Shown here one piece after another: positions 1 to 64,000 of a DNA stretch of 64,000 bases. The translations under genes were made by a program, and so were the position numbers. This stretch comes from Humulus lupulus (Eukaryota; Streptophyta; Magnoliopsida; Rosales; Cannabaceae), in assembly GCF_963169125.1 (NCBI RefSeq), contig NC_084795.1, positions 141,583,766 through 141,647,765 of the forward strand, in the 5' to 3' direction. Below the pieces are notes generated by a model. That model did not search any database. It saw only the letters and a list, made by a program, of their open reading frames with translations, and was not told the DNA's origin. The first letter of the stretch is position 1, and every line of letters begins with the position of its first letter.

Positions 1-1624
1 ACAGTAGGGGTATTTTGGTCTTTGTACTAGGGGATATACTTATAAGACTTTAGGAATTAGCCAGAAGCAAGACAACCATCTCTCTTCTTCTCCTCTCTCA
101 TGTTTATCTCTCCCACTTTCTCCCCATTGGGTGAACTTGGAAACCTTGCTAAAAACCTTGGGAAATTGGTTCAGAATTGACGAAGTTGGGAGCTTGAAGT
201 CCTGGGATTTAGCTCAAGGTTGGATTCTCAATTGAGGTAAGGGTTTTATTTTGAGTTTTGGTTGAGCTATCTCTGTGAATTTCCATGGTTAGTATAGGTT
301 TTCTTAAGTATTTAAAGTTTTAAAGGGCTTGTTGAATTCTTAGTTCCTAGGGGGATTTTTGTTAGATTTCTTGATGATTGTATTGCTCCAAGTATACTAT
401 TGTGGTGTATACGCCCAATTCTTGATTTGATGAACATTATGTTGGGTTTTTATGAATTAATCTGAGGAAAAACGTAGTGAAAATATGTAGGTTTTTCTTG
501 GTTTTGGGCTCGAGCTGCGACCCTATTCATCAGGCGTCGCAGCCCGTGTGGGCAGGCCACGACTCTAATTGGGAGAAATAGCCAAATCAGTGTTTTGGGC
601 TCAGATTCTAAGACCTAACTCCTCATGTGGGAAGGCCTCGAAGGCTAGTACATTATTCTAAATCTTTTAATTTGTTTAGGTTTTAATAGTTATCCATTAT
701 TGCTTTGTGATTAGGGTTACCGTTACAGCTCAGGATTGAGGATCGTGCTTGGGACTGCTCTACTCCTTCAGCTTAGATTCTAGGTATGAAAACTGCACCT
801 GGTTTGTGAATGAGGTTGAGAGCCCCTGTAAATGAATATGTGTGAGTATGTGAATATAGTTGAGTCTGAGGATATCTGGATAGGCATGTTTGTTCGTGCT
901 TCTTTCGATTGCGTGTATTGTAATCTATCTATCTGTTATATTTGATCTGAAAGTCCGACCTAACTGAGTCGGGGTTGATGTTAAGCATACATAACGCAGC
1001 CCGACCTTAGGGAGCTGGGTTCAACTAAATAACTAGAGGGCTTGGCCTAAGGGCGGCAACACTTAACTAACTGTACTGAATGTTGAGATTGAGTTATATG
1101 TTGGATTAAATTATTTATTATTGCCTTGCTTGTTTCTTATGTTATGCTATTATTGACTTGAATGGTTTGAATTTACTAAATGTATAATGTTGTTCAATTG
1201 TGAATGTGAATTAAGTTTTCTTGATGAGCCTTGGCTCATGGGTGCTATGTGGTATAGCTAAGGGTAAAGGAAAGCTGGACCAGTCGTGAGTTGGAGAGTT
1301 TTGGGGGCAGTGTGTACATCAACAGCTGTTTGACCGCCCTGATTGAGGGATTGATAGGGACTAGAGCCAAAATTATGTTTTGCCACTTAGGCTGGCTTTA
1401 GTGTTAATTATTTTGAGGGTTGTAATTGCCTTGTAAACTCAATTTTGGGATCACATGTACCAACTCTTATATTTATTGAATTTTAACTATTTTATGATTA
1501 AAATATTTTAACCTTAATTCGACAATTACCTTAGTAACACGTTTATGTCCAAATGGCTTGATTAGCAAGTACTGTACTATTTAAAATACAAAGTGTAATG
1601 GTCTTGGCTATTTAGGGCATTATA
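1..1624 (+). repeat. 5' LTR of element A (left-truncated by window)
   Basis: Position 1 aligns with 7065 inside the 3' LTR of the same element, and the similarity continues with scattered substitutions to the end (GGGCATTATA here, GGGCATTACA in the 3' copy). The terminal CA has therefore decayed to TA. This copy lacks roughly 130 bases present in the 3' LTR around 7600-7740. The LTR would hold the promoter and polyadenylation signals, but I could not fix a TATA box. Confidence 0.85.
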
Positions 1625-1627
1625 ATT

Positions 1628-1639
1628 TGGTATCGAAGC
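1628..1639 (+). other. Primer binding site of element A
   Basis: TGGTATCGAAGC begins three bases after the LTR end. It matches the usual plant initiator-methionine tRNA primer site (TGGTATCAGAGC) apart from a two-base AG/GA difference. Confidence 0.8.
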
Positions 1640-2001
1640 TTTCTAGATTTAAGGGTTTCTGAAGACTATCTTGGCATGTACACTCGCCGCTAAAGACAAG
1701 ATCAACTCAGGGTTTTTTAACCATATATGTGATTACATGTTTGATTATTTAAGTGAAATATAAATGTCTTATATTAGGAAGAATGAGATATACTGATAAG
1801 GCCTGACCCTTGACTGCTATGTGTATATGATAAGGCATTCTTATTAGCATTGCTATCTTATGTGAATTATTGTTAAAATGCATGTTTGCATTGTAATTTT
1901 ATATTGTTGCTTGAGTCTCGGCATTAGACCATGGGGTGATTTTAAACTGTTATCATTGTCTGATCAGTCGAGTCATTGATTACAGATAAACTTGGAGAGT
2001 T

Positions 2002-3065
2002 ATGCCTCCAAGGCAATCAATTCGACTAGCCGGGATCGAGTTTTGAGATGATGACCAGGGCTAGAACCCTCCGCCAATCCCTGAGAACTGGCAGTAGTTG
2101 CTTGCTGACATGCAAGCTAGACTTCACAGTCAAGAGGAAGAGATTCATCTTTTGAGGCAGCAGGCTCCACCAAGGAACGTTGCACCTAACTTGCCACCTG
2201 TTGTGGCACCAGTAGTACAGCCGCCTGAGATTGGGAACAGGTGTGAGCTGCTGTATGAAAGGTTTAGGAAGCAACATCCTCCAATCTTTGAGGGAGGATT
2301 GGATTCACTTAAGGCAGAAAAGTGGATGACCCTGATCTCCTCTATCCTGGACTTCATGAGGGTGGTAGATAATGATATGGTGGTTTGTGCCACTTACATG
2401 TTTCGAGATGATACCGGTATTTGGTGGGAGGTGGCATCCCCAACTCGAGATGTTTCTACCATGAGTTCGGACGAGTTTAGAGATATGTTTGACCAGAAAT
2501 ATTACAACATTGTTGTCATGGTGGCAACGGTGAATGAGTTCACCAGTTTGGTACAGGGCAGCATGACAGTTACTGAGTATGCCCTGAAATTTGACAGATT
2601 AGCGAAGTTTGCACATGATCTAGTGTTTACCAATGTAACCAGGAAATACAGGTTTGTTCGGGGGCTGACTGCTATGATAGCCCAAGATTTGCGGATCACA
2701 TCAATACCTGGGAAGACTACTTATGCCTAGGTGGTTGAGAAGGCCCTCATAACTGTGGAGGGAGAGAGCAAGATATGGAGGGAGATCACTGAAAGATGGG
2801 ATGTTCGTAGGGCAGTGCCTCCACTTACAGGATCTTGTAGGGGGAACGCCCCAATGATCATAAGAGGAAGACCCCTGACACCTCGACCACTGCAGGTCCT
2901 GATAGGAGGGACTGAGGTGTCCAGGGTGGCCGCCACAGTGGCAGTGAGACATGGAGAAGCTACCCAGAATGTGTTAGATGCAGGAAGCGCCATCTGGGAG
3001 AATGCCGGTCGAGAGCCTGTTACTTGTGTGGGGTGATTGGGCATCTCAAGAAATACTATTCGACT
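2002..3065 (+). pseudogene. gag of element A (broken)
   Basis: This encodes the nucleocapsid polyprotein that would package element RNA. An ATG at 2002 opens the frame, which hits three stops before 2098, continues open from 2098 to 2727 (stop TAG at 2728-2730), and resumes in the same frame to 3036. The gag core motif PPIFEGGL is followed by the helical part containing KYRFVRGL. The zinc knuckle lies in another frame at 3018-3059 (CYLCGVIGHLKKYY); its last cysteine is changed to tyrosine (TAT at 3057-3059). At least one frameshift and several nonsense codons make it inactive. Confidence 0.85.
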
Positions 3066-3600
3066 TTAAAGAAAGAAGAACTAGAGAAGGCAGACAGCTT
3101 GACTTCAGCTTGAGTGTTCACCTTGACTCAGGCAGAGGCTAAGGCTAGTCCCTCGGTTGTGACAGGTCAGCTTTCTAGTGCTGACACTTCATATACCTTA
3201 TTGATTGACTCTGGTGCTACAAATTCATTTGTTTGTAGTAAAGTGATTGATAGATTGTGCAGGCCTAGTGAGTATTGTATTGTGAGGTTTGGGACTATAC
3301 TGCCTACATGGGAACTATTAGTTCTTAAGAGATGGATTAGAACACTACCAGTGCTGGTCGACAACAATGAATTATCAATAGAATTGATTGAGTTGGGTAT
3401 GGATGACTACGACATGATTTTGGGGATGGATTGATTAGTAAGAAATGGGGCAACTATAGATTGCAGGAAAAAGATGGTGACTTTTGAGCCTGAGGGTGAG
3501 GACCCTTTCATTTTTCTTGGTACTATGCATGGACCTTGCATTCCCATGGTATCAGCGTTGAAGGCCAGAGACCTATTATGAGGAGGTTGTATAGGTTTTC
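3066..3600 (+). pseudogene. Aspartic protease region of element A
   Basis: The open stretch 3114-3434 carries LLIDSGATNSF, the catalytic Asp-Ser-Gly-Ala signature of retroviral-type aspartic proteases, near residue 30, and ends with the flap-side motif MILGMD. It is in the same frame as the gag zinc knuckle but separated from it by a stop at about 3112. A stop right after ILGMD (3432-3434) and further stops to 3600 break the link to reverse transcriptase. The enzyme would cut the Gag-Pol polyprotein. Confidence 0.8.
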
Positions 3601-3608
3601 TAGCCAGT

Positions 3609-4299
3609 GTGGTGGATACCACTAGGTTCATTAGAGTTGGGCTAGGGGAGACTAGATTGGTATGTGAGTTCTTGGATGTGTTCCATAAGGACTTATTGGG
3701 AATGTCGCCGCATCAGGAGATTGAGTTCGTCATTGAGTTAGCATTGGGTACCAAACTAGTTTTGAGGGCACCATACATATTGGCTCTAGCAAAGCTAGAA
3801 GAGTAGAAGATACAGTTACACGAGTTGTTGAATATGGGATTTATCAGACCTAACTTGTCACCATGGGGTGCTCCAGTCTTGTTTGTGAAGAAGAAGAATG
3901 GGACCCTGAGGATGTGCATAGACTACAGGGATTTGAACAAGTTGACTATTAAGAACAAGTACCCATTATCGAGGATAGACGACCTGCTCGATCAGTTGCA
4001 GGGCAAGACAGTATTTTCAAAGATTGATCTTCGATGTGGTTATCACCAGCTGAGGATCAAGGATGAGGATATCCTGAAGATCGCCTTCCGCATGAGGTAT
4101 GGGCGTTACGAGTTCTTGGTCATGTCATTTGGATTGACCAATGCCCAAGAAGCATTATGGATCTGATGAACAGGGTGATCAAAGATTACCTAGATCAGTT
4201 CATAATTATTTTCATCGCGACATCATGGTTTACTCTTGTTCAGGGGCAAAGCATGAGCAACATCTCCTATTGGTATTGCAGAGATTACGAGAGCACTGA
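3609..4299 (+). pseudogene. Reverse transcriptase of element A (frameshifted)
   Basis: This region would copy element RNA into DNA. The N-terminal part (3609-3806) and the finger/palm part (3825-4166) share one frame with a TAG between them. Visible motifs are [39 protein letters not shown] and [12 protein letters not shown] single-base loss just before 4157 shifts the frame, and a second loss at 4211-4228 removes a base inside the Asp-Asp catalytic box, so the active-site pair cannot be read. No other frame rescues it. Confidence 0.9.
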
Positions 4300-4995
4300 T
4301 TGTATGCTAAATTTAGGATGTGTGACTTATGGCTACCAGAGGTAACATTCCTTGGACATATTATCTGTGGAGACGGGATTAAGGTATATCCAGCCAAGGT
4401 AGAAGAACTTAGGGATTGGCCGAGGCCATGGAACACCTCGGAGGTTAGAAGTTTCCTTGGGTTAGTAAGACATTACAGATGGTTCATGGAAGGTTTTTCA
4501 AAGATTGCATTACCATTGACTGAGTTAACATGGAAGAATCAAAGGGTCCCATGGTTAGACAAATGTGAGGGTGGTTTCCAGGAACTAAAGCAAGGATTAA
4601 TTAATGCTAGGTCTTCCTTCAGATGGGGACAAGTTTATGGTGTAATGCGACGCGTTGAGACTGGAGCTAGGATATGTGTTGATGTAGAGTGGGAAGGTTA
4701 TTACTTACGCGTTGCGACAACTGAAGGAATACGAGCAACAGTACCCTACCCATGATTTGGAGCTATCAGTGGCGGTATTTGCACTGAAAGTGTGGCAACA
4801 TTATTTGTATGGAGATAAGTGCGAGATATACACCGATCACAAGAGTTTGATGTATTTCCTCACTCAGAATGACCTAAATATGAGAAAACAACATTGGTTA
4901 GAGCTGGTAAAGGATTACGACTGCGACATCCTTTATCACCCAGGAAAAGCGAAAGTAGTGGAAGACGCTTTGAGCCGAAGGGGCCCAGGATAGTT
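4300..4995 (+). pseudogene. RT thumb and RNase H of element A
   Basis: The stretch 4300-4620 encodes the connection region (VTFLGHIICGDGI, EVRSFLGLVRHYRWF, FSKIALPLTELTWK). After about 130 bases of disturbed frame, 4712-4993 encodes the RNase H part: [32 protein letters not shown] and the end motif VVEDALSRR. The first catalytic Asp block of RNase H lies in the disturbed piece. The domain would remove the RNA strand during reverse transcription. Confidence 0.85.
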
Positions 4996-5071
4996 GCTTA
5001 GCTCGATACAGATATCGAAGGAATTAGTAGAAGATATGACCAGAGCGAGGATAGAATTGGTAGTGGGCTAG

Positions 5072-5985
5072 TTGTCCAATATTACTGTAGAGTCTACCGT
5101 CTTGGAGAGGATAAAAGAGAACCAGATGGGTGATACACAGTTGCAAGAGATTAGAGGGGATGTCTTAGTTGGAGTAGCTACGGATTACTCCATTTTGGTG
5201 ATGGAATTGCTAAGGTATAAGGATTGGATCTGTGTTCCGATGGGATTCTCGATGAATCTCATACCACACCATGCTCACTACATCCAGGCTCCACGAAGAT
5301 GTATCAGGATATACGGTCATTGTACTGGTGGCCTGGGATGAAGAAGGACGTAGTCGATTACGTAGCAAAGTGTTTAACCTGTCAGCATGTGAAGGCTGAA
5401 CACCAATGGCCAGCAGGGATATTACAACCTTTAGGTATTCCAAAATGGAAGTTGGAGGATATTACCATGGAATTTGTGGGAGGCTTGCCCAGGACAGTGG
5501 GGCAACATCACTCGATATGGGCAATAGTAGGCAGATATACCAAGTCAACTCACATTCTGCTAGTGAGGACAACCTATATTGTGGACCAGTATGCGAAGCT
5601 GTATGTGAGAGAGATCGTACGTCTCCATGGGGTTCCAAAGTCTATAGTATCAGACTGGGATTCCATATTTAATTCCAAGTTTTGGGGTGGTTTGCAGAAG
5701 GCGATGGGGACTCAATTAAAGTTTAGTACAGCCTTTCATCCTCAGATAGATAGGCAGTCTGAGAGGACAATTTAGATATTGGAGGACTTGCTTAGAGCAT
5801 GTGTGCTAGACTTCGAGGGGTCTTGGAATAAGTACCTCCCATTGGTTGAATTTTCATCAAACAATGGTTATCAGTCAACAATTGGAGTAGCTTCATACGA
5901 GATGCTGCATGGAAAGAAGTGTCGATCACCCATTCATTGGGATGAGATGGGGGAAACGAAGTATTTGGGATTGGAGATGGTTTAG
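5072..5985 (+). pseudogene. Integrase of element A
   Basis: The zinc-binding end (MYQDIRSLYWWPGMKKDV, KCLTCQHVKAEHQ) and catalytic core lie in the 5224-5775 stretch; the core continues at 5779-5985 after a TAG. Of the D,D-35-E triad, the first Asp position reads Glu (ITMEFVGGLP where MDF is usual), the second is in IVSDWDS, and the Glu is in RQSERTI. FSTAFHPQ and YEMLHGKKCRSP are typical of chromovirus integrases. The stops and the first-Asp change make it inactive. Confidence 0.88.
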
Positions 5986-6509
5986 AAGACCAATGAATCT
6001 ATTGAGAAGATCTGAGCTCGAATGCTCACTTTCTAGAGCAGACAAAAAAGGTACGCTGACCCTAAGCGTAGGGACATGGAGTTCCAAGTAGGGGACCACG
6101 TATTTCTATGAGTTTCACCATTTCGAGGGGTAAGGAGATTTGGGAAAAAGGGAAACTTGAGTCCTAGATTCGTAGGACCTTTTGAGATCCTGGAGAGGAT
6201 TGGGCAGGTTGCCTACATATTGGCTCTTCCCCCATCATTATAAGGAGTTCATGATGTATTTCACATCTCAATTCTTCGAAAGTATGTGTCTACTACGACC
6301 CATTTATTGCGATAGGAGGATCTAGTGCTACAAACAGACTTATCATATGAGGAGCGACTAGTTCATGTCCTAGACCAAAAAAGAACAAGGTTCTAAGGAA
6401 CAAGACGATTCTTGTAGTCAAAGTCTTATGGAGGAATAGCAAGGTCAAGGAAGCAACCTGTGAGCTAGAGTTCGTTATGCAATATCAACATCCCAAGTTA
6501 TTCAGGTAA
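5986..6509 (+). pseudogene. Integrase C-terminus and chromodomain-like tail of element A
   Basis: In scattered frames one can read DVFHISILRKYV and finally VVKVLWRNSKVKEATCELE followed by YQHPKLFR and a TAA at 6507-6509. This aromatic, WR..-rich end corresponds to the degenerate chromodomain tail of Tekay/Del integrases, thought to help target chromatin. Several stops and frame changes are present. Confidence 0.7.
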
Positions 6510-6532
6510 ATTTCGAGGATGAAATTTTTAGT

Positions 6533-6545
6533 AGGAAGGGATTGT
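6533..6545 (+). other. Polypurine tract of element A
   Basis: AGGAAGGGATTGT directly precedes the 3' LTR and follows the conserved context AAATTTCGAGGATGAAATTT, which is almost the same in element B before 26092. It would prime plus-strand synthesis. Confidence 0.75.
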
Positions 6546-8847
6546 TGTAACGTCCAAAAAAATTTCTATTAAGGCTTAGTGCCTTGATTAGTGTGTCGGG
6601 AGGGCCTAATTGGATATATGTGTGAAATTAATTGATTAAATGTGTAACTACGTGGCATACATGATTTATATGATAATATGAATAGATATGCATGTTTATG
6701 AGTATTAAATATGCATGTGGGCCTGTTCTTGTTAAATAGGCATATTTGTGATTCTGGCCCATTGAGGGCATAAATGTGATTATATGTATGTAAATGATTT
6801 AGACCACGTTATTATGTGGATATATTTGTAGTATTCGGCTCAAGGCGAACCTGGTGAGAGGATTAGTGGAATAGTCACAACGGGGTCTAATACCCGGCTA
6901 AGGGTGTGTCTAGGGGTATTTTGGGGTATCGGGTAACGGGTAATTATTTGGTGATTAATTGGGCATGTTGGGATTAATTGAGAACTTATAGGACTACTTG
7001 AGGATTAGCTAGAAATGCTACATAATGTTGGGTTTGCCCTTAAGGGCAATAAACGGCTGAGGAAACACTAGGGGTATTTTGGTCTTTGTACTAGGGGATA
7101 TACTTCGAAGACTTCAGGAATTAGCTAGAAGTAAGATATCCATCTCTCAGCTTCCCTTCTCCCACGTTTCTCTCTCCTTCTTTCTCTCCATTGGGTGCAC
7201 TTGGAAACCTTGCTGAAAACCTTAGGAAATTCGTTCAGAATTAAGGAAGCTTGGAGCTTGAAGTCTTGGGATTTAGCTCAAGGTTCGATTCTCAGTTGAG
7301 GAAAGGATTTCATTCTAAGTTTCGGTTGAGCTATCTCTGTAAATTTCCATGGTTAGTATAGGTTATCTTAAGTTTTTAAAGTTTTAAAGGGCTTGCTGAA
7401 TTCTTAGTTCCAAGGGGTATTTGGGTTAGATTTATAGGTAATTGTATTGCTTTGAGTATACTATTTAGGTAGAGGCTCAATTCTGAATTTGGTGCACGTT
7501 ATGTTGGATTTTGATGAATTAGGCTGAGGAAAAAATTAGTGAAAATATGCAAGTTTTTTGGCTTTTTGGGCTCGAGTCGCGACCCTATTCTTCAAACATC
7601 GCGACTCGTGTGTACGAAGAGGCTAGGAGCCACTGAATTTTTCCTAGGCACCATGGCGCAGGTTTAGGCGCACTGCGGCCTGCGTCTCTTAGAAGAGTGC
7701 CTCATGGGTCTCTGACTTGTAGTGTGTCGTGACCCTAGGAGTAGGTCGCGACTCTAATTTGGAGAAATAGCCAACTCAAGTTTATGGGCTCGAGAGCTCA
7801 AACCTACATCCTCAGAAAGGATTCTACTACCCGATTGAGTAGAATTCGAGGTCCCGGATGCTAGTACGTTATTCTATCTCTTTAAATTGGTTTAGGTTTT
7901 AATAGTTATCCATTATCGCTTTGTGACTAGGGTTACCGTTAAGGCTCGACATTGAGGATCGTGCTCGGGACTGCTCTACGCCTTCAGCTTGGACTCGAGG
8001 TAAGAAAATTTCACTCGGGTTGTGAATAGGGCTAAGACCCCCCGTGTAAATGAATATATGTGAGATTGTGAATATATATTTGTCTGAGGATATCTGGATA
8101 TGCATGTTTATTCGTGATGCTTTCGATTGCGTGTTTCACAATCTATCTATTTGTTATATTTGATCTAAAAGTCTGACCTAAAGGAGACGAGGCTAATGTT
8201 AAGCGTGTAGAATGCAGCTCGGCCAAAGCAAGCCGAGGACAACTAAATAACTAGTGGGCTCGGCCTAAGGGTGGCGACACTTAACTAACTATACTGAATG
8301 ATGAGATTGAATTACATGTTGGATTAAACTATTTATTATTGCCTAGCTTGTTGCTTATATTATGCTATTATCGACTTGATGGGTCTTAATTTACAGTATG
8401 TATAATGTTGTTCATTTATGAATGTGAATTAAGTTTTCTTGTTGAGCCTTCACTCACGGGTGCTTTGTGGTGCATGTAAGGGTAAGGGAAAGTTGGACCA
8501 GCCGTGAGTTGGAGAGTTTCGGGGGCGGTGTGTACATTAGCAGCTGCTCATCCACCACGACCGAGGGATTGACAGTGACTAGAGCCAAAATTGTGTTTTG
8601 CCACTTAGGCTGGCTTCAGCTGTAATAATTTTGAGGGTTGTAATTACCCTGTAAACACCATTTTTGGGATGCCATGTACTGACTCTTATTTTGAATGAAA
8701 GTCAACTATTTTATGATCAAATTCTTTTAACCCTAATTTGACAATTACCTTAATTAGTAACACGTTTATGTCCAAAAAACTTGATTAGCAAGTCCTGCAC
8801 TATTTAAAATATACAATGTAATGGTCTTGGCTATCGAGGGCATTACA
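6546..8847 (+). repeat. 3' LTR of element A
   Basis: It runs from TGTAACGTCC to GGGCATTACA (2302 bp) with proper TG...CA ends and starts right after the polypurine tract. It is the full-length reference for the 5' copy at 1-1624. It carries an extra block at about 7600-7740 with GC-rich sequence. Its middle (around 6736) is similar to the truncated LTR at 59490. Confidence 0.88.
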
Positions 8848-10263
8848 AGTTCTTTTTGTGACACGGATTCCAAACTGCAAACACTGATACTTCCATCGAC
8901 CTCTTAAGTATCTTAACTTTTAAACTATTCATCTGAATTCTTTACTTTTTCTATGTTTTAATTATTATGATAGAGTTTTTGTTACCTCCTATAGCCATTT
9001 ACAACAGGAAAAAATGGTCTAAGACCCTAGGGGGTCAATATAATACTCTGGCTAGCACTCTTGCCGAGGAGAAAGAGGGCAAGGCGAAGGTGAATGACGT
9101 AACCATGGTGGCCTCCAAGCTGATAAGGGAAGATCAAACCCTAGCCATCATTCCTCGAGGTCCTCTCAAGAGGTCACCTCCGGTCACTGAGGAGGTCAAG
9201 GAAAAGAAGGAGTTCGACCCTTGGTGTGTAGGAGAAAGACTGCTGAAGGCTGGCAAAATAATGACCAAGGTCAGGCTTAATCGGGGGCAGCAGTCGACAC
9301 CTCTGACTAGGGTAATAAATAAAGGGAATTAAACCGAGTTGCTGCCAATTTTATACTAACTCGATTCAATCTAAGGAAATTCATGAGCAGACATCTCGAA
9401 GATCCGAACCTGGATGTAACCTTGCATTAGTGTGTCGACCAATTGGTTGTTCGCCATGACATAGCCTACCCTTAGTACACTATAGTAGATAACACTTTTC
9501 ACTTTAGGTCCACCTTTTTTTAACAATATGGTACAAACCACCGATCATGGCATTCCTTATATCATGGTTCCTTTACCCCACGTATTAGGAAGGCCAAATA
9601 TGAGCCTAATGTAGATGAGGAACTCAAACTTAGTGAGCTATGCGAAGTAATAATGTTAGAGTCTCCCCCAACCCTAACCATATAAGATTAGAGGTTGTGC
9701 CTAGCCTTGTCCATAATCTGGAGCTAATCATAGTAACGTCCTCCTCCATTTTGGATAGTAGGGTTCTCACACTTTTTATTTCATTATTTTTTAGAATTAT
9801 AAGTCTTAGTTATAACATTTCTGTTCGTTCTTGTAGAAAAAGATATGAGCCTCCAGGAAATCTTTAGCATCAGCCCTACCATCATGAGGCAAAGGATTTT
9901 CAAGAAGGTCATATCTGAAATTAGAGCTAGAGTGGGGTTTCCAGCCAAGACCAAGGGAACCAGCTCTAGCCAGCAGCAACCTCAGTACTTCATGATTACG
10001 ACCAAGGAAGCTCCTCCCCCAGCTCCTCGTGATACTGTGGACACCCCCCAGGTCGTCCAAGCCGCAACCCCAGCAGTCATTATCCTAGGTTCTCGTATCA
10101 AGGTGGGGAAAAAATCAGATGCCCTACGCAGCTCGCTCGAAGAGATTAGGAATGACCTGATGGGGCATGCAAAATAGGTCAACACCAAAGAGTTGTAGGC
10201 CATAGAAGGGAAACCCTCTGCGACCATCCTTGACTCTGCACTGGGTATGTCTCTAACCGTGTG
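8848..10263 (+). pseudogene. 5' part of intron-containing coiled-coil ORF (candidate antisense ORF of Tat element C)
   Basis: Two coding-like blocks are visible. The first follows an AG acceptor at about 8968 and runs to 9332 (ends VINKGN, then stop). The second follows CTTGTAG near 9838 and runs from the ATG at 9845 to 10177 (MSLQEIFSISP), with further in-frame peptide after a stop. 9333-9838 reads like intron or decayed exon. After 10200 a GGGTATGT donor-like site lies just before the element B insertion. I do not recognise a domain; it is lysine- and glutamate-rich. I infer that it continues at 29030. Confidence 0.45.
10259..10263 (+). other. Left target-site duplication of element B
   Basis: GTGTG flanks the left LTR and GTATG (28955-28959) flanks the right one. 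They match at four of five bases, as expected for a 5-bp duplication with one later mutation. Confidence 0.6.
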
Positions 10264-11380
10264 TGTAATGCCCCAAATTTCCTAATAAGGTTTAGGACCT
10301 TGATTAGAAGGCAGGGAGGACCATAATTGATTTATTATGTTATTGAATGATAATATGCATGTTTAGGTGTATTAAATATGCATGTGAACCCATTTCTGAT
10401 TAATTGGGTGATTTTTATATTTTGGCCATTTCAGGCATATTTGGCACATATGTCATATATGTGTGTAGTGCTTTATTATTATTTGGTTACGCTAGGGTTA
10501 CCCATCACGAGACGATCCTAGGAGGTAAGCTAGTGGGAAAGTCACAACTAGATTTATTCTTGACTCGGAGTAAGTCAAGGGGTATTTAGCATTACCAGGT
10601 TATTGGGTAATGGGAATCAATATTTGATGATAAATTGGGAGTTAGTAAGATCAGGGGGAAATTCTGGAGGTTTTGATTATTTTGCCTCGAGGGACGTTTT
10701 CGGGACCCCGAGCATTAGGATTTGTTTGAGGCTACTTAAGCTTGAAGTAACCTATTAAGAAATAAAAAGAACATTCAGTAAGTTCTCTCTCCCTTCAAGT
10801 TCCATTTTCGTCATCCGATCACATTTTCGAAGGAAACTAGAGTTCTAGGACTCGGATTCAAGCGAAGATCAAGGCATAGTGATCCTAGGAAAGATTAGAC
10901 GCTTATTACCCGGAGGATATAGTTGGGAAACAACTCAATCAGAGGTAATTCAAGTTTTAAGTTCTAAGATTTTAAAGATTTTAAGCTTGAATTGGACTTT
11001 GTATTTTAGTGAGTTTTTGAGTGATTTGAGGCTTGGGTTATGTTGGTTTTGGATCATGGGGATGTTTGCGAACTTTATTTTTGAGTTTAGAGATGTTTTG
11101 ATAGGATTTTGGAAGGTTTTAAAAGGTTAAAAATGGGGAAAATGGCTAGTCCGAGGTTGGGCCGCGACCTTGTTCTTGGGCGCCGCGGCCTAGGCTGGAA
11201 GAAGCAGGTGGAGAGTTTTCAAAGGGCTTGGGGCCACGGCGCTTGGTTAGGGGACCGCGGTGCTTGGCACTGTTTATGGCTAAAGTGATTTTTTGTTTAG
11301 GGGATCTCAAACCTTAGATATCTCGGAGGCTAGGTTTTGGTTCCAGGATTGGTTTTAGAACTTGAACACATTGGATCACC
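10264..11380 (+). repeat. 5' LTR of element B, left part
   Basis: It aligns with 26092 to about 27232 of the 3' LTR and is cut after GGATCACC by the CACTA element. It contains a GC-rich patch (about 11150-11275) also found at about 26960-27080. Short open frames here are chance openings. Confidence 0.88.
11378..11380 (+). other. Left 3-bp target duplication of CACTA element
   Basis: ACC lies immediately left of CACTACAAG and is repeated at 20929-20931 right of GTGTAGTG. The uninterrupted 3' LTR has a single ACC in GGATCACCATTTGT (27223-27236). Three-base duplications are the hallmark of CACTA transposition. Confidence 0.9.
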
Positions 11381-11700
11381 CACTACAAGAAAAAATGCTT
11401 TTAATAACACCAAAAATGTGTTATCAAGACATACGATAACACTTTCTGATGTGTTAAGACCGACTATGTTATCGTAGGTCAGGGTACTTTACATAACACT
11501 TTATCAGTGTTATACAGATGTGTTATTGTACTATCAACGATAACACAATTTCTGTGTTATTTATAGTCGATTATTGAACACTTTTTTTGTGTTATACTAC
11601 ACTTTAGTATAACACTTATTTTGTGTTATACTACACTTTAGTATAACACATTTTTTGTGTTATACTACACTTTAGTATAACACATGTGTTATATTAGCTT
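11381..11700. repeat. CACTA left terminal and subterminal repeats
   Basis: After the CACTA end come many TAACAC / GTGTTA hexamers in both orientations (first at about 11404), the usual binding-site array for CACTA accessory proteins. The right end has only a few (GTGTTATGG at 20899-20907). Confidence 0.8.
11589..11683. repeat. Three tandem palindromes in CACTA subterminal region
   Basis: The 27-base unit GTGTTATACTACACTTTAGT + ATAACAC is present at 11589-11615, 11623-11649 and 11657-11683 with a 34-base period. Each unit is an inverted repeat (GTGTTATACTA / TAGTATAACAC) around a short loop, so each could form a hairpin or bind a dimeric protein. Confidence 0.9.
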
Positions 11701-11779
11701 AGAGAAACATAATCTTTTTTTACTTACACAAAACTAGGAAAACAAATATGAAAGTTGAAGCCAAATAAGGTAACATAAA

Positions 11780-12001
11780 TAGATTTTTATTAATTACTCA
11801 AATATAATTACAATATTTAGTCTACTAGTCTAGGCTTAAGAAATCATATTACAACATAATTTATGCCCAATTCAGATTCCTTTATCACTAAATACAAAAC
11901 AGGAAATGTATACCAAAATTAGTGAAATACATTCTTCCATTCTAAAGGCCTCAACTACAAATGTTGTCAAGAATCGCTCCAAAGAAATCATCTAAATATA
12001 C
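11780..12001 (-). pseudogene. Terminal exon with stop and 3' UTR-like tail, unassigned
   Basis: On the minus strand a GTGCAG acceptor precedes 12001. The exon reads VYLDDFFGAILDNICS and stops with TGA at 11951-11953. Downstream is AT-rich sequence with an AATAAAA-like signal near 11790. This looks like the last exon and 3' UTR of a captured gene, or the CACTA transcript end. I do not recognise the peptide. Confidence 0.4.
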
Positions 12002-12828
12002 CTGCACATTGTAAAAAAAAAAAGTCCTTTTATTATTAAGAACAAAAGTTCTTGCCACCACAACAACAAACTTACAGTCTTTTCTTAAATGATACATTGA
12101 AAATACTTATCTGTTTTAGTTCAATAAAATAAGAGAGCTATCAAGAAAGAGCTAGGGAATTTTCAGATGAACAATAAAATAAGAGAGAATCAGTAGAGAA
12201 TTTCTCTATGGTTATGAGTCTGATGACTCAAAACAGTCAGTTGGGACTGTAGATACTATACTGCTATATATAAACTATCATATTTAATGATATTCTTTTA
12301 TTCTTATATATAAATATATATAAATAACTATCATAGCTGGTTTCTCTGCCAAAGCTAGCTAGCTCACGTTTAGAAATCATTTACATAAGAAACTATACAT
12401 GACCCTGAAATTTTCATAGTATTAAAACAAAAGTGACCTTCCAATTTGAAATTCAAGTTATAAATGCTAACCCAAATGCTGAAAAACAAAATCATATTTA
12501 CAAATAAAATGAAGAGAAATAGATCAATGGTGCTGAGAGAAACATGTATTTTGGTAATTTAAGAGATGAACTCTATCTCTAAACAGAGATATACACCACA
12601 AAATGTAAAAACCTATCATAACTTAAAAAAACTTTCAAAAAGATCACTCATGCAACTAAGAAGTTTATGCTCAGTCTAATATAAATTAAAATACTAAATA
12701 AGAGGAACACCTCATGTAGTTAATGACCATTAAATAAATAAGCTCCAAAGCTTTTTCAGAAGTTCAATAATGGTATCATGAATAAATATGCTTTGATTTA
12801 CAACAAAAATGAATTTAATACCTATAAC
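12002..12828. other. AT-rich CACTA interior, no gene seen
   Basis: This is AT-rich sequence with TATATA runs near 12260-12330. No coding-like stretch was found on either strand. Confidence 0.5.
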
Positions 12829-13189
12829 CGCTCTGTGAATATTGGGCTAACAATTCAGAGAAAGCAGGATGACTTTTAAGCTGGAAATGGAATTAAAAAA
12901 AACAGAGATATTATGCTACCTAAAATTTATGAAAAACTGAAAGAAAGTGAACAAGTTCCAGTTAAGATTTTAGTTAAAATGAGCCCTCAAAGAGCTCAAT
13001 ACTTCCCAATTAATTTAGGACAACATGCCTGAACTATTTATCTAAACTAACTATACCAATCTTAAAAGGGAAGCAACAAACTTTTTTAGACATGGTGCTC
13101 ATCTTCTGAAGTATGGATACAGATAAACTTCCAGTATCACCAGCAGCTAATTTCTCAATCAAATGCACCATGACTAAACTAGCAGAAAC
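12829..13189 (-). pseudogene. Two exon-like segments of an unrecognised gene in the CACTA
   Basis: Minus-strand 13189-13082 is 36 codons open between a TATGCAG acceptor and a GTTTGT donor (contains VMVHLIEKLAAGDTG). Minus-strand 12880-12829 is open between TTTCCAG and GTTATA (LKSHPAFSELLAQYSQ). The composition and splice signals look exonic, but I cannot assign a family. They may belong with the terminal exon at 12001. Confidence 0.35.
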
Positions 13190-13839
13190 CTGCATATATT
13201 TACAATATAAATTAACTTAAAATGCCAATAATCAGTAATCACATCAAAGAAGCCATCTAAAACTATATGATCTGCAAACATTTTGTTAGGCATCAGATAT
13301 TGAATAGAGCTATATAGGATTAGTGTGTTGACTTGTAAATTTACTCATGTTCTATTGGTTGGCTAGTAAGTGTTATTGTTAGTCTATAAATAGTATAAGA
13401 GAATACTTGGAAGGGATATATAGAAGAATTTGGTTACTGTTTAAAGTTTAGAATTTCTACTCTAGGAGTTTTTTCTAGGTTTTCTCAAATTAACATAGAC
13501 TTTGTGCAAGATTTGGTTCTTTTCAGTACAATTCATTTATCCTAACATGAAGTTTCTGACCTGTGCTAGAAGTTCTAAATTGTCCCAGTTCCAACATAGC
13601 TTCGGTTCCTGGAAGGAATTAGAAAATGCCTATCGTTAATTTAACTAACAGAAACATATACTCTAGAATTATAACGACATTTTTTTTAGGGTATTATAAC
13701 GACATTTTGTCCTTAGTAAACTACATAGAACTTAATGGTTGACCAGACTTATAAAGATGAGTAGTGGCATAATGGAATTTAACATAACAAAGCCAATGAA
13801 AATGATGTTTATTTCCATTAAGTAGGATATAGCACATAC
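13190..13839. other. Intron-like spacer with a possible small LTR-like block
   Basis: There is no coding-like sequence. About 13326-13547 begins TGTTGACTTG, contains CTATAAATAG and ends CCTAACA, which resembles a small solo LTR, but flanking bases (TAGTG and TGAAG) do not match, so I leave it unassigned. Confidence 0.3.
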
Positions 13840-14034
13840 CAGTTATAGAAAGAAGAATCCCACCATGAGAAATCCAACCATCTTTACCAGTCTCCTTAAA
13901 GAACTTGACAATATAATGGGGTGAAAAAGCATAAACAACTTTTGGGTTCCAATGTATTGTGTTGTAGAGACCAATAGAAAAAAAGGAAAATAACCAGATC
14001 AATACGATAGGTGCAAATAAAAAGGCAACACCAT
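13840..14034 (-). pseudogene. KUP/HAK/KT potassium transporter exon fragment
   Basis: One exon of 195 bases lies between a TCTATAG acceptor (just right of 14034) and a GTATGTGC donor (13839). It encodes [20 protein letters not shown], then [16 protein letters not shown], and ends GGILLSITG, the membrane-spanning segment and loop of the plant KUP/HAK/KT K+ transporter family that precedes the conserved EAMFADLGHF block. No neighbouring KUP exon is seen. The exon is open and spliceable but is only about 65 of the roughly 780 residues usual for the family. The assignment comes from recognising the motif string. Confidence 0.8.
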
Positions 14035-14239
14035 CTATAGAAAATAAATCCAAAACAGAAACTTTCAATCAACAATTTACAACTGAGCCTACAGCACTTG
14101 AATAAATAAATAAGTGCTACACAGGTCCAACTATAGTCTATGATATAATCTAGTTCTCTAAAAATCATTGGATATAAATGCAACTAAGTACACAATAAAT
14201 AGATATTGTAACAAACAAACAAAAGTTCATGTTAAATAC

Positions 14240-14468
14240 CTCCATACTCCTTGTTTTGTGGATCGATGTAAGAATCAGGGAGTACAAAGATAACTCCAGG
14301 TAGACCTGTTCAAGGAAAAAAGTTAAGAGCATGACTATTGAACTTCCATAAACTTTGTCACATTAAACTACCATTAAACTTCTCTGACTCTTCTTCGGTC
14401 ATTACAGCTTGAAAGCCTGTGTAAGTTGTTGTGCTACAAGAATAAATTTTCTTTTCTCCTCTTCCATA
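14240..14468 (-). pseudogene. MORF/DAG organelle RNA-editing factor fragment (two exons)
   Basis: Exon 1 (14468-14372) and exon 2 (14305-14240) are joined by a 66-base gap with a GT donor (GTAGTT) and an AG acceptor (GAACAG); the phase is kept across the junction. They encode KKIYSCSTTTYTGFQAVM, then GLPGVIFVLPDSYIDPQNKE. These match the MORF/RIP (DAG-like) domain that binds PPR proteins during C-to-U editing in plastids and mitochondria. The preceding and following exons are absent. Both pieces are open, so this is truncation rather than point decay. Confidence 0.85.
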
Positions 14469-15411
14469 CTGTATCCAAGAAAGCAATTATTACAAGGCTA
14501 AATTATTTTGAATACAAATCTAATCTAGAGTACAAAACTAATAACATGTTACATGTCTTGAGACATAAAAGAATTTGCATAGGCCCTTCAAACTAATGTA
14601 AATGAAAGCAAAATATTATTATTTTTATATAAAAAAATGAAGAAACAGAAGACAAACCTAGTATCATGATCAATTTATTATCCAGCTATTCAAATTTTCT
14701 CTCCATCAACAGGGCAACATAAAATCTTTTTCCAAAAATCAGTGCCAGGCCACTGAAAACCAAAAATTTATATGAATCATTCTTCTAACTAGCTCTTTTA
14801 GTACAAAACAAAAATATGTTTAAAATGAAAAGATTCATGACATATAGTGATGTAGTAAAGAAACAAAGATGAAAACATTTTAAAAAAATGTAATCCCATT
14901 CAGGCCACCCCAACCCCAGGAAGAAAAAGTTATAAAACACATACATCCAAATTATTCAAAACATAAATATATAAATGAATAAGAAAATCCCATTTGATAA
15001 TCATTTGGCCTGGTACATAATGAACAGAAAGAAACCAATAAAAGGCATCACCCAAAGAAATAGAATTCATGAAAATTTCTACTCATTTCTAATCTTATAA
15101 AATACAATAATAGAAGAAAAAAGAAAAAAAAAGGGGAACATATACCATATAAATATATATGTATATAGACAGAGAAAGGGTGAGATTAGACCTGATCATT
15201 AGCTCAATGAAGTGAATAAATATTAGTAAGAAAAGCATTTGCCCAATTTAAAAAGGCTGAGAAAAAATAAACATAAATAACTGATTGATTTCTCCAACTT
15301 CATGCGCTAAAATTTCTCCCAAAAATAAACATCAGGAAATAAAAATACATTAAACATTGAAGTATTCAGTATTGAAAGCTTTGCAATTATTATTCAATAA
15401 ACAATACTAAC
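14469..15411. other. CACTA interior between MORF and USP fragments
   Basis: AT-rich sequence. A weak coding-like stretch on the minus strand near 14755-14690 (contains WPGTDFWKKILCC) has no supporting splice sites, and I do not call it. Confidence 0.4.
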
Positions 15412-17690
<2,279 letters not shown>

Positions 17691-18834
17691 TCTTCAAAAA
17701 TTATTTGCAAAATAACTTTTGTGGTGGCTAAGCAAGCATATTCTATTACACTGACCAGCTATTATGGTTGCTCAATGTAAAACCAACGAGTTCATTTTGC
17801 TAATTTCACTATTTTACCTTGTTAACTTGGCCCAAAGAAAAAAAAAACTCAATTTTTAATATAGTCAACAATTAGAATTTCATAGAGTTATTCTAGATGA
17901 TACACCCACATGTACGAAAACCAGGATAACCCAATAAATAAGAACAGAACATATATTGCCTTCACTTCACATAAAGCAAAATTTTATGAAATTCTTTACT
18001 TGCACCAAGCAAAGAAAGATACCAGGCTTGTTAGTTAAACTAGGCTCTGAGAGCCACAAAATATTCGAAAACCTAGCCAAACATCCAATAGCCCACAAAT
18101 AATACATGTCCATCTTGAAACTATTGCCCAAAAAGAAAGAAATATAACAACGAGTAACTAGAAGACTGGGCTTGCAAAACCTAGTGCACTCATCAGATGT
18201 TTTGAACTTAATTAAAAAAAAATGAATTATATAAGTTTAGCATCTAATGGGGCAATATAAGCATACTTTGTTTCCATATGAACAATTAATTAAAGAAAAC
18301 AATCATAAGTACATCCAGAAATTCGAAACCAGGCATTAAGAACGCAAAGTGGAAAAAAGAAATCTACCTATTTGAAATAACGTAGTACAAATTGCCTTCC
18401 TTCAAATTCTTCTCAGATTGGTTGGCGTGGTTAAATTATCATAATAGAAATCAGTCAGTAGCCACTGCTTTTTCTCTTAGCATGCTTATCTAAACACCGA
18501 AAACAACTATCCATGCAATTTTTCTTTTTCTTTTTTGAAACTAGACACCCCCACCTATTGGGGTCTAAGAAACAATAAATAACTCGCTATGTAAGTGCCT
18601 AAGAGGGACTCGAAGCTCAAATCTTATTGGAGCAAACCTCATGCTATTGTCAAAGAACTTAGTTTCTAAGCCTTGATTATCTGCTACTTTGGGAGGAATT
18701 CCAAATTTGTATGAAGAAAATGGTAGCAATTTATAGAGTGAAACTAACAAAAGATTGAGGAAATTAGGGCACAAATCCTTAAAAGGCTGTTGGCCTGTTG
18801 CTTAGTGATGCTTTGTAGAGAACAGAGTACGCAC
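17691..18834. other. CACTA interior between Tab2-like and USP fragments
   Basis: No coding block was found. 18540-18660 has a moderately GC-richer patch (CTATTGGGGTCTAAGAAAC) of unknown origin. Confidence 0.4.
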
Positions 18835-20330
18835 CTGCTAGCGGTTTAGCTCGTGAAGAAGAAACAGCCAACCCTTGGATCAATGTGCCGTCATCAATTT
18901 CAATCCCCAACAAAACCAAATCTAAACTTGAACCGAATACAAGTTTTGATTCTAAGGATGAAATCTCCTCCCGAACAGCTGAAAACATGGGGAAAAACTT
19001 AGTATTACTTACGGACTATAGTCAAAGAAAGAAAGCTCAATACAAGAAAAGTATAATGAGAATGCTTGTAAAACATGTCAACATAGAATCAGTAACGAGA
19101 AAAAGTAGTACTTTTAGCTATTTCTAACCTGACAAAGGTAATTGGACAAAAGCCCATCTATCCCCAAAAAGATTATCCAGAAGTTCCATTGGGAAAGGGT
19201 TATCTAACGCGAGAAGTGGCTTAGCTCCTTTCTGGTAACGAGGATGACGAGTATATATAGTCTCAAATCTTTCATCCAACCATAACAGCAGTGATACACA
19301 CTGAAACAAACAAACCATAAGAATGCTAGACAGCATAGTAGAATAAGAAAGCTTCCCAATTTCACTATGTATTTAGCTAATCTCACTCCAAGTTAGCTAA
19401 GTTGAAATTAACAGCTTTATATATATGATTAGTTGTGTCTGTATACCTGTTGGCTGTTTGAACTGAAACTGGAGTTATGCACTAACTTGATAGGTTGTGA
19501 CAGTCATTTTAAAGATGGAAACTCCCAAAACATCTTTTGGGTTTATGAAGGCTTGGAAGATATAAAAAGAGAGCTTTGCTACTTAGTTCTACACACCAAA
19601 ACTCATTCTCTTCATGCTCTTTGTGTTCATTTTATAACTTAATTTTGCCACTTTACATGCTATCTTTTTCTTGAAGTTGCAATATTACCATATATTTCTA
19701 ACAACGTGATAGGAGAACGTAAAGTTAAACAAAAAGAACTATGCATACCCTTTTACTAGGAACAGGTTTTATACTAAGCTCATTACAAGCCTTTGTTATA
19801 AATGTCTACATTTGTGACCTGAAATCCAATAAAAAAAAACCCATGAAACTCATAACTCTAAACTGAAAAACTCAAAAACTCATATGATTGTTGAGACCAA
19901 TAAATATACCTGAAGTAGCGTATTTTATCAGGTAAAGGAATACCCAAATCTTCACTGATTCCCTCAATGGCGTCCTTCAAAGTAATACTATTGATCACAT
20001 TATTGGGAAAGTACTTAGTATATTGCAATGACAAAGACTCATCACAAACCACAAGCTCCCAAAGCTTCTTCCCTCTGATATCAAGAATGGGTCTTGAGCA
20101 AAAATCAAGCTCCCCTTCAGTAAGGCCGTTGGGATTCGTTTCAGGGTCGAGATAGCAGAGCTCGACAGTTGGTCATCTTCTTCTTCTTCTTCCTCCTCAA
20201 TTTCCACTTCTTCTTGCATCGAAACCGAGCCTGAAACGGAACTCGACCCCCCGAAACGACATAGTTTTGGCCAGCTTCTGGGAGGGTTCGAGGAGAAACT
20301 GAATGGGATTTTAATGGGTTTTGTGAAGTT
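18835..20330 (-). pseudogene. Tab2-like plastid translation factor gene fragment, four exons
   Basis: Minus-strand exons: about 20330-19910, 19818-19749, 19300-19129 and 18978-18835, each bounded by GT/AG with phases that fit. Motifs are [77 protein letters not shown] and [19 protein letters not shown]. This is the Tab2/ATAB2 family, nuclear genes needed for photosystem protein synthesis in plastids. An acidic glutamate run precedes the core, and a one-base loss right after it (near 20172) throws the frame. The second exon has a TAG (19807-19809). The C-terminal exons after SSSRAKPLA are missing. Confidence 0.88.
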
Positions 20331-20928
20331 GGAAATGGGTTTATGAGATTGAGTGATACAAAAATCTAAAATTTCTGGTAAGGAACGGTAAACTATTCAC
20401 TCATGCATCATTCAAGACAAAAAATACAAATATACCCCTCAACGGCGTAAGCCTTATACCCAGCCACCATTTTCTTCCTCTACAACTCAGGATCGTTCAA
20501 GCTCCAGCTTGGTGCACACTCGGGGCTCTACAGCGGAACGGGTGTAGAATCGCGCCTGGTGGTGACTCGTGAATGGAAGTCGCATTGGGTCAAAGGCACG
20601 CAGAAATGGGCTCGCACCTGGGGTCACTTGGTTTGGGGGTTGGGTTCATGGGTGCCTGAGATTTAGAGCTTGGCTCGGAAAAAAATGGTTGTGAGGATGG
20701 TGGTTAGGTGGTCGGAGCTGAAGCATGGATTGACTTCGGAGACGGAAGAAAACGGGGGAGTTTTTCTTAAAAAAGAAGAAGGAATTAGTAAAAAATATAA
20801 GGCAGGCGGGTTCCCAAAATAAATTACCGCCCTTTTTTTCCCCACATATATATATATATAAATATACCATAACTCTTTTTAAATAGTATTATAATGATGT
20901 GTTATGGTAATGGGTGTTTGGTGTAGTG
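20331..20928. other. CACTA right end
   Basis: There is a GC-richer stretch (about 20440-20650) and then AT-rich sequence with a TA run (20847-20863) leading to the GTGTAGTG terminus. The stretch lies upstream of the Tab2-like fragment and could hold captured promoter or 5' UTR sequence, but I see no clear signal. Confidence 0.4.
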
Positions 20929-22285
20929 ACCATTTGTGGTTGTGACTAGGTTATCACTAGAGGCTTGGAATCAGGATCGTGCTTGTGGCTCATTTATTGG
21001 TAACTTGTGCTTGGACTAGAGGTAAGAAAAATGCAACCCATATGTGACATGCATGGTTATTCTTGATGCATGTTGGATGTTTAAATGTGAACATTGATAG
21101 CATATCAAATGCTTAGCAACCTTGCTCACTTGTGTATGATTATTATTGAGGCATGCTGGGTGATTAAATGTGATGCATATTATGCACGAGAAACATGTGT
21201 TTAGGGCATGCCATGAATGTTGAATATGAGACTGATTAGAGCTTGAGTCTCTGTGTTTGTGCATGATCATAATTGTGCTAGAAACTGTTAAGTAAGCATG
21301 TTGAATGCCCTACGTTTGGATATTTGACATATGATATATGCCTGGTAGCATTGCTTACTTGTGCGTGGCACTAACTCATTAGTCATAATTGGCAATGGTG
21401 TCAGTATCAACTGTAAATTTATGACTCATTAGTCAAGTTCGGCAGTGGTACTGTGCCCTAGTCACATGGTATTGACTCATAAGTCAAGAACCGTCTTAGC
21501 GTGTTTAACGCAAGCAGATAAAAGATTAGATATAATCGACATCTGCATTGGATGACTTAAATGAGAATTAATGCCGGACCGACCTTAAGTTCGATGAAAA
21601 TTAAAAGCGTTTTTCTAGTCTAAGGGCTAGTTATTAAGAGCCAGAGTCAGAAAGGCTAAGGTGACCTACATGTCACATGGCTGGGAGGGTATGGGACCTC
21701 CAGAGTGTGACTCATTAGTGACCTTGCAGAGTGTGACTCATTAGTCACTAATACAGAGTGCGATTCATTAGTCACCTATACAAGGTATGACTCATTACTC
21801 ATCCACACAGAGACAGACTCATTAGTCATCCACATAGAGATAGACTCATTAGTCTTCTATACAGAGTGTGACTCATTAGTCACCTATACAGAGATAGACT
21901 CATTAGTCTTCTATACAAGGTGTGATTCATTAGTCACCTATACAGCGTATGACTCATTAGTCATCTATACAGAGTGTGACTCATTAGTCGCCTATGCAGG
22001 GTGTGACTCATGAGTCACCTAAGAGGAACTAGGGTTAAACCCTGTTTTGCCGCTTAGATCGGCTGGTTGTAAATATTTTCTTGTAATTGACCGTTAAATT
22101 ATATTTTTTGGATTCCAATGTATATAGTAAACATTTTAGTGAAACATTATATCTTAACCAAAATTTTTAATCCCTAAACCACTAATCATAATTAGTTACA
22201 CGATTATGGCGAAATGACTCGGTTAGCGAGTTTAGCACTGTTTAAAATGCGCACCGTAACGGTCCCTGGAGTTTAGGGCGTTACA
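20929..22285 (+). repeat. 5' LTR of element B, right part
   Basis: It resumes with the duplicated ACC and aligns with 27230-28954 of the 3' LTR, ending GGGCGTTACA. It lacks about 270 bases found in the 3' copy at 28440-28690. It carries the 27-bp array listed separately. Confidence 0.88.
21704..22018 (+). repeat. 27-bp tandem array with palindromic TGACTCATTAGTCA core, 5' LTR copy
   Basis: About 12 units of 27 bases, each built on TGACTCATTAGTCA (or a one- or two-base variant) plus a CCTATACAGAG-like spacer. The core is an inverted repeat and contains TGACTCA, the GCN4/AP-1-type bZIP site. Isolated copies also occur upstream (about 21369, 21421, 21473). Confidence 0.92.
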
Positions 22286-22288
22286 ATT

Positions 22289-22299
22289 TGGTATCATAG
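22289..22299 (+). other. Primer binding site of element B
   Basis: TGGTATCATAG lies three bases after the LTR end. It is an initiator-Met-tRNA-type site with small changes. Confidence 0.75.
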
Positions 22300-22795
22300 T
22301 GAGCCAAGGTTTATGGTTCTTGAAGACAAGTTGGGCATGTACACTCGTCACTGAAGATAGCTTTACTCAGGGAATGGTAACTATTTCTTTGGTTATGTGC
22401 TTAACTACATAATTAGAATGTAAATGCTATACCTGCACATTGTATTAGGGAGAATGAGATTCTAATAGAGCTTGGCTCTTGACTATATGATTATATGCTC
22501 CGTGAATATATATATATATATATATGAATGTGATCATATGATTACCTGCTCCATGAACATATATAATTGTGATATTTACATGCTGAAGTTGGAGACATGG
22601 TATGAATGTTGGAAGAGTAGGGATTATGATTGATGTATGAATGCCTTGGGCATGTTCTAGCACTCCAATGATTAGTGAATGTGGTGTGGTAAGATTTTTC
22701 CCATAGAGGGGAAAGCTCTTGATATGCTCATCATATTTAATGGGTTAAGTTGTTGACTGCAGATTCAATCAGTAGGTTTATATTGAAGGAAGATA

Positions 22796-23770
22796 ATGAG
22801 GCCTGGTGGTGGTTTTACAGAGGTCGTGACTTACAGCCAGGGTTTTAGTTCTTCCTCTGCTCCTATGAATTTTCAGCAGATGTTCACAAATTTGCAATCA
22901 AGATTGCCGAGACAGAAGGAAGAGATTAGGGGTTTGAAGCAACAACAGAATCTGTTGGGAAGCACTTGTTCCTTTGCCATGCCAGAAGTGGCACCAGTTT
23001 TGGCTCAGCCTAAGGTCGAGAGCAGGTGGGAGTACCTCTGTGGAAGATTCCAAGAGTATTACCCTCCAGTCTTTGAGGGAGGCCTAGATCCATTCAGAGC
23101 TGAGCAAAGGATGGGCATGATCAGTTCCATTCTTGATAGTATGGGGTTGGTAGGTCACAATAGGGTGACCTGTGTGACGTGTGTATTGCGGGATGATGCC
23201 TGGACATGGTGGAAGGTAGTATCCCAGACACGAAACACAGCTATGATGGATTGGGAAGAATTTAGGCAGCTGTTCAATGAAAAATATTACTGTGATGCAG
23301 CGAAGACTGCTATGATGAATGAGTTTCTGAATCTCATTTAGGGAAATGTAACAGTAGCTGAGTATGTTAACTAATTTGATGAATTGGCCAAGTTCGCTGT
23401 TGACATGATACTCTCAGATGCAGCTTGAAAGAAAAAGTTTATTCAGGGATTGAATCCTGGAATAGCTCGAGGCATTAGAGTTGCCCCAGTGTGTGAAATC
23501 TCTACCTACGCTCTAATGGTAGGGAAGGCTCTTTCTATTGAGAGTGCAAGAAATCAAATTGGGCAGGAGAGTGGTGGATAGCACGGAGCTCAAGTAGTGA
23601 TGTCTCCATTTATTGGAGCAAGAAAAAAATAAGAACTTGAGGACTTGTCCCGTATGTGTTCAGTGCAAGAGTCATCATTTGAATGGGTGTTGACCAAAGA
23701 TATGTTTCTTATGTGGCATGGTTGGGAATTTCAAGAAGGATTGCCCAAGGCTAAGAAAGAATGAGCAAAA
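22796..23770 (+). pseudogene. gag of element B (broken)
   Basis: The ATG at 22796 opens 181 codons (MRPGGGFTEVV) with the core RFQEYYPPVFEGGLDPF and WWKVVSQTRN, ended by TAG at 23339-23341. Downstream sequence remains gag-like through a zinc knuckle at 23703-23744 (CFLCGMVGNFKKDC), in which the histidine of the CCHC box reads asparagine. About half of the residues around PP(V/I)FEGGLD are shared with element A gag. Several stops make it inactive. Confidence 0.85.
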
Positions 23771-26040
23771 GGGGATGTTTATTCTGAGGCAGTCAGAGAT
23801 TGAGATTGAGACTGAGACTGAGACTAGTTCCTCAGGGGTGGCAGGTCAGCTTTCTAGTTCTGATTTGGTGATATGTTGACTGGTTTTTGTGTTATACTAT
23901 TTCTTGGTTTGATGCATCTAGAGAAGCATAGAGTCGTTATGCAGATTCCATGGTTATATTATGATGGGAAACTAATACTGTATTGGTGATTTATGAGATG
24001 AGTTAGGTTATATTGGGAATGACTCATCAGTTCATATGATAAGGTTGGTTATGATTGATTTTGAGATGATCCTTCATTTGGATTGGTTAGCCAAGTGTGG
24101 GGCAATGCTAAATAGCAAGGAAATGATAGTAACTCTTGAGCTTGACAGTGGGAAACCTTGTGATAGTTGGCAATGTGCATGGATTCTGTACGCTTATGAC
24201 ATCTGTATTAAGAGCTAGAGTTTTATTGCAGAGAGATGCATGGAACTCCTAGCTAGTGTGGTAGATACCACTTAGATTGTGCCAGTGGAGACAGGACATA
24301 CTTGATTAGTCTGTGAGTTTTTGGATGGGTTTCCAGAGGATTTGTCAGGATTACATTTACAAAGAGAATAGAATGGTGATTGGATTAGTGCCAAGGATTG
24401 AATAAGATTTAGGGCACTGCATTGAAAGGTTCAGCAGGGTTGTAAGAATTAAGGCTCAGTTATTGAGTAAGATGGTATTCTCCAAGGTGGATCTTTGATC
24501 TGGTTATTACCAGCTAGAGATCAGGGAAAAGGATATGCAGAAGATTGTTTTTATATTAGATAAGGGCACTGGGAGTGCTGAGTCATGATTTGGGGGTAAT
24601 TAATGTGGAGTGTCTTGATGAATTAGATGGACAGAGAATTCAAAGGATTATTTGAATGGGATTTGTGATTGTCTTGGACGATGGTATCGTGATGTTTTCT
24701 CTATAGAGATTTGCCGGGGTCAAGGAATGCCTCGGTAGGCAAGAGTTTCCTTGGATGGGCAGTATATTATATGTACCTTGGGAAAGAGTTCTGAGTCTTC
24801 TTATAGATCAGAATCAGTTTGTAGGTTATTATGACACCTCAGTGGCAAGGAAAAGGATTGCCTATGCAATCTATGGGTTAAAGGATTTGACCAGAACTAG
24901 AGTAGAGTTTCTGGTGGGCCAGTGGCCAGTTTTATGCTTGAGATTACTATCTCAAAGAGGATTAAAAGGAAATTAATTAAGTGAGCCACAGATAGGAAAG
25001 ATTGAGTGGAAAGTCTTAGCTAGATTAGATAAGGATTAAACAGTGTCAGGTATGAATTTATTATTGTATAAGGATCAGATTTGGAATCCGATGGACACTG
25101 AGGTTAATTGGGAGATTCTGGATGAATCTCATGCTACTCGTTTATTCTCTTTATTCTGGCATCATGACAGTATATCAGAGTTTGAAAGTTTTATAGTGAT
25201 GGCCTGAGATGGAGAGGGGCATAATGGAATGCATGGTAAAGTTCTTAACCTGTTAGCAGGTCAAGACAGAGTATCAGAAATCAGTAAGGCCATTGTACCC
25301 AATGAGTATTTTATAATGGAAATAAGAAAGCATCGCGATGGGTTTCGCGGTGAGGCTGCCCAGGATAGAGGGCTACAATGAGTGGGCATTGGGTCATTAC
25401 GGACCAGTATTTAAAGTGAGTTCATTTTTATCAGTAAGGACGAGTAATACAGCTGACTAGTATTCAAATCTCTATGTGAAAGAGATAGTGCGCCTTTATG
25501 AAATTCAAGGTCTATCTTATCAGATGAAAACTCTATTATTACTTCCAAGTTTTGGAAAGGTTAAGGAAGGCCATAAGTATATTGATGGAATTCAGTACAG
25601 TTTATTGTCCTCAAACTGATGGTAAATCAGAGAGAGGAGAGAGAGAGAGTTATCTAGTATTGGAAAGGTACCTTATGAGATGAGGTATGTTTGAGAATGT
25701 TTATCACCCATTCATTGGAATGAGATGGGTGAGATGTTACATCTCGATCCTGAGGTGGTTCAGGGGACCATTGAGATTATTAGAGGTTAGAGCTTGGATG
25801 CTCACTTCTCAGAGTAAATGGAAAAGTTTTACTGAATTGAAAGGCGGGAACATGAAGTTCCAAGTAGAAGATTTTATCTTCCGTCAAGTATCACCATGGA
25901 AAGGGGTGAGGAGATAAGGCCAAGTTGAGCCCTAGATTATTTTGATAGTTGAGTCCTGGATGGGGCTGGTTAGGTTGACTTTGAATCGGCCTTATCTTTG
26001 GCACTATCAGTTGTATACAGTTGTGCTGAATTTATATTCC
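23771..26040 (+). pseudogene. Decayed protease-RT-integrase remnants of element B
   Basis: Short recognisable pieces occur in the expected order. A protease-end-like stretch lies near 24040-24110 (MILHLDWLAKCGAML) and an RT palm piece near 24476-24540 (VFSKVDL, SGYYQLEI). Integrase pieces are at 25230-25270 (KFLTC, QVKTEYQKS), 25440-25510 (NLYVKEIVRLYE) and 25700-25900 (SPIHWNEMGE, MKFQVEDFIFR). RNase H is not found. The total is much shorter than a usual gypsy pol, so large deletions have occurred. Confidence 0.7.
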
Positions 26041-26077
26041 GGGCAGTTCAAATAAATTTCGAGGACGAAATTTTTGT

Positions 26078-26091
26078 AAGGAGGGGATAGT
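26078..26091 (+). other. Polypurine tract of element B
   Basis: AAGGAGGGGATAGT lies just before the 3' LTR, after the shared context AAATTTCGAGGACGAAATTT. Confidence 0.75.
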
Positions 26092-28954
26092 TGCAATGCC
26101 CAAATTTCCTAATAAGGTTTAGGACCTTGATTAGGAGGTCAGTAGGGCCATAATTGATTTATTATGTTATTAAATTATAATATGCATGTTTAGGTGTATT
26201 AAATATGCATGTGAACCCATTTCTGATTAACTGGGTAATTTTCATATTTTGGCCATTTCGGGCATATTTGGCACATATGTGATATATGTGTGTGGTGCTT
26301 TATTATTATTTGGTTATGCTAGGGTTATCTAGCACGAGATGATCCTAGGAGGTAAGCTAGTGGGAAAGTCACAATGGGATTTATTCTTGACTCGGAGTAA
26401 GTTAAGGGGTATTTAGCATTACCAGGTTATTGGGTAATGGGAATCGATATTTGATGATAAATTGGGAGTTAGTATGATCAGGGGAAATTCTGGAGGTTTT
26501 GATTATTTTTCCCCGGGGGACGTTTTCGGGACCCCGAGCGTTAGGATTTGTTTGAGGCTACTTAAGCTTGAAGTGACCTATTAAGAAATAAAAACAAGGT
26601 TCAATAAGTTCTCTCTCCCTTACATTTCCATTTTCGTCACCTGATAGCATTTTCGAAGGAAACTAGAGTTCTAGGACTCGGATTCAAGTGAAGATCGAGG
26701 CATAGCGATCCTAGGAAAGATTAGAAGCTTATTAGTCAGAGGATTTAGTTGGGAAACAACTCAATCGGAGGTAATTCAAGTTTTAAGTTTTTAATCTTGT
26801 ATTGGACTTTGTGTTTTGGTGAGTCTTTAGTTGATTTGAGACTTGGGTTATGTTGGTTTTGGATCATGGGGATGTTTAGGAACTTTGATTTTAGAGTTTG
26901 GAGATTTTTGGATAGGTTTTCGGAAGGTTTCAAAAGGTTACAAACGGGGAAAAATGGCTGGTCTGGGGATGGGTCGCGCCCTGTTCTTGGGCGTCGCAGC
27001 CCAGGCTTGAAGAAGCAGGTGGAGAGTTTTGAAAGGGCTGGGGGCCACGGCACTTGGATAGGGGGCCGCGATGCTTGGTGCTGTTTATGGCTAAAGTGAT
27101 GTTTTGTTCAGGGGAACTCAAACTTTAGTCCTCGAGATCGTCCCTACTACCCGAATTAGTGGAATTCGATGTCGTGGAGGCTAGGTTTTGGTTTCGGGAA
27201 TTGTTTTAGAACTTGAACTCATTGGATCACCATTTGTAATTGTGAGTAGGTTATCACTAGAGGCTTGGAATCAGGATCGTGCTTATGGGTCATTTATTGG
27301 TAACCTTTGCTTGGACCAGAGGTAAGAAAACTGCGCCCCATATGTGACATGCATTGTTATTCTTGATGCATGTTGGATGTTTAAATGTGAACATTGATAG
27401 CATATCAAATGCTTAGCAATCTTGCTCACTTGTGTATGATTATTATTGAGGCATGTTGGGTGATTAAATGTGATGCATATGATGCACGAGAAACATGTGT
27501 TTAGGGAATGCCATGAATGTTGAATATGAGACTGATCAGAGCTTGAGTCTCTATGTTTGTGCATGATCATAATTGTGCTAGAAACTATTAAGTATGCATG
27601 TTGAATGCCCTATGTTTGGATATTTGACATATGATATATACCTGGTCGCATTGCTTACTTGTGCGTGGCACTGACTCATTAGTCATAATTGGCAATGGTG
27701 TCAGTATCAACTGTAAAGTTGTGACTCATTAGTCAAGTTCAGCAGTGGTATTGAGCACTGGTCACATGGTATTGACTCATAAGTCAAGAACGGTCTTAGC
27801 GTGTTTAACGCAAGAAGAAAAAATATTAGATCTAATTGACATCTGCATTGAATGACTCAAATGAGCATTAATTCCGCACCGACCTCAAGTTCGATGAAAA
27901 ATTAAAAGCGCTTGTCTAGTCTAAGGCCTAGTTATGTAGAGCCAGAGCCAGAAAGGCTAAGGTGACCTACATGTCACATGGCTAGGAGGGTATGGGACCT
28001 CCAGAGTGTGACTCATTAGTCACCTATGCAGAGTGTGACTCATTAGTCACTAATACAGAGTGTGATTCATTAGTCACCTATACAGGGTATGACTCATTAG
28101 TCATCCACACAGAGATAGACTCATTAGTCATCTATTCAGAGCGTGATTCATTAGTCACCTATACATGGTATGACTCATTAGTCATCCACACAGAGATAGA
28201 CTCATTAGTCACCTATACAGAGATAGACTCATTAGTCTTCTATACAGTTTGTGACTCATTAGTCACCTATACAGAGATAGACTCATTAGTCTTCTATACA
28301 GGGTGTGATTCATTAGTCACCTATACAGGATATGACTCATTAGTCATCTATATAGAGTGTGACTCATTAGTCACCTATGCAGGGTGTGACTCGTTAGTCA
28401 CCTACTCTGAGATTGACTAATTAGTCATCTATTCTGATGCAGGACCCCATAATCATTTATTTGTACCTGCGTGCATGCGTGGTGAAGGCTATTATTGCTA
28501 GGCATGCACATTATGATTTGATGACATGTTAGTACTGTTCATGAGAATATTGAGTTTTCTTGCTGGGCTTCGGCTCACGGGTGCTATGTGGTGCAGGTAA
28601 AGGAAAAAGAAAGCTGGACCATCCTCGAGTTGAAGAGCTTAGGTGATGACATGTACATATGCGGCTGCTCGACCGCCACGGCTGAGGGTTGAAAGAGGAA
28701 CTAGGTTAAACCCTATTTTTCCGTTAGATCGACTAGTTGTAAATGTTTTCTTGTAATAGACCTTTAAATTATATTTTTGGGATCCCAATGTATACAGTAA
28801 ACGTTTTAGTGAAACGTCATATCTTAACCAAAATTTTAATCCCTAAACCGCTAATCATACTTAGTTACACGATTATGGCCAAATGACTCGGTTAGAGAGT
28901 TTAGCACTGTTTAAAATGCGCACTGTAACGGTCCCTGGAGTTTAGGGTGTTACA
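26092..28954 (+). repeat. 3' LTR of element B
   Basis: 2863 bp, from TGCAATGCCC to GGGTGTTACA. It is uninterrupted and so shows the empty CACTA site at 27223-27236. Near 28560-28690 it shares the block GGCTGCTCGACCGCC with the LTR of element A (around 1325-1345), linking the two families. Confidence 0.9.
27997..28432 (+). repeat. 27-bp tandem array with palindromic TGACTCATTAGTCA core, 3' LTR copy
   Basis: About 15 units plus a partial one, against about 12 in the 5' LTR. The 27-base period is divisible by three, so the array stays open and would read as a nine-residue repeat (CDSLVTYTE-like) in one frame. I regard that translation as a by-product of the period. Confidence 0.92.
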
Positions 28955-29029
28955 GTATGTCTTATCCTTATCCTCCTTTTTTAGTTCCGTGATTTCCTGA
29001 ACTAACCCCTCATTAATTTTTGGTTGTAG
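28955..29029 (+). other. Intron-like tail between element B and the coiled-coil exon
   Basis: A pyrimidine-rich stretch (TTATCCTTATCCTCCTTTTT) leads to TTGGTTGTAG, a good 3' splice site. With the donor-like GGGTATGT before 10264 this suggests that element B inserted in an intron of the split ORF. Confidence 0.45.
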
Positions 29030-29541
29030 TAATATATGACTCAGATCCAGGGTATTGCTCGGACCTGTGCTGAGGTTGAAGAGGCCAAGGAAACTCTAAA
29101 AGAGGCCAGGAGAGCTCTGGAAACTATCCAGAATAGCAAAAAAATTGCTAAGGCGCAAGATTTGGAGGTGATCCAGGGTCACGACCAACTGTCGAAGGAG
29201 ATCGAGGACCTTAAGTTGATGGTCTCCGAGGTCGAGGAGAAGTCCAAGTCCAAGGCCAAGGAGGATGCTGTCAGGATCGAGGAGCATGAACTTCAATTGA
29301 AGGGCCACGGGGTCAAGATTGAGAGCTCCTTGGAGAATTTTTTTTATTAGATTTGGTCGTACAGTCAGGACGGGGATTTCTAACTCCTCAACACCGAACT
29401 CTAGGGGCACTACCTCGCCATGTTCCAGGACTGGTTGCCAAAGGAGTCCGCAAAGAAAGTGGAGATGGCTTCCATGACTGAAGCTGATTGAGGGGAGGAA
29501 GAGGTGTCATCCCAGCAGCAAACTACCAAAGATCGAGGATG
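29030..29541 (+). pseudogene. 3' part of coiled-coil ORF (candidate antisense ORF of Tat element C)
   Basis: The open part 29036-29350 is almost wholly heptad-like charged helix (EEAKETLKEARRALE, EIEDLKLMVSEVEEK), predicted coiled coil by eye. After a TAG the same frame continues with IWSYSQDGDF, then GHYLAMFQDWLPKES, with further stops, to about 29541. Element G has an analogous coiled coil followed by YGVWRQDPNFDFSSF on the strand opposite its gag. It lies tail-to-tail with the pol end of element C. Tat-lineage elements are known to carry such an extra antisense ORF. Function unknown. Confidence 0.5.
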
Positions 29542-30249
29542 AGAGGCTCTTCCATACATTTGTTTTATATTTTTTTCTTGGGAGTATTTCAAACCCCTTG
29601 TATTTAGGCCTTTTAAGCCGAGACAATTTCCTTAGGGCACTCCTCCCCCTTTCCATTGATTATTAATGTGTTTATAAACCTTTGAAGTTTTTATACATTT
29701 TCATAGTTATAGGGAGTGCTTTTTAGGGCAAGACATGTGCATGATGTCTTGACTAGTATATTTCTAGTCGTTAACCTCGTTATATCAAGGAGTTTTGACC
29801 ACCTATTTGTGCATACATGTTACGATTTAGGTTTCAGACCTTGTTTCGCTTCAAGATTTTTGTACCTAGTTAAATTCTAGGACTTTTATTTTTTCTTTTA
29901 ATTTTCTTAACTTATTTTACATTTGGAATTGCTTTGAAAACTTGAGCTTTAAAAAGTCGCAGGCTTTCCAAATTTCCAAATTCTAAGTTGCAAAAATTTA
30001 TCTTAAGTTTGCAGAATATTTCAAAAACTACTGAGGGGTTATATGCCCCTCAAGCGATCAGAATTTATAAATATTCTAGATCGCTTTTGCATAATCTACT
30101 AGTGCTAAATAACAAGAATAAATTGAAAATTTCCGGCATAGTGTTTAAATTACACAACAACCTTATACTATTCAAATTCAAACAACAGAAAAAATTGCTT
30201 TTATACTTAAGCCTTACAAGAGATGAAATAAATAGAGTCTAATAAAAAT
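29542..30249. other. AT-rich spacer between coiled-coil ORF and pol end of element C
   Basis: It probably holds the 3' UTRs of both converging units. TATGCCCCTCAAGCGATCAG (30041-30060) resembles TATGCCCCCTAAGTGATCAG at 50413-50432 next to Tat element F, which supports a shared family layout. Confidence 0.45.
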
Positions 30250-30399
30250 TTCCTTTCACTGGTAATACTTATTGACATGCAAAGCATTCTATGTTTTTGG
30301 AACCATCTCTCCATTTAACGAGCTAGTTTGAAGATTCTTTCCTGTAAGATCTCCATGGTCTGATAGGGTTCTTCCCAGTTCGGTCCGAGTACACCATTT

Positions 30400-31186
30400 T
30401 TGGGGTCTTTGTTAGCTAGGATTACCCTTTGAAGCATTAAATCTCCTTGCTTGAGTCTCCGCTCCTTGACCTTCGAGTTGAAATAACTCTTCACCCTCTA
30501 TTGGTAATGGGCGAGCAATATTTGAGATTCTTTATTTCGTTCTTCAACTATATCCAAGGATGCATTAAACAGGCTGTGATTCCATTCCCCATCAAAGGTT
30601 CTTTGCCTTTGTGATGTCACTATAGCCACGACTAGGAGCATAGCTTCGCTTCCAAAAGTTAGAGAGAAAGGAGTATGCCAATGAAGGTGTGATGTGAGGT
30701 CTTGTAGGCTTAGAGCACTTGTTGGAGCTGTTAAGGTCATAGGCCATTAGCATCCTCTAATCGTTTCTTTAGACTCGCCTTAAAAGTTTTATTTACTTCC
30801 TCGACCTGCCCATTGGCATGCGGGTATGCCACTGAAGAGAAACTCCTAATTATGTCATATTTCTCTTAGAAATTTGTGAATAGATCGCTATTAACCTATG
30901 TTCCGTTGTCAAACACGATCTTCTTTGGGAGTCCAAAGTGACATGTTATGTTCTTCACTACAAAGTCCAGTACTCTCTTCGAGGTTATAGTCGCCAGAGG
31001 ATTGGCCACAACAACCTTTGTAAAGTAGTTGATTGCGACAATCGCATAGCGAACTCCTCCTTTGCTAGTTGACAACGAGCCAATTAGGTCAATCCCCCAT
31101 ATAGAAATTGGCCTAGGTGAGTAAATCATGGTTAACTCCATGGGTGAAACTATGGTAATGGAGGCAAAGCATTGGCACTTGTTACA
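30400..31186 (-). pseudogene. Integrase core and C-terminus of element C
   Basis: Minus-strand pieces: CNKCQCFASI (last half of the HHCC zinc site) at 31186-31157, then WGIDLIGSLSTSKGGVRYAI with the first catalytic Asp, KIVFDNGT with the second, HANGQVEEVNKTFKASLKK (near 30825-30770) with the catalytic Glu, and TPFSLTFGSEAM / FDGEWNHSLFNASLD in 30740-30498. Stops occur after DNGT and between blocks. All three catalytic acids can be read, though in broken frames. Confidence 0.85.
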
Positions 31187-31965
31187 TGTTGACGCGGTTT
31201 TTCGCCAACAGTAAATTATGAAAATAGCTTGGATGGATTAGTGCTTAATGATAAACCGCAATAAGAAAACGATGCTTAACAACACTAGAAAAGAAATATT
31301 AACAACACGCGGTTTTACCTGGTTCGGAGGTTAAAATCCACATAGTCCACAAGTCTGTATTATTACTGTTTTTCTCTCAAAATTTTGAAAGAGTTTTTGT
31401 ATTACAGAAACAACACCCCTTTCCCTATCCAATGTCTTAGTATTTATAGAGAAAATCCATTGATAGGCATTGGGGTCATCACGTGAATCCAACCCTTAGT
31501 GTGACCTGCTCACACTAATTATAAATATTACAGTTTATCCTAAGGTATGGCCTAATTATTAGGTAAAACTGATCATGGATCCTCAGGAATAATCGGACAT
31601 GCGATGTCTGATCATGCACGATTATATTACGTGTTTGAGATTTTAAGGATTTATGGACATGCTATGTCTAACCATGCACGTCTATATAACATATCCATGT
31701 TTATAAAGATCCAATGATGCGGCAGATCTCTCGCATTCCCCAAGATGAGTGTAGCGTTAGCTCGTGTCTCGGATGCTATGCTTGATGAATGTTTCTAGTT
31801 CGTGCCTATTGCTTTGTATTCACCAGCTTGTGCTATTGACCTGGGGAATTGTGCTACCTTTACAGAGGAAATATGGAATTGTGGATCATCTGTTACAATT
31901 CTTGGCTAGCTAGCTGTATGCGAGCTGACTAAAAGACTCGTGCTGAATTTTAGGACTACATTACA
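31182..31965. repeat. Solo LTR (31187-31960) with 5-bp target duplication, inside integrase of element C
   Basis: The 774-bp block begins TGTTGACGCGG and ends GGACTACA on the + strand and is flanked by TTACA on both sides (31182-31186, 31961-31965). Its start closely resembles the LTR at 38885 (TGTTGACGTGG), so it is a related family, oriented like it. The integrase zinc-binding coding sequence reads on at both outer edges. No internal region is present, so it is a solo LTR made by LTR-LTR recombination. Confidence 0.85.
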
Positions 31966-32290
31966 CTTAAGGACATATGAGGTCGAGTCCTTTGTTAGTG
32001 TGGGCCAAATGTAACCCTATGTTTGAACCTTCAAGGCCAAGCTTTGCCCCCAAGCATGGTCTCTGAAAAATCCTTCGTGGATCTCTTTGAGGATAGCCTG
32101 CACTTCCTCAGGTAGAACACATCTTAAAGTGGCATGGAATGACCTGGCTTATACATAATCCCCTTGACTATAACATACCTCGGGACCTCTTATAGCAATT
32201 TTCGTGCATCCTTGTGGTCTTTGGGCAGTTTTCTGGACGTGAGATATTCTACTATTTGGGTCATCTATGTCGTTCCTTAACGAATAATTT
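31966..32290 (-). pseudogene. Integrase zinc-binding N-terminus of element C
   Basis: On the minus strand one reads LPEEVQAILKEIHEGFF, RDHAWGQSLALK and GYIWPTLTKDS with frame changes. This is the H-H half of the integrase HHCC domain of Tat-type gypsy elements, separated from its C-C half by the solo LTR. It is bounded on the right by the Cassandra insertion. Confidence 0.75.
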
Positions 32291-32665
32291 TGTAACGTCC
32301 CATGTAACTATGGCTGCTTCTTGGAATGACGACTAGCTCTATAAAACAAACACGATTCTTTCCAGTGTGCTTTGTCCTCACTCACACACTTCCTGGGAAA
32401 ACATCAAAGGAGGTCACCCATCATGAGACTACTCTAGGTCAAGCACGCTTAACTTTGGAGTTCTCAAGTGATGGGCTACCGAAAAGAAGATGCATTTTGT
32501 TGGCATAGGTAGTAACCATCAATCCATTTAAAACATCTTCAACTGTGTAGTCCCATACATGCACAGTCTTAGAATCATCACACTTGACCTTCCCCAGGCG
32601 ATGTGGGATTGCACAACTTTTACATAGATTTTCCCCCAGTGGATCACGGGATTCTGATTGTCACA
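32291..32665 (-). repeat. Cassandra LTR 1 with 5S rRNA-like segment
   Basis: 375 bp. The segment 32392-32480 matches, on the minus strand, the plant 5S rRNA gene with its internal Pol III control region: GGAGTTCTC/CAAAGTTAAGC-type sequence, AAGCGTGCTTGACC and GATGGGTGACCTCC. Confidence 0.88.
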
Positions 32666-32736
32666 ATCACCCACCCTTAGGGGTCTGAAGTCCCCATCGG
32701 CCACACTTCCGGCTGGGTCAAGGCTCTGATACCATT
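32666..32736 (-). other. Cassandra internal domain 1 with PBS
   Basis: 71 bp. On the minus strand TGGTATCAGAGCC (plus 32721-32733) is a perfect tRNA-Met-type primer site next to LTR 2, and purine-rich CCTAAGGGTGGGTG lies near the other LTR as the polypurine tract. Confidence 0.85.
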
Positions 32737-33098
32737 TGTAATGCCCCACATCACTATGGCTGCTTCCTGGAATGACAACTGGCCCTACAAACCAACACGA
32801 GTCTTTCCAGCGTGCTTTGCCCTTACTCGCACGCTTCTTGGGAAAACTTCCTAGAAGGTTATCCATCATGAGACTACTCCAGGTTAAGCATGCTTAACTT
32901 TGGAGTTCTCAAGTGATGGGCTACCGAAAAGAAGAAGCATCTTGTGTGGCATAGGTGCATTTAAACTATCTTCAACTGTGTAGTCCCATACCTACACAAT
33001 CTTAGAATCATCACACTTGACCTTCCCCAAGTGATGTGGGATTGCATAGCTTTTACCCGATCTTTGCCCCTGCGGATCACGGGATTCTGACTCTCACA
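32737..33098 (-). repeat. Cassandra LTR 2 with 5S rRNA-like segment
   Basis: 362 bp. It is shorter than the other two because about 13 bases (the GGTAGTAACCATCAATCC region) are missing around 32958. The 5S-like segment is at about 32838-32922. Confidence 0.88.
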
Positions 33099-33169
33099 AT
33101 CACCCTCCCTTAGGGGTCCGACGTCCCCGTCGGCCACACTTTTGGCTGGGTCAAGGCTCTAATACCATT
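33099..33169 (-). other. Cassandra internal domain 2 with PBS
   Basis: 71 bp, like internal domain 1. The PBS here is TGGTATTAGAGCC (one change). Confidence 0.85.
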
Positions 33170-33546
33170 TGTATCGCACCACGTCATTATGGTTGCTTCA
33201 TGGAAATGATGACTGGCCCTACAAACAAACACAATTCATTCTAGTGTGCTTTTTCCTCACTCGCACGCTTCCTGGGAAAACTTCAAAGGAGGTCACCCAT
33301 CATGAGACTACTCCAGGTCAAGCACACTTATCTTTGGAGTTTTCTCAAGTGATGGGCTATCGAAAAGAAGATGCATTTTGTTGGCATAGGTAGTAGCCAT
33401 CAATCCTTTTAAAACATCTTCAACTGTGTAGTCCCTTACCTACACAGTCTTACAATCATCACAATTAATCTTCCCCAGGCGATGTGGGATTGGATAGCTT
33501 TTACTAGGTATTTCCCCATGCGGATCACGGGATTCTGACTATCACA
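33170..33546 (-). repeat. Cassandra LTR 3 with 5S rRNA-like segment
   Basis: 377 bp. It starts TGTATCGCACC on the + strand, so the end has drifted from TGTAAYGYCCC. The 5S-like segment is at 33270-33360. Confidence 0.87.
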
Positions 33547-33551
33547 AATTC

Positions 33552-34011
33552 TAACCTTTCTCGGCTCCTCTACTATGCTAGAATTTTATAAGAATAACTT
33601 GGGGACTACACTCAACATGTCATCTTATTTGTTGGTGGCGAGTCAGGCTAGAGCGTCAGGATTTTTGTTTCGCTCGCAATGGACTTGCTCGATGAAATAG
33701 AATTCAAATTCTGACTGCTCACTTTTTACCTTAGCTAGATAAGCTGACATTTTGATTCCTCGAGTTTGATATTCTCCTAACAATTGATTAACCATGAGGT
33801 GAGAATCATAAAATCATTGAATTGCTTTCAATTTCAGCTCATTTTCTACCTTAACTCTAGCAAACAAAGCCTCATACTTCGCTTCATCGGTTGACGCGTC
33901 AAAATTGAATCTGAGAGTTGTATGGAAGCGATGTCCTTCAGATGTAATTATGATTATTCTAGCACATGATCCAATTTTTTTGGATGATCCATTAACAAAG
34001 AGTTTCCACAA
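33552..34011 (-). pseudogene. Second (archaeal-type) RNase H of element C
   Basis: The minus-strand stretch 34011-33814 reads WKLFVNGSSKKIGSCARIII and DEAKYEALFARVKVENELK; 33813-33552 continues with MVNQLLGEYQTRGIKMSAYL and NPDALARLATNK. This extra RNase H is specific to Tat elements. The first catalytic aspartate of FVDGSS reads Asn (AAC), so it would be inactive even in frame. The Cassandra cuts the segment between this domain and integrase. Confidence 0.83.
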
Positions 34012-34635
34012 TTCTTGTACTGGTTCTATAATAGGTTTGTCTTAGAATTCGGTACATTTAGCTTCAAAATCGGAGAGTGCCTAGAACTTTATTGTTGTTC
34101 GTGGGATGTAAAATATCTCAAACTAACTGAGCTCGATAGCCCACTTCAACAGACGTCCCGATTGTTCAGGCATTTTTAAGACGTGCCTTAAAGGTTGATC
34201 GATTAAGACGTGTATAATGTGGGATGAAAAACACGATCTAAGCTTCCTTGAGGCTAAAATCAACCAGAAAACAAGATTTTCAATCAAAGGATATTAAGAC
34301 TCAGCTCCGGGAATCCTCTTACTAATGTATTACAGTGGCTTCTGGGCCCAATTTTCTTCTCAAACTAACACAACGTTAATCGCGTTATTCATTATTGCAA
34401 GGTACAGGTATAGACATTCCCCAACAACTGGTTTTGATAAAATTGGGGGTTCAGGGAGATGCTTCTTCAGATCATGAAATTCATGTTCACATTCTTCTGT
34501 CAAATCAAATCTTCTATTTTCTCTGAGCATATTATAGAATGGAAGGCATTTGTCTATGTACTTGGATATGAACCGAGTTAAGGCCGCAACATTTCCAGTT
34601 AGTCTCTGGGCTTCTTTATACAACCTAAGCGACAA
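34012..34635 (-). pseudogene. RT thumb and first RNase H of element C
   Basis: 34635-34360 encodes AALTRFISKYIDKCLPFYNM and LPEPPILSKPVVGECLYLYL; further left KRIPGAES, LVFWLILASRKL and GRLLKWAIELS follow in broken frames to about 34060. These are the connection and RNase H regions of a Tat-type pol. Confidence 0.82.
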
Positions 34636-34638
34636 AAT

Positions 34639-35373
34639 TTATAACAACGATCTTATTTTTTTAGGGTTTGCCTTGATCCCTCTTGAGTTAACTATGAAGC
34701 CTAGAAATTTCCTTGACAAGACCCCAAAGGTACAAAATTGTTGGTTCATCTTCATATCATACTTTCTAAGCACGCCAAAACATTCTTCCAGATTGAATAC
34801 ATGGTTATTGGCAGTTTTAGACTTGACGAGAATGCCATCCACATAAACCTTCATGTTTTTCCCGATATGGTTCATGAACATTTTATTGACCAGCCTGTGA
34901 TACATGTCACCAACATTATTTTAGCTCAAATGGCATGACATTGTTGCAGTATACATTGTGTTCAATCAAGAAGCTGGTGTGCTCTTGGTCCGCAGGGTTC
35001 ATTGCGTTCTGGTTATATTTAGAATACGTGTCCTTGGAAGTGGAAAATTGTCTTTTGGACATGTTTTGTTGAGGTCAGGGAAGTCAATGTAGGGCCTCCA
35101 TTTTCCCTTTGGCTTTGGAACCAAAACGGGTTTTGTAATCCAAGTCAGATACTTTGCCTCTCTAATGAATCCGCATGTCAGTAGGCGAGCAACTTCTTCC
35201 TCGATAGCTTCTCCTCGCTCCTTCCCCAATAGCCTTTGTTTCTGCTCCTTCGCATGCACGTTTTTGTCCAAGTTTAGGGTGTGCATAATCACACTCGGAC
35301 TGATTCCCACCATATCTTCGTGTGACCAGGCAAAGACGTTGAGGTTTTTCCTTAGAAACTCGACCAATTCCAT
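34639..35373 (-). pseudogene. Reverse transcriptase of element C
   Basis: 35373-34999 gives NLNVFAWSHEDMVGISP, CGFIREAKYLTW and KGKWRPYIDFPDLNKTCPKD; 34905-34639 gives YHRLVNKMFMNHIGK, VYVDGILVKS and FLGFIVNSRGI. The catalytic YVDD box reads YVDG, losing the second aspartate. The palm block between them (about 34910-35030) is disturbed. The enzyme is inactive. Confidence 0.88.
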
Positions 35374-35376
35374 CTT

Positions 35377-35637
35377 TCATTCAACTCCTAGATTCTTTCC
35401 AATCTTTACAACTCTCAAAGGTGTCTCTAGATCAAGAATTATTTCTTCTAGCTCCTCCAAAGTCTGGAGCTCAGATCGGTCTTCACCTATCCTTCGGTCT
35501 ATTTTCTCTAGATGGGCGACCTCATTTTTTGCAATTTGAGGTTCTTCCGCCTCTTCAGCAATTACCATTGCCTGAGGCTCCTCATTCTCTTCAATTACCA
35601 CCATGGCTTGCTTTCTAAGTTGTGATTTTCCTTTCAT
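35377..35637 (-). pseudogene. Acidic linker between protease and RT of element C
   Basis: An 86-codon open stretch rich in Glu, with an imperfect internal duplication (AMVVIEENEEPQ / AMVIAEEAEEPQ). Such linkers precede RT in Tat-type polyproteins. Confidence 0.6.
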
Positions 35638-35639
35638 GG

Positions 35640-36121
35640 CAATGCTGTAGCATTATCTGGTAGTGAGATGATCTTGTCTTACTATGCATATCCCCGAGGT
35701 GGAGCGAAACTTTATGGCCAAATGCGAATAGAAGTTATGGCTTCAAATGCCATCAGTGTTGTTCTTCCCAAGATTGCATTGTAGGTGTCTGGGCAATCAA
35801 TTACAACAAACTCAAGCATCTTCGCAACAACTCCTCCTTCATCTCCCAGAGTTACTACGAGGTCGATCGTTCCTATTGCTGCCATTCCTTACCTGAAAAC
35901 CCATAATAAGTCATGGAGGTCGCCTTAGTATCTGCTATAGATAGTCACATCTTTCCAAGAATGGACTTAAATATCAAATTCATCGAGCTTCCATTGTCAA
36001 TCAGGATTCTTCTTACTCTCTGGTTAGCGAGATGAATTGTTATCACTAGCAAATCATTATGAGGGAATTGGACGTGGCTAGTGTCCTCTTTCGTACAAAT
36101 AAAGCATTGTTTATCCAATAT
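35640..36121 (-). pseudogene. Aspartic protease of element C
   Basis: On the minus strand ILIDNGSSMNLIFKSILGKM (about 36009-35950) carries the catalytic Asp-Asn-Gly-Ser-Ser variant typical of Tat proteases, and FVVIDCPDTYNAILGRTTL (about 35820-35765) the C-terminal half. Stops lie between. Confidence 0.8.
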
Positions 36122-37545
36122 CTACTGTTTAGATAACCTCTGCTCTAGAGTAAATAATCCACCCTCGTCATATTTTACCTCCTCAATATATCTTTTTTGA
36201 ACTCCATTGCTCGTACCTACAGGATGAGGTCTACCTGTAATGGTGACTATATCCCTTCCATTGATAGCAGGAGGGATCAATTTGTTGTTTGGACCTTGGA
36301 GAGCTGGTGGTGAATTGTCTTGGTGTCCTTGAGCTTGTTGAGAATTTTTTACTGCTAGTTGATTAGGAGCTACCCCTGTTCCGAGCATATTCCATTAACA
36401 GTCCAGCTTGGATGAGTGTCTTGATCTCATCCTTTAATTATCGACAATTGTCAGTGTTATGGCCGATGTCATTATGATAACGAAAAAATTTGGCGGGGAC
36501 TCTTTTTGCTTGTTGATATTTCTAGGGCTCTATCTTTTTCCATGGAAGGAGGGTAGAATTATCCAGATAAATGTGTTACTGCGTATCTATTAGGTCAGTA
36601 TACATGGTGAAGATACAAGTGCACTTCTCCCCATGCTTATTCTTCTTGGACCCAGTTTGGTCACCCTCACTATTCCATTTCTTTTGTTATTCCCTGCCTG
36701 GTTGTTATAGACCACGGGCTAAGCCATAGCTACATCATCCGTTGCCACTCTAGCATGCTGAATAGGGGTCTAGCTGCTTCCTACGACTATAGACTCTTCC
36801 TCGTCGAGGTTGATCCATTCCTTAGCTCGAGCCAAGAACTCATCCGTACTCGTCACTCATGTCCTTTAGAGTTCCTTCCACAGTTCACCTTCCAAGGTGA
36901 TCCCTATCCTCATGGCCATAAGCTTGGCACTATAATCAACATCTATAGATCATGCCACTATGTTAGTGAATCCATTGAGATATGCCTTCAACGATTCACG
37001 TGGTTTCTATTTTATATTGGCTAGGGAGTTGGCCTCTACTCGAACTTCTTTCACAGTTCAAAACTACTATTTGAACTCAGTCGATAACTGTTCAAGAAAG
37101 TCATTGAGTACCTTTGAAACTTGTTGAACCATAATTTGGCTTCTCTTGTCAACGTGGCTGAGAACAGGACACAACGCAAGTCGATGTCGACATTATGGGC
37201 TCCTGTCAAAGTATTGAAGGTCTTGATGTTGTTCGATGGATCAGTGGTTCCATCGTATGTGGGCAAGTTTGGCATTTTGAAGCAATTGGGATAGGGAGCG
37301 ACTGCGATGTGAGGAGCAAAAGGCTCGAGCTCCTCATCAGAATCTCAATCATCGACGTTTTTTCCATATAGAAGTTTATTTATATGTTCCTCAATTAATG
37401 CCAGTTGTTCGAGGGTTGGATACTTCATCTCTAGGTTATTTGGAAATTGGTTACCAGCACCCATCCTATCTTGCGCATTATGTGGGTTATTTTCCCTCCA
37501 AGCCAGAGCTTGGTTAGGCGGGACATTCCCATTTTCGCACACGAT
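36122..37545 (-). pseudogene. gag core and zinc-like region of element C
   Basis: 37542-37345 and 37275-37051 encode the gag core (LPTYDGTTDPSNNIKTFNTL, LRCVLFSATLTREAKLWF). Near 36495-36430 FFRYHNDIGHNTDNC is a CHHC-type knuckle that lacks its first cysteine. 36388-36122 is the gag-protease linker. Frame breaks occur between the three. Confidence 0.83.
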
Positions 37546-38862
37546 TGATTGTCCTCTTTTTTTGTTTAAATGGTCACACAGGTTGGACTAAGGATTGGAA
37601 TGCAAGATTAGGTCGAGCTCAACTAAATTTTCAGATCGCTTTCATGTCTCTGGGAGTGTCTCGCGTGCACTCTCGTTTTTGCCCCCACGATGGCTCTCTG
37701 TCCACTAGCTACCATCTGCAAAGCTTACCGCTCATGATCGAGGTCACGGGTCTTGATTGTTCCTGTGAGATTGCGGGTCGTATGTATCTTCTGTGGGTAC
37801 AAAATCTCTACTATAATTCCCGCGAACTTAAACATTCCTCTATGGGCAAGCAGGTGTCATATGACGTATAGGCTATGGAGGGTGCCTTATTGGTGATGCC
37901 ATTCATCACCCGTCAAGACACATCAGATTAGCTCACCCATTGTCTACTTTAATTTCAAAAATTAGTGGCAACACGGATTCATTTCTTTGCACCTGAGCTG
38001 CTGGTTAAGGTGCCACTCGATTTGCAAGGACCTCTGCCCTTCTCAATGCGATCTCAGCAGCTCTCCCTGTCTGGCTTGGATGACTTCATGGGATATGAGA
38101 TGCTTGTTCATTCCTTTTAGTATTAGCAGGTGGGTTGAGTTTAGGAGTCCATTCAGAAGGCATGGAGCTCGGGGTTATTATTATGACAGAACGACTAAGT
38201 TTGGGTCGATTACTCCAGTGGGACAGAGATTGGTGGGACCCACTTTTCCTACTTTCTACATTCTCGTCAGTTGCAAAGAGAGGTAATTGAGTCATTATCT
38301 TGGCTATTCATCAACTCGAACCTCATTCTTCTGCAGTTGATGTTACGGATCAGCCTCACTCTTCAGGCTTGAAGACCTGCATCTTCTGCCGATTGTCAGC
38401 CTGTTCAGCTGACCAATAACTAAGTTGAAGAGAGAGCGGGGCAGGCCATAGACGAAAGTGAACTATAGACTACTTACCGGAGACCATAGGCAATGGACGA
38501 AAGATCAGCGGAAGGGCCTTAGTCGCCGAGGTATTCCTTTTCATTTTTCTCTTCGTAGACTATTAGGCCTCATTAAAAAATCGCACATATTGTGTGCCAC
38601 CTTATAGCCTGGTGATGTGGATCCTTAGTTGGGCATTGTCCATTTCAATGGCAATCAGATATCCAGGATTTGGGTTCGGAGGGCGCGAAGTTGAACTTCC
38701 AATATCGTCCTTGTTCATGTGTTGTTTTTCAAGACGTCACTGCACAAAGGTGCCCTCTCTAGTAAGGCCAGTCGTACAATAATATCCATGATCAACAGGT
38801 CTCTCTGATTCACCTTGTTGATTGTTGAGTTGAATATTCTCTGACAAGTTTCAAGCCTAATT
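37546..38862 (-). pseudogene. gag N-terminal region and leader of element C
   Basis: Weakly coding. 38295-38086 on the minus strand is open (TQLPLFATDENVESRKS) and could be the gag N-terminus. The remainder up to the PBS looks like untranslated leader. Long openings on the + strand here (37545-37871, 37987-38286) are shadows. Confidence 0.45.
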
Positions 38863-38882
38863 GCTCTCAATGAAAGCAACAA
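38863..38882 (-). other. Primer binding site of element C
   Basis: The minus strand reads TTGTTGCTTTCATTGAGAGC two bases after the LTR end. The same site occurs as TGGTGCTTTCATTGAGAGCC after the LTR of element I (62461), so this is a shared, non-Met primer type. Confidence 0.65.
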
Positions 38883-38884
38883 TA

Positions 38885-39586
38885 TGTTGACGTGGTTTTT
38901 TTTTTAACAGGGGATTAAGAAATTCAATTTGAGAGATTAAGCTTGCTAATAAACAGTAAACATAAACTCACAAAGTTTTAACGTAGTTCAGTAGTTAAAA
39001 TTCACCTAGTCCATGAGTCACTCTTATTCTCATTTAGGAACTCTTGAAGAAATTGTTTATGACAATTTCAGCAAAGTATTGGCATACAAGATGTCAGTCC
39101 CATTTACCGCCAATTTCCCTTATATTTATAGGGAATTATGGTGGAAAGTATTGGGTAACTGTACAATAAACGGTGACATAAAAAAGTTGGTTAAATTTCC
39201 AAATAAATAGATACATAAATACCCTAATTAAGTATATTGTCATTATATTGCGCATATTGGCCATCCAAGTCTGTTGTGATTCTTCCATATGTGCGTCCTT
39301 GAACCATCATGAGCTAGATGAAACTATTGAACTAGATATGAATGGAGTAGGACGGCTTGACTTAGATAATTCTCGTGCTTGTGGAGGGCGATCTGGACAC
39401 TGGCAACCTCAATCTCTGTCATTGGCATTTGAGACAATTTGGAGGAACCCGGGTTGTCCCAGAGTCATTGACCTCGAGCTGTTTGATATGGAGTTAACAA
39501 AATATATCCGAAGTCTTATAACCTTTATTTATTGCTTGTCAATTGTACCCTGAGCAAGATAATCAAGCTCATATTTTTAGGGTACA
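38885..39586 (-). repeat. 5' LTR of element C
   Basis: On the + strand it starts TGTTGACGTGG and ends about TTTTAGGGTACA; on the minus strand it starts TGTACCC and ends CGTCAACA. Similarity to the solo LTR at 31187 (shared TGTTGACGYGGTTTTT start and AATTCACCTAGTCCATGAGTC-like stretch) fixes the right part. The right boundary is uncertain by a few bases, and no target duplication is found. Confidence 0.68.
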
Positions 39587-41060
39587 ACACGCTTGAGCAC
39601 ATAAATCATTCAAAAACCAAAAGAAATTTTGGTAAATTTTCAAAATTTGGAGCTTATAACAAAACAACTCACATGCAAAAACTAAGTTTAACTCATTATT
39701 TTAAATAAAATTCTTTTGATACACTTCAATATACTCAAATAAACATGTTCAAGCAGTAAAAAAAGTAAAACATCAAGAATTTAATGATTTTGGCAAGTTA
39801 TGCAAAAATAAGCCTAATATGAGCATAAAAACAAAGTACATGCCTAAAATGAGAAATATGCATTGTTTTTCAAAAACTTCCTTTCAAAAAGTTAAAAAGC
39901 ATAATTCTAAACATGTTGATGCAATCCATACACTTAAAATGCAAAAGCATGAAAATTAAGGCAAATAAAACAAACATGCGTAGTAATCAAAACTTGAAGA
40001 AAATATGTACAAGATAGTATGTAAAACAAATGAAGATAGTGTCTAACCTTTTCATTTTATTTTTAGTTCATTAATTACATTTTCATTATTGAGTTCAAGA
40101 GAGCTTACTTCATCATTGATTGTTATGAGACACAAGCTAGAAACCTCATTTGGATCTTCATCATTTGAATCACTTCAAAATGAGTTTTCCTCTTGTTTTT
40201 CCTTTTCTTTTAGTCACTTCCTTTGTAATTCTTCTTGTTTTCTCTCTCTTTCAACTTCATGAATTTGTGAATTTTCTTGCCATTAAGACCATGTCTTCTA
40301 TTTCCCTATCATTCTCATCATCAAGGGCGGTGGATTTTAATGCAATAGTTTTCTTCTTTTTGTCTTTCTCCTCGTCTTGACTTGCATTCAAGAACAATTT
40401 CATGATTTATTAGGGAATGAATGAACTCCTCCAATGGAATGGTTGAGATGTCTTTTGCTTCTTTAATTGCAGTCACATTTCCATCGTAGGCTTTGGTCAA
40501 ACTCCTTAAGATTTTGCTTACCATCTCTTTTTGTGAGAGGACCTTGCCAAGAGTATTTAAACAATTAATAATAGTTGAGAAATGTGTATACATATTAGAA
40601 ATGGTTTCATGAGACTTCATCCTAAAGCTTTCATATTGAGTAAAAAACAAGTTGATTTTAGTCTATTTCATGTTGCTAGTACCTTGTTATGTGACTTCTA
40701 ACATATTATATATCATGAGCTTATGATGCTTGTTCTATATTTTTCACTATGTCTGTATCTAATCGACATATTAATGCATACTAGTCCTTAGCATTTTTAG
40801 TTAGCATATTCATCAAAATCTTTATATTCCTTTACTATCTCTATGATTTTCTTTAGGACATAGGGTCTTTCACTATAAATGTGCCAAAGATCATAATCTA
40901 TTGCTTGGAGATATGTTTACATCCTAACTCTCCAATATGCAAAATCAACACCATCGAAAAAGGATCCCTAGTTTTGTTGAAAACTTCTAGCATGCAATTT
41001 CGCAAAGTACTTGGAAACGCCATACTCTAGATTGTAAAATCTAATTAAATATGAGCATCT
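39587..41060 (-). pseudogene. copia element D, gag region (minus strand)
   Basis: The minus-strand ATG at 41023 starts MAFPSTLRNCML; GVDFAYWRVRM and AIDYDLWHI follow, the N-terminal gag motif of plant copia (UBN2-type). 40650-40321 is open and reads TISNMYTHFSTIINCLNTLG, VSKILRSLTKAYDGNVTAI and IPLEEFIHSLINHEI. It continues to NDREIEDMVLMARKF near 40280. Stops and frameshifts are frequent. It ends at the LTR of element C, which probably inserted here. Confidence 0.8.
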
Positions 41061-41074
41061 AAGCTCTGATACCA
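41061..41074 (-). other. Primer binding site of copia element D
   Basis: The minus strand reads TGGTATCAGAGCTT, a perfect initiator-Met-tRNA-type primer site 38 bases before the gag ATG. Confidence 0.85.
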
Positions 41075-41075
41075 A

Positions 41076-42080
41076 ATCCTAGCCCAAGATTGGCTCCCAA
41101 AAGGGGGGTGAGTTAGAAATTTAAAACTTATTGCGAAATTTAAATTTCAACTATCTATTTCTAGCAACTTAGTGAAACGTTCATGGAATAAATAGATAGA
41201 ACCAATGTAAATAATACAGTAAGCACAAATGAAAAGGAGTTTAAGGTTATAGGGATACAAACTTTCTTTTTTCAAGGTTCGGTGGAACTAAAGCCATCTA
41301 CATCCTTGGTCTTCAAAGTTAGGCCTAGCTTTGATTTCTAGTAACGAGCCAAGTTAAAATACTTGACTAATCCTTTTACAACCGAGAAATTTTCACCAAG
41401 GTTTGTTTGTTCAGTGCCAATCTCACCAATGTCGGGTTATTGTGATTCTAGTGCCAACCTCACCCCTCTTGCGGATTGTTGAAGTGTCAATCTCACTTTA
41501 GAAAGATAGATAGAAAGATTAAGTACAATTTTTTTCTCTCTCTTTGAAGATGATAAACACTAGTTGAGAACCTAGAGAGAGATGAACACACTTACAAATA
41601 AATCCTTACAATTTTAGCTTAAGTGTGTGAAAAGTGTTTTGGAATGATTTACAGAAGGTAAGAGCTTAAAACACTTTCTCTAGCTAAATACTATCATATA
41701 AAATTGGTATTAGACAGTTATTAAGTCTAGAAGTAAGTCTATTTATTGATGGAAGAAAAATAGAGTCATTGGGGGCATTTTGGAGATCTCTGACTTCAGC
41801 CAGGCGAGCTGCCGGTCGATCAGCCAAAAGATTTGTTGGAGGCGTACTTTCAAAATAAAAGCTGCCAAACTACAATGCCCAGAAGGGGTGACATGTCAGT
41901 CAACCGACATGCATAGACTGGTCAACTAGCCTGTTCAATTTCTAGGCAGGTAGTTTTTCTGATTTGGTAATAAATTTTTGGTTTTTCTGGTTACGGATTT
42001 GTTATTTTCTGGTTACAAAAATGCAACTCTTTCTTGATCATTCGAGTAAACTTATTTCTAATAAGATAAATGTTTTTGCT
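41076..42080 (-). repeat. LTR-like region of copia element D
   Basis: Sequence right of the PBS should be the 5' LTR. It contains the plant-copia-like AAAAGGGGGGTGAGTTAGAA block and a partly repeated GTGCCAATCTCAC / GTGCCAACCTCAC / GTGTCAATCTCAC motif (41417-41494). The outer boundary is not defined. Confidence 0.5.
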
Positions 42081-42115
42081 ACAAAATAATGAATGGTTAG
42101 TGACATCATAATAAA

Positions 42116-42846
42116 ATGTTGTATATCATTAAAATAAGATTGATGATGAATTTGAGTAAACAATACCAACACCACCCAGGCGATGGGGAGATTGTACATG
42201 AGATCACACATTCTATGCTTCACCCAGAGGAGCCATCTAGTGGTGGGGCTTCCCAACATGCCCACATGCTCTCGACATTACTTGTTATATATGTTTTCTA
42301 TAAGTCCTTAACTTTTAGAAATATTAATATATGCCTTTGTTTCTGCAGACCAAATGAGGTTTCAGAGGCAATTTGTTACAAGAGGCGGTGAATGGAAGGT
42401 CCGACCAAAGTTGAGGTGCCCGTGGCTCAAGTTACTATGCCTGGGACTCTCTTTGAGGTACATGTGGCCCAAGTTGTGGGGCCTACGGTCCAAGCCAAAG
42501 GGCCTCGGGTGGTGGATCCACCCGTAATTGACCTTTTGGGTAAATCTCCAACCCTCAGAGAAAGGACTTCTATGGGAGCGAAGTTTTCCAACCTTGTGGC
42601 CACTTGCTAATACTCCACCACAAAGGTAAGTGCTTGTCCTTTCTTACTTAGTCTTGGAGGATCTCTCCCAGTTTGTGGTTTAACTTTGTTTTTGTTCAGG
42701 CTGTCGTGATGTATCAACGCCTGGGAGACATCATGATTAGGAATTCCTTCGAACTGAAGCAGGCCCCAGAGGAGTTGGCCATGCTAAGGACCAGACTAAC
42801 CGTCCCTTCCAAGGCCCATTCTCGGGTGAGTAAGGATGCACTGTGA
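42116..42846 (+). pseudogene. Unassigned intron-containing ORF remnant
   Basis: Blocks at 42116-42285, 42350-42610 (VPVAQVTMPGTLFEVHVAQV, DPPVIDLLGKSPTLRERTSM) and, after TTTGTTCAG at 42699, 42700-42846 (VVMYQRLGDIMIRNSFELKQ) have splice-like borders. It resembles in style the split ORF at 8848-10263. I do not recognise a family. Confidence 0.35.
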
Positions 42847-44300
42847 AAGGCATATTAATAGTTATAATTATTGTTAATAAATTAATTTTTTCTAATAAAT
42901 TCTTGCATTTAAATTTATAAATGACTAATTATTGTTGGTTAGTTAGGATTAATTTTTTTTGGCAAAATTGTTTATTTTGGAAATAAATGTCATAAATGAG
43001 TAACATTGCCTAACTTTTGTTTTGAAAAATCTGAGAAAGCTCAAATAAAAATTTCATAAAATGTTAGGTTTTATTTGGGCCAAATTGAACATGTAAATAT
43101 TCAATCCCTCTCTTGTGGGTAGTTACACTTGTGAAGGCCCATTTTCTTTGCATTATTAGATTGTGCCTAATCGATTGAATACTTATTAAATATACGAAGG
43201 TTTAAATTTCTATCTTTTTTGGCTTTGTATGGAAGTCAGGGAGCCTTAATAGTGGGTATGACATATTGAACCCAACTCTCCTCAAAGAAAGCTCGAATTG
43301 TTAAGGTCCATTTACCTAAGTTGGACTTTATTTTATTAGGTTAATCTTTTTAGTTGGACCTAATAATTTATTAAAACAAATTAATTTTATTTTTTGGATT
43401 AATTTTCAATGGGTAATTTTAGAATTAATGGGAAATTTATAAAATATTGTTTATTGATTTTTTTAATAATTTGGCAATCCTAAGTTTGTTTATTGATTAT
43501 AATTATTTTAATAATTTGGTAAACCTTAGTTGATAATTTTTGAAATAGAATAAAGTACTAAATCGGGAAAAATTAAATTATGAGTTTTAAAATTTGAATT
43601 CAATCACCATGGCACTTTGATTTAGTCTCCCTACGAAAGGTGTTCAGTGGACTTCTTAACATGGTTAAATTTCTTAGGATATAGGGTTATAGATGGACCT
43701 TCTATAGGCTCACCCCTTTGGTGATTATAGGAATTAAGTCTATAAAAATCAAAACTATGGGTCAAACTCATAAAGTAAGAAATATTTGTGACTCTCACCT
43801 ACTGGGACACATAGGCTCAAGTTACTTTGATCGAATGGATAGGTAGTTAATAAAAATCTAGGATGTTTTATTATTTGAGATGTTTCTCTATTTAACTAAG
43901 TGAATATTTGTGACTCTCTCCTACCGGGACACATGGGTTCATGGCTAGTTAAAGTACCTAAGAAATAGAAGATAAGTGTTTTAGTATTTTACTTATCTCA
44001 AAACATTTTGTATGTTATGCTATTTCTAAAATTTTTATAAATAAATGTTTGCCAAGCAATCTGTTAACTTCTACTTAGTTGATAGTCGTAGCTTTAGGTT
44101 TCCCACCCCATACTCTCTCTATTCTTTAAGAAGTTACTCTATGGTGAGAACCTCACCAAATGCTTGTCCAACATCTAGTTCATGATAATCAAAGATATTC
44201 CTGTTTTTCCTATGCAACGATCACCAAATCCTATAAAGAGGATGGTTCATGGTGGACTGAGCAGAGGATAGAAGGATAATACTACAAAACATTCTCAAGG
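42847..44300. other. AT-rich region, probable LTR or leader of a copia relic
   Basis: No coding block. An imperfect direct repeat with the core TTTGTGACTCTCACCTACTG and the following GGACACATAGG occurs at 43782-43819 and 43902-43941. Confidence 0.4.
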
Positions 44301-46800
44301 AGAACTGCGTTAAGCTTCTTCTTTGAAATGCAAATGAGGAAGAAATTCAAACAAAAAGAACAAGAAGCCCATTGGCAAGGCACCAAATGATGCAAAGGAT
44401 CTTGGAGCAAGGCCTAATTATAAGTAAACTAAAGAGGAGTGTTTCTAACTTTAAGGAAACTAGGAATTGGGACAAGATTTCCCGGTATTCAAGTCATATG
44501 GAACCCATGATAATGAAATATTTTTCTTGGATGCATGTGATTTTAGAGGATTAATCTTTGGTTTTAGATCGTTGAATCAAGATCTACTAAACATGCATGT
44601 ACTATTGAGGGGAAAATGACAAATTGTCCATTCTTTGTGATAGGAGAAAGGGCCAAAGAACCATTAGGGCTAGTATGTTCAAATGTATGGGGAAAATTGA
44701 ATGTTCAAGAGAGGGGTGGTTATGAGTATTTCACCACCTTCATTGAAAATTGCTCTATTGAGGGAAAAATGACAAAATGTCCATTCGTTGTGATAGGAGA
44801 AAAGGCCAAAGAACAATTAGGGCTTGTATATTCAGATGAATGCGGAAAATTGAATGTTCAGGCGAGGGGTGGTAATGAGTATTTCATCATCTTCATTGAT
44901 AATTGCTCTAGATACTCATGTAAGTACCTACAGTATATGAATTCTGAGAATTTGTTAAGAAGTTCAAAGAATTAATTTCTAAGGCATTAAAACCAAGTTA
45001 GGTATAACATTAAAGATCTTGAGATCTGATTGGAGTGGAGGATATTTTGATAATCAGAACCAAGATCATTTAATTGAACTTTGAGAATTTTTTAAACCAA
45101 TTTCCCAACAACTTCGCAATAGAATAGTGTTGTTGAACGACGTGAATCGCGGGCTTATGAAAATGTGTGTTATATGATAAGCTAGTCAACTCTACCGACT
45201 TCTTACCCAAATCTTTTTTGGAGACACACTACCTAGACCGCATGTGACATTTTTTAATGTTATGCAGTCTCAAAGTTGTCTCCAAGACACCACACAAATT
45301 ATAGAATGGTCGTGAACTTGGTTTACGTCAATATTCAACTTGGGGGTGTCCTGCACATGTCCTTAGGAAAAAGGTAGGAAAGCTAGAATAGCGAACTGAG
45401 GTTTACTTGTTTGTTGGCTATCCTAAAGGTACCTAGGGTGGTCTTTCTTATAGTCTAGTAGACAAGAAAGTGTTTGGCTCTACAAGCACTACTTTTCTGG
45501 ATAAAGACTACATAATAAATTTCAAGTCGCGTAGCAGAATAGTATTAGATGAAAAATAATGGGTATGTCTGAAAGGGGTCTTTGACTTGAAGACGAGTGC
45601 CAAGAAATTGAGTGTAAGTACTGTAAATTTGTATTAGATCTCGTAGATGCACCATTGGACTTTAGAGACATTGGGTGCAAGTGGATCTATAAAAAGAATA
45701 GAGGAGTTGATGGAGTGGTCAAAAAATTTAAAAGGCTTGACTCGTGGCAGAGAGAAGAAGTTTACTTAGAGAAAACTTTTTCTCCGGTAGCCATGTTAAA
45801 ATTCATTTAGTATATTCTTATCCATAGCCACAACTCTTGATTAAGAGATAAGGAAAATGGACATCGAAGAGGCATTTTTAATGGCTATCTTGATGAGACC
45901 ATTAACATGGATCGATCAGAAGGATTTACAGTAGATGGATGGGAAAGTAGGAAAGCTGAGTAGGTAAATCTATGGACTTAAACAAGCTTCGCACTCCTGG
46001 AACTTATGGTTTAAAGGAAACATTAATATCTGTGGTTTTGAACAAAATGCAGTTGAGCCTTGTGTTTAACTAACTTAGGGAAAAAAGACATTGTGGTATT
46101 CTTCATCCTTTATGAAGATGATATCTTCCTCATTGGAAACAATGTCAAAAATTATTAGACATATAGAACTGGTTGGAAATGAAATTCCAGATTTCGTTCT
46201 AGCATGTCATGTTATTGGTATCCAGATCATCAGGGATAGAAAGCACTGGATTTTGGCTCTAACTCAAGTGGCCTACTTAGGTGACGTGCTTGGGCGTTAC
46301 CCTATAACAAATTCTAAGAAAGGATGTTTAGCGTCTTGACATGGAACTTATTGTTGTAAGCAGCAGTCTCCACAAACTCCTCAAGAGAAAGAATAGATGA
46401 AATGAATTCCATATGCTTTTGACATTAAAAGTCAAATGCATGTTATGTTGTGTTCTCTAACCGAAAATTTGTTATGCAGTGGGAGTGGTGAGCAAGTACT
46501 AGTGAAACCTTGGAAATAAAAAATAGATAGAAGTCGATATCTTAGATAAACAAGAGACTATATGTTAGTCTATTCTGGTGGATCTTTGAACCTATTAGGC
46601 TACACAGATTTAGATGTTATACTTAAATTGATGACAGAAATTCCACTTCTAAAAAAGGCATTTACTCTTGGGGGTGGAGCTATGATTTGAAGAAGCAGGA
46701 GATTGTCTACCATCTCAGTAGCTGTGATTTTGAGAAGCGTTAGGCTATCAGCCATTTCAGATTCCATCTTTGAGGCTGAGTACATAGCTGCATCTTTTTG
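44301..46800 (+). pseudogene. copia pol relic (integrase, RT, RNase H)
   Basis: Integrase pieces: 44616-44975 (GLVYSDECGKLNVQARGGNE, FIDNCSRYS) and about 45290-45540 (KTPHKLWNGRE, VYLFVGYPKGT). RT: about 45640-45810 (DAPLDFRDIGCKWIYKK, EKTFSPVAMLK), then ETINMDRSEGF near 45900. RNase H end: near 46660-46800 (GGAMI, SIFEAEYIAAS). Order integrase before RT identifies Ty1/copia. Stops are dense, so the element is dead. Confidence 0.82.
44605..44910 (+). repeat. Tandem duplication inside copia integrase
   Basis: A block of about 153 bases (ATTGAGGGGAAAATGACAAA to GAAAATTGCTCT, 44605-44756) is followed directly by a diverged second copy (44757-44909). The frame is kept through both, so the integrase start is encoded twice. 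Confidence 0.88.
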
Positions 46801-48170
46801 TGGGTTTTTCCCTTAAAGTGTAATTATAAATGAACGATTACTGTAAATTAAATAAAGTTAATAATTTGCACTCATATTTGTATTTAATTAAACATGCCAT
46901 CTATCATGAAGATCCAAAATTATAGATGTGGTCTTGAATTAAGTAAATGTAAAAGATATATATAGAAAAGGATTTAATTCATGATAATAATATAAAAATT
47001 GTATGTAATCTCTAAATAAAGTGGAAACTTTATTTAATAAAGATTATGAGTATGATCTATCTTTTGTTTAAGACAGAGCAGTTTATCCAGGCTATCTAGT
47101 GTAGCGACACAAGAAGATAGATGTACCGTATACAATGTAGAATGTATTGGACAGGGACACGATGAAAAAAAGAACTTCTGATAATCTCCATTAAAATATA
47201 AAAGTTCAACATTCATCAATCAATGGTAGTTTGAGACTTGACCTCAATTATGAAGTGAGTAATAAACTCCTATTTTTGCTTTTATGACTTTTTGACTTAT
47301 CACGTAAGGTTCAATATTCCTATGACCAAATTCTTGATATCTTGGAGTAAGAGAAATACAACTGGCTGAGAATATACTTCATAGATATGTAATCTATTCC
47401 TTACATAAATGAAAGCAAATTAGTTGTTCCTTTTAGTGTTGACTTGGGCCTTGAACTTAAAGCGCTCAATTTATGTTAGAGAACAAAAATTTCACTCTAT
47501 AACTAAATTTATAGAATAATGCTCAATTTCTTGTGTATCCTACCAAATAGCATAGACATCCACCTGTCTCCTTCTCTTTGTTCGAGCAATGGTATGGAAT
47601 ATGGTGGGTTAGAAGGCTAAGACGCTATTCGATCTACACATGTTCTACATCTATAAATATGTATTTGAATTTTTCTTTTGTTCAAATTCATGTCACATGA
47701 GAATGAACCCATTCTAGTTATGAATCCTAGAGTGATTCGATCCCATGCTTTAATAATTGTTATTATTGTATTGAAATATTATCCCATGCTCATGCTACAC
47801 TGTCAATCACATGATCAAAACCAACACGTCTGTGGCGGCTAAGGAAATAATAAGGTTGAGGAAGTTCTATAAGAATCTCAGTGTTATTCAAAAAATTTAT
47901 AAATCACTCATTTTCTCTAGTGACAATAATGACGCAATAACGAATACGAAAGAACCTTGAAGACACAAAAGCGCAAAGTACATAGAGAGAAAGTACCACA
48001 TTATTGGGGATGTGTGGTGAAGGCGTGATGTGAAGATGATGAAGATAACATTGGAAGGAAATCTTCATATCCTTTACAAAGATATAAGCAGATTTTATAA
48101 TTGTGAAGCATGTAGAATGAATTATTTTGAGAAGCATGTCTCATTTGTTGGAAAAGGGCAAGTGGCAGTT
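46801..48170. other. AT-rich region downstream of copia pol
   Basis: No coding block. GGAAAAGGGCAAGTGGCAG at 48150-48168 is purine-rich and lies right before the LTR at 48171, as a copia polypurine tract would. Confidence 0.45.
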
Positions 48171-49881
48171 TGTTGGGTTTTATGCCCTTATAAAACCATG
48201 TTGGACATGTAATACGATTTTATATTTTCAATAAAAGGAGTATAAATTATTTACGTTGACAACCGTGTTGCTTGCTTGTTTTATAACATGAATATTGGAA
48301 TAATACAAACATTTATAAAATTAAGAACATATAAATAGTTACAATTATAGTGACTAGATCACAGTGAATTATAATTGTAATTATATGTTCAAAAGAACGA
48401 GTCCTAAGATTAAGTTGGTGCATTGGATTTTCACTGATATGGTAATGTACGATATGATCTACTTACACATTCAGGGTGTGATGTCTTTTCCAAGGAATTT
48501 ACCAAGTATATGGGTACATTGAACTAGGACCGATATTGATTATTCTTAGATAAATAAGTATCGTTGTTATCAAATCTAATCAATGTCACAACGTTGACCA
48601 TAGGTCAAGTTGATCTTAGTTCTAAGTGATAATCTCTTGACTTGTTCCTTACCAGCTTACCCTACGATCTAGCCCTTACTTACATCTTGGAGATTTAGTA
48701 GTGCAATTGAGTGGGAGTATTATTCATAGATATGAAATCTATAGCTTCTGTATGAGAGGTGAAAAGATTACTTCCTTAATAGCTTTGTTCGAAAACGTAA
48801 ATGATTGAGTGCTCATATTTCTGATTAAGGTTACAAATTTATCATTTACAAGGGTCTTAGTGGAAGTTAAGGATAAAATACAAATGAGGGCTAAAATGGT
48901 AATTTTCACCCAACTTGTTAGTAAGTCATCAATAGAGGATTGACTAACTGTAACGATTATAACAACGGATAATGTATTTGTTGTTTGGTATAATACGTTA
49001 TGTGCTCTCAAGAGTCCAATTCCGAGTCTATAGTAGAGTCACAAGGAATTAATAAGATTTGGGCTAATTTATTGTAATAAATAAGCTCATTCGAACTTAT
49101 TGTAGCTTAGGTTCATGGATCCATGGTCCCTATACCGTCTCTAGTAAAACTAGATCTAATAGTTTCAAATAATTAATTCAATTATCAATTAATAATATCG
49201 ATTTTACTGTGTCAACATAAATAAATAACGGTCAACTATTTGTTGGTATTAGGTGAGAATTAGAAATAAGTGAATGTTTGAGAATTTAATTGGAAATACT
49301 TAAAACTGAGTTTTATAGACATTTGGGTAATTTTATTGATATTAACAAGTTAATATTAATATTATTAAAATAAATTAAATAAAGAGACAAAATATAAAAA
49401 GTTATTTTGAACAAGTATTTAATTAATTAAATCAAAAAGGGTCACTACTCTATTTTTTTTTCCCTAACATTAGTCTATAAATATAACCTTAACTGAAGAG
49501 ATTTGGAAAATAGTCATTAAGGTAAAAAAACTCTGTCAAATTACTCAATAGGTTGCCCCTCTATTTCTCTCTTTCTCTATATTTTTTTCATCTCATGCGT
49601 TGAGGCTTAGCCCACCCATTGTTAGATCTAAAATAGAGAAAGGTTTTGAAGACTGTGGTGGTTTTTCTAGGGGTTTGAATTCCTTGCAATACCTAGCATT
49701 CTACCAGGACAAAAGGATAGGGAATTCAAAGGAAGGAGTCATCGTTCGCTGCGTTTTCGTAAGTTTCTGCGTCTTTGTATGCCACGTTATTCTATGATTC
49801 TATTATGTTTTTTGAAAAGTAATAGGGAGCATGCATTTAGATTTAAATTTCAAGATCGTACAGTGTGTCCAAATTTCGTCA
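48171..49881 (+). repeat. copia-type LTR
   Basis: It starts TGTTGGGTTTTATGCCC, typical for a plant copia LTR, after a purine-rich tract; an AATAAAAGG signal follows at about 48228. The end is tentatively at AAGATCGTACA (about 49881). It would be the 3' LTR of the relic at 44301-46800, but no matching 5' LTR was recognised. Confidence 0.55.
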
Positions 49882-50560
49882 GCTTGAGAGTTGTACTCGA
49901 GTCTTGGCGAATCACGATTTGAAAGCCCATAATAATTTTTGCTCTTTGGAACTTAGTGTTGCTTCGCGGGTGCTTGCTCCTCGAGAAGTAACTTTGAGTT
50001 CTTTTTATCTTATGCGCCCAGTCTAGGAGACTTAGGTCTTTGTGACCATGTTTAGGTAACTTATGAGTCGTGGCTGAGTTTAGGCGACTCGAGTCTTGTT
50101 TGCTTAAGTTTAGGCAACTTAAGGCATATACCTGAGTGTAGGTAACTTGAGTCTTGGAGCCCTTTTACCATTTTTGAATTCAGGAACTCAGTATTGCTTC
50201 ATTAATTCTTAGCCCTCGAGAAGTACTCTGAGTTCTATTCTTGTAGGTTATTTAGGTTTATTTGTGACACTAGGATTACTTGTTGGAACTTAGTGTCTCT
50301 TCACGAGTTCTTAGTCCTCGGGAGTTACTTGAGTTCTCCACCATTATAGGCTTTTAATTGAATTTCCTAGGTCATGCTCTGCGAGCAGTTATCACGTATG
50401 GTGACCCCCACCTATGCCCCCTAAGTGATCAGAGACTAGTCTACATTCACTTGTCCAGGCCAGCGAGCGAGTATATCATCAGATAGTAAAACTTAAATAA
50501 ATAAAATTAAAAAAACAAGAACATTATCTGAATTTCTTCTATCATGTTTATTATACAAGA
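49882..50560. repeat. Diverged short repeats downstream of Tat element F pol
   Basis: CTCGAGAAGTAACTTTGAGT (49980), CTCGAGAAGTACTCTGAGT (50216) and CTCGGGAGTTACTTGAGT (50318), and interleaved TTTAGGCGACT / TTTAGGCAACTT / TGTAGGTAACTTG motifs, form an imperfect array. No gene is seen. Confidence 0.5.
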
Positions 50561-50649
50561 ATTTCATTAAGGTTCCTGTATGCTATATATGATTCATAAA
50601 ATTTAGAAATACAATTGCTTGCATCACTGGTAATATCGATCAAGGTGCT

Positions 50650-51600
50650 TTGCATTCCAGGCATGGGGTACTAACTCCCCGTTTAATCAGGCAAACTTGT
50701 ATGTTCCAAGACACACTTGACTTGGTATGGACCTTCCCAACTAGGCCCCAACACTCCAGCAGTTGGGTCTCGGGTTGCCAGGAAAACTCTCCGCAACACA
50801 AAGTCCCCGACCTTGAATTTTTTGTCCTTCACTTTAGAATTGAAGTACTTGGCAACTTTTTGTTAGTAGGACACTACCCATAGTTGTGAAGCTTCTAGGA
50901 GCTCCTGAACAAGGTCCAATGATTCTTGAAGTAAAGAGTGGTTCTTGGTTGGGTCAGAAGTAGCTTGTCGGTGCGTGGAGACTGCAGGCTTAACTGCGAG
51001 CATGGCTTCATACCCGTAAGCCATGGAGAATGGCTAATGGCCAGTGGATGTCCTAGAAGTGGTATGATAACTCATTAACAGTTTAAGCAGCTCCTCGGGC
51101 AAAGCGCCTTTCACGTATTCCAGCCCATTTTTCAAAATGGCTTTATGCGTCTTGTTGACCACTTCCACTTGTCTGTTTTCCTGAGGATGTGCTATTGAGG
51201 AGAAACTCTTACTACTCCATGCCATTCACAGAAGTCAGTAAACAACTCAATGTCGAATTTTAGGCCATTGTCAGAAACTATCTTCCTCGGGGGCTCGTAG
51301 CAACAAACAATGCTATTCATGACGAAGTCCATCGCCTTTTTGGAGGTGATTGTAGCGAGAGGTTCGACCTCAACCCACTTTATGAAGTAGTTGACTGCCA
51401 CAATCGTGTACTTTACTCCTCCCTTTCTTTTGGTCAAGGAACCGATTAGATCAATTCCCTAAACTATAAAGGGCAAGGGACTTATCATTTTAGTGAGCTC
51501 ATTTGGAGGAGCTCGGGGGATATTAGTGTAACGCTGGCATTTGCCACATTTCTTTATTTAACCCATCGAATCGACATTCATCGTAGGCAAGAAGTATCAT
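50650..51600 (-). pseudogene. Integrase of element F
   Basis: 51437-51192 encodes GGVKYTIVAVNYFIKWVEVE and RKIVSDNGLKFDIELFTDFC (second catalytic Asp); 51225-51034 encodes HPQENRQVEVVNKTHKAIL (catalytic Glu) and GALPEELLKLLMSYHTT. The end WVGKVHTKSS-type tail with GLVGKVHTKS near 50740 is disturbed. Several stops. Confidence 0.82.
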
Positions 51601-51846
51601 TATCTTAGAATTTTCTTGGCAGGCCTCTGCTCCAAGAGTGGTCACCACATAACCCTCATGCACTTCTCAGAGGATGAACTTGGCTTCTTGCTCTGACACA
51701 CATCGGATTAGTGGCAATGAATATCCATGCTTGTACAACTTATTGTCCATGATTACGTACCGAGGATCTTGATAAAGTAGATTTGGAGCCACTTTCTTGT
51801 CCTGATGTAGTTCTCTAGAGACAAGGTACTTCAATATGGGTTCCAT

Positions 51847-52368
51847 CTAACAATCTAAGAGTTGGACCATTTCCACTTCCTCAAGAGCTGTGATGCTTGG
51901 AGATGCCCAGTAGTCAATTGGGACAACATGGATCATCTTCACATCCTTGGTTGTAGCTAGCTTTGCTAGAGGATCGACATTCCAATTTTGCTCCACTGGA
52001 ACTTGTCGGATGGTAAACCTTTTCAAATTGTGTAGCATCTCTTGGGTCTTGGCCAAGTTCGTAGCCATCTTTGTTCCTTGAGCCTGGTACTCTCCAAGGA
52101 CCTGGTTCATCACCAGCTGAGAATCACTAAATATCTAGAATCCCTTTGGTTTAAGCTCCAGGATAACTCATAGTCCAGCTATCAAGGCCACATACTCAAC
52201 TTCGTTGTTCAAGGAATTGAACCTGAATCTCGGGGCATTATGAACTCTTTGTCCCTTCAGGGACACCAAGATAAGACTTGCTCTGACCTCGTTCTCGCTA
52301 GAAGACCTATCCACAAATAGCTTCCATACATACCCATCAAGTTGGCCCTCCCCGGGCCTTTCATGCAT
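51847..52368 (-). pseudogene. Second (archaeal-type) RNase H of element F
   Basis: 52368-52168 gives VWKLFVDRSSSENEVRASLI and NNEVEYVALIAGL; 52113-51847 gives NQVLGEYQAQGTKMATNLAK and NWNVDPLAKLATTKD. The first catalytic Asp (FVD) is kept here, unlike element C. Confidence 0.82.
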
Positions 52369-52863
52369 TCCATTGCACTACACGATAAAGTTTGCAAGAG
52401 CTCGAATGGTAAGTGATGTCGAAATGACTAAGTTCAACTGCCCATTTAAAAATTCTTTCAGAGAACACCGACTTTTGGAGGTCTGGCCTTAAAGGGTGAT
52501 TGGTGAGGACTTTGATTGGATGTGCCAGAAAAAAAGGCTTGAGTTTCCTAGGAGCTACTATCAAACAAAAGGCCAACTTATCCATGAGTGGATATCTAAA
52601 CTTCGCCCCTAGGAGTCTAATACTCACATAATAGAAGGGATGTTGGATGCGACCATCCTCACGAACCAGGGCTGCACTAATTGTATTTTTTGAGAAAGCC
52701 ATGTAGAGGTTCACTGTCTACAAGCTTCGACAATATTGGTGGTTTGTCATGTCCACTTTGAGTTGCTGGAAAGCCTGCTCACATTCCTTCATACGTTCAA
52801 ATCTCTAACCTCCTTGGAAGGTGTTGAAGAATGTGGAGATTGGTTAGATACATGGTGAAATTC
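52361..52863 (-). pseudogene. RT end and first RNase H of element F
   Basis: 52714-52361 reads MNLYMAFSKNTISAALVRED, HPFYYVSIRLLGAKFRYPLM, PIKVLTNHPLRPDLQK and ELSHFDITYH. 52863-52720 is degenerate connection sequence. Confidence 0.82.
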
Positions 52864-53585
52864 TGTTAGGCACGAAAAGGTGCTAAATATTAACAATTTC
52901 ACAAAAGTTAACAAGTGAAAGCTAATTTTTGTATAGGCATTTATATATCAACTTTTTGGGTCCAAAATTATTTTCTACAGAATATAAGAGTACCCAAGAA
53001 GTTTGGGAGAATTTAGAGGTGTATTTCTTGGAGTGCGAAAATAGAGGCATCAACAATGCGTCACCCAATGCTTAGACTAAATGAACCAGGTGATGCATCG
53101 CTTGGTCATAGGAGATACAATCCTTCACAAGCGATGGATTGCCTGGTGCCAGGCGAAGCGTCGCTTGGGTCGTTATCGGGTGTCCGTACGGTTACGTAAT
53201 TTAGCTCCAAAACTTAAATTTTGACGTTCTAATCTCATTGGTTGAGTCTAATTAGGGTCCTATCCTATTTAAGGGGTTCATATGAGTTAATTGGCTAATT
53301 GGTGAATTAAGGGGTTCACATAAAATCATAGCTTGTGATTTTATGTTCCTAGGGTTTGTTCTTCAACACAAGTCCACTCTAAACTCTTATCTCATTGTGT
53401 TTATGTAATTTGTGTTTTACTATTTTCAAAGGGTTATTTACTTTTATCTTTTGTCTTTAGTTGTTGTACAAACCAAAGGTTATTCTCAAAGATTGTCGTT
53501 TGCCTTATCCACAATACAAAACCTATATGATTATCAAATGTATATCAAAACGACATTTCTAAATGGTAACTGTGGATGCTCAATA
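52864..53585 (+). repeat. LTR-like sequence
   Basis: It begins TGTTAGGCACGAAAAGGTGC at the exact point where element F coding ends. It contains a GC-rich patch (53050-53180) with repeated GATGCATCGCTTGG / CGAAGCGTCGCTTGGG, and AT-rich remainder. The end is not found. I suggest an LTR, of unknown class. Confidence 0.4.
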
Positions 53586-53589
53586 TACC

Positions 53590-54640
53590 GCGCCCACAAA
53601 AGATCCAAGACGTGCCTAGCCGCGAGGCCCTGCCTCGCTCAGCCATGTCTGGGCGTGAGGCCCCGCTTCACTCTCAGCACACCCACGCGAAGCCACCCTT
53701 GGCCACGCGAGGTCCTTCTCGGCGTCGCACCTCGGCCACCCTAGGCCATGCAAGACCCGTCTCGGCGTCGCGCCTCACCCACGGGAGGCCCTTCTCATCA
53801 TCGCACCTCACCCACGTGAGGCCACCCTCGGCTATGCACGACCCATCTTGGCGTTGTGCCTCGCCCATGTGAGGCCACCCTCGACCACGCAAGGCCCTTC
53901 TCGTCGTCGCACCTCGGCCACGCGGGGCCATCCTCGACCATGCAAGACCCATCTCTGCGTCACGCCTTGCCCACGCGAGGCCCTTCTTGGCGTCGCACCT
54001 CGCCCACGCGAGGCCACCCTCGGCTATGCACGACCCCTCTCAGCATCGCGCCTCAGCCACGCGAGGCCACCCTCGGCCACGCGAGGCCCTTCTCGGTTTA
54101 GCACCTCGGCCACCCGGGGCCACCCTCGGCCACACGAGGCCCTTCTCGGCGTTGCACCTCAGCCACGCGGGGCCACCCTCGGAAATGCAAGACCCATCTC
54201 GGCGTCGCGCCTCGCCCACGCGAGGCCCTTCTCGGCGTCGTACCTCACCCACGCAAGGCCACCCTCGGCTATGCACGACCCGTCTCGGCGTCGTGCCTAG
54301 CCCACGCGAGGCCACCCTCGGCCACGCGAGGCCCTTCTCGGCGTCACACCTCAGCCACGCAAGGCCACCCTCGGCCATGCAAGGCCCATCTCAGTGTCGC
54401 GCCTCGGCCACACAAGGCCACCCTCGGCCACGCGAGGCCCTTCTCGGCGTCGCACCTTGGCCACGCAAGGCCACCCTCAGCCATGCAAGGCCCGTCTCGT
54501 GCTTAGCCTCGGCCACACGAGGCCCAGCGTCCCAGCGCCTCGCAAGCAAGGCCCGTGCCCAGGCGCGGACGCGTCGTCACCCCACCTTGCACTCATCCAC
54601 GACCGCGCGAGGCCCTGAAACCTTTAGATGTAAGGCCACG
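53590..54640 (+). repeat. GC-rich tandem array of about 1 kb
   Basis: Repeated units combine AGGCCCTTCTCGGCGTCGCA, CCTCGGCCACGCGAGGCCAC and CCTCGGCCATGCAAGACCC in varying order; blocks of about 33 and 53 bases alternate into an irregular higher-order unit. It is open in several frames on both strands (up to 220 codons), as expected from the repeat period and composition. It is rich in CG dinucleotides, unlike its surroundings. It probably lies in or near the LTR of element G. Confidence 0.85.
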
Positions 54641-55205
54641 CGTGGATGATGTCAGGGTTCAAGGTGGCCCACAAGAGGCAAAAAGAATATGAACAAGGTA
54701 CCTCTAAAGGGGTACGTGCACGCCTACAGGGATCATGGGGACAAGCCTGACATCTGTACCCGACAAATAGTGGTGGTTGGGAATAGTACGAGGAGTGGCT
54801 ACACCACCATCACGTCTCTGACACCCGTACAAGATAAGTAGTGGAGTCATGACCGGGTACAAAAGCTGAGGTGCTCCCACGAACTCTGACCATGTACCAG
54901 AGCCGACATCACTACCCCTGGAACCACTCTCATGTTAGTGTACTCGTGTACCATCTGGTCCCCTAGACCACCATGTACCCAAGGCCATTAGAGCCTACTA
55001 TAAAATGAACTCTAATTTCACCTGAAAGGGGGTTGGAAAATTTACTGTAGCAAGTGCTTGAGAGTGAATGGAAAATTGATTTCTCCATTGTTGTTCTGCC
55101 ATTATTCTTGAGATATTACTTAAATTTTTAAGGCTATTTTATTGACAGTCTTTACTTTGCAATTTTTTCCAACTTAACTTAGTTGACGAGTTCTCACCGT
55201 CAACA
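54641..55205 (+). repeat. 3' portion of 5' LTR of element G
   Basis: The LTR end CCGTCAACA is fixed by the PBS that follows. Upstream sequence with repeated GTACC/ACCCGTAC motifs and AATTTTTAAGG is LTR-like. The start was not identified; it may lie before the GC-rich array. Confidence 0.6.
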
Positions 55206-55208
55206 GTT

Positions 55209-55226
55209 TTGCGCCGTCTGTGGGAA
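55209..55226 (+). other. Primer binding site of element G
   Basis: TTGCGCCGTCTGTGGGAA matches the site TTGGCGCCGTCTGTGGGAA common in plant Tat elements, minus one G. Confidence 0.75.
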
Positions 55227-55239
55227 CGTAAGTTCCAAG

Positions 55240-56215
55240 CTACTGTTCTACCATTACTTCCGGAAAGAAGAAATTCCAAGGCATTCAAAGCGACTTAGGG
55301 AGCCACGGGAGGTGGAGGTCCACCTTACCAAAGTCCAGCTGAAGGCCTCCATGAAGGACCCTCCTCCACCCAGAGGCGTGGAGCCCCCAAGGGACCCTGG
55401 GGTTCATGAAGGTGATAGAGAGGCCTCGTCACCGACCGCTCCACCTGGAGAGAGTCCTCCAATAGCACCACCAGAAAATGCTAATGAGTTCCCTCTCCCT
55501 AAATCACCACAGGTACCGAACTCCGGCCGGCAAGACCCAGGCCCCTCTACCCGTAGGCGTGATAAGCATCCCCGGGTCCATTCTGTGAGCTCAAGTTCAA
55601 AATCTTGATTCTGTGAAGAAGAAATACGTGAGCTCCACCGTAAGAACCAAAGGTTGGAGACCACCCTGGAGAACATGCAAGAGGTGCTAAATGGCCTATT
55701 GTAGGGTAAGTCAAGCGTGACCTTGCCTAAGAGGAAGGAGAAAGGTTGGGAGGGGGTGGAGACCACCGTACCAGTAGATGATGGGAGGACCCGACACTCT
55801 ACCAGTAACACCCCCCGAGAGAAGCGACGCGAACATCCTGAACCACCGAAGCAGGCCCAAAAACCAGAGCCAAGGACCAACGCTGCCCCTCGCAACAAGG
55901 ACGAGGTCACCTCTAAGAGAGCACCCTCAGATTTACGGGAGGAGCTCAATAAAAAGAGGGCGGGTAAAGGGACCACGCCCCCTATGGCGCCTTGGGAGGG
56001 CAAAGGGGTGGGTGATCCTAACCTGTCTGCTTTAAAGGACTCCCTAAGCAAGAGAAGGCAGAACTTGGACACAGAAATGAAGAGCCTGCGAAGCAAGATC
56101 GTCATCGCCCAAGAGGTCAAATTTTTGAGGAGGAGTTCGACCATGAGTCACCCTTCGTCAGGGAGATCCAGGCCATCAGGCTCCCTGCCAAATTTAAAGA
56201 GCCCCACATGACCCC
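55240..56215 (+). pseudogene. gag N-terminal part of element G
   Basis: It is open from before 55240 to a TGA at 55606-55608 and, in the same frame, 55717-56211. It is proline- and charge-rich and low in complexity (DPPPPRGVEPPRDPG, PEPPKQAQKPEPR), with a helix (IRELHRKNQRLETTLENMQ) between. A frameshift near 56120 separates it from the gag core. The 246-codon opening on the other strand (55404-56144) is a shadow. Confidence 0.65.
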
Positions 56216-56700
56216 CTACGAAGGAAGCACAGATCCAAAATATCATCTAGATACATTTAATGACCTGATGAAGCTGAGGGGAATTGGCAGCGGGGCGAGA
56301 TGTCATTGCTTCGCTGTCACATTAAAAGGACCTGCATACAAATGGTTCAAGAGGCTTAGACCGGGGTCCATCTGATCTTGGCAACAACTTTCTAATGAAT
56401 TCCTCCAGCAGCACCACGCTGTGCGAGACTACGCGATGCTAGGCACCAGCCTCGCCAATGTGAAGCAAGGAGAAAACGAGAGTCTGAAGAGCTATATCCA
56501 CAGGTTCAACATGGAGGTGGCTAAGGTAGGAAGCCTGACCCACCGAGAGCTGAAAATGGCCATCACGGCAGGAGTACGCCCAGGGAGCAAGTTATGGGAT
56601 AACATGCTCAAGAGGGAGGTCACAGACTTAGATGATTTCTACGAGCGGGCACAAAAGTACATTCGCGTGGAGGATGGTCACGAGAACCTCAAGGCTTGAA
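56120..56700 (+). pseudogene. gag core of element G
   Basis: Reads FDHESPFVREIQAIRLP, KFKEPHMTPYEGSTDPKYHL, GPAYKWFKRL, SNEFLQQHHAVRDYAM and YIHRFNMEVAKVGSLTH, the retrotransposon gag domain. TGA stops lie at about 56371 and 56696. Otherwise the frame is the same as the ORF at 56775. Confidence 0.83.
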
Positions 56701-56774
56701 AAGGCCCATCGCCCCCAAAACCTTCAGTCCGGGATAACCAAAACGGTGCAAAGAAGAAGGGGGTTTATGAGGGA

Positions 56775-57827
56775 ATGAGGGATGATCGACCCCGGAAGCA
56801 CCAACGCTCTGATGAGCACACACAGAGCCCCTACACCTTTTACACTGACCTCACCCACTCGAGGGAGGATATTTTCATTACGAACGAAAATCAGGTCCCT
56901 TTCAAAAGGCCCCCGCCAATGAAGAAAGATCGGTCTAAAAGAGACCCCAGCAAGTATTGCCAATATCACAAGGATATCAGCCACACCACCGCGGAGTGCA
57001 ATCATTTGAAGGTGGAAATTGAGGAACTCATCTGCAGAGGATATTTGGGTAGGCATGTGCGCAAGGATAGCCAAAGGCCAGAAGAAGGAGTGTCTCCACC
57101 GCAGGCACGAGAGGTGGCCCCAGAAGTGCAAGGGGAGGTCAGGACCATCTTTGGAGGACCAGGATTCAGAGGCGATTCAAGGAAGGGGCGAGACAAGTAC
57201 GCCAAGGAGGCCCGACGAAGTCCACCACCTTGCGTTTTAAGTTTGGAGCAACGCCCCCCGAAGAGCTTCAAGGGTGAGAATGACTCAATAACTTTCACTG
57301 AAGAAGACGCGCAGGGGGTGCATTTCCCTCATAATGACCCCCTGGTGCTAACTGCCCAGCTTGCTAACATGAGGGTACATCGGGTCTTGGTGGATAACGG
57401 GAGCTCTGTGGACATCTTGTATCGAACGGCACTGGAAAAGATGGGATTGAGCCTCCGTCACCTAAAGCCTTGCACTGCGACTTTGTATGGGTTTACGGGA
57501 GACTCGATGCAACCCCTGGGGGAAATTGAATTAGCCCTCACCATGGGGGAGCAGCCCAGGCAAACCACCGTAATGGTTAACTTTGTCATGGTGGATTGCA
57601 CCTCAGCCTTCAATGCGGTATTAGGGAGATCCTCTCTGAGAGAATTGAAGGCGATAACTTTTGTGTATCACCTAGCTATGAAATTCCCAACCCCCGGGGG
57701 AGTATCATGCGTGAAAGGGGAGCAAAATGAAGTGAGGGAATGCTATAACATGTCCCTCCACGCAGCCACCAAACCATCTATACCGATGACAAAGGTTGTG
57801 TATGAAGGAGCGACCCACACAAGTTAG
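56775..57827 (+). CDS. gag C-terminus and aspartic protease of element G (350-codon open frame)
   Basis: The longest open frame in the window. Residues 62-75 form a C-x2-H-x4-H-x4-C knuckle (CQYHKDISHTTAEC). Residues 203-216 (RVLVDNGSSVDILY) contain the catalytic Asp-Asn-Gly-Ser-Ser of Tat proteases, and residues 280-287 (NAVLGRSS) the C-terminal lobe. The ATG at 56775 is internal to the original gag: the frame upstream continues through a TGA into the gag core, so the start is arbitrary. It stops before RT. It would process Gag, but nothing shows that it is expressed. Confidence 0.75.
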   Translation: MRDDRPRKHQRSDEHTQSPYTFYTDLTHSREDIFITNENQVPFKRPPPMKKDRSKRDPSKYCQYHKDISHTTAECNHLKVEIEELICRGYLGRHVRKDSQRPEEGVSPPQAREVAPEVQGEVRTIFGGPGFRGDSRKGRDKYAKEARRSPPPCVLSLEQRPPKSFKGENDSITFTEEDAQGVHFPHNDPLVLTAQLANMRVHRVLVDNGSSVDILYRTALEKMGLSLRHLKPCTATLYGFTGDSMQPLGEIELALTMGEQPRQTTVMVNFVMVDCTSAFNAVLGRSSLRELKAITFVYHLAMKFPTPGGVSCVKGEQNEVRECYNMSLHAATKPSIPMTKVVYEGATHTS

Positions 57828-58185
57828 ATCCGCACAAGATTGGACCCTCGGGTTACGGAGCCTCTCGAGAAGTGCTACCAGCAAGGCTTCGGCACTCAGG
57901 GCAACAAGAACCTATGTTTAGTTTGTTCCTCGTTGTTTTAGATTAAGTAAGTAAGAATCAAAGAGGCTACCTAGGTAACCTCCTAATTAGATGTAACCCC
58001 TTTTATTTACAAAGTTGGCTATAAACCGCATGCTATGAATGAAATTGTTTGCAACTTCATATGTTGTTTTTCTTCACTACGCAGGCATTAGCCAAAGTGC
58101 CTGCCGAAATAAATTTCACCAAACACATGGGGGGCAGGACAGGAGGCAAAAACATATAGTCAACAGGGGGAACCAAAAAAAAAAA
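57828..58185 (+). other. Spacer after protease of element G
   Basis: It begins with the usual post-protease linker (RTRLDPRVTEPLEKCY) and then loses coding character. Pol is missing here. AAAAAAAAAAGGGGG at 58164-58178 precedes the array. Confidence 0.5.
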
Positions 58186-58189
58186 GGGG

Positions 58190-58530
58190 GCTCCTGAGAA
58201 GGACCCTCTAACGGAGGATCCTAAAAAGGACCCCTTGCCCTCCTAAAAAGGAGGCTCCTAAAAAGGACCCTCTATCAGGAGGATGGTAAAAAGGACCCTT
58301 TAACGGAGGATCCTAAAAAGGACCCCTTGCCCTCCTAAAAAGGAGGCTCCTAAAAAGGACCCTCTATCAGGAGGATGGTAAAAAGGACCCTTTAACAGAG
58401 GATCCTAAAAAGGACCCCTTGCCCTCCTAAAAAGGAGGCTTCTAAAAAGGGCCCTCTAAGAGGAATCTTAAAAAGGGCCCTCTATCAGGAGGACCCTAAA
58501 AATGATCCTTCATCATGAGGACTCAACAGG
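58190..58530 (+). repeat. 92-bp tandem array
   Basis: The unit ACGGAGGATCCTAAAAAGGA and following CCCCTTGCCCTCCTAAAAAGG starts at 58211, 58303 and 58395 (period exactly 92), with degenerate extra units to about 58530. Inside the unit the shorter motif CCTAAAAAGGACCC recurs about four times, so the array is built from a smaller repeat. Confidence 0.9.
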
Positions 58531-59195
58531 GACAATGAACCTAAAAATGACCCTTTAGCGGGGGATCCCATAGGGACCCCTTACATCAGGGCCTTAAGCG
58601 AAGTCCTTACAAGGCATCCCCTGGGTTCACAAGTATTAGCTACTCTTGTGGACATCAAGGAGGCGAAAGGGACTTACAAAAAAAAACTATGGTAACAACA
58701 GTAAAACTATGGTAATGACAGTAATAAGTCTAGAGCGGCCACCAAGCCGTCTAGCCAAAAAGGGTCCTAAAAGAGACCCTTGCAAAAATAGTACTATGAA
58801 TAACAACGAGAAGGACGCTTCATGCAACAAATAATAAGCGCGCGCAAGAATATACAAAAGGATAGCTAGGACCGAAGGGGTCAAAATATCCTTATAAAAG
58901 TAATCAAGAGGCACCAAAAGAGGTCACAGTGAACCCTTTCACATGGGCTCCAAAGGACCTCCAGCCTGGTAAATAAAAGAGGGGAACCAACCAAACCCCA
59001 TCATATAGGCTTAAAAGGGCCTCGAATGCAGTAGAATAATAGGTAAATAGCAACACATGTATATATACATTGAAAAAGAAAGTTTTGAAGACAGTACAAG
59101 AGTTACAAAAGAAAAATAGTAGGAACGATAATATTACAACGACCCAAGCAAGCATACATCTACTACAGGCTGGTGGAGGTAATGAAATAGCAACC
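58531..59195. other. Region between 92-bp array and antisense ORF
   Basis: No coding block. It contains AT-rich runs and short repeats (ACTATGGTAAYRACAGTAA at 58687 and 58707). It is probably the 3' UTR of the antisense ORF. Confidence 0.4.
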
Positions 59196-59489
59196 TTAGG
59201 GCCTCCTGCCCCTGCCGCTCCACCCAGCCGCCCGGGTCACGGCATACTCGCCAAAGGAGGAGAAGTCAAAATTGGGGTCCTGCCTCCATACGCCATAGAG
59301 AGCGCGCTCTATAGACCTATGCTCAGTAGTCACCCTCTCCGCTTCTAAAGAGGCAACCCTCTCCTGCGACGCAGCAACCTCAGCTCTAGCAGTTTCAAGA
59401 TCGACCTCCAGGGAGGAGACCCTCGCCTATTCAGCAGCCGCGGTAGCCTTGGCCCCCTGGAGTTCGCCCTCCAAGCTGGTAACTTGGCC
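59196..59489 (-). pseudogene. Antisense coiled-coil ORF of element G, C-terminal part
   Basis: The minus-strand frame from 59488 to TAA at 59196-59198 has one TAG. It reads QVTSLEGELQGAKATAAAE, then ARVSSLEVDLETARAEVAAS and QERVASLEAERVTTEH (heptad pattern), then YGVWRQDPNFDFSSFGEY and AAGWSGRGRRP. It lies opposite gag-protease, as does the coiled-coil ORF next to element C. Cut at its start by the chromovirus LTR at 59490. Role unknown. Confidence 0.65.
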
Positions 59490-61420
59490 CATTTCTTTAA
59501 ATAGGGGCATGTTATAAATTTGGCCCGTTGAGGGCATAAATGTAATTATATATTTGTGATGTGTGATCTCAGACGGTTGTAGAGAGTGGATTAGCGAAAT
59601 AGTCACAACGGGGTTGAATACCCGGCTTGGGGTGAGCCTAGGAGTATTATGGGAACATAATATGTGTTTGGAATTACCGGGTAATTTGTGGTGATTTAGT
59701 TATTTGAGTATGTCAGGACTGGTTCAGGATTTATAAGACCACTTGAGGAAGTAGCGGGAACAGTGAGAATGACGAGATTTCCCTTAGGGACATTAGAGGA
59801 CTAAGAATATACTTAGGGGAATTTTGAGAGTTCTACATCTGAGGACAGACTTAAGCTTACTAAAAGTATAGAACTAGCCAGAAGGGGGAAACATATCTCA
59901 GCCTATCTCTCGCTCCCTACTTGGCTATCACTCACTCTCAATGGTGTGCTTGAAGTTTTGGTGGAACTTTTGAGAATTCAGCTGAGGAATCAAGGATTAA
60001 AGGTTGGAACTTAAGGAACATCAAGCTAGGAGAAGGTCTAAGACAGACAAAGGGGTTTGATTCTTCAGTGAGGTAAGGATTTACCCTGAATTTTGGTATT
60101 TTTAGTTGTGGTTTAAAGTTTTTCTTAAGGTATAAGTTTTTGTCTAATTTTTTTAGTTATGATGGATTTATATGATAAGTTTTGGGGTGGTTATACTGCC
60201 TTAAGGTTTGGGCCGCGACTCAAATGGGCAATGTTGGCCAAATGGGTTATAAGCTTGGGAACTCAAATGTTAGGATTCGGGAAGGGTTCTACTACCTGGT
60301 TTAGTAGAATGTGAGGTTCGGAAGGCTAGCATTTTAATATGAAGTCTTTAATTGATTAGGAATTGATGGAGGTTTGTTTATTAATGCATTGCGACTAGGT
60401 CTTACCGCTCAGCCTCGGGATTAGGGATCGTACTCGGGATTGCTATGGGTTGACATGTGGTGAGTGGTGAGTGGTGTTTGTGCCCGTAGAGCTATGCGGT
60501 GAGTGGTGTTGTGTGTATTGTTTATAGCTATTATGGCATACATGTGATTGTGATGGATCTGCAATAGCCGCAAGCAGCAAGAGCCATGAACGGAAAAATT
60601 CGATATCGGCAAGAGCCGGAAACGGAAAAAGTCAAGAGCGGCAAGAGCCGGGAGTGGCAAGAGCTTGGAGCGGCAAGAGCATGCAGCGACAAGTGCCGAG
60701 AGCGGAAATGGGCCGGGATCGGTGTTAAGCGTGTTGAATGCAGGCCGCCAAGGCGAGACCCTGTAAGGGTGGTGTACACACCTACTCGGTTAAGACCGTT
60801 GACTTGGTGGTTGATAGCGCACACCAATCGGCGAAGGCTGCTATTGCATTACTGTACTGCTATGCTACTATATTGTAATGTTGTTATGCAACTGTGCTAT
60901 TGTGCTGTTATACTGCTGTAATTTTGTGTATTCCAATAGAAACTTATATTAACTTGTTGTCTTTGATTAAGTATGTATTTGTTGAAATAAATAATTGTAT
61001 GCTCTGTTGTGAAGTTCTCTTGCTTGGCCTTGACTCAAGGGGGCTCTGTGGTGCAGATTTGGGCAAGGCAAAGGTCGATCAACCATGATTTGGAGGGCAT
61101 GGAGCAGTGCGTACATGTTTAGCCTACCTAGTTGCCACGACTGGGGTATTTTGAGGAGCAGGTTATAAATGGCTGATTTTGTTGCTTAGGTTGACTGTAT
61201 TCACATTTTGAGTTGTAATACATTTTCAAATAGTATTTTCGAATCCCAAATGTATAACTTTTTTTATTTTAATGAATGAACAAATTTTATAAAACCAAAG
61301 TTGTCAAATGAGTCTTTATTTCAATTTAAATCACAATTTTTGGTCCAATACCTCGATTAGCGATCTAATGGCATATTTATAAATCACAGGGTAATGAATC
61401 TAAGGTAGTAGGGCATTACA
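59490..61420 (+). repeat. Truncated LTR H of a chromovirus related to element A
   Basis: TTAAATAGGGGCATGTTATA and following aligns with element A 3' LTR from about 6735, so the first about 190 bases are missing. It runs to GGGCATTACA. The middle carries a short tandem repeat (listed). The truncated start coincides with the end of element G coding. Confidence 0.82.
60555..60725 (+). repeat. Short tandem repeat AGCGGCAAGAGCC in LTR H
   Basis: About nine degenerate units of the form (G)AGCGGCAAGAGCCRG(G)A, 15-18 bases each, e.g. CGGCAAGAGCCGGAAACGG and AGCGGCAAGAGCCGGGAGTG. It is purine-rich on the + strand. Elements A and B lack it at the corresponding place. Confidence 0.82.
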
Positions 61421-61422
61421 AC

Positions 61423-61592
61423 TTGGTATTAGAACATGTCAAGGTTTATGGTTCTTAGAGATTGACCGAACGTGTATGCTCGCTACTAGAGACAAGCTCG
61501 ACTCAGTGTTGGTTGGTATTAAATGCAACATTTTCTAAATTCTTATTTGAGTTGCCTTATCTACTAGAATAGGTAGGGAGCATGATTGATAT
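61423..61592 (+). other. PBS and leader remnant after LTR H
   Basis: TTGGTATTAGAACATG is a decayed Met-type primer site; TGTATGCTCGCTACTAGAGA matches the leader of element B (TGTACACTCGTCACTGAAGA at 22338). It is cut at 61592 by element I. Confidence 0.75.
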
Positions 61593-62456
61593 TGTTATCC
61601 CCAAAATTTGAATACGATGACGTGGCAATAAAAGTGACAAGCGGCAATGCACGGTAGTGAGTGACACATTAATAGTCAATAAATGTATTGACCAAGGAGG
61701 GCAAGGGTTTGAGATTAATCTTCGGAGTTGTGATATTACTGGTCATGAAAATTATTTATCTGGTTTGGAAGTGATTTGACCGACCAGGTAGAATTTTTGT
61801 CCGACCGGTAAAGATTTTTGACTGACCAGTGAAATATTTTGGCCGACCAGTCATTTGTTTTGGCCAACCAGTGAAATATTTTTGCCAACTAGTCATTTGT
61901 TTTGCCTGAACAGAAGAGTGTTTTGATCGACTAGTCTCACTCCAGGAGGTAGAGTTGGCCGACCAGATAGACTAGAAGGTACTCTTCAACAAAATTTCAA
62001 TAACAACTTCAGTTATAATCATCCGTAGTTACAGCGAAAATCTCTCACATATCTCGAAGAAATTGCTTATGTTATTTTTTATATTTGATTATTAGTGATA
62101 TTAGTTAAAATAACCCAATTATCCTCATTATTGGGGGATTTTTTGTACGATCATGGGCCTATAAATAAAGAGCTCATAGCATCATTTAAGGGGACTCAAA
62201 TTCTGATTTTTTTGTAGAGAGCATTTGTATTCTTGAGAGAGAAATCTTGTACTTTTTCATTCAAACTTAAGAAACTCAGTTGACACATGTTCATCTGATC
62301 TTAAGTGTAGATCTATATATCATAACTCCAAGTGGATTAGGCTATTACCAATAAATTGGGGCTGAACCACTATAAAATTATTGGTGTTGAATTTTCTCTT
62401 GAAGGCTTATTGTAGTTTTGACGTCTACTCGTCGTTGGCCAAAATGGTGGTCAACA
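61593..62456 (+). repeat. 5' LTR of element I
   Basis: 864 bp from TGTTATCCCCAAAATTTG to GGTGGTCAACA, with TG...CA ends. The PBS follows four bases later. TCCTCATTATTGGGGG at about 62132 and CCTATAAATAAAG at 62158 form a plausible promoter (TATA box) about 60 bases before a likely transcription start. Confidence 0.85.
61775..61975 (+). repeat. GACCGACCAGT repeat in LTR of element I
   Basis: At least seven imperfect copies of TTTTGGCCGACCAGTSA-like units with a spacing of about 20-25 bases (GACCGACCAGG, TCCGACCGGTA, GACTGACCAGTGA, GGCCGACCAGTCA, GGCCAACCAGTGA, GCCAACTAGTCA, GATCGACTAGT). The gag region downstream also contains CACCGGTC and GACCGGTC. Confidence 0.85.
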
Positions 62457-62460
62457 TTTT

Positions 62461-62480
62461 TGGTGCTTTCATTGAGAGCC
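62461..62480 (+). other. Primer binding site of element I
   Basis: TGGTGCTTTCATTGAGAGCC begins with the TGG expected opposite a tRNA 3' CCA end. It is not the Met-type site; I cannot say which tRNA it fits. Confidence 0.65.
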
Positions 62481-62512
62481 TGAATAGAAGAAACACAATA
62501 CAATCATATCAG

Positions 62513-63646
62513 ATGGTGCCCAAGAATACCAACGTGGCATCCAAGAAATCAGGCACATCAAAAGAGCCTGTTAGATCAGAAGGTCCTGGACCTCAGAACA
62601 CTGAGACTGAGCCCAGGGTCTTCCTCGAGGAAATGAATCCAGAGGTTGAACAACTCCAGGAAGCCATGGGGGCCTTCCAAGAAGAGCTGATGCAATTCAA
62701 CGCTCGACAGGAGTCATTTGCTGAAGAAATGGCCAGGTAGAAGGCTGCATTTGAGCAGCAAAGATGGGAGATGGATGCCAAAAGCGAAGAGATCAGACGA
62801 CGGCAGGAAGAGGCTGATTGACAACATCATGAGGCTGCACTTGCTCTGGAAGCGGCAACACAGTTGACCCGGGCCAATGCCCAGACCGCAGTAGAAGGAG
62901 CAGCCACATAGGGAGCAAAGAATAATGATGCCGGTCAGAGAACTGCTAGCACATCCAATTCTCGAGGCCCAGATCGAAGTAGAAGTAATCCTCCTGGTTG
63001 GGAGGATTATGTGATTCACTCCAGAACTGCTTCGACACAAAGGGAGAACTCTAGAACTCCCTCCAAGAGCCACCGGTCAGAAACTTCTAGGTCAGGATGT
63101 CACCGGTCGGGCAGTAAAAAGACTCCTCCAAGGCAGGATCAAACCAGAGCTCCTCGTGATAAGGGAACTTCACAATTCAAAGATGGACATGGTCGTGATG
63201 AGGCTGATAGTCATCACACTGACCGGTCAAAGGAAAAAGATGGCAACAACCAACAAGGAGGAAAATACTGCCCGACACATGCAGGGAGGCCACCACTACA
63301 TCCCGACCAGCAGCGCAGTGGGAGAGAGCAGGTCCCGCGTGGTAAGCCTTCTAAAAATACTCGGAGCACAGTGTTTGATCGCCTAGGAGGACGCACTTCC
63401 TGGAAATATCTAAGGGACGTTATCAGGGACAAGTGGAGGACCGTCCCGGTCGAAGGGAAAAATCTGAACAACCCTGCTAGTCAAGTAGAAATACTTTACG
63501 GCGGTGCACTAGATGAAAATGCCAGGCGGTCACGACTTTGGCACCTCGTCAGTTGCACCAGCCATCCAAGACCAGCTTTATGCGTTAACGTCCGCAGTGC
63601 AAGGTATGTCGAAATGTCCTTCTGGAATGGAAGTGATAGACCATAG
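62513..63646 (+). pseudogene. gag N-terminal part of element I
   Basis: The ATG at 62513 begins MVPKNTNVASKKSG and is open to TAG at 62738-62740; the same frame continues with stops (about 62819, 62909) to 63646. It contains a coiled coil (PEVEQLQEAMGAFQEELMQF) and a long Ser/Arg/His-rich, disordered stretch (GRDEADSHHTDRSKEKD). A frameshift near 63525 moves the coding into the next frame. Confidence 0.7.
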
Positions 63647-64000
63647 ACGTGGTAGTCCCTTTTGTGCTAGGATAAGAGCAGCTCAACCGCCAGCTAAGTA
63701 TAAAGCGCCAGTTCTGCCAGTATATATAGAAAAGGCAGATCCCATTAGCCACATTGGGAAATTTGAAGATCAAATGGAGCTGCTCGGTGTAAGTGATGAC
63801 TACCGGTGTATAGTCTTTCCGACTACATTGTCCGATACTGGCCAAGAATGGTATTGGAAATTCAAGCCAAACTCCATTACATCTTGGGAATCTTCCAGGA
63901 AAGAATTTTGTAGGCAATTCAGTGCCGCTCGGACTCCTCCTATTTATGCCAACCATTTGGCTGACATCAAACAAGGAAAGGATGAATCTCTAAAGAATTA
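63525..64000 (+). pseudogene. gag core of element I (cut by window end)
   Basis: In the shifted frame: SPFCARIRAAQPPAKYKAP, ADPISHIGKFEDQMELLGVS, YRCIVFPTTLSDTGQEWYWK and FCRQFSAARTPPIYANHL, the retrotransposon gag domain. It is open to the window end. Confidence 0.83.

Follow-up and report, generated by a model that had tools for sequence, protein, structure and literature searches.

The DNA between positions 11381 and 20928 of the window (the whole 64,000-nucleotide stretch of Humulus lupulus contig NC_084795.1, positions 141,583,766 to 141,647,765, that was analysed) is a non-autonomous CACTA element of about 9.5 kb, which sits inside a repeat and carries gene-fragment cargo on its minus strand. 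The element is almost certainly a Pack-CACTA-type transposon, a mosaic assembled stepwise from segments of host genes. As in Pack-CACTA elements, no transposase family was found in it by six-frame Pfam scans, it holds pieces of host genes whose parents lie elsewhere (Tab2 and UBP), and its copies occupy different sites.

The left end is CACTACAAGAAAA (11381–11393, plus strand), and this exact sequence occurs once in the window. The right terminus, ...GGTGTAGTG, has its last base at 20928 and is read on the minus strand as CACTACACC... (20916–20928). Both ends contain CACTACA, and their first 30 bases are identical at 20 of 30 positions. The element is flanked by the target site duplication ACC at 11378–11380 and 20929–20931. 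Subterminal direct and inverted repeats with a 34-bp spacing are strong at the left end (11493–11696). Terminal inverted 5'-CACTA, a 3-bp target duplication and subterminal repeats, the last at the left end, are the features of the CACTA (En/Spm) superfamily. A homologous copy of the surrounding repeat contains the empty target site. The left flank (10264–11380) aligned with 26092–27231 and the right flank (20929–22021) with 27229–28323, and the two alignments overlap by 3 bp, a single ACC at 27229–27231. Because this uninterrupted target is present in the same window, chance CACTA-like ends are excluded, and the borders and duplication proposed in the earlier note were upheld by the ends, the empty site and the relatives.

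Exon pieces from at least six sources lie on the minus strand: Tab2, a UBP10-like ubiquitin protease, MORF1-like, KUP/HAK, DUF3511 and a DUF3414 nucleoporin, together with a 58-bp XRN remnant. Pfam E-values were 4.8e-19 for Tab2-like_N, 4.9e-12 for DUSP, 1.6e-9 for UCH, 5.1e-8 for MORF_dom and 2.5e-15 for K_trans; a six-frame scan found DUF3511 (7.1e-6) as a further minus-strand family and no Pfam family at E ≤ 5 on the plus strand. All 24 exon borders examined, chosen by eye at exon ends (6 of Tab2, 18 others), are GT or AG. The capture of unrelated plant genes on one strand, as first proposed, is thereby borne out, and the four sources then named all stand; the count was low, since the DUF3511 and nucleoporin pieces had been missed.

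The Tab2 segment (18422–20352, minus strand) matches C4 at 2.79 Mb and runs from a 5'-truncated exon 1 to exon 4 (exons at 18835–18978, 19129–19300, 19749–19818 and 19910–20352) plus part of intron 4; its own ATG is missing because the captured piece begins within exon 1. The parent, at C4:2787702–2789219, is readable over residues 1–365, against a 375-residue relative. The UBP10-like segment (15195–18426, minus strand) matches C7 near 244.05 Mb minus about 680 bp and 575 bp. Its exons are at 15412–15552, 15665–16057, 16457–16552, 16644–16703, 17469–17670 (cut) and 18367–18426 (cut), and one UBP exon is missing through deletion. The deletion of about 680 bp has a 7-bp overlap at 17309–17315 and that of 575 bp a 4-bp overlap at 17667–17670; the Tab2/UBP junction has a 5-bp overlap at 18422–18426, and the Tab2 segment, which reaches 20352, shows no overlap with the right module, which starts at 20356. 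In the UBP parent on C7 the motif LGNTCFMNS is intact and exons extend past the captured part. At the two parental loci, the 7.5 kb and 4.0 kb of sequence inspected contain no CACTA end motif. A native hop gene cluster, or a single composite gene lying by chance between CACTA-like motifs, would account for exons that lie in order on a single strand and are bordered by GT/AG, but it is extremely improbable and was rejected: the empty site refutes it, the parents lie apart on C4 and C7 and not contiguously at one host locus, and the same segments are found between CACTA ends elsewhere.

The window copy has decayed. Its Tab2 part carries one frameshift and one stop, and its UBP part one stop and a change of the catalytic Cys to Phe. 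Tab2 changes private to the window comprise 0 synonymous, 11 nonsynonymous (one of them the stop) and 8 intronic. This copy cannot encode a working Tab2 or UBP and is a passenger. No evidence was found that the part of Tab2 and MORF in organelle gene expression, which the earlier note had pointed out, is of importance here.

The remaining pieces, all on the minus strand, are shorter. Nucleoporin (DUF3414 type) exons lie at 12824–12883 (approximate borders; P0241 residues 312–331) and 13082–13189 (AG before 13189, GT at 13081). KUP/HAK exons lie at 13561–13608, which reads by eye as a damaged KUP exon with intact GT/AG borders, and at 13840–14024 (K_trans profile 153–218). Fused to the latter is the XRN remnant (14025–14082), made up of an intron end with its AG acceptor, followed by some 10 bp from an XRN exon. 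MORF exons occupy 14240–14305 and 14372–14471, the latter giving the MORF_dom match. The DUF3511-derived first exon (20436–20470) has an ATG at 20470 and a GT at 20435, and the earlier note's candidate terminal exon lies at 11951–12001 with an AG before 12001. One 33-residue exon, which gave no match on its own in a PDB search, was identified by way of P0241, a predicted hop protein whose nucleoporin half was unrecognized by Pfam. The suggested search for intact parent genes succeeded for Tab2 and UBP; none was recognized for MORF (40 of 54 candidates scored) or KUP (40 of 90), nor was a nucleoporin parent singled out from the relatives among the 88 of 338 candidates scored. Because parents were identified for Tab2 and UBP only, the capture of MORF, KUP, nucleoporin, XRN and DUF3511 rests on their location between the CACTA ends.

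Further copies, which the earlier note had proposed to look for, were found, and the element belongs to a large family whose other members carry other host fragments. Relatives share a left module (11381–12604), the first 1000 bp of which gave 40 scored matches from 1996 first-look candidates, and a right module (20356–20928, minus strand), with 40 scored matches from 1563. Nine of the 20 fetched relatives have both ends and are each flanked by a perfect 3-bp duplication that differs from one relative to the next, so the CACTA borders are not missing from related copies. Tab2 and UBP occur together in six copies (the window, L009, L018, L030, L031 and L032), while the complete elements L012, L014 and L020 contain KUP and lack UBP and Tab2. 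MORF, KUP and nucleoporin modules recur in many copies, UBP pieces occur in several element classes, and L011 ends close to its KUP piece. The KUP-XRN junction is present as an exact 48-mer in L009 and L018, both without 12604–13987; a recombination unique to the window was therefore rejected, and since these two copies have the junction in common, the window has retained the more complete form and L009 and L018 share a deletion. In L035 and L036, XRN adjoins MORF.

The host segments were copied into family members as genomic DNA, introns included, probably during transposon gap repair with template switches at 4–7 bp microhomologies. Gap repair at the DNA level would be insufficient alone for L036, because its MORF copy is intronless. 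Segments were later exchanged and lost among family members, and the element was presumably moved by a transposase supplied in trans. Many Transposase_21 genes are present in the genome; beside one of them, an intact gene, no end matching the element was found in the 4.8 kb that follow it downstream.

The captured exons all run from the right end towards the left end, and the DUF3511-derived piece at the right end offers an ATG exon. Because splice signals are kept and the orientation is shared, exons from different sources could be spliced together. Three NCBI-named hop proteins, all predicted models on the cargo strand, span capture boundaries in relatives. P0001 is a Tab2 running into UBP-derived DNA (residues 1–104, 261–301 and 302–320 identical to L030), P0002 joins DUF3511 to Tab2 (residues 13–137 identical to L032), and P0241 joins an ABC transporter to the nucleoporin (best locus L037). 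These models lend indirect support to the possibility of chimeric transcripts that the earlier note raised. The hop UBP10-like models P0129 and P0203 are similar to the cargo of the window element but identical to none of the fetched copies.

The shared orientation might reflect a directional exon trap, in which captures are mainly kept in the sense of one transcript from the right-end module and spliced through, and some relatives express chimeric proteins used by the plant or the element. In its favour, besides the three boundary-spanning proteins, 10 of 11 host sources lie on the same strand at E ≤ 1e-5 (p = 0.012) and 16 of 17 at E ≤ 0.01 (p = 0.00027; outside the window 11 of 12, p = 0.006), and the captured Tab2 codons of L030 and L031 are free of stops and gaps. 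However, the strict count outside the window is 5 of 6 (p = 0.22), one of these five (P4-type ATPase) coming from pooled copies, most without a located right end; in L024 a CWZF domain (4.8e-12) lies on the opposite strand; and three of the five Tab2 copies scored (the window, L009 and L032; L018 was outside the scoring) have an in-frame stop. Private Tab2 changes (2 synonymous, 2 nonsynonymous and 8 intronic in L030; 2, 3 and 10 in L031) showed no significant departure from neutrality, and selection on Tab2 in relatives was set aside as not significant. Such a trap is rather unlikely. Chance and shared ancestry, with modules entering jointly on one strand so that captures are not independent, is a better candidate, though somewhat short of an even prospect: the recurrent modules and the spread of UBP pieces over several element classes agree with it, and five of five alone gives only p = 0.0625, but blastn-dissimilar cargo in other elements is also mostly on this strand.

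In these tallies, cargo of further elements was counted if blastn at E ≤ 1e-10 over at least 60 bp linked it to no cargo already counted, segments resembling the cargo of earlier copies were left out of rescanning, and multiple ATPase domains were assumed to be one gene. Some pooled DNA could lie outside an element, because seven of ten pooled copies (L011, L013, L015, L022, L023, L025 and L026) have no located right end. Kept out of the loose tally, being doubtful or carried by transposons, were Peptidase_C48, TMF_DNA_bd and Potass_KdpF (window-minus) and retrotransposon domains (plus); excluded at E > 0.01 were XRN_M, Cpn60_TCP1, DUF7491, Ank_4, Thioredoxin_7 and weaker pieces of counted genes (minus), and GGDEF_GdpP, TRIP4, Orf78 and DUF6479 (plus). 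Parts of several copies lie outside the tally: 619 bp in L028, 152 bp in L012, 233 bp in L022, 546 bp in L023, an insertion of 1.9 kb in L018, stretches that follow the right ends of L010, L016 and L027, and the entire cargo of L030–L032 and L035–L037.

Examples of multi-gene CACTA elements that undergo chimeric splicing already exist in Tgm-Express1, Tpn1 and Pack-CACTA, and the hop Pack-CACTA-type element adds a rich one; among the papers listed by a literature search, none on a hop CACTA element with gene capture was recognized. Tgm-Express1, in the soybean wp allele, carries pieces, both exonic and intronic, of five host genes unrelated to one another in 5.7 kb and yields chimeric, alternatively spliced transcripts by RT-PCR (PMC1947982), so the 'unusually rich' of the earlier note holds only in a relative sense. 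By that account the two are alike in carrying exon/intron pieces of unrelated host genes; Tgm-Express1 lies in intron 2 of a gene, whereas the 9.5-kb hop element lies in a repeat, has six sources plus a remnant and many relatives, and is known from DNA and gene models. In the CACTA-type (En/Spm-related) Tpn1 family of Japanese morning glory, non-autonomous members keep their ends and swap the interior for host gene pieces, and one yields chimeric transcripts (PMC5105172); that family has a putative autonomous member, TpnA1, whereas the hop family has no linked autonomous partner. Pack-CACTA and other Pack-TYPE elements of Arabidopsis, maize and rice are described as non-autonomous, with compatible ends and several source loci, Pack-CACTA holding the most distinct loci in maize; a tandem-insertion capture model is set out there (PMC8903248), whereas the hop junctions show short overlaps. 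On wheat chromosome 3B, 140 CACTA capture events are reported, with 17 captured genes perhaps formed by exon shuffling, some of them transcribed, and captured segments common to two CACTA families (PMC4290129). The hop family resembles this account in its shared captured segments, but the CACTA families differ. Helitrons transpose by a rolling-circle mechanism and have neither terminal inverted repeats nor target duplications. Those of maize are described as acquiring several fragments in sequential steps (PMC3288121), like the hop element in stepwise multi-fragment gain although of a different class.

The hop element shows exon shuffling at a well-resolved intermediate stage: a single genome contains two parents, several relatives, the empty site and the junctions in readable form. 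Some of the hop proteins that bear TAB2 and PDR3 names resemble transposon cargo and not ordinary paralogues, and the family is a testable set for a preferred orientation in the capture or retention of host exons by transposons. That the family acts as a one-way exon trap, in which host exons retained in sense lie between the DUF3511-derived ATG start-exon module at the right end and the left module common to relatives, is a doubtful proposal; if it were true, the family would continually make spliced chimeric genes, some of them annotated and some perhaps selectively kept.

The element at window positions 11381-20928, a non-autonomous CACTA transposon, starts with CACTACAAGAAAA, ends with GGTGTAGTG and is flanked on either side by ACC. 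The CACTA ends and ACC duplication claimed in the earlier note were borne out by an empty site inside the window, where a second copy of the flanking repeat aligns with both flanks (10264-11380 with 26092-27231, and 20929-22021 with 27229-28323). The two alignments overlap by exactly 3 bp, one ACC; because the empty site carries this single ACC, the element borders are real and chance is excluded. Subterminal direct and inverted repeats occupy 11493-11696. The flanking repeat occurs as two copies 86-92% alike (10264-11380 plus 20929-22285, and 26092-28954), one with the insertion, which are possibly the LTRs of one retrotransposon. Internal repeats were also seen at 32289-33547 (83-88% alike) and at 53680-54525 (72-79% alike), the latter close to GC-rich sequence at 54-58 kb.

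Pfam domains on the minus strand of the element comprise Tab2-like N and C, DUSP and UCH, MORF and K_trans; the DUSP and UCH piece is a UBP10-like ubiquitin protease. A six-frame scan added DUF3511 near 20.47 kb, also on the minus strand, and gave no domain at E<=5 on the plus strand of the element. Two exons, near 12.85 and 13.14 kb, align with the hop protein P0241. In its second half this protein matches a nucleoporin (DUF3414) chain of solved structure (3.3e-48). In addition, 14025-14082, which is fused to the KUP exon, matches XRN sequence: an intron, its AG acceptor and some 10 bp of exon. Tab2, UBP, MORF and KUP, together with DUF3511 and the nucleoporin, make six exon sources, against at least four first proposed, and the XRN piece is one remnant. 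GT or AG was present at all 24 exon borders examined, which were picked by eye. The best Tab2 matches are the Humulus lupulus proteins P0001 (94%) and P0002 (93%).

Searches for parent genes found separate sources for two of the segments. The Tab2 segment (18422-20352) aligns to C4:2787702-2789219 at 95%, and residues 1-365 of a relative 375 residues long can be read from this contig C4 locus; the captured stretch opens within exon 1, so the element lacks the Tab2 start. For the UBP segment (15195-18426) the match is on contig C7, near 244.05 Mb (about 95-98%), relative to which the element has two internal deletions. The C7 locus keeps the LGNTCFMNS motif and has UBP exons on both sides past the captured part, and no CACTA end motif was present within the 7.5 kb examined. 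Among the matches listed for MORF and KUP, family copies alone were recognised, and no parent. The UBP and Tab2 segments adjoin with a 5-bp overlap (18422-18426) and the UBP deletions show overlaps of 7 bp and 4 bp; no overlap was found where Tab2 meets the right module (20356-20928).

When the exons are read as in P0002, the window frame runs from the DUF3511 ATG into Tab2, meets a frameshift and stops after 105 residues. Stops occur once in Tab2 exon 2 and once in the UBP part. The UBP motif reads LGNTFFMN in the window vs LGNTCFMN in the C7 parent, replacing the catalytic Cys. Of the Tab2 changes private to the window, 11 are nonsynonymous and 8 intronic, and none is synonymous. The window copy is a passenger.

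Three hop protein models, NCBI gene predictions as their names imply, cross capture borders. P0001 ('protein TAB2 homolog, chloroplastic-like') is 100% identical to the relative L030 over residues 1-104, 261-301 and 302-320, and passes from Tab2 exons to exons in UBP-derived DNA past the 18422-18426 junction. P0002 begins with MVVGYKAYAVEG, which lies in the DUF3511 piece, and resumes at a Tab2 acceptor; its residues 13-137 are 100% identical to the relative L032. The contig given for P0002 (210,932,616 bases) is about 20 kb longer than the one with L032 (210,911,945 bases), so the model may stem from another assembly version. In P0241 ('pleiotropic drug resistance protein 3-like') the nucleoporin exons are combined with part of an ABC transporter (ABC_tran, 4.6e-12). 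The model's best locus on contig C3, which also carries the window, is L037; this locus has the family left end (84-91% over 296 bp) and cargo on the same sense, and no family right end was seen there. Block identities between P0241 and L037 are 62-100%, some blocks extending into introns, and residues 328-488 match at 98%.

For the left 1 kb of the element, 40 matches were scored among 1996 first-look candidates; the corresponding figures for the right 573 bp are 40 and 1563. The search for further copies succeeded: both ends and an own 3-bp duplication were present in nine of the 20 relatives fetched. UBP and Tab2 occur together in six copies (the window, L009, L018, L030, L031 and L032), the UBP match in L031 and L032 beginning only at 16256, and the complete elements L012, L014 and L020 carry KUP and gave no Tab2 or UBP match. 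Other cargo includes XRN (L021), AtuA (L017), PTP-like phytase (L028), thiolase (L024) and, somewhere among pooled partial copies, a P4-type ATPase. L036 (C2:59455600-59461400), which matches the family's right end, holds at about 2028-3230 an intronless MORF copy that is nearly full-length, contains one in-frame stop and adjoins XRN exons; this looks like a processed, RNA-derived sequence inside a DNA transposon. The sibling element L018 contains a 1.9-kb insertion (6049-7955) with an 8-bp overlap, a duplication, at window position 17902-17909, as would fit a nested element of hAT type. Genome-wide, 150 Transposase_21 genes were scored of 8572 first-look candidates; dozens of open frames of 834-851 residues have identical scores, which suggests recent CACTA activity.

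Both strands were scanned in the window, in the non-redundant cargo of L009, L012, L017, L021, L024 and L028, and in 45 translated frames per strand pooled from ten further copies. The copies tallied were the best left-end matches; pooled hits carry no copy name, and the right end was located in only three of the ten pooled copies. Counting each gene once and leaving out retrotransposon domains, 10 of 11 host sources at E<=1e-5 lie in the window-minus sense (two-sided p=0.012), as do five of six outside the window (p=0.22). At E<=0.01 the figures are 16 of 17, and 11 of 12 outside the window (p=0.006). The sole exception at E<=1e-5 is a CWZF3-5-7 THD domain (4.8e-12) on the opposite strand of L024 (C2:30099400-30109300), whose usual-strand cargo includes thiolase, dynamin and bHLH-MYC pieces. 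An orientation bias of cargo in the family is suggestive, not settled.

Precedent for multi-fragment CACTA cargo is provided by Tgm-Express1, which has fragments of five unrelated genes and shows chimeric splicing (PMC1947982), compared with six exon sources and one remnant here. Reports on the Tpn1 family, wheat 3B CACTA and Pack-CACTA elements describe the capture of genes from several loci or across families (PMC5105172, PMC4290129, PMC8903248), and a 2026 review sets out the tandem-insertion mechanism that has been proposed (PMC13317346). In a literature search whose coverage left out most subscription papers, no report was found of cargo strand bias in CACTA families or of hop CACTA elements that capture genes. 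The orientation bias of the family's cargo is unproven and testable. The window element is genuine, rich and well resolved, and belongs with the Pack-CACTA elements, a kind already known.
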